The notes below the pieces were generated by a model. It saw only the letters and a list, made by a program, of their open reading frames with translations. It was not told the DNA's origin and made no database searches. From the IMG/VR virus record IMGVR_UViG_3300013758_000002, positions 1 to 21,319 of that record: 21,319 nt of DNA, one strand, 5' to 3'. Positions 1-21,319 of this stretch are shown here, one piece after another. Within the stretch, counting starts at the first letter, position 1. The number at the start of each line of letters is the position of its first letter. The translations under genes and the position numbers were made by a program. Origin of the DNA: a virus.

Positions 1-125
1 GTGCTGGAAGTGTTGGTGTTGCGTGTTCCTAGTATGTCACAACACGGGGCGGGTGGGTAGGGGTTTCGGGCGCGGTTTGACTTTTAGTTGCGGCGTCCCG
101 CATGAGGTACTTACTGACCGAACGT
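1..125. other. Non-coding left edge, no gene recognised
   Basis: No convincing gene is seen between the left edge and the stop codon of the resolvase-like gene. The stretch holds GAACGTTC, a perfect 8-bp palindrome at about 119-127, right at that gene's end, and an 11-mer at 1-11 that recurs at 496-506. I see no hairpin followed by a T-run, so a terminator for the early operon is not evident here. Confidence 0.5.
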
Positions 126-470
126 TCAGTTAGTTGATTTGAGGAGCTTCACAAGATCCGACAGGACCAACGTCACGTATTGGTCGCCGGCTTGTCCTTT
201 GCCCCGGCGTTTGTGGACCACGATGCCGAGTAAGGCCCCGTCGTTGGCGGCTTCTGTCTGGGCTTCGGTGACCCATCCGGCGAGGTTCATTGCCGCATGG
301 TTTTTGCATTCGACGGCGAGCCGGTGCCCGTGGTGTCTAAGCCCTCCGATGTCTCCTTTGTCGGCGGCCCCGGTTTTGACGCGCCGGTCGATGCGGTCGT
401 CAATCTCGGTGGCGAGGTAGTCGGCGATGAGTCTTTCAAACGATGATCCTTTGACCATGCTGCGTGTCAT
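126..470 (-). CDS. Holliday-junction resolvase-like PD-(D/E)XK nuclease
   Basis: A 114-residue protein with the layout of small phage and archaeal Hjc-type resolvases. A helical N-terminus contains an early glutamate (E12), followed by GDIGG with D40, then AVECKNH with the E54-x-K56 pair of the PD-(D/E)XK fold, and a basic stretch (HKRRGKG) before the final strands. Members of this family resolve branched DNA made during phage recombination and replication, which fits the RecT, exonuclease and SSB genes of the same operon. The ATG at 470 follows AGGAG with good spacing; a second ATG four codons in is possible. It is the last early gene seen in the window. The fold assignment rests on motif reading only; another nuclease of the same superfamily is possible. 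Confidence 0.75.
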   Translation of the reverse strand: MTRSMVKGSSFERLIADYLATEIDDRIDRRVKTGAADKGDIGGLRHHGHRLAVECKNHAAMNLAGWVTEAQTEAANDGALLGIVVHKRRGKGQAGDQYVTLVLSDLVKLLKSTN

Positions 471-601
471 TGGGTGCTCCTGGTGTTGGGTGTTGGTGCT
501 GGAAGTACGTTCTTTGGGTGCTGCTGACCGTCCAGAATCGTCTGGTATTCGTTTTGTGGGTCGTTGGCCGTATCGCTAATTTGAGGGGCTTAGATCGCCT
601 T
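467..601 (-). pseudogene. Possible lost C-terminal extension of the preceding gene
   Basis: The 111-aa gene at 602-937 ends at TAG (604-602). In the same frame, after AAG GCG ATC and a second stop (TAA, 592-590), about 40 codons stay open and end in a TGA that overlaps the ATG of the resolvase-like gene as ATGA. That overlap is the usual junction in this operon. The simplest reading is that the upstream gene once continued to the overlap and was shortened by nonsense changes. No normal start codon lies in the open stretch, so it is unlikely to be translated alone. Chance openness over 40 codons in GC-rich DNA is a real alternative. Confidence 0.3.
496..506. repeat. 11-mer repeat also present at 1-11
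   Basis: GTGCTGGAAGT occurs here, upstream of the resolvase-like gene, and again at the left edge, each within GTTGGTGTTG-rich sequence. The copy at 1-11 may belong to the upstream region of a gene beyond the window. No function can be assigned. Confidence 0.4.
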
Positions 602-937
602 CTACGCCTCCGCGCAGTCTTGGCAGGTGAACGGCGGCTGCGTGGATGCCATGTGCCCGAGTGGTTTCCGGGTCAGGCACTCAGCGCACAACCGCATCCC
701 GTTGTCAGCTTTCCCGCCAGCCTTCACCCAGAACTGCTCCCACGTGATCGCGGTAGGCGCCTGGGCTTTCGGGTCCTGCGCTGCCCTGAAGCAAGCCGTG
801 ACCACATCCGCGACGGGCCGGCCCTCAGTTGAGAAGCCTTCGAGGATCTTCATCACGGCCCCGTAGTTCCATCCCGGCCGGAGCGTGCGGATCGTGTAGC
901 TGATCGCTGATGCTTGTTCTTGGGTGAAGCTGGCCAT
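602..937 (-). CDS. Hypothetical protein with C-terminal zinc-ribbon-like cysteines
   Basis: A 111-residue protein of unknown function. The N-terminal 80 residues look helical and globular. The C-terminus has CAEC and CQDC pairs (about residues 83-107) that could bind one zinc ion, a common feature of small phage early proteins. The ATG at 937 follows GAGGAG with suitable spacing, so the start is well supported. It lies between the putative replication origin and the resolvase-like gene. The same frame stays open after two stop codons (see the 467-601 entry), so the protein may be shortened compared with relatives. Confidence 0.65.
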   Translation of the reverse strand: MASFTQEQASAISYTIRTLRPGWNYGAVMKILEGFSTEGRPVADVVTACFRAAQDPKAQAPTAITWEQFWVKAGGKADNGMRLCAECLTRKPLGHMASTQPPFTCQDCAEA

Positions 938-1017
938 TCTGCTGCTCCTCTCGGACTGCTCGCGTTTAGGTAGGTGAGATAGAAGATTTGTCTTGGAAGT
1001 TGAAGAGCAAAAACTTA

Positions 1018-1036
1018 CTAGAGCTAAAAGCTCTAG
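1018..1036. repeat. Perfect hairpin beside the iteron array
   Basis: CTAGAGC-TAAAA-GCTCTAG, a 7-bp perfect inverted repeat with a 5-base loop. It lies in a locally AT-rich stretch (about 961-1063), next to the tandem GTTAATG repeats and the GCTTAG iterons. It is not followed by a T-run, so a terminator is less likely than an origin-associated structure. Confidence 0.6.
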
Positions 1037-1064
1037 GTGAGTAGAGAGTGGTTAATGGTTAATG

Positions 1065-1153
1065 GTGCTTAACTTTCGCTTAGAAAGTGCTTAGAAATTT
1101 CGTAAGCAAAACCTAAGCAAAACCTAAGCGGGTGCTTAGAAAGTGCTTAGACT
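1065..1153. repeat. 11-bp-phased iterons, candidate replication origin
   Basis: Eight copies of a GCTTAG-type core lie on one side of the helix. Three direct units start at 1065, 1076 and 1087 (best form GTGCTTAGAAA). Three inverted units have AAGC ending at 1107, 1118 and 1129 (AAGCAAAACCT tandem). Two direct units start at 1132 and 1143. Spacing within each group is exactly 11 bp, about one helical turn. The last unit covers the stop codon of the initiator-like gene. An exact GTGCTTAG recurs at 1596-1603 and GCTTAG at 1564-1569, at that gene's start. Iterons beside an initiator gene, with an AT-rich flank and a hairpin, are the classic layout of a phage or plasmid origin. The function is inferred. 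Confidence 0.75.
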
Positions 1154-1563
1154 TTTTGGCACAGGTCACAGTCCGGATTGATGATGCCGCGATCGACGTG
1201 GTGCCGCTTGTGCGCCGATCTTTGGCCGCCGATCGACCCTGACTTCCGCTTCTCTTGGATGCGCTCTGATATCTCCGCGCTGGACGGGTTGTGCTCCAGG
1301 TAGTGGTGCAGCTCGAAGTGGCCTTTGCCGTGGTCTTCAACGAGTCCAGCGTCGATGAGTTCCTTGCGCGCCTTGGGGCCTTTCGAGTTCAGGTCAATCT
1401 CTTGCACGACGCCGTCGGATCTGTCCTCATTGGCGGTCGTGAGTAGGGTGACGTGGAGTCTGAACGCTGCGTCCGAGAGCCCCCGGATCTTCCGATGCCG
1501 GGGGTACTCGTTTGTCAGCGTGATGTAGGGTCTTGGGTCCTTGGATCTGGTGTCCTGGCTCAT
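1147..1563 (-). CDS. Replication-initiator / replisome-organiser-like protein
   Basis: A 138-residue protein. Residues about 10-85 read as a winged-helix domain (start YITLTNEYPRHRKIRGLSD, then AAFRLHVTLLT), like the N-terminal domain of phage replisome organisers and DnaD-like proteins. The C-terminal third is charged and basic (ERIQEKRKSGS), with a CDLC and histidines near the end that could bind zinc. An 11-bp iteron array overlaps the gene's end, and more copies of the core sit at its start, which supports origin binding and possibly autoregulation. The ATG at 1563 is 2 bp after the previous stop; there is no clear SD, and a GGCGG/CCGCC hairpin lies just upstream, so reinitiation is plausible. 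The role is inferred from fold and context. Confidence 0.65.
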   Translation of the reverse strand: MSQDTRSKDPRPYITLTNEYPRHRKIRGLSDAAFRLHVTLLTTANEDRSDGVVQEIDLNSKGPKARKELIDAGLVEDHGKGHFELHHYLEHNPSSAEISERIQEKRKSGSIGGQRSAHKRHHVDRGIINPDCDLCQKV

Positions 1564-1565
1564 GC

Positions 1566-2303
1566 TTAGGCGGCTACCGCCAAGGGGTATCCCTTGTGCT
1601 TAGGGTCATCCATGAGTTCCTCATCCCATGCGGCCGGCGGCAGCCATCCTTTCTGGCGGGCCATGCTGCGGGAGCGGGCCGTGCTGATCCTGCTTCGGTG
1701 GTCGGTCCCGACGCGCGGGCGATTCTCCAGTTCGATGTACAGCTTCGATACGGCGCGGGCTGTTGACGCCTGAACGGAGGTGTGAAGCATTGTCCTGTGC
1801 AGGCTGCTTGCGTTGACGCCGATCCTGTCCGCGACGTAGCTGATGGAGTAGCCGAGCCAGACGAGCCCTTGGATGCGTCGTAGCGTTCCGACACTGTCCA
1901 CGGATACGGCGCCGGACAGGGCTTGCAGTGAGGGCTTGACTGCCAATACTGCGTCGTGAACATGGCGCTCGACCCTCGCCCGCGGAGGCATGTTGCGGGA
2001 GGGGTCGCCGTAGATGATCTTGCCAATTGTGGCGTTTGAGACTCCGGCCAGCTTGGCTATGCGCTTCAGTCCTATGCCGTAGCTGGCCAGGGTTTTGAGG
2101 TGGCTGCGGACTTCGCTCGCGTCGACCCTCCCAGTGTCGTATCTGCCGTAGGCCTTCAGCTTCCGGCGGCGACTCTCCCTGGACGCTGCCGCATCTCCGC
2201 ATGGAGTGCATCGGCACTTGTCCAGGATGTACGCCTCTGGGGTTCCGTGCTGATGGTTCGCCCTCTTGTGGGTGCAGTCGATTGGAGTGCGCGCCGCGCT
2301 CAT
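1566..2303 (-). CDS. Actinophage zinc-finger/HTH DNA-binding protein
   Basis: A 245-residue protein. The first about 45 residues hold a Cys/His-rich segment (CTHKRANHQHG, then KCRCTPCGDAA) likely to bind zinc. Two helix-turn-helix segments follow: GIGLKRIAKLAGVSNATIGK (about residues 77-97), and a second one around SYVADRIGVNASSLHR. It resembles a common actinophage family annotated only as HTH DNA-binding protein; targets are unknown. A longer frame exists, but the ATG at 2303 overlaps the stop of the HNH gene as ATGA and has GGAAG upstream, so this start is preferred. Its place just before the initiator-like gene suggests a role in early control or replication. Confidence 0.75.
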   Translation of the reverse strand: MSAARTPIDCTHKRANHQHGTPEAYILDKCRCTPCGDAAASRESRRRKLKAYGRYDTGRVDASEVRSHLKTLASYGIGLKRIAKLAGVSNATIGKIIYGDPSRNMPPRARVERHVHDAVLAVKPSLQALSGAVSVDSVGTLRRIQGLVWLGYSISYVADRIGVNASSLHRTMLHTSVQASTARAVSKLYIELENRPRVGTDHRSRISTARSRSMARQKGWLPPAAWDEELMDDPKHKGYPLAVAA

Positions 2304-2890
2304 CTGGTGATCGCTTCCAGTGGCGTCGCGCCACGTCTGATGCGGGCGTGGGCCGTCCAGTAGCCGATACCCAGCTCTTGGCACCATTCGGAGAGCGACT
2401 GGGTCCGGCCGTTGAACTGAATGCGGATTGTGTGACGCATATTGACGGACTGCTCATGCTTTGTTGCCCACCGGCAATTGGTGGGCTCATAGTTCCCGTC
2501 ATTGTCGATTCGCTCGAGGGATGTGCTGTCAGGACGTTCGCCCATGTCGGCGTAAAAGTTCTCGAAGGATTCCCATCGCTGGCATATGCGAATGCCGCGT
2601 CCGCCATAGTTGGGCCAAGAGGGATTGTTGGCGTTGTTGCATCGCTGGCGCATTGCTACCCATGAGGTGTGAGTGGGCGTCCGGGTCATTCCATGGGTGA
2701 GTTTGACTTCCCGCTGGCGCTGGCGGTGATAGCAACCACATGACATGACCTGGCCGTGGCGCAGACGCGTCCCTGTGACGATTAGCTCCGTGCCGCAGTC
2801 GCAGCGGCTGAGCCATCCGCCGGTGACAGATCCGAGTATTTCCAGTCGCCCGTAGCGTGTTTGCTCGAGCGGCTTCTTAGCCTTTACCAC
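2300..2890 (-). CDS. HNH homing-type endonuclease
   Basis: A 196-residue protein from a GTG at 2890. An N-terminal domain has a CDCG and a CGC (a likely zinc site). It is followed by NYGGRGIRICQRW, FENFYADMGERP, LERIDNDGNYEPTNCRW and a KHEQSVN tail: the conserved core of phage HNH nucleases, with D and N of the beta-beta-alpha metal site in RIDNDGNY. The C-terminus (SLSEWCQELGIGYWTAHARI) looks like a DNA-binding HTH. Such genes are usually free-standing mobile elements. The GTG follows GGGAGAG with 4-base spacing; a longer frame to 3034 exists, but its extra 48 codons look unlike protein. The SD lies in a hairpin (separate entry). It sits downstream of the methyltransferase gene, next to what may be a gene remnant. 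Confidence 0.8.
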   Translation of the reverse strand: MVKAKKPLEQTRYGRLEILGSVTGGWLSRCDCGTELIVTGTRLRHGQVMSCGCYHRQRQREVKLTHGMTRTPTHTSWVAMRQRCNNANNPSWPNYGGRGIRICQRWESFENFYADMGERPDSTSLERIDNDGNYEPTNCRWATKHEQSVNMRHTIRIQFNGRTQSLSEWCQELGIGYWTAHARIRRGATPLEAITR

Positions 2891-2894
2891 GATG

Positions 2895-2922
2895 CTCTCC
2901 CAGTCCAGAGTGAGTGGGAGAG
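2895..2922 (-). promoter_or_regulatory. Hairpin that buries the SD of the HNH gene
   Basis: On the minus strand CTCTCCCA and TGGGAGAG form an 8-bp perfect inverted repeat with a 12-base loop. The 3' arm contains GGGAGAG, the SD of the GTG at 2890. Folded, it would hide the ribosome site. SD-sequestering hairpins are known for some phage homing endonucleases, where they limit or delay expression; that role here is inferred. Confidence 0.6.
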
Positions 2923-3080
2923 TGAGTTTTTGGGTACCATAGAGGCAGCCCCCTTCTTGCTTTGTCCAAGTGGCGGGTAAGGGTCCGTATGGTGTTTCCA
3001 GCACCTGCGGGCCTGGTCTATTATTCCACACCACCGGGATATTTGCATGTCCAGAGCATTGATTTTGAGTACTTGCGGCA
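2923..3080. other. Spacer between gene remnant and HNH gene
   Basis: This holds only weak open frames, none with protein-like composition or a good SD. It probably belongs to the HNH insert or to the decayed part of the preceding gene. I see no confident promoter or terminator. Confidence 0.4.
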
Positions 3081-3179
3081 CTAAGGCAGTTGTGGGTTAA
3101 CGGCCGTCGCCGGGATTGGCACGCCGTAGTTGCGTTCGAAGTCGGCTTTGTCCTTCAGGAACGTGGTGTACTCGCTCAT
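3081..3179 (-). pseudogene. 32-aa ORF, likely N-terminal remnant of a phage helicase-type gene
   Basis: The ATG at 3179 overlaps the methyltransferase stop as ATGA, so this frame was, or is, translated in the operon. It encodes 32 residues (start MSEYTTFLKDKADFERNYG, end NPQLP), then TAG. The pattern of FL..K, a Gly-containing loop and N-P-x-L resembles the first residues of SNF2/DEAD-like helicase proteins in actinophages, which continue with a PFQ..(I/V)..W motif and Walker A. Here everything after about residue 32 is missing and the HNH gene follows. My reading is a gene truncated during or after HNH acquisition. The alternative is a genuine 32-aa protein. Confidence 0.4.
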
Positions 3180-4834
3180 GCTGCCACCAGCGTTCCGGCT
3201 CCGGACAGTGAGAGCGCGGCGACGATGAACAGGTCGCGTGCGGCGGGCGGGGTTACGGCATTACCGGCCTGCTTGACCTGTTCCCGTTTGTTGCCGGTCA
3301 TGATGTAGCTCTTGGGGAAGGCCATGCCCGCGCTGATTTCGTAGGGTTCGAGCATCCGGAATTCGCAGTCCTCAATTTCGGGGACGGTCCATTCGGTGAC
3401 GGCGTGGTGTTGGCCGCCGGCACTGAAGGTTCCGAACGGGTCGGTGGTGGGTGCGTTTGATGCGGCCAGGTGCTCGGGTGACGTGCCGCGCATGGTGGTG
3501 ACCATGGCGAACCGGTCGGTGGTGGTGATCGTTGGGATCGCCTTGGACACGGGGTGCATCTGCCCGTTGCCGTAGTACTCCATGAGCATGTGACTCTTCG
3601 GGACGGTCACTACTGCGTTGGCGTCCCGGGTGGTGAGTGCCCGCATTGGGTCCGTCAGCGGCCGGGCGTCGTCGTTCCACGTCCCGCCAGCCGGAACCAA
3701 CAGTCCCGTTTCGTTTCGCGTGGTCTGCGTGCGCATAGCGGCGCTGGCTGGCTGAGCGTCCTTGCCATCCCGGCCTTCGACAGGCACCAGTAGGGCTTTC
3801 GATGCGGTGCCGTGGAGCGTCTTGAGTGGTTCGGTTGTCGGCCATGCCCTCATGTATGCGCCGGACTGACCATGCTGAGGGTGGCGTGGGTCGGCTGAGT
3901 CGTAGGTATTTCCGGCAGCTTCAATATGCATTGCCTTGCCGTGATAGCGCTGCAGTCCTGCGGAGATCCTGGCCATGGTCTTTGGCGCCAATCGCCCCGT
4001 GGTCACGTCGCCGGTCTTCTTGTCCTTGAATTCACGCAGCGGACGGTCACCGATGCGCTGGCCACGGAGCTTCCAGTCGATCGCGGACGCGGCAGGCAGC
4101 CAGCCGGGTTCGATGATGGCGTTGCGGCACTTCGTGTTCGGGCAGCGGTAGACGTACTGGGCTTTGTAGCGGCCCCACCGGTAGTTCGGGTTCTTCCACG
4201 ACTGCATGCACCGGACCGTCTCATCGCACGTCCCGCAATGAGCCAGCGGCATAAGCAAGTCGAAGTTCGGCTTGCGGTTTCCTTTGAGCCAGAACATCAC
4301 GTACATCCGGTCGCGGGACTGCGGCGCCGGGAGGCCGCCGAGCTGGGCGTGCATCGAGTTCATGTAGACGATGTGGTGCTCGTAGCCGAGCGCGTCCATG
4401 GCCATCAGCCATGCGTCGAACATGACCCATTTGGCGGCGTCCACCACGTTCTCGGTGATGATGAGCTTGTACTTGTGCCATTCAGCGAACCGGGGCACGT
4501 CCCACATGGTGGCGCGGGACCGGTCGGCGGCCTCGTCAGCGATGGAATCGCCGAACAGGTCATGCTGGTTGGTGACGCGCTTCTTGCCCTTGGCTACCGA
4601 GTGGTTGGTGCACTCCGGGGAGGCCCAGAGGATGTCTGAGGTGGCGATGTAGCGGGGGTCCGTGATCTGAATGTCAGCGCAGACGTGATCCGTCTCGGGG
4701 TGGTTGGCGTTGTGCGTCTCGATGGCGCGGGCCCAGTGGTTCAGGGCGGTTTTCACGGTGATGCCGGGAACATCGAGTGCGCCCGTACTGGATCCGCCGG
4801 CGCCGCAAAACATGTCCGTAAGGGTGAGACTCAT
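3176..4834 (-). CDS. DNA cytosine-C5 methyltransferase
   Basis: A 552-residue protein with the ordered C5-MTase motifs: I, DMFCGAGG (residues 7-14, SAM binding); IV, SPECTNHS, with C75 as the catalytic cysteine in P-E-C rather than the usual P-P-C; VI, ENV (128-130); VIII, QSRDR (172-176); and X, GNAVTPPAARDL near the C-terminus. Between VIII and X is a long target-recognition region with cysteine pairs (C200, C203, C231, C236; likely zinc) and about four imperfect 30-40-residue repeats built around P-x-x-T-(I/L)-T-T-x-(D/N). It probably methylates phage DNA, protecting it from host restriction; the target site cannot be read. The ATG at 4834 follows AGGAG and overlaps the upstream stop as ATGA. 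No cognate restriction gene is present. Confidence 0.92.
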   Translation of the reverse strand: MSLTLTDMFCGAGGSSTGALDVPGITVKTALNHWARAIETHNANHPETDHVCADIQITDPRYIATSDILWASPECTNHSVAKGKKRVTNQHDLFGDSIADEAADRSRATMWDVPRFAEWHKYKLIITENVVDAAKWVMFDAWLMAMDALGYEHHIVYMNSMHAQLGGLPAPQSRDRMYVMFWLKGNRKPNFDLLMPLAHCGTCDETVRCMQSWKNPNYRWGRYKAQYVYRCPNTKCRNAIIEPGWLPAASAIDWKLRGQRIGDRPLREFKDKKTGDVTTGRLAPKTMARISAGLQRYHGKAMHIEAAGNTYDSADPRHPQHGQSGAYMRAWPTTEPLKTLHGTASKALLVPVEGRDGKDAQPASAAMRTQTTRNETGLLVPAGGTWNDDARPLTDPMRALTTRDANAVVTVPKSHMLMEYYGNGQMHPVSKAIPTITTTDRFAMVTTMRGTSPEHLAASNAPTTDPFGTFSAGGQHHAVTEWTVPEIEDCEFRMLEPYEISAGMAFPKSYIMTGNKREQVKQAGNAVTPPAARDLFIVAALSLSGAGTLVAA

Positions 4835-5223
4835 CTCGAGCTCCTGAATTCGTCGGTGAGGATCTTGCACGGTTCGTGGGTGCAGCTGGCCCACAAGGTG
4901 AGGCCGTGGGTGTCGTCGTGCCAGTCGGAGAGTCGACGGCGGTTCGTCTCGTGGTCTGGGACGTCCATGTCGTCGTAACCGGCACTGCCGCAGTCGTCCT
5001 CGTGGTGGTAGCCGAGCGCTTCGAGGTCATCTTTGTCGATGTCAAAATCAACTTCGACGTCGACGGTCTTGGATGTTGAGAGTGTGCGGCCCTTCCGCCA
5101 CTGGTAGTCCCGGTTCCATTCCTCCCGCGGGAGTTCCCTGACGGTTTTCTCTTCCTCCCTTTTGGCGGCTTGGATGGTTTTGCGTATGGCGACGAGCTTT
5201 TCCGCCGGTGTCTGCGCGCTCAC
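4831..5223 (-). CDS. Hypothetical acidic protein
   Basis: A 130-residue protein of unknown function between the sliding clamp and the methyltransferase. The N-terminal 40 residues are a charged helix (KLVAIRKTIQAAKREEE), possibly coiled coil. The middle is strongly acidic (DVEVDFDIDKDD, then HHEDD). Two cysteines near the end (CTHEPC) could be a half zinc site. The GTG at 5223 overlaps the clamp stop as GTGA; the open frame upstream of it is arginine/proline/histidine-rich shadow sequence of the clamp gene and is not included. I do not recognise the family. Confidence 0.7.
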   Translation of the reverse strand: MSAQTPAEKLVAIRKTIQAAKREEEKTVRELPREEWNRDYQWRKGRTLSTSKTVDVEVDFDIDKDDLEALGYHHEDDCGSAGYDDMDVPDHETNRRRLSDWHDDTHGLTLWASCTHEPCKILTDEFRSSR

Positions 5224-6302
5224 TTGGGGAGCCTGACGGGCATGATGAGGTGCTGCAAGCCGGGGGCCCCGGTGACGAGGATTGGTTTGGCAAGGTTTTC
5301 TTGGAATCCGAAGATGATCTCCGGGTTGGGTGTGACGCTGATGGTCCATGCCAGGTATCCGGGGTTGACGGCGAAAACTACGTCGGTTCCGTCCGCTTTG
5401 CAGGGCAATGATTCTTGGCCTTGGGCGTCTTCCCCTGTCCCGGCGTCAATAACCATGGTGTCACCGGTGGTGGTGATGCGGACGGGTGTGTTGCGTTCGG
5501 CGACGAGTGAGACTCGGGCGAGGATCTCCGCGAATTCTGCCCGGTCCACCGTGATTTCGGTGTGGTTGTTTTTGGGGAAGAGTGCCTTGATTTTGGGGTA
5601 GTCGCCGTCGATGACAATGGAGGTAGTGGCCCGGTTCCCGGTGCGGATACCAATCAGGTTGCCGTCGGCGAGGACTTGCGCTTCGCCGGCCAGTGTTTTG
5701 ATGGTGTCGTTGAGCCATGATCCGCGGACGAGCATGTCAATGTCGTCCCCGGCGGGCAGCCATGGGATGGTGACCTCAGCCAAGCGGTACCTGTCGGTGG
5801 TGCGCATGGTCAGGTCGTTGCCTTCGGAGGTGAGGTGGACGCCTTTGAGGATGGGTCCTGAGTCGTCGGTGGATGCGGCGCCGATGATCTGGCCCACGGC
5901 CGCCGCGAACGTGTCCCCGTCAATGGTGCCCACGGTGGGAGGCAGGTCAGGCATGGGCGGGAACTCTGAGACGGGCATCGCGGCCATCGTGAACACGGCG
6001 GAACCCGCGGTGAGGGTGGCAGTTCGTTCGTCAACGGTGACGGTCACGGTTTTCTTGCCGAACTTGCGGATGATGTCCGTGAAGAGCCGGGCCGTGAGTA
6101 GGACGGTCCCGGGTTCGGTGACGTCGGCGGCGACCTGGGTGCGGGCCGATTTCTCGTAGTCGAACCCTGAGATGCGGAGCCCGCCGGTCTGCGCCTCAAT
6201 GAGCAGTCCGGAGAGGATGGGGACGGGCGGCCTTGGGTTGATGCCCTTGGATGCGAACTGTGCGGCGTCGGCGAGCGCGTCGGCGGTGAGACTGAATTTC
6301 AT
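5220..6302 (-). CDS. dnaN: DnaN-like DNA polymerase III beta sliding clamp
   Basis: A 360-residue protein, close to the usual 360-400 of bacterial beta clamps. The start MKFSLTADAL, the segment PVPILSGLLIEA (domain I), the central SGPILKGVHL and TTDRYRLAEV (domain II), and the end LIMPVRLPK all match the beta family; the last matches the LLMPMRL-type terminus. The protein would form a ring that tethers a polymerase to DNA and recruits partners with clamp-binding motifs. No polymerase gene is in the window, so it may serve the host polymerase or one encoded elsewhere in the phage. The ATG at 6302 overlaps the previous stop as ATGA; a long upstream open frame is arginine/proline-rich shadow. 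Confidence 0.92.
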   Translation of the reverse strand: MKFSLTADALADAAQFASKGINPRPPVPILSGLLIEAQTGGLRISGFDYEKSARTQVAADVTEPGTVLLTARLFTDIIRKFGKKTVTVTVDERTATLTAGSAVFTMAAMPVSEFPPMPDLPPTVGTIDGDTFAAAVGQIIGAASTDDSGPILKGVHLTSEGNDLTMRTTDRYRLAEVTIPWLPAGDDIDMLVRGSWLNDTIKTLAGEAQVLADGNLIGIRTGNRATTSIVIDGDYPKIKALFPKNNHTEITVDRAEFAEILARVSLVAERNTPVRITTTGDTMVIDAGTGEDAQGQESLPCKADGTDVVFAVNPGYLAWTISVTPNPEIIFGFQENLAKPILVTGAPGLQHLIMPVRLPK

Positions 6303-6571
6303 GCGGTCCTTCGTTCGGTGGTGGTGGCGGTCATCCATGCGGTACGGGCGATTTGGAGTTCTCCGGCGGCGTCGGTGACGTGGATTTCGACGGCCCGGAT
6401 GTTGCGGGCGGTCGCGTCGGTGTCGCCCCCGTACTTGGTGGCTTCGGCGTGATCGGTTTGTGCCCACCGGAGGCGGTAGTCCCATGCGTCTTTGATGCGG
6501 ACGGCTTCTTCGTACCGGTTTTTGAGGATCTGGGACTCGGTGGCGGGTGGCCGGCGGAGCGTCGTTTTCAT
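6299..6571 (-). CDS. Hypothetical small helical protein
   Basis: A 90-residue protein of unknown function directly upstream of the clamp gene. It is mostly charged helix (ESQILKNRYEEAVRIKDAW, then the segment to EIHVTDAAGELQIART), consistent with a helical hairpin or coiled coil. The ATG at 6571 overlaps the stop of the upstream gene as ATGA, and its own stop overlaps the clamp ATG in the same way, so the three are translationally coupled. A longer frame reaching 6853 is rejected because its extra N-terminus is shadow of two neighbours. Confidence 0.7.
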   Translation of the reverse strand: MKTTLRRPPATESQILKNRYEEAVRIKDAWDYRLRWAQTDHAEATKYGGDTDATARNIRAVEIHVTDAAGELQIARTAWMTATTTERRTA

Positions 6572-6786
6572 GCGCCGACCCTGATTCCGTGTTGTTCGAT
6601 GACAGTGTCGGGGATGACCCTGGACTTGACCTTGCCCGTGGAATGCCGGTAAATGTCCATGGCTTTGGCGAGTGCGTCTTTGCAGGGCCGGCAGGTTTGG
6701 GTTCCGTTGCGCAAATGCCGGTAGTAGGCGGACCTGTCCCCACAGTTGGGGTAGACACTGGGCCCGTCGGGTGTTTTCCGGGTCAT
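6568..6786 (-). CDS. Small zinc-binding-type protein
   Basis: A 72-residue protein. It contains a Cys-Gly-x-x-x-x-Y-x-R-H-L-R-x-G-x-x-x-C-x-x-C pattern (about residues 15-35), seen in many small actinobacterial and actinophage proteins with an HTH-like helical pair. The rest is basic (IYRHSTGKVKSR), which suits nucleic-acid binding. No precise function is known. The ATG at 6786 overlaps the upstream stop as ATGA. Confidence 0.65.
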   Translation of the reverse strand: MTRKTPDGPSVYPNCGDRSAYYRHLRNGTQTCRPCKDALAKAMDIYRHSTGKVKSRVIPDTVIEQHGIRVGA

Positions 6787-6986
6787 GGTGTGACCTCTTT
6801 GCTGGTCCGCCCAGAGTCCCGCGAAGACCTGACATGTGCGAGGGCTTCGGCATAGGTATCGAACGTGCGTTTACCCTCAGCGTGTGGCCGGTAAATGAAC
6901 CTTGGCGGGGTTGTCTTCCAAACGGGTTTGCCGGTGATGAAGTCGACGTCAGACTCGATCTTCCACCGGTCAGATGGGCTTCTCAT
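6783..6986 (-). CDS. Hypothetical small protein
   Basis: A 67-residue protein of unknown function with a basic C-terminus. The middle (PRFIYRPHAEGKRTFDTYAE) reads as a short beta-alpha unit, similar in feel to DUF-type proteins that pair a strand pair with a helix. The start is supported by AAGGAG with 7-base spacing, one of the best SDs in the operon, after a 10-base gap from the upstream phosphatase gene. It is coupled by ATGA to the next gene. Confidence 0.6.
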   Translation of the reverse strand: MRSPSDRWKIESDVDFITGKPVWKTTPPRFIYRPHAEGKRTFDTYAEALAHVRSSRDSGRTSKEVTP

Positions 6987-6996
6987 TGGTTGCTCC

Positions 6997-7638
6997 TTAG
7001 AAGTTTCCGTCAGCGACTTGGAATACGGTCAGGCCGATTGCCCGCCACATTTCAACTACCTGGTTCCGGTCGTCAAACACTCCGGTGACGTTGTATTTGC
7101 CGCGGATGTGCTGGTTGAACAGTTCGTGCTTGACGGTGGAGTCTTTGCGTTTGTCGCCGAGCGGGCGGGTGTGGAGCTCGTGGGCGATGAGCCCGTTTGT
7201 TTTGAGCCATTCGGCGGTGACACGGCGGTGTTCGGCGTCCCTGCCGGTCATGTAGACGATGCGGTGGGTTTTCTGCAGCATGCGGATGATGCGTACGACG
7301 TTCCAGTTGGGGGTGTCGAGGTGGGCTTTTGAGCCGTCGTAGATGTCACGGTCGCCTTTGATGGCGACGGTCCCGTCAATGTCCACGAGGTAGACGGGGT
7401 CAAGCCCGGTGGTGGGTTCCCAGGGCTGCCATTCGCTGCCGGTGTTTGCGTCGGCGGTGGGGTGCGGGAGTTTGCCGCGGCATGCCCGGGTGACGTCGTT
7501 CCATTCGCGTTTGAACTGGGCGAGCTCGGTGTAGTTGAGGATGGCGAGCGGCGCGGACGGGTGGTACTGGCGGCGGATGAAACCGTCGCGTATCGCAGCG
7601 TCGAGCGCATCATGGCTGAATAGGTCGGCGAGTCTCAT
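6997..7638 (-). CDS. Polynucleotide 3'-phosphatase with RNA-ligase-like N-terminus
   Basis: A 213-residue protein in two parts. Residues about 80-213 are a HAD phosphatase of the T4 Pnkp 3'-phosphatase type: VDIDGT (D86, D88), YMTGR (T131), K170, and VFDDRNQVVEMW (D189, D190). It should remove 3'-phosphates from broken RNA or DNA. There is no Walker A, so no 5'-kinase domain. Residues 1-55 instead resemble the beginning of T4-type RNA ligases (YHPSAPLAILNYTELAQF, then EWNDVTRACRG), but the adenylation lysine motif and the rest of the ligase are absent. Thus a ligase N-terminus seems fused directly to the phosphatase, perhaps by in-frame deletion. The ATG at 7638 follows AGGAG. The phosphatase call is firm; the fusion origin is inference. 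Confidence 0.85.
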   Translation of the reverse strand: MRLADLFSHDALDAAIRDGFIRRQYHPSAPLAILNYTELAQFKREWNDVTRACRGKLPHPTADANTGSEWQPWEPTTGLDPVYLVDIDGTVAIKGDRDIYDGSKAHLDTPNWNVVRIIRMLQKTHRIVYMTGRDAEHRRVTAEWLKTNGLIAHELHTRPLGDKRKDSTVKHELFNQHIRGKYNVTGVFDDRNQVVEMWRAIGLTVFQVADGNF

Positions 7639-7647
7639 ACTGTCTCC

Positions 7648-7664
7648 TGTTGGTTGTGAACACT
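7648..7664 (-). promoter_or_regulatory. Third copy of the early-region 16-17 bp motif
   Basis: TGTTGGTTGTGAACACT matches the 16-mers at 11954-11969 and 14896-14911 with one extra base and a few changes. It lies in the 51-bp gap upstream of the phosphatase gene, overlapping its leader. A -35/-10 pair is not clear here, so an operator or leader element fits as well as a promoter. Confidence 0.35.
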
Positions 7665-7689
7665 GAACACGGTGAGCAAAAAAGAGAGG

Positions 7690-8214
7690 TCAGAAAGGCG
7701 GTTCGGCGTCGGGGCCGCTGCCCCAACCGCCAGCGTTGGAGACTCCAGGCGTCGCCCACGGATCAGACTGCGATGCTTGCGCACTAGAACCACCAAAGCC
7801 TCCATTCGAGCCATTGCCGGTTTGACTAGAACCACCGCCGCCACCGGAACGCTGAGTCCGGTTGACTTTGGCGTTCGCGAACCGGAGGCTGGGCCCGATC
7901 TCATCAACCTCTAGCTCAATGACAGTGCGCTTTTCGCCAGCCGTCGTCTCGTAGCTGCGGGACTTCAATCGGCCGGATACGATGACGCGCATACCCTTGG
8001 TCAGGGACTCGGCCACGTTCTCGGCAGCTTCGCGCCATACCGCTGCGCGGAGGAAGAGCGTCTCGCCGTCCTTGAACTCGTTCGACTGCCTATCAAACGT
8101 CTTGGGTGTGGAGGCGATGGTGAAGTTGGCCACGGCGCTGCCGCTGGGCGTGAAGCGGAGCTCCGGGTCAGAGACCAAATTTCCAATGAGTGTGATGATT
8201 GTTTCGCCTGCCAT
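7690..8214 (-). CDS. ssb: Single-stranded DNA-binding protein
   Basis: A 174-residue bacterial-type SSB. Residues about 1-110 form the OB fold ([69 protein letters not shown]). A flexible Gly/Ser/Gln-rich linker follows, and the acidic tip DAEPPF, close to the DDxPF consensus that recruits host repair and replication proteins. It would protect ssDNA in phage replication and work with the RecT-like annealase encoded just upstream. The ATG at 8214 lies 2 bp after the recT stop; GGAAG is farther upstream than ideal, so coupling is likely. The retained acidic tip suggests contact with host SSB partners. Confidence 0.97.
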
Positions 8215-8216
8215 GG

Positions 8217-9143
8217 TTATGCTGCTTCCGTTTCGTGTTCGTCAATGAGTCGGTGGGCCTCTTGTTTGGTGAGGTCCTTGGATGATGCGATGGGGCGTGC
8301 CAGGTAGGTGGACAGGTAGTTGAGCTTGTCGCCCCGCTCCGTGAGTCCCTGCTCCTGGAGGATGATGTTGAGCTTGGTGAGCTGCGCGGTGGTGATCGGA
8401 TCGAGCACGGGGCCCGGCTCGGCTGGTTCATCCGGCTCCGGCTCCGGTTCGGGCTCCGGCGCATCATTCACGGCGGCGGGCAACTCCGGGGCAGGCTGCT
8501 GCTTCCGGGTGATGGTGCGCTTCGGCTTGGGCTCGGCGGCGACCGTTCCCGATGTCTCGCCGAGGTCATCCAGCTCCACCTCTTCCACTGACGTGGCGGC
8601 AATACCCGTCAGCACGTCCGGGGCGATGACGCGGCAGATTTCGGCCTGGCACTTCGCCGTGAGCATCGCAATTGGATCGGACTGGTATTTCTTGTTCGAC
8701 GTGTAGCCAGCCTTCTGGGCGCGGGCGATGGTCCACTCAACACGGGTGAACACGGTTTCGCCTTTGCGCTTGCCCTCGTAGACGACGCGCTCTTCCGTGG
8801 CTTCGAGGCGGCGGATGGTGTGGCCTGCCTGCATGACCAGTGCGGCCATGGTGCGGGCGTACATGGACGGGCGGCCGGAGACAACGAAGATGTTTGCCAG
8901 CGCGTTCATCGGGTCAAGCCCGAGTGACTTGCCCGCAAGGATCGCGGCGGCCGCAGCTTCGGGCTTGCCCCGGAACGATGATGGTACAAACTCAGTCCCA
9001 CACAGCGCGGTCCCGAGCTGATGTGCGGCGCTGAGCTCCTGCGCCCACTCCATCAGGGAGATAGTCGTTGACGTCGGGGCGATGGGTGCGGCGCCGAACT
9101 GGGTGACCTGGCCGGACTGCTGGGGGATGGCTACTTCACTCAT
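8217..9143 (-). CDS. recT: RecT-like ssDNA annealing protein
   Basis: A 308-residue actinophage RecT-family protein. The conserved part (about residues 25-185) includes [51 protein letters not shown], and [19 protein letters not shown]. It should anneal complementary ssDNA at resected ends. An acidic Pro/Glu linker ([15 protein letters not shown]) follows, then a C-terminal helical domain (about 245-308) that resembles extensions of other phage recombinases and may mediate partner contacts. It is coupled by ATGA to the upstream Cas4-like exonuclease and followed by ssb, giving an exonuclease-annealase-SSB recombination cassette. Confidence 0.93.
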
Positions 9144-10015
9144 GCTGCTTGGGTTCCTTCGATGGTTGGGATGCTGAGTGGTTCGGTGATGATCGCGTCA
9201 CGGAGCTTGGCGGTCTTTTGGGTGTAGGCGGCGGCAAGGAACATCTGGTAGTGCTGCTCGATTTCTTCCGGGTTGCGGGCCAGCTCGTAGAGTGCCGTAC
9301 CGTCCGGGGTTACGTGGGCGACGTAGGTGGCGGCGATCGCCGGGAGTGGGTGTTCGTTGCCGTCTTCGTCGATGTAGAACTCGGCCTTGGAGTATGCGGC
9401 GGTCTGCAGTGCGGTTTCCCCGTAGACGCCTTTGGAGGTTTTGAGGTCGATCTGGACGGGCTTGCCGTTGGCGAGGAATGGTGAGGTGCAGAACAGGTCA
9501 AACTTGCCCGCGTACCAGTCCTTGCGGTTGGCGACCGGGCGCTCGGTCAGGAGGGTGGTGATCTGCCATTTGTCGAGGAACTCGGCGTAGCCCTCCACGT
9601 AGGGCACGAGCTCTTCGGGGACGTCGACGGCTTCGCCGGTGTTGTGGAGTACTTCGGCGTGGTCGTGGACGGCCGTGCCGCGTACCCCGGCTTCGTCGCG
9701 GACCTTCGTGGGCAATTCCTTGAGCTCGCGAATCGCGGCTTCTGGATCACCGGCCAGCAGTTCATCGAGCCGTGCGCGGTTGTCGGGGTCGGTGACCCAT
9801 TCGGCTACGACTCGGGGTGCCCACCGGACGAGTGCGGGCTTGGGGATGCCGCCGCCGATGATGGTGGTCACGCCGGTGACGGGGAGCCCGTCGAGCTTAT
9901 AGCGGTGTCCGTTGTGGGTGAAGGTCAGGCCATTCTCGGGGGCTTTGGTGGCACGCCTGGCGGTTCCTGGTGTCGCTACAGGGGTATCAGTTCCGGAGAT
10001 TACGGGCGTGCTCAT
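9140..10015 (-). CDS. Cas4/RecE-like PD-(D/E)XK exonuclease
   Basis: A 291-residue nuclease of the phage Cas4-like/RecE-like group. Motifs in order: VTGVTTIIG (about 47-54), RGTAVHDHAE with H117, TERPV with E159, YAGKFDLF with D173, IDLKTSKG with D190 and K192, and ETALQTAAYSKAE (Q204, Y208, motif-IV-like). It probably resects dsDNA ends to give ssDNA for RecT, whose gene overlaps it by ATGA. The Cas4 iron-sulfur cysteines are not evident, so it is nearer the RecB/RecE-like branch. The ATG at 10015 overlaps the upstream stop as ATGA; a longer frame adds arginine-rich shadow sequence. Unrelated to CRISPR: no array or other Cas gene is present. Confidence 0.88.
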   Translation of the reverse strand: MSTPVISGTDTPVATPGTARRATKAPENGLTFTHNGHRYKLDGLPVTGVTTIIGGGIPKPALVRWAPRVVAEWVTDPDNRARLDELLAGDPEAAIRELKELPTKVRDEAGVRGTAVHDHAEVLHNTGEAVDVPEELVPYVEGYAEFLDKWQITTLLTERPVANRKDWYAGKFDLFCTSPFLANGKPVQIDLKTSKGVYGETALQTAAYSKAEFYIDEDGNEHPLPAIAATYVAHVTPDGTALYELARNPEEIEQHYQMFLAAAYTQKTAKLRDAIITEPLSIPTIEGTQAA

Positions 10016-10185
10016 CCTCCGACCTCCACGTATTGGGCTTCGATGCCGAGGTCTTTGCCGCCGCATGCCCTAGCTGCTTCTTTGGCCCGGTGTTCGTCTT
10101 GGCCGTAGGTTCCGATGACTTCGCCGGTTTCGCCGTAGACGATCCATTCGGCGTAGGGTGCGTCGTCTTGTGGTTCCCAGCTCAT
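10012..10185 (-). CDS. Small hypothetical protein (57 aa)
   Basis: A 57-residue protein of unknown function, starting MSWEPQDDAPYAEWIVYGET. The pattern of a strand pair (EWIVYGETGEVIG), a helix (EHRAKEAARACG) and a final strand resembles small phage proteins with an alpha/beta fold. Both ends overlap neighbours as ATGA, so the short frame, not the 84-codon one reaching 10266, is the gene. Position between a helical protein and the exonuclease gives no specific hint. Confidence 0.65.
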   Translation of the reverse strand: MSWEPQDDAPYAEWIVYGETGEVIGTYGQDEHRAKEAARACGGKDLGIEAQYVEVGG

Positions 10186-10541
10186 CGGTTCGCCTCCGGC
10201 TTTTTCGGGACGGCGATTCCTTCGGCCTTGAGGTAGGCGCTCCACACCCAGTAGGAGTCGGGCCACTGGCCGTCTTCGAGATACTTCTCATAGACGCCCT
10301 TGCCGAGGTCCCATGTGCGCTGGGCGGACTTGATCTTGGTGGCCAGTTCTTTCTCTGTGAGTGGGATGGTGATTTCGCCGTCTTCCACGTCCAGTCCGAG
10401 TCGCCCAGCTTCGGCCAGGGCCCCGAGGAGATGCATGCCAAGCGAGGGGTATGTGGTGATGTAGTGGGACGGGATGGTTGCGACTCGGTGACCGCGAACG
10501 TCGTACTCGTCGAGGTCTTCAGTGCTGGATGGTCGTGTCAT
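10182..10541 (-). CDS. Hypothetical early protein
   Basis: A 119-residue protein of unknown function. The N-terminus is polar; residues about 25-75 contain a hydrophobic helix (YPSLGMHLLGALAEAGRLGL), followed by charged helices and a C-terminus with aromatic residues (WPDSYWVWSAYLKAEG). No known motif is recognised. The ATG at 10541 has AGGAAG upstream and overlaps the stop of the 58-aa gene as ATGA; an in-frame ATG at 10568 has a weaker SD and is less likely. Confidence 0.65.
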   Translation of the reverse strand: MTRPSSTEDLDEYDVRGHRVATIPSHYITTYPSLGMHLLGALAEAGRLGLDVEDGEITIPLTEKELATKIKSAQRTWDLGKGVYEKYLEDGQWPDSYWVWSAYLKAEGIAVPKKPEANR

Positions 10542-10714
10542 CGGTTCACTTCCTGCTTCTGTGCCCATGCGGCTTCTTTGGCGGTGGACGGGTTGACGTA
10601 GCCGGCAACCGTTTCTTGGGGTGCCCCGTCAACATTGCAGGTGCAGTCGGTGCATACGTGGTGGCCTTGTTCGCAGATGGCGTGGCCGCGGCAGTAGCAG
10701 GCGGCGGGGGTCAT
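10538..10714 (-). CDS. Small cysteine-rich, zinc-binding-type protein (58 aa)
   Basis: A 58-residue gene that is easily missed. It starts MTPAACYCRGHAICEQ and has Cys at 6, 8, 14, 21, 24 and 26 plus His at 11, 18 and 19, enough for one or two zinc sites. A helical tail (STAKEAAWAQKQEVNR) follows. The ATG at 10714 overlaps the ATPase stop as ATGA, and its own stop overlaps the next ATG the same way. Frame, composition and both junctions support it. Function is unknown; a small protein-protein or nucleic-acid adaptor is possible. Confidence 0.7.
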   Translation of the reverse strand: MTPAACYCRGHAICEQGHHVCTDCTCNVDGAPQETVAGYVNPSTAKEAAWAQKQEVNR

Positions 10715-11922
10715 GCCGCTACCCCGCCGTCTTCGATGGTGATACCGAAGTCTCCGGTCTCGTTGACGATCTCAATGAAGATTTGGAAGTCAGCATCGGA
10801 TGCCATGTCTTCGAGCGCGGTCAGGCTGTCGGAGTCGAGGTCGTTGCCGTTGCGGACGATGAGGACACGGAGTTCGGGGTTGAGGGCGATCATCATGGCG
10901 GCGGAGACGAGTACCTTCTCGGCGGATGATGCGCGGTTGAACGGGCGGCCGCTGTAGAGCACGCCGTCGGCATCAAAGCCAAGACCTTCGACGGGGAACT
11001 TGGCGGCGGCGAGCCCGTCCGCTTTGCGCTTCTCAATGGCGTCGAGCTGGGCGGTCAAGTCAGCGGCGACCTTGGCCCCGGCGTCGCGGCGGGTGACCAC
11101 TGCGGCCTGTGCCTGGCGCTTGCGGACCTGTTCGTTGAGGAACTCGGCGTTATCCATGGAGTTCTGGATGTCGTCAAGGTCCGGGAGTGGCTGCGCTTCG
11201 ACGTGTTTGAGTGTGGCGGCGGCCGTGGATGCTGCGGACTCTGCAAGCTCGAGCTGTTCGCGGAGGTGGCCTACAACTGCGGTGGCATGGTTGTAGGTGG
11301 ACTGTGATTCGTCGAGCTTGCGGTGCGCGTCCTGCGCGGCCCGGTATTCGGTGACGAGCGCGGAGACGCTAACCTCTTCACCCGGGGTGTCGGGGCCGTA
11401 GGTGAAGTGTCCGGCGATCTGGCCGTCGAGTTCTTTGAGTGCCCGGTTGACGTCGGTGCGGCGGTCGTATACTTCCTTGCGTTCGGCGTCGAGTTCTGAT
11501 GGGTCGAACGGGAGGTCAACGAGGCCGAGGAGTGTGCGGAGCTGGTCCTTGTCGTTGAGGCTGGCGAACTGGGATGCGTCAATGCCGAGTGCCCCGATGA
11601 GGGAGTCGAGCTTAGCCTGGCCGTACTTGGCGCCGTCGCCAGCCTTGATGGTGAGCTTCGAACCGGCCGCGGTGTAGGTGCGGGTGATCTGCAGGCCGTC
11701 GTCGGTTTCCACGGTGATCCCGGCTTTGTCTGCGCCGTCGTTGATGGGGCGGGTGATGACCCTGCCGTTGTGGCCGCAGATGGCTGCTTCGAGTCCGTCA
11801 AGGATGCTGGACTTTCCCTGCTTGTTCTTGCCGGCGAGGGCGACGAGGGAGCCTGAGGGTGCGATCTGGACGTAGTTGAGGCGCTGGAACTTGTGGAATT
11901 CTGCGAACTTTAGCTTGCTCAT
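10711..11922 (-). CDS. SMC/RecF-like AAA ATPase
   Basis: A 403-residue protein with Walker A GKNKQGKSS (residues 31-39), a central coiled-coil region (about 150-310, Ala/Glu/Leu-rich), an ABC-signature-like NRASSAEKVLVSAAMM, and a C-terminal NPELRVLIVRNGNDLDSD, where the Walker B region is expected. That segment lacks the usual acidic pair after the hydrophobic strand (RNG where relatives often have RDG), so ATP hydrolysis may be altered. It resembles phage ATPases that accompany exonuclease and RecT-like genes, akin to the SbcC/Rad50 head-and-coil plan but much shorter. The ATG at 11922 follows GAGGT. The gene is preceded by a putative promoter at 11967-11995. Confidence 0.85.
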   Translation of the reverse strand: MSKLKFAEFHKFQRLNYVQIAPSGSLVALAGKNKQGKSSILDGLEAAICGHNGRVITRPINDGADKAGITVETDDGLQITRTYTAAGSKLTIKAGDGAKYGQAKLDSLIGALGIDASQFASLNDKDQLRTLLGLVDLPFDPSELDAERKEVYDRRTDVNRALKELDGQIAGHFTYGPDTPGEEVSVSALVTEYRAAQDAHRKLDESQSTYNHATAVVGHLREQLELAESAASTAAATLKHVEAQPLPDLDDIQNSMDNAEFLNEQVRKRQAQAAVVTRRDAGAKVAADLTAQLDAIEKRKADGLAAAKFPVEGLGFDADGVLYSGRPFNRASSAEKVLVSAAMMIALNPELRVLIVRNGNDLDSDSLTALEDMASDADFQIFIEIVNETGDFGITIEDGGVAA

Positions 11923-11953
11923 TTTGTGACCTCTCGATTGTGGATGTGTTTTG

Positions 11954-11995
11954 TGTTGATATGAACACTCTACATGCTGGTAGTGACATTTTCTA
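11954..11995 (-). promoter_or_regulatory. Candidate internal early promoter with repeated motif
   Basis: On the minus strand TAGAAA (11990-11995) and TAGAGT (11967-11972) are 17 bp apart, suggesting a weak -35 and a TANNNT -10. The 16-mer TGTTGATATGAACACT (plus strand, 11954-11969) matches 15 of 16 bases with that at 14896-14911 in the cro leader. It would drive the ATPase gene and those downstream. Confidence 0.5.
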
Positions 11996-12015
11996 GTGTT
12001 TCCGACACGAAACAC
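11996..12015. repeat. Inverted repeat next to the internal promoter
   Basis: GTGTTTC-CGACAC-GAAACAC, a 7-bp perfect dyad with a 6-base spacer, lies directly upstream of the putative -35. No T-run follows, so an operator seems likelier than a terminator. GTGTTTCC also occurs on the minus strand at 14978-14985 in the main control region. Confidence 0.45.
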
Positions 12016-12027
12016 GGCCGGGTTTTA

Positions 12028-12369
12028 TCAGGCTTCCAACAGTGTGAGTCCGGGCCGTTGGATCGCTTCCGGGTGGAGTCCTTCGGTGGGGATTCCGCGT
12101 CTCCTGCGTGAGGTCCAGAACTGTACGAGACCGACCCTGGCTTGCATGATTTCCTCATCGGTGAGGGCGTGCCGGTAGATCGGTGAGACCGTTGCAACCA
12201 AGCCTTTCGCTGTTGGCCGGTGCGTGTTATGGAGGACCCGCCAGCAGGTTGTGCACGTACCATCCTGCGTGGTCGCTGACAAGTACCCGGCGGGGATGGG
12301 TTCGCGGAAGTCACCGGTGCGGCGCTGGTAGTAGGTCCGCCGTTCACAACGCGGGCAATGCCGCCTCAT
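12028..12369 (-). CDS. Small zinc-ribbon protein
   Basis: A 113-residue protein. CPRC (residues 5-8) and CTTC (about 39-42) form a likely zinc ribbon in the N-terminal half; the C-terminal half is basic (TSRRRRGIPTEG) and may bind nucleic acid. Function is unknown. The ATG at 12369 overlaps the previous stop as ATGA. It ends 105 bp before the ATPase gene, the largest gap inside this half of the operon, where a promoter and a dyad are found. Confidence 0.65.
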   Translation of the reverse strand: MRRHCPRCERRTYYQRRTGDFREPIPAGYLSATTQDGTCTTCWRVLHNTHRPTAKGLVATVSPIYRHALTDEEIMQARVGLVQFWTSRRRRGIPTEGLHPEAIQRPGLTLLEA

Positions 12370-12665
12370 TTGGTCACCGGGCCAAGGACGGCGATGAATT
12401 CGGATGCCGGCCCGAATGAATCACACTTGGGGCATTCCCATTCTTTGTATGCAGCCAGCATGTCGATGAAGCCCCGACATGCTGGATATACAGTGGGCGC
12501 CTTTTCGCAGCCGCGGCATTGCTTCTGCACATAGTGAGTAGCTGGGCCGTGATGACCGCTGGCCGGCTCGTTGTGCAATACATGTTCGCACGGCACAGCA
12601 TCCATTTCCCCGACCATGGCGGCGATGTCGATGAGGGTGTCTGTTTCGAGGGGTTGGACGGTCAC
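12366..12665 (-). CDS. Small hypothetical protein with zinc-type cysteines
   Basis: A 99-residue protein. Cys/His residues recur: CEHVLH, HHGPATHY, CRGCEK, then YPACRG, and a C-terminal ECPKCDSFG, so one or two zinc sites are likely. Function is unknown; similar small zinc proteins cluster in actinophage early operons. The start is a GTG at 12665 that overlaps the upstream stop as GTGA. The next gene begins with an ATGA overlap. Confidence 0.65.
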   Translation of the reverse strand: MTVQPLETDTLIDIAAMVGEMDAVPCEHVLHNEPASGHHGPATHYVQKQCRGCEKAPTVYPACRGFIDMLAAYKEWECPKCDSFGPASEFIAVLGPVTK

Positions 12666-12790
12666 GGGGTCACCATGAGGAGCGCGAAGAACGCGGTGGC
12701 TGTGACCGGGAGGACCACGAGCGCGAGGACGGCGGAGAGGATGCCGAACACGAGCTCCCCACGGCGGGTGAGACGGATGGGCTGGCTCAT
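12662..12790 (-). CDS. Tiny single-pass membrane protein (42 aa)
   Basis: A 42-residue gene. A basic N-terminus (RLTRRGE) is followed by one hydrophobic stretch (LVFGILSAVLALVVLPVTAT and on to about residue 38), so a single transmembrane helix with the basic end inside is expected. AGGAG precedes the ATG with 6-base spacing. Its start overlaps the 46-aa gene and its stop overlaps the next GTG. Its role is unknown; small membrane proteins of early phage regions can alter host physiology or exclude superinfecting phage. Confidence 0.7.
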   Translation of the reverse strand: MSQPIRLTRRGELVFGILSAVLALVVLPVTATAFFALLMVTP

Positions 12791-12927
12791 TCTGACTCCT
12801 GGTGGTCTACTTTGTTCGCGCCACTGATGGCGCTGATTTGGTTGAGGGCTTCGTAACTGTTGAGCTGCGTCCGGTAGAACTGCTCCAACACGGCATTGAT
12901 CGCCGTCATCGCGTCATGGTCATTCAC
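12787..12927 (-). CDS. Small hypothetical protein (46 aa)
   Basis: A 46-residue protein, starting with GTG at 12927 that overlaps the preceding stop as GTGA; its stop overlaps the ATG of the 42-aa membrane gene. The sequence is helical (AMTAINAVLEQFYRTQLNSY and onward) with no recognised motif. The two overlap junctions are the main support. Function is unknown. Confidence 0.6.
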   Translation of the reverse strand: MNDHDAMTAINAVLEQFYRTQLNSYEALNQISAISGANKVDHQESE

Positions 12928-13307
12928 GCGGCTGCCCGTCCTTCATCGGTTGCTTTGAACGCGGAGACTTGTAACAGCTCGGCGACGTTGTCGCGGAGCG
13001 TGACGGCGAGTTCGTCTAACAGGTCGGGGCGGTTGTCGATAGTCAACGCCTGGTTGAGGACGATGCGATAGTGGGTGCCGGCGTCAACGGACTGGATCTC
13101 CTCGAGCGTGGTCAACAGTTCGCGGAGATCCGAAATGGCGGCCGGAATGTCGGCGCCGGTGTGGTGCTGCAACTCAGCGGCGAGGGCTTCGGCGCGTTGG
13201 TCCCAGACGTGCCCGGGTTCGTCCCATGTGGTGTCCTCGATGAACTGACGGCATTGTTCGAGGATGACGGCTTTCGCGTGGCGTTCAGTGGTTTTGCGGA
13301 TGGACAT
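12924..13307 (-). CDS. Hypothetical helical protein
   Basis: A 127-residue protein of unknown function. It is predicted mostly helical (TTERHAKAVILEQCRQFIED, ISDLRELLTTLEEI and the C-terminal LLDELAVTLRDNVAELL) and acidic overall. The ATG at 13307 follows AAGGAG with 7-base spacing, a strong signal; a longer frame reaching 13349 is rejected. Neighbours are only small proteins, so there is no useful context beyond early expression. Confidence 0.65.
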   Translation of the reverse strand: MSIRKTTERHAKAVILEQCRQFIEDTTWDEPGHVWDQRAEALAAELQHHTGADIPAAISDLRELLTTLEEIQSVDAGTHYRIVLNQALTIDNRPDLLDELAVTLRDNVAELLQVSAFKATDEGRAAA

Positions 13308-13308
13308 G

Positions 13309-13389
13309 TCAGTTCTCCTTGGGCTTGTGATTGCAGGGGCGGTAAACACGGATGTTGCCGGTTGTCTCCCAAGTGCCGGTGCATCTCAT
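13309..13389 (-). CDS. Tiny putative peptide gene (26 aa)
   Basis: A 26-residue frame starting MRCTGTWETTGNIRVY, with Cys at 3 and 19 and a basic end (NHKPKEN). It is supported by a strong SD: AAGGAGAACCAAATGAG is nearly identical to that of the 67-aa gene at 14511. Its ATG overlaps the previous stop as ATGA. Its stop is one base before the next gene's ATG, and it contains that gene's SD. It may be a real micropeptide, or mainly keep ribosomes moving across the junction. Confidence 0.5.
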   Translation of the reverse strand: MRCTGTWETTGNIRVYRPCNHKPKEN

Positions 13390-13610
13390 TTGGTTCTCCT
13401 TGTGCGGCGTGTGGTCCGCTGTTGTGGTGGGGTTGCTTCGGATGTGGTGAGGATTGTTGCGAGGTGGTGTTCGGTGAATCGGATGGTGCGGGGCCCGAAA
13501 GCGAGGTAGGGCCAGGAACCGTTGCGGGCGTTGGCCCGGATTGTTGCGGGCCTGAGCTGGAGGATCTCTGAGAGCTGCGTGACCGTGTACGTGCGGGGGG
13601 CTTCAGTCAT
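13386..13610 (-). CDS. Excisionase-like / MerR-type HTH protein
   Basis: A 74-residue protein with a winged-HTH of the excisionase or MerR N-terminal type: YTVTQLSEILQLRPATIRAN (about residues 8-27), then a wing region (WPYLAFGPRTIRF) and a second helix, with a basic tail (TTRRTRRTK). In temperate phages such proteins commonly act as Xis, bending DNA at attP to favour excision, or as early regulators. Expression from the early promoter, opposed to int, suits an excisionase. The ATG at 13610 overlaps the 41-aa gene by 8 bases. The Xis role is inferred. Confidence 0.7.
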   Translation of the reverse strand: MTEAPRTYTVTQLSEILQLRPATIRANARNGSWPYLAFGPRTIRFTEHHLATILTTSEATPPQQRTTRRTRRTK

Positions 13611-13728
13611 GGGCGGTGTGGAACTCTTTCGGGATGACCGACATGACAGCGGATCTGATTTCAGCGGCCGTGAGATCGGCGTCGATGATGGCGTGGACCG
13701 CGTGGCGGAGAGCTTCGGGGTAAGTCAC
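13603..13728 (-). CDS. Small hypothetical protein (41 aa)
   Basis: A 41-residue protein of unknown function, beginning (GTG read as Met) MTYPEALRHAVHAIIDADLT, predicted helical throughout. The GTG at 13728 overlaps the stop of the upstream gene as GTGA, and the next gene's ATG lies inside its last codons. A longer in-frame extension to 14094 overlaps the neighbouring gene and is rejected. Confidence 0.6.
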   Translation of the reverse strand: MTYPEALRHAVHAIIDADLTAAEIRSAVMSVIPKEFHTAHD

Positions 13729-14000
13729 GCTGAGGCGCCTAACCAGACTCTGCAGAGCCCGCGGGACCGTGACGGGCGTTCCGACTCGTGCACACCGACT
13801 TTGCGGATGATCTTGGCGCGGGCCGCTTCCTTGAACAGGGAGCCCCACATGCTGCTGTGCGGGGGCTGGGGGAGTCCGCGCTGAGTCAGTGCGAAAGCAT
13901 CGAATGGTTCGCCGGCGAGTGCTGCGGCTTCGAGTGCGGCGAGTGCCTGGGATGTCCAGTCGGGTGCGGTGGGGTCTTCGAGGACAGCGGCTCTGGTCAT
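13725..14000 (-). CDS. Hypothetical winged-helix-like phage protein
   Basis: A 91-residue protein. The core FDAFALTQRGLPQPPHSSMW, followed by GSLFKEAARAKIIRKVG and a basic SERPSRSRGLCRVW, matches a recurring actinophage pattern (P-H-x-x-x-W-G-x-L-F-x-x-A-A-R-x-x-x-I) that reads as a winged helix and may bind DNA; no function is established to my knowledge. The ATG at 14000 is two bases after the previous stop and has no strong SD; coupling is likely. Upstream in-frame codons are shadow sequence. Confidence 0.65.
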   Translation of the reverse strand: MTRAAVLEDPTAPDWTSQALAALEAAALAGEPFDAFALTQRGLPQPPHSSMWGSLFKEAARAKIIRKVGVHESERPSRSRGLCRVWLGASA

Positions 14001-14002
14001 GG

Positions 14003-14311
14003 CTACTTGACCCCCGTGACAGATGCAAGGATGGCCCGAACTCGGTCCATGGTCTCGGCGCGGTCCTCTTCGGATGCGTCCTCCCAAGGAACACCGAACC
14101 GGCCGTCCTCGATCAGAACCCGTGCGCCGCGCTCCACGGCTGTTGTTGTCACCGTGACCTCCAAGACCAGTGCTTCATCGAACTCTCCCAGTGGGTGCTG
14201 GCTAACCCACTCGCTCAGGTACTTCTCGCAGTGATCCTGCGGCCCTGCGGCGATGAGTTCCATTGATGGTGGTACAGAGGTCTCGATTACTGCACGATGG
14301 GTGGTGCTCAC
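14003..14311 (-). CDS. Hypothetical acidic protein
   Basis: A 102-residue protein of unknown function, acidic in its C-terminal half (PWEDASEEDRAETMDRVRAI). The middle reads as beta strands (ALVLEVTVTTTAVERGARVL), so a small alpha/beta fold is likely. The start is a GTG at 14311 that overlaps the previous stop as GTGA. No motif is recognised. Confidence 0.6.
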   Translation of the reverse strand: MSTTHRAVIETSVPPSMELIAAGPQDHCEKYLSEWVSQHPLGEFDEALVLEVTVTTTAVERGARVLIEDGRFGVPWEDASEEDRAETMDRVRAILASVTGVK

Positions 14312-14511
14312 TTTGCTGCCTCCTGAATGAGCTGGATGATCCCGGCGGCATCCTTACTGCAGAACACGAGTAGGTGCCCGCCATCTGCATCATCCGCTGG
14401 GTCACTAACGCTCAAAGTAATGGTTCGTTGTCCGTTCCAGTCGCCTGTGGTGGCTGTGTAGACATCTCCCTCGGAAGTTTCGAGCTCAATGGGTGTGTTG
14501 CGATTGCTCAT
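14308..14511 (-). CDS. Small hypothetical protein (67 aa)
   Basis: A 67-residue protein. Short beta strands (DVYTATTGDWNGQRTITLSV and HLLVFCS) are followed by a C-terminal helix (AAGIIQLIQEAAK), an alpha/beta layout seen in small phage early proteins. The ATG at 14511 overlaps the cro-like stop as ATGA and follows AAGGAGCACCAA, a strong SD. The extended frame to 14910 crosses the control region in histidine/arginine-rich sequence and is rejected. Confidence 0.65.
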   Translation of the reverse strand: MSNRNTPIELETSEGDVYTATTGDWNGQRTITLSVSDPADDADGGHLLVFCSKDAAGIIQLIQEAAK

Positions 14512-14819
14512 TTGGTGCTCCTTGCCTTGGGGATGTCGCGGGTGACGGTGATGACTTTGGGGGTGAAGAGGGCGTTTGCGGGGAGGTTGAACAGTTCGGC
14601 GATGGCGAGGGCAACGTCTGAGTTGACGGTGTTGCGGGCGCCGGATCGGAGGTGGCCGATGGTGGATTTGCTGATGCGGGCTTTGGAGTGTTTGCGGATG
14701 AGGATGTGTTGGACGGATTCGGCGAGGGTTCGGACTGTGTACCCGTTCGCTTTCATAATCTGGGCGAATAGGTCGGCGTTGGACAGTTTGATGTCGAGCC
14801 TTTCGGTGGTGGTGCGCAT
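14508..14819 (-). CDS. Cro-like XRE-family HTH protein, first early gene
   Basis: A 103-residue protein. Residues about 25-85 form an XRE-type HTH: MKANGYTVRTLAESV, SKSTIGHLRSGARNTVNSD (recognition region) and VALAIAELFNLPANALF, a cI/Cro-like signature. It is the first gene of the leftward early operon, divergent from the repressor, the usual place for a Cro or lytic regulator. It would bind operators in the 14.9 kb control region and repress lysogenic transcription. The ATG at 14819 follows AAGGAG. The leader of about 90 bases holds the repeated 16-mer at 14896-14911. Confidence 0.78.
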   Translation of the reverse strand: MRTTTERLDIKLSNADLFAQIMKANGYTVRTLAESVQHILIRKHSKARISKSTIGHLRSGARNTVNSDVALAIAELFNLPANALFTPKVITVTRDIPKARSTK

Positions 14820-14895
14820 TGCGTCTCCTTGGGTGTGGTGTGTTCATTCGGACACAGGACACTTTGCGGTGAGACCTTGAACCGTTTCTGTTGTC

Positions 14896-14911
14896 TGTTG
14901 CTATGAACACT
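14896..14911 (-). repeat. 16-mer shared by early promoters
   Basis: TGTTGCTATGAACACT matches 11954-11969 at 15 of 16 bases, and 7648-7664 with one extra base. All three lie on the same strand in leaders of early genes. It overlaps the -10 of the candidate early promoter, so it may be an operator or an initiation-region element. Confidence 0.6.
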
Positions 14912-14936
14912 ACACGTTTGTAAACGGGGCTGTCTA
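14907..14936 (-). promoter_or_regulatory. Candidate main early leftward promoter
   Basis: On the minus strand TAGACA (14931-14936) and TAGTGT (14907-14912) are 18 bp apart, and the spacer contains the palindrome CGTTT-GT-AAACG at 14915-14926, a good position for repressor binding. Transcription from here would read cro and the whole early operon. Found by eye; strength is not known. Confidence 0.5.
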
Positions 14937-15068
14937 CACTTTTATTAGTAAAGTCGTTGGATTTACCTACGGGTGTATGGAAACACCGGAATTACACGGC
15001 TGGGATTTGTGGACGCAACTGTAAAATGTTGTGTTGACACACCGAACAGCTAGGGAGAGATTGAAGCC

Positions 15069-15554
15069 ATGACAGCAATACCGAAGCCCTGGATGGAACT
15101 GATGAACCAACAAGACATCAGTTCCATAAGGCAGCTCGCCAAAGCCGCAGGCTTCACCGGGCACACCGTCGTCAACGCAGTCATCATGAGGGGCGCGTCA
15201 ACGTCCCAAGAGAACATGGAGAAAATCGCAACAGCACTCCGGGTCCCCGTCGAAAACCTGTACGGGATCACATCCGGTGTGGCTGCCAGGCCCCTCACAA
15301 TGCCGGCCGGTACGGAGAAGCTGTCGGAACGTCAGAAGAACGCAGTCGCGGAGATTATCCGCACAATGATCGAGGAGAAAGAAAATGACCAAAAAAGTGT
15401 GGACAAGAAGACTGGGGACCCGGCCGAACCTATTCAGGAGAAGATCGAAAACCGGCCGATGACGGCCCAAGAGAACTACGAATTGGCGGCGCGACGGGAG
15501 CTCTTCAAGCGTCCAACCAGGCCCCGCGCAAAACCTGTGGCAAAACAAGAGTAA
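15069..15554 (+). CDS. Immunity repressor, XRE-type HTH
   Basis: A 161-residue protein. Residues about 10-66 are an HTH domain (SSIRQLAKAAGFTGHTVVNA, then STSQENMEKIATALRVPVENLYGI). The C-terminal half is charged and largely helical or disordered, without the Ser-Lys protease domain of LexA/cI-type repressors, so RecA-driven self-cleavage is not expected. Its divergent position to cro and proximity to int mark it as the lysogeny repressor. An ImmA/IrrE-type metalloprotease is encoded just downstream, which suggests inactivation by proteolysis in trans. The ATG at 15069 has AGGGAGAG about 10 bases upstream. Confidence 0.82.
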   Translation: MTAIPKPWMELMNQQDISSIRQLAKAAGFTGHTVVNAVIMRGASTSQENMEKIATALRVPVENLYGITSGVAARPLTMPAGTEKLSERQKNAVAEIIRTMIEEKENDQKSVDKKTGDPAEPIQEKIENRPMTAQENYELAARRELFKRPTRPRAKPVAKQE

Positions 15555-15592
15555 ACCTGCGTAAATCATGTGTCCACAAATGTAAATTACGA

Positions 15593-16102
15593 GTGTTGCC
15601 AACACCAAAAGTTAATCCAATACTTGGGCTACTAGATTCCGCTGGGGGATCTGGTGGTGTGGTTGGGGTACTAGTGGATGGTGTGGTCTTGGGTGTTATG
15701 CCCAGTCAGGTTTTGGGGTATTACGATCACGCCACAGGCCTGATACATGCGGATGAGCGGCTGGATCGGCACGAGAGACGCTTGACTGTTACGCATGAGA
15801 GGTTCCATAAGATCCTCAAGCATGAACCGTGCGGGACTCCCGGCGTCAGGTTGGCGCGGGAGATGCTGGTCGAGAAGATGACAGCAGAGTATTTCATCAC
15901 ATTTCGGGCACTATTGGATGCGTACATTGCGTGCAGTGATATCAGTGCTTTGGCGGTGATGTTGAACGTGGATCGCGAGCTGGTGTATGCGCGGCTGATG
16001 GGCCTCTCGAAACTGGAGAGGCTGATGCTGGATGTGTGCGCGGTTCGGTGCATCGGAGTGGAGTTGTCGGCGGAGCACCCCGAAGGTGTTCTCGTTGCGT
16101 AG
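15593..16102 (+). CDS. ImmA/IrrE-type metallopeptidase
   Basis: Up to 169 residues. The zinc-protease signature HERFH (H68, E69, H72 in the longest frame) sits in RLTVTHERFHKILKHEP, followed by an ExxA-type helix (REMLVEKMTAEYFI; E94 is a likely third ligand), as in the ImmA/IrrE (COG2856) family. In ICEBs1 and related phages ImmA cleaves the neighbouring repressor upon damage; here the repressor is the adjacent upstream gene and lacks its own protease domain, so the same role is likely. The start is uncertain: GTG 15593 has no clear SD, and GTG 15659, after GGGGGAT, or ATG 15698 are alternatives. The last helices (KLERLMLDVCAVRCIG) may bind the partner. Confidence 0.78.
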   Translation: MLPTPKVNPILGLLDSAGGSGGVVGVLVDGVVLGVMPSQVLGYYDHATGLIHADERLDRHERRLTVTHERFHKILKHEPCGTPGVRLAREMLVEKMTAEYFITFRALLDAYIACSDISALAVMLNVDRELVYARLMGLSKLERLMLDVCAVRCIGVELSAEHPEGVLVA

Positions 16103-16114
16103 GAATTGAAAAGC

Positions 16115-16136
16115 GGCCGGCCATGATGGGTCGGCC
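16115..16136 (+). terminator. Possible intrinsic terminator after the metalloprotease gene
   Basis: GGCCGGCC-ATGATG-GGTCGGCC forms an 8-bp stem with one G-U pair and a 6-base loop, followed by TTTA. The T-run is short, so termination may be partial and leave read-through to the lipoprotein gene. Confidence 0.5.
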
Positions 16137-16156
16137 TTTACTGGGAATGGAAACAA

Positions 16157-16519
16157 ATGAAACGGCTGCTTTGGGTGCCTTTGATAGTGCTGGGAGTGGC
16201 CGCATGTGGTGGCCCGGCGAAGGATGCTACGTACGAGAACGCGTCCAAGCTGCGGGACGCTGTGGTGGCGTCGGGAACTGATTGCCCGGGGGACCATGCG
16301 GATCCGTCCAAGGACGGTACCGAGGACTTTGTGAAGTGCTCCGCCAACCTTGGGTTGCATGTTTTCACCACGGATGACGCGATGATCACCGGGAAGGTGA
16401 TGATGGGGTTCACCAAGACTCCGTCACTGCAGGGGCCACGCTGGATCATTGAGTCGACGGACGCGTCCGCGCTCGGGAAGCTGAAAGACAAACTCGGCGG
16501 ATCGGTGGTGGTGCCATGA
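16157..16519 (+). CDS. Lipoprotein, possible superinfection-exclusion factor
   Basis: A 120-residue protein with a classic signal peptide: MKRLLWVPLIVLGVAAC ends in a lipobox (V-A-A-C17), so it should be lipidated at C17 and anchored outside the membrane. The mature part has two more cysteines (TDCPGD and VKCSA), possibly disulfide-bonded, and short beta strands. It belongs to the lysogeny module. Prophage lipoproteins are often superinfection-exclusion factors, but no family is recognised here and the role is a guess. Its stop overlaps the next ATG as ATGA. Confidence 0.72.
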   Translation: MKRLLWVPLIVLGVAACGGPAKDATYENASKLRDAVVASGTDCPGDHADPSKDGTEDFVKCSANLGLHVFTTDDAMITGKVMMGFTKTPSLQGPRWIIESTDASALGKLKDKLGGSVVVP

Positions 16520-16887
16520 GTGGCCCGACCCTGGCCGCCCTGATCCAAGACGCGAAGGGTGAGCGGTCGTTCCGGGAATTGAAGGACCGGGCCGATGGGG
16601 TGGGCCTGCATTCGACCCTGTCCTCATGGCAGCAGTGGGCGTCCCCGGAGTTTGAGCGGAAGCTGCTGCCGGACCCGGTGACGGTTCGGGCGTTCGCTGC
16701 AGGTCTTGGCGTGTCCGAGACTGAGGTGCTGCTAGCCGCGGCCCGTCAGGTCGGCTTGGACGTGGGCGAAGGCAACGAGTCCGACCTGGTGTTGCCGGGC
16801 GCGGGCGGGTTGGCGCCGGAGGACCGGAACGTACTCGCATCGCTGGCTGCGGTGCTCGTAGCGAAGGGGGGATCCGGGCGTGGGTGA
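16516..16887 (+). CDS. Second XRE-like HTH regulatory protein
   Basis: A 123-residue protein. Residues about 5-80 have the pattern of a distant XRE HTH domain found in actinobacteria: LAALIQDAKGERSFRELKDR, LHSTLSSWQQWASPEF, LPDPVTVRAFAAGLGVSETE and VLLAAARQVGLD. It may bind operators together with, or in place of, the main repressor. Coupled by ATGA to the lipoprotein gene and followed directly by the attP region, so a role in integration control is possible. Function inferred; the main immunity repressor could be either HTH protein. Confidence 0.65.
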   Translation: MSGPTLAALIQDAKGERSFRELKDRADGVGLHSTLSSWQQWASPEFERKLLPDPVTVRAFAAGLGVSETEVLLAAARQVGLDVGEGNESDLVLPGAGGLAPEDRNVLASLAAVLVAKGGSGRG

Positions 16888-16968
16888 TTATCCTCAGACA
16901 GTCGAAAATGGCTGTCGCGTGTTGCGGCAAACAGGCTTGAGAAGAGCCCAAAAAGTGCTCAAAAGTTG

Positions 16969-17171
16969 GTCATCACGGATGACATTGACCGGTTGTTCTG
17001 TGTTCAATAAAACACTGAACTGCAACTAAAGACTAGTCCAGTGATGACACAACCCAGTGTTTATATGGGGCTTTGGGGGGTTCAATTCCCCCCATCTCCA
17101 CGTATTTAGGCCCTAGATCTAGCGGGTTACACGGATGTAGTCATCAGAGACAGTAAAAATGTCATCAGAGA
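16969..17171. repeat. Arm-type integrase binding repeats around attP
   Basis: GTCATCA occurs at 16969-16975, inverted TGATGAC at 17042-17048, and as the longer GTCATCAGAGA at 17140-17150 and 17161-17171, the last two 21 bp (two turns) apart. Copies on both sides of the core match the arm-site plan of tyrosine integrases. The repeat nature is seen directly; integrase binding is inferred. Confidence 0.65.
17071..17101 (+). other. attP core, tRNA/tmRNA 3'-end-like
   Basis: GGGGG-TTCAATT-CCCCC (17076-17092) is a T-arm with the TTC and A58 bases in place, followed by CATCTCC (17093-17099), A73 and C. It ends like a tRNA or tmRNA gene but there is no matching upstream half, as expected for a phage copy of attB. 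The 3' acceptor half has T at position 70, able to make the G3-U70 pair that marks alanyl tRNAs and tmRNA. The ending -CATCTCCAC fits ssrA of Arthrobacter relatives as I recall it. The exact crossover site is unknown. Confidence 0.7.
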
Positions 17172-17202
17172 ATCCGCCAAACACCCGCTAGACTGGGGCC
17201 TT

Positions 17203-18321
17203 ATGGCATCCATTCAGAAGCGCGGCCCACGCAAGGACGGCAGCTACAGCTACCAAGTCCAATGGCGCGACCGGGACACCGGCCAGCCCGAACGCTGGAC
17301 CTTCAACACGCCCGAAGAAGCCGAAACGTGGAAGCGCCTCATCTCCAGCAACGGCGAATCCCTCAAGCAGGCCGAACGCGTAGCAGGCGACGGGAAACTC
17401 ACCGGCCCCACACTCGCTGAGATGATGGCCACGCACATTGCCGAGCTCACCGACGTCGGCCCGTACCAGACCAACCGCTACACCCGCGACATCAAAAACC
17501 ACTTCGCCGGAACCATTGGCGGCCGCAAAGTCACTGCACTCGCGCATGAGGACATCGTGGCATGGATCAAACACATGCAAGGCAAGGGACTGTCCGCCAA
17601 AACAATCGCCAACCAGCACGGATTCCTGTCCGCCGCGCTGACTACGGCCGTCCGCAAAGGTGTCCGCCCGGACAACCCCTGCAAGGGCGTGAAACTTCCC
17701 AAGAACACTGCCACGGATGATCCCATCCGGTTCATCGAACGCGCCGAATGGGACCGGATCATCGCCCACATGGACGCCCACTTCATCCCGTTCTTCCAAC
17801 TCCTGGTCGGCACCGGGCTTCGCTTCGGCGAGGCGACCGCTCTCGAGGCCAAGGACTTCAAGCTTGATGGGCCCACGCCCACCGTCAACATCACCAAGGC
17901 GTGGAAAGAGAACGGCGACGGCGGTTACTACATCGGCCCGCCCAAGACGAAACGGAGCAAGCGCACAGTGTCCCTGGCGCCGTCCACGGTCGATGCCATC
18001 CGGGAAGCCATTGCAGCGTCCGGCAAAGGCTACGTGTTCACGCTCAAGCGCGGCGGCGTCATGCGGTCAGGATCAACATTCAACCGGGCATGGAGCCCGG
18101 CACTGAAGGCGGCCGGGATACCTAAGGCGGAATGGCCGCGGATTCACGACTGCCGGCACAGTCACGCGTCATGGATGGTCGCGGCCGGCATGGAGATATT
18201 CCACCTGTCCAGACGCTTAGGCCACGAGTCGATCACCACAACGATGGACCGGTACTCACATCTGCTCCCAGACGCCCAGTTCGTCGGAGCCAACATCGCC
18301 CAAAAGGCCCTCGAAGGTTAA
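17203..18321 (+). CDS. int: Tyrosine integrase
   Basis: A 372-residue tyrosine recombinase. The N-terminus (about 1-60) is an arm-type DNA-binding region, residues 70-160 the core-binding SAM-like domain (LAEMMATHIAELTD and onward), and the rest the catalytic domain with R207 (TGLRFGEA), a K in PKTKRSKRTV (about 248-254), H315 and R318 (HDCRHSH), H341 (LGHES) and Y351 (MDRYSHL). It should integrate the phage at the host tRNA/tmRNA-like site. No SD precedes the ATG at 17203; TAGACT at 17189-17194 could be a -10 that places the start of transcription at or near the ATG. It lies adjacent to attP and convergent with the lysis genes. Confidence 0.96.
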   Translation: MASIQKRGPRKDGSYSYQVQWRDRDTGQPERWTFNTPEEAETWKRLISSNGESLKQAERVAGDGKLTGPTLAEMMATHIAELTDVGPYQTNRYTRDIKNHFAGTIGGRKVTALAHEDIVAWIKHMQGKGLSAKTIANQHGFLSAALTTAVRKGVRPDNPCKGVKLPKNTATDDPIRFIERAEWDRIIAHMDAHFIPFFQLLVGTGLRFGEATALEAKDFKLDGPTPTVNITKAWKENGDGGYYIGPPKTKRSKRTVSLAPSTVDAIREAIAASGKGYVFTLKRGGVMRSGSTFNRAWSPALKAAGIPKAEWPRIHDCRHSHASWMVAAGMEIFHLSRRLGHESITTTMDRYSHLLPDAQFVGANIAQKALEG

Positions 18322-18324
18322 ACG

Positions 18325-18365
18325 CGAAAAGCCCCGCACTCCGGTATGGAGAGCGGGGCTTTTCG
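18325..18365. terminator. Strong bidirectional terminator
   Basis: CGAAAAGCCCCGC (18325-18337) pairs with GCGGGGCTTTTCG (18353-18365), a 13-bp stem extended by CTCC/GGAG around a 5-base loop past one A-A mismatch. Each strand ends in TTTT. It separates the convergent integrase and holin genes and should stop transcripts from both sides. Confidence 0.92.
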
Positions 18366-18374
18366 TTTGTGCGG

Positions 18375-18740
18375 TTACGCGACGGGTGGGACCACTGCGG
18401 GTGCTTCGAACACTGGTGTGACGGTGACTGGTTCGATGACGGGTGCGCTTGCGGCTGCGACTGCTGCGGCGGGGTACACGGTGGCGGGGGCAACGTCGAT
18501 GGAGCCGATGATGGCGGGGAGCGCCGTGGGCTGTTCTACGACCCCAGCAGGCGTCACGGTGGACAGTGAGGCGAGGGACGTGAGAACGGACGCGAGGGCG
18601 GCTGTGGCGGCCACGGACACGATGCCAAGCCAGTCGAGCGTGGTGATGCCGACGGAGCCGGTGCCGAGCAGGGCGAGGATGGACTGGGCGAAGGTTTTGA
18701 CGGCGCGCTCAGCGGCGGCCTTCCAGAATGCGATGGTCAT
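18375..18740 (-). CDS. Holin, r1t-type
   Basis: A 121-residue membrane protein. FWKAAAERAVKTFAQSILAL (residues 5-24) and the following GTGSVGITTLDW and AATAALASVLTSLAS match the r1t holin family, with two membrane segments (about 17-33 and 39-57). A long Ala/Pro/Val-rich tail (about 60-121) has low complexity and probably faces the cytoplasm or periplasm. It would form the lesion that releases the endolysin encoded upstream. The ATG at 18740 has AAGGAAC upstream. It is the last late gene before the terminator. Confidence 0.82.
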   Translation of the reverse strand: MTIAFWKAAAERAVKTFAQSILALLGTGSVGITTLDWLGIVSVAATAALASVLTSLASLSTVTPAGVVEQPTALPAIIGSIDVAPATVYPAAAVAAASAPVIEPVTVTPVFEAPAVVPPVA

Positions 18741-18750
18741 GAGAGGTTCC

Positions 18751-19668
18751 TTAGGGCTTGGTGATCTGGGTCTTGAAGTATTCGAACTGGGCAGCCGGCA
18801 GTTCGGCTTTGAGCCGGGACACGAGCGCGTCCACGTCGATGCTGGCGCCGGTCACGTTGGTCACGGTGGCGGGGGCTGCGTGGATGGCATCAAGGATCCC
18901 GGAGATGTTGGTCAGCGTGCCGTCCGTGAGTGTGAACTCCAGGTTCAGGACCTGGGCGGGCAGGTTTCCGATCTGGTTGCGGATGTCGTTCACGGCCTGG
19001 TCAATACCCGCCAGCCGGGCCGCTGCGGACACGTCACCGTTCCAGCCGGGGATCGGGTGTTCACGCCAGTTGAACCATGCGAGCGCACGGCCCTGGTCAC
19101 CCTGCTTCGCGGACTGCATCAGCTCGTCGCGGATGACGGCGCGGATTTCTTCTGGTGTTGCCATTTCGTCCCACTCCTTGGTGGTTGCGCTTTGGGTTGT
19201 GATGGTGGTGCCGCGGGCCAGCGCGTCGAGCCGGGCCAGGTCGTAATCTCCAGGGCATGCCGTGTTGAACCAGTGGTTGTGGGGGTAGAGGGGAATGTCC
19301 CCGTAGATCGCCCGGATATCCCTGATTAGTTCAGCGATGGTGGCATAGTCGCCGTCCGTCGCTTCCGGCCTGCACTCGATGCCGACACTAAAGGTGTTGC
19401 CCTCAGCGTTGCCTGCATGGAATGCGCAGTCGTCCGGGGAGACGATGCACGCCACCAGGCCGTCCTGCACCACATAGTGGGCGCTCGTCGGCGTGTCGTT
19501 GGTGCAAAGGAAGTCCCGGACGGTATCGAACTGCTGCCCCTTGAGGCCCCAGTGGTGAATTGTGATGCTCGTGACTCGTCGGGCGCCGAGATGCCACACG
19601 TCGCCAGCAGATTGCCCGGCCACCTGATTCTTGGAGTTGTACTGCTCCTGAAGGGTGTAGTCGCTCAT
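18751..19668 (-). CDS. Endolysin, N-acetylmuramoyl-L-alanine amidase
   Basis: A 305-residue amidase-2-type enzyme. Catalytic/zinc motifs: TIHHW (H38/H39), FHAGN (H84), SVGIEC (E98), and HNHWFNTACPGD (H130 and C138 as ligands). It should cut between muramic acid and L-alanine in peptidoglycan. Residues about 160-305 are helical (VNDIRNQIGNLPAQVL, then VDALVSRLKAELPAAQFE) with no cell-wall-binding repeat that I recognise, so wall binding may be of a novel or host-specific type. The ATG at 19668 follows AGGAGG. It is flanked by the coiled-coil membrane protein and the holin, forming the lysis cassette. Confidence 0.92.
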   Translation of the reverse strand: MSDYTLQEQYNSKNQVAGQSAGDVWHLGARRVTSITIHHWGLKGQQFDTVRDFLCTNDTPTSAHYVVQDGLVACIVSPDDCAFHAGNAEGNTFSVGIECRPEATDGDYATIAELIRDIRAIYGDIPLYPHNHWFNTACPGDYDLARLDALARGTTITTQSATTKEWDEMATPEEIRAVIRDELMQSAKQGDQGRALAWFNWREHPIPGWNGDVSAAARLAGIDQAVNDIRNQIGNLPAQVLNLEFTLTDGTLTNISGILDAIHAAPATVTNVTGASIDVDALVSRLKAELPAAQFEYFKTQITKP

Positions 19669-19677
19669 GCTGGCCTC

Positions 19678-20031
19678 CTATCTCTTGACGGTTGAGTAGA
19701 AGAGGATGATCAGACCCGCGACGCCAACGACGCCCGCGAGGACCGTCATGAGCCTTTGGAACGGCGTCCACGTCTGCTCGCTCTGGTTACGGCGCGCTTC
19801 GTCCTGTTCCTTGAGCGCGAACGCGAGGGCTTCGGCCTTGGCCTTTTCTGCCTGCGCATCCTTCGTGAGGGTGAGGGTCACGTCTTCCTGGATTTTCATC
19901 CGGTCCTCAAGCTTTCCGACACGCGGGTCAAGATCCGTGAACTTGTCCCATATGCGGTCAAGCTTGCCGTCCATGCGGGCCAGGACGACTTCTACGGATT
20001 CAGCGGCGCGGGGTGGAGTGTCGTTGTCCAT
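19678..20031 (-). CDS. Coiled-coil membrane protein, holin/antiholin-like
   Basis: A 117-residue protein. Residues about 15-85 are a charged helix or coiled coil (KLDRIWDKFTDLDPRVGKLE and EKAKAEALAFALKEQDEARR), and a single hydrophobic segment near the C-terminus (LMTVLAGVVGVAGLIILFY, about 95-113) ends in KR. The layout resembles XhlA/BhlA-like lysis-accessory proteins. It probably aids the r1t-type holin or endolysin in membrane disruption. The ATG at 20031 is 5 bp after the tail gene's stop; the SD is weak. The longer frame to 20226 is shadow of the tail gene. Confidence 0.7.
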   Translation of the reverse strand: MDNDTPPRAAESVEVVLARMDGKLDRIWDKFTDLDPRVGKLEDRMKIQEDVTLTLTKDAQAEKAKAEALAFALKEQDEARRNQSEQTWTPFQRLMTVLAGVVGVAGLIILFYSTVKR

Positions 20032-20036
20032 GGCGA

Positions 20037-20963
20037 TCAGCCTGAAATCTTCGTAAGGCGCACACGGGTCACGCACGAGTTGACGGCGGTCGTGAACATG
20101 GCAATAAACCGAACGTACTGCCCAGCCGGAATGTAGAAGGTCGCTGCGGTGGAGATTTCCCACGCGTAACCGGTCGTGTTGCCCGTGACGATGATTTCGC
20201 TGGGGCCCCGGTGCATCGAGATCCACGCATTGCCGGGGGAGCTGGCGCCGATAGTGTTGGACGTGATGGCGTACACGCCGGATTCGGTGATGTTGAAAGC
20301 TCCGGATGCCGCGCCGGTGGTGTTGCAGAACGTGTTGTTCGCTGTGTATGTGCCGTCAATTGTGAGCGCCCCAACGTCCCACGAGGTTGATGCTCCGGGG
20401 ATGTTGAACGGGGTTGATACGAGTTCCACGTACTTGCGGGCGAATGCGTTGCCGAGGGTCGTGATGTTGGCGTTGGTGATGGATGATGCGTTGGCTGGGA
20501 CTGTGATCCATGCGAGTGCGATGGCGTTGGCCGGGATGGCTGGAGCGTTCGTGGGGTAGGTCGCGCCTGAGGTTGGGGCGCCGGCGACGACGGCCAGCGT
20601 GCCGGCATTGGTGATTCCGGCGTACTGGGAGTCCTGAACTGCGGCGTAGACGACGTCGATGCGCGGGTTGATCGGGTCGGATGTGGTCACGGATGCGGTG
20701 TACGCGGACGCGTTCTGCCCGTAGTACATGGCCTGCGAGGAGAAGTTGCCACCGGTGACGTTGCCGACGTTGGTGCCGGGAATCCAGATCCGGCCGACAC
20801 CGATGCTGACGTTCATGGAGGGCGTGCCGGTTTGGGTGACGGCGAGGTCCCCGGTGGTGACGACGCCTCCGCCCGGGGGGACGAGGGATGATGCTGCCTG
20901 CCGGAACAGATCGGCGCTGTGGGATCCGTTCTGCAGGGCAAATGGCGTTGCTGAAAACGTCAT
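20037..20963 (-). CDS. Minor tail / receptor-binding-like protein
   Basis: A 308-residue protein. The N-terminal half (ATPFALQNGSHSADLFRQAA, then DLAVTQTGTPSMNVSIGVGR, with DPINPRIDVVYAAVQDS) is typical of a phage tail/baseplate structural domain found in actinophage minor tail proteins. The C-terminal 130 residues are Ser/Thr/Gly-rich and beta-strand-like (AAGASGAFNITESGVYAI-type pattern, YIPAGQYVRFIAMF), consistent with a C1q/TNF-like jelly roll, which often makes host contact. The ATG at 20963 follows AGGAG. Adjacent to the lysis genes, it is a likely tip or adhesin; the precise receptor is unknown. Confidence 0.82.
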   Translation of the reverse strand: MTFSATPFALQNGSHSADLFRQAASSLVPPGGGVVTTGDLAVTQTGTPSMNVSIGVGRIWIPGTNVGNVTGGNFSSQAMYYGQNASAYTASVTTSDPINPRIDVVYAAVQDSQYAGITNAGTLAVVAGAPTSGATYPTNAPAIPANAIALAWITVPANASSITNANITTLGNAFARKYVELVSTPFNIPGASTSWDVGALTIDGTYTANNTFCNTTGAASGAFNITESGVYAITSNTIGASSPGNAWISMHRGPSEIIVTGNTTGYAWEISTAATFYIPAGQYVRFIAMFTTAVNSCVTRVRLTKISG

Positions 20964-21003
20964 GCGGGGCTCCTATTGGGGCTGAATGGTGAAGGGAAGG
21001 GGG

Positions 21004-21291
21004 TTAGTTGGCCCCGTAGAGCTGCCTGAGGTTCGCCGTGAAGTCCCGTACCGTGGCCAGCGTCGCCTGCCCGGTGATGATCTGCTCGAGGGTCAAAATG
21101 TCTGCGGCGACGTTGCGGATAAGGGACACGTCGGCCGCCGTGTAGCCCATGTTTTGTAGCTGCGCGTCGGTGATGTTCGCGAGACATGAGACGTGCCGGT
21201 TGCCGCGGGTCAGGATTTCCCTAACGTCAACTGCGACGGCACCGAGCATCAGGTCAATGTCGCCTTTGCCGATGTAATATCCCACTGACAT
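21004..21291 (-). CDS. Hypothetical tail-region protein
   Basis: A 95-residue helical protein of unknown function (KGDIDLMLGAVAVDVREILT, DAQLQNMGYTAADVSLIRN, AADILTLEQIITGQATL). It matches a small family often found beside tail genes of actinophages. The ATG at 21291 follows GAGGA. A 40-bp gap separates it from the tail gene, which has its own SD. Role in tail assembly is inferred from position only. Confidence 0.7.
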   Translation of the reverse strand: MSVGYYIGKGDIDLMLGAVAVDVREILTRGNRHVSCLANITDAQLQNMGYTAADVSLIRNVAADILTLEQIITGQATLATVRDFTANLRQLYGAN

Positions 21292-21294
21292 GAT

Positions 21295-21319
21295 TTAGTC
21301 CTCTTCGATGGTGTACGGC
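21295..21319 (-). CDS. Truncated end of an upstream late gene
   Basis: The last seven codons of a minus-strand gene that begins beyond the window, reading PYTIEED, then TAA. Support is only its close spacing to the next start and the absence of other signals; too short to name. Confidence 0.4.

Follow-up and report, generated by a model that had tools for sequence, protein, structure and literature searches.

An 11-bp phased repeat array beside a short initiator gene is very probably a phage replication origin, and its core sequence appears to follow a C-terminal finger of the initiator

An array of eight evenly spaced repeats in an actinobacterial virus fragment from IMG/VR (21,319 bases, referred to as a whole as the window) is very probably the start site of viral DNA copying, and the C-terminal finger of the neighbouring initiator protein and the repeats change together among related phages, which suggests that the finger reads the letters of the repeats. 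A preliminary description of the window had proposed the array as an origin. Comparison with about a hundred relatives strongly supports this proposal, since the array is conserved after the DNA-binding segment of the initiator, and the conserved synteny of array and initiator is best accounted for by a replication origin. The module is real and origin-like, a variant of origins of the lambda-O and RepA_N types that has a short initiator together with what appears to be a testable recognition code. The features of the window are listed in Table 1.

Table 1. Features in and around the repeat array of the window
Feature	Position	Strand	Description
Iteron array	1065-1153	.	Eight TAAGC/GCTTA cores; candidate binding region for the initiator
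Lowest-GC 150-bp window of the record	977-1126	.	36% GC against 61% overall
138-aa initiator	1147-1563	-	Winged helix, long helix, C-terminal finger; PHROG_3926, E 2e-20
Finger-coding segment, residues 109-135	1159-1239	-	GGxxS insertion and HxxxH-x9-CxxC; proposed core reader
7-bp tandem repeat ACCATTAACCATTAACCA (gene strand)	1049-1066	-	Abuts the last core; proposed unwinding or helicase-loading element
Perfect hairpin	1018-1036	.	8-bp arms, 3-base loop
ORF2, 111 aa	602-937	-	Helical domain and Cys-pair tail; conserved array neighbour in most short-initiator loci

The positions of exact 5-mers confirm the eight cores, the direct-inverted-direct order and the exact 11-bp phasing that had been described. 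GCTTA starts on the plus strand at 1067, 1078, 1089, 1134 and 1145, and TAAGC (GCTTA on the minus strand) at 1103, 1114 and 1125, which gives three direct, three inverted and two direct cores on the plus strand, with a step of 11 bp inside each block and a total span of 1067-1149. The impression that this is more regular than chance would allow is borne out by counts of identical 6-mer pairs: the stretch 1040-1160 holds 19 at a lag of 11, whereas 2,000 versions of it with shuffled dinucleotides, scored at all lags from 7 to 39, gave a maximum over all lags of 8 (mean 1.25). At other lags, no 90-bp window across the whole 21.3 kb exceeded six such pairs. The core at 1145-1149 includes the stop codon of the initiator gene, in agreement with the reported overlap. 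The AT-rich flank reported alongside is also present, and so is the hairpin, with arms of 8 bp and not the 7 bp originally given.

A search for the repeats beside the same gene in related phages had been named as a check on the proposal, with a lack of conservation near homologues as a refuting outcome. The comparison did not refute it, since a phased array stands past the DNA-binding segment of the initiator in nearly every relative compared. Glutamicibacter phage BIM BV-113 and the Arthrobacter phages TripleJ, Kukla, MargaretKali, KBurrousTX and Isolde have the same short initiator gene, separated by about 200-300 bp (with one small annotated ORF in MargaretKali) from another short ORF, and these gaps carry phased arrays whose core varies by phage (TAAGC, TTAGC, ATGGC, ATCGC or GCGGC). 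The initiator of Mycobacterium phage Nadezda is a single protein of about 308 aa, and its GCTAAGC repeats lie within the initiator gene, just past the winged-helix segment. In most relatives, an array phased at 11-12 bp stands directly 3' of the winged-helix coding segment, in a non-coding gap in the short-initiator phages and within the initiator gene in the long-initiator phages; the place of the array is therefore constant whether the DNA is coding or not. Across 37 non-redundant short-initiator loci, identical 5-mer pairs at lag 11 average 6.8, compared to 0.28 in control windows drawn from the same loci, and 97% of these loci have at least two. Long-initiator loci show lag peaks at 12 as well as 11, the lag-12 signal coming partly from 6-bp repeats, and in some of them the automatic scan found no clear phased core. 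The block order plus-minus-plus accounts for the entire array in 20 of 40 loci and for a portion of it in nearly all others, and in 22 of 40 short-initiator loci the first core contains the stop codon of the initiator. Searching viral and genome collections with single proteins yielded few additional loci. No turning point of GC skew was found at the array in three complete relatives.

The initiator-like character attributed to the gene is supported by its match to PHROG_3926 ('replication initiation protein'), which covers profile positions 2-128 of 312; the full-length profile includes a C-terminal part, and the window protein aligns to the first 128 positions only. The protein also matches PHROG_2447, and both families are matched by all 56 aligned relatives. 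A Pfam search of the window initiator at E values up to 1 returned no family, RepA_N (PF06970) included, and RepA_N is likewise absent among the Pfam matches of the 56 relatives. An AlphaFold2 model (mean pLDDT 88) consists of a winged helix (about residues 8-92), a long helix (95-123) and a C-terminal segment. Structure comparison with the PDB gave weak matches to winged-helix domains, among them RepA_N plasmid initiators (4pql, 4pt7, 5kbj and 4pta; Z 5.8-6.2, not above unrelated winged helices), and a sequence search against PDB chains gave no relevant match. The histidines and cysteines of the finger (H118, H122, C132 and C135) are invariant, and this HxxxH/CxxC arrangement may bind zinc.

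The core classes found among the phages are AAGC, TAGC, TGGC, CGGC and TCGC. In a first alignment by core, a four-residue insertion before the finger was present in all AAGC loci and in no other short-initiator locus. The final criterion was the length of the spacer between an HDYxxHQ motif and the first His of the finger, applied to 59 non-redundant finger-bearing loci that drew on added viral contigs and Micrococcaceae prophages; core class was called automatically from phased 4-mers, with labels that merge some variants and with one label assigned by hand (L104, TCCC to TCGC). A 25-residue spacer is found in 17 of 17 AAGC loci and in one TCGC locus, Asn before the first finger His in 16 of 16 TCGC loci and in one AAGC locus, and Thr in the form xHxTNH in all six CGGC loci, while the remaining loci have TAGC, TGGC or GACA cores. 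Two loci, L029 and L104, have both the Asn and the 25-residue spacer, yet belong to different core classes. The spacer rule predates the prophage loci, and the Asn rule was formed during their collection. One short-initiator locus with an AAGC-class finger (L096) comes from a contig that is assigned to Fictibacillus arsenicus (Bacillota) and hence not to Actinomycetota; either the host range could be wider or the label could be wrong.

The partial Mantel correlation of core with finger, given the winged helix, is 0.43, a value that none of 2,000 permutations reached, compared to 0.06 for core with winged helix given the finger, and on a tree of the winged helix only the core changes at least 14 times. 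Since the core covaries with the finger and, with the finger accounted for, hardly with the winged helix, the idea that a winged-helix protein binds the array was refined toward the finger. Individual loci illustrate the pattern. For example, the winged helices of L004 (TGGC) and of L026 and L158 (AAGC) are 84-85% identical and their cores differ, and those of L020 and L043 (TAGC) are 86-92% identical to those of L013, L018 and L156 (AAGC). Independent pairs agree in five of five cases for AAGC and spacer and in about four of four for TCGC and Asn, with none opposed, numbers that are too few for significance alone. The prophages L157 and L159 have a near-identical finger and array and belong to different winged-helix lineages, which suggests that finger and array move as one module. 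The same terminal finger (KRSAHTRHH...CKYC) is also seen in a GIY-YIG/NUMOD3 homing-endonuclease-like protein (L184, 889-1653, plus strand), the gene of which has a neighbour that looks like nrdF, and many Micrococcaceae genomes have comparable matches to the finger alone. A finger at the end of a homing endonuclease fits a portable DNA-binding module.

Finger-coding end and array are adjacent, and genetic linkage could thus produce part of the covariation. The DNA identity of finger and array was compared to tell linkage from selection, but the gap-tolerant measure gave inflated values. It is conceivable, although rather unlikely, that linkage accounts for the pattern as a whole, with recombination shifting the array as one block with the 3' part of the initiator gene while reading is left to the winged helix or specificity is irrelevant. 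This would agree with the position of the finger-coding end and with the sharing of finger and array by L157 and L159 across differing winged helices. However, the same finger features accompany the same core across winged-helix lineages (at least five independent pairs for AAGC and about four for TCGC), and reading by the winged helix would make the recombinants L157 and L159 non-functional; the same problem arises for L004 and L026, where an 85% identical winged helix goes with a different core.

The remaining readings give the array another function altogether. As an operator array, it would hold sites for a transcriptional regulator of the downstream genes (the initiator itself or a phage repressor), and replication would start elsewhere. 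Operators typically have phased repeats in both orientations, the site lies within an early-gene operon, and many relatives carry a conserved element, CGTCACCTAAGTAACGCG, past the array. Nevertheless, we regard this reading as improbable: long-initiator phages have the array within the initiator gene rather than at a gene start, the DNA ahead of the initiator gene shows no enrichment of cores, the family of the protein (PHROG_3926) takes its name from replication initiation, and the neighbours are replication and recombination genes. A centromere-like (parS) or packaging site has very little to recommend it beyond the fact that short direct-repeat arrays act as parS in extrachromosomal mycobacteriophage prophages (PMC7157519), given that the window has an integrase-like ORF at 17203-18321 (identified by inspection) and no parA was noticed in it, that annotated relatives have no terminase gene next to the array, and that the constant neighbour of the array is the initiator.

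Directly past the last core, many loci have a tandem repeat of 5-7 bp that is A/C-rich on the gene strand, with units ACCATTA, ACCAAC or AACCAG, and ACAGAT, CAGAGA or CAGAATA in long-initiator genes. The ACCATTA repeat of the window is absent from the preliminary description and is more conserved than the hairpin. Strong 5-7 bp tandem runs occur in 54% of short-initiator and 67% of long-initiator loci, compared to 10% of control windows, and 7-bp repeats within coding sequence are out of codon step, which argues for a role at the DNA level. The repeat may serve as an unwinding or helicase-loading site. In some long-initiator relatives, such as L150 and L124, telomere-like runs (CCCAACCCAACC and CCCGACCCGACC) replace the short tandem repeat. 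Hairpins like that of the window lie past the array in 14 of 56 short-initiator loci, compared to 4% of control windows, and are an enriched but optional feature. The element CGTCACCTAAGTAACGCG, between array and ORF2, is matched at 13 or more of its 18 bases in 31 of 56 loci and in 11 of 1,253 control windows; its counterpart in the window (962-979) is degenerate, with 10 of 18 bases matched, no better than controls. A stretch related to it is also seen inside the long-initiator gene of L044. A search for structured RNA in the gap gave no Rfam match in 17 sources.

The two GCTTAG copies reported at the start of the initiator gene are present (1564-1569 and 1598-1603), and both are carried by the 3' end of the gene directly upstream (1566-2387, minus strand), which codes for a 273-aa HTH-containing protein of unknown function (PHROG_1590, E 1.5e-53). 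The autoregulation inferred from these copies is unsupported, because cores are not conserved upstream of homologous initiator genes, where they number 0.36 per locus compared to 0.46 in control windows, with no enrichment. Further along the window, the second half of a large ORF (5220-6758, minus strand) resembles a sliding clamp (beta subunit of DNA polymerase III), and an annotated protein of this kind is encoded near the initiator in phage Isolde.

Downstream of the array, ORF2 has a confident structure model, no convincing fold match in the PDB and at best a weak link to a PHROG; that its product is a helicase-loading partner is a guess. The possibility that ORF2 is the detached C-terminal domain of the long initiators is unsupported, as the ORF2 profile is unmatched in long-initiator proteins. 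As ORF2 is unlike the C-termini of long initiators, 'split initiator' is a description of layout and not proof of descent.

Computation shows that the array exists and is conserved next to the initiator, that the tandem repeat is there and that core and finger covary, and the account that best explains them can be put forward with considerable confidence. The replication origin of the phage would be the region 1049-1153. The 138-aa protein, bound to the cores with their 11-bp phasing, would form an ordered multimer that follows the DNA in three blocks, with general DNA contact and assembly provided by the winged helix and long helix and with base specificity provided by the C-terminal HxxxH/CxxC finger. 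The choice of core would be set by the length of the linker before the finger and by the residue beside its first His. The multimer would then melt the adjoining AT-rich, A/C-rich ACCATTA repeat, where the replicative helicase would be loaded, perhaps with the aid of the ORF2 protein.

In the open-access literature, no paper was found on this array family or on the relation of finger and core, and no experimentally mapped origin was found for these integrating actinobacteriophages. The possible new principle, which we hold to be about evenly balanced between right and wrong, is a two-part initiator, shared by a large family of mainly actinobacterial phages, in which a general winged helix is joined to a swappable HxxxH/CxxC finger, a simple code for the core is made up of the linker length and a single flanking residue, and the short-initiator gene ends at a free-standing, non-coding origin with a separate downstream partner protein. 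The anatomy described here makes such origins recognisable and is usable across about a hundred records, and it comes with a falsifiable rule that ties a small finger to the DNA letters read. If the rule is true, origins could be predicted from protein sequence alone, the ability or inability of given phages to cross-replicate would be accounted for, and the module would be a source of origin parts for plasmids in Arthrobacter and its relatives.

Several known systems share parts of this arrangement. The prophage origins of mycobacteriophages that have been studied experimentally are of other types, and the authors of that work identified no repeated motifs in the regions near repA that they searched (PMC7157519). 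In the oriC of B. subtilis, strand-specific single-strand motifs (DnaA-trio/DRE) lie beside double-strand initiator sites (PMC10201434). By inspection, TnnT pairs (the motif of PMC10201434) also occur in the complement of the ACCATTA, ACCAAC and AACCAG repeats; the ACAGAT and CAGAGA repeats of relatives lack TnnT, and this is a resemblance only. A possible likeness to the Phage_rep_org_N and DnaD-like replisome organisers of phages lies in the four of 56 relatives that match PF09681 (best E 2e-4) and the one that matches PHROG_186, whereas the window protein does not match PF09681 and the short form has no C-terminal domain. The RepA_N protein Rep of pSK41 has an N-terminal winged-helix domain of about 120 residues, and the Rep boxes lie centrally in rep, between the parts that code for the DNA-binding and C-terminal domains (PMC5703833). 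The likeness to RepA_N may lie in the N-terminal winged helix and in the placement of the repeats, with RepA_N structures among the weak fold matches; the window initiator differs in having no RepA_N Pfam match, in its additional HxxxH/CxxC finger and in a gene that ends at the origin. In lambda the origin lies inside the initiator gene (PMC7466680), and the lambda-O type of iteron origin shares with the present one repeats at regular intervals at the initiator gene, next to an AT-rich tract. Lambda O with ori-lambda, and the Stx-phage origins, are among the closest known systems; no sequence relation to O was found. Unlike ori-lambda, the array described here has cores phased at 11 bp with an inverted block, it is non-coding in short-initiator phages, and its specificity apparently resides in the C-terminal finger.
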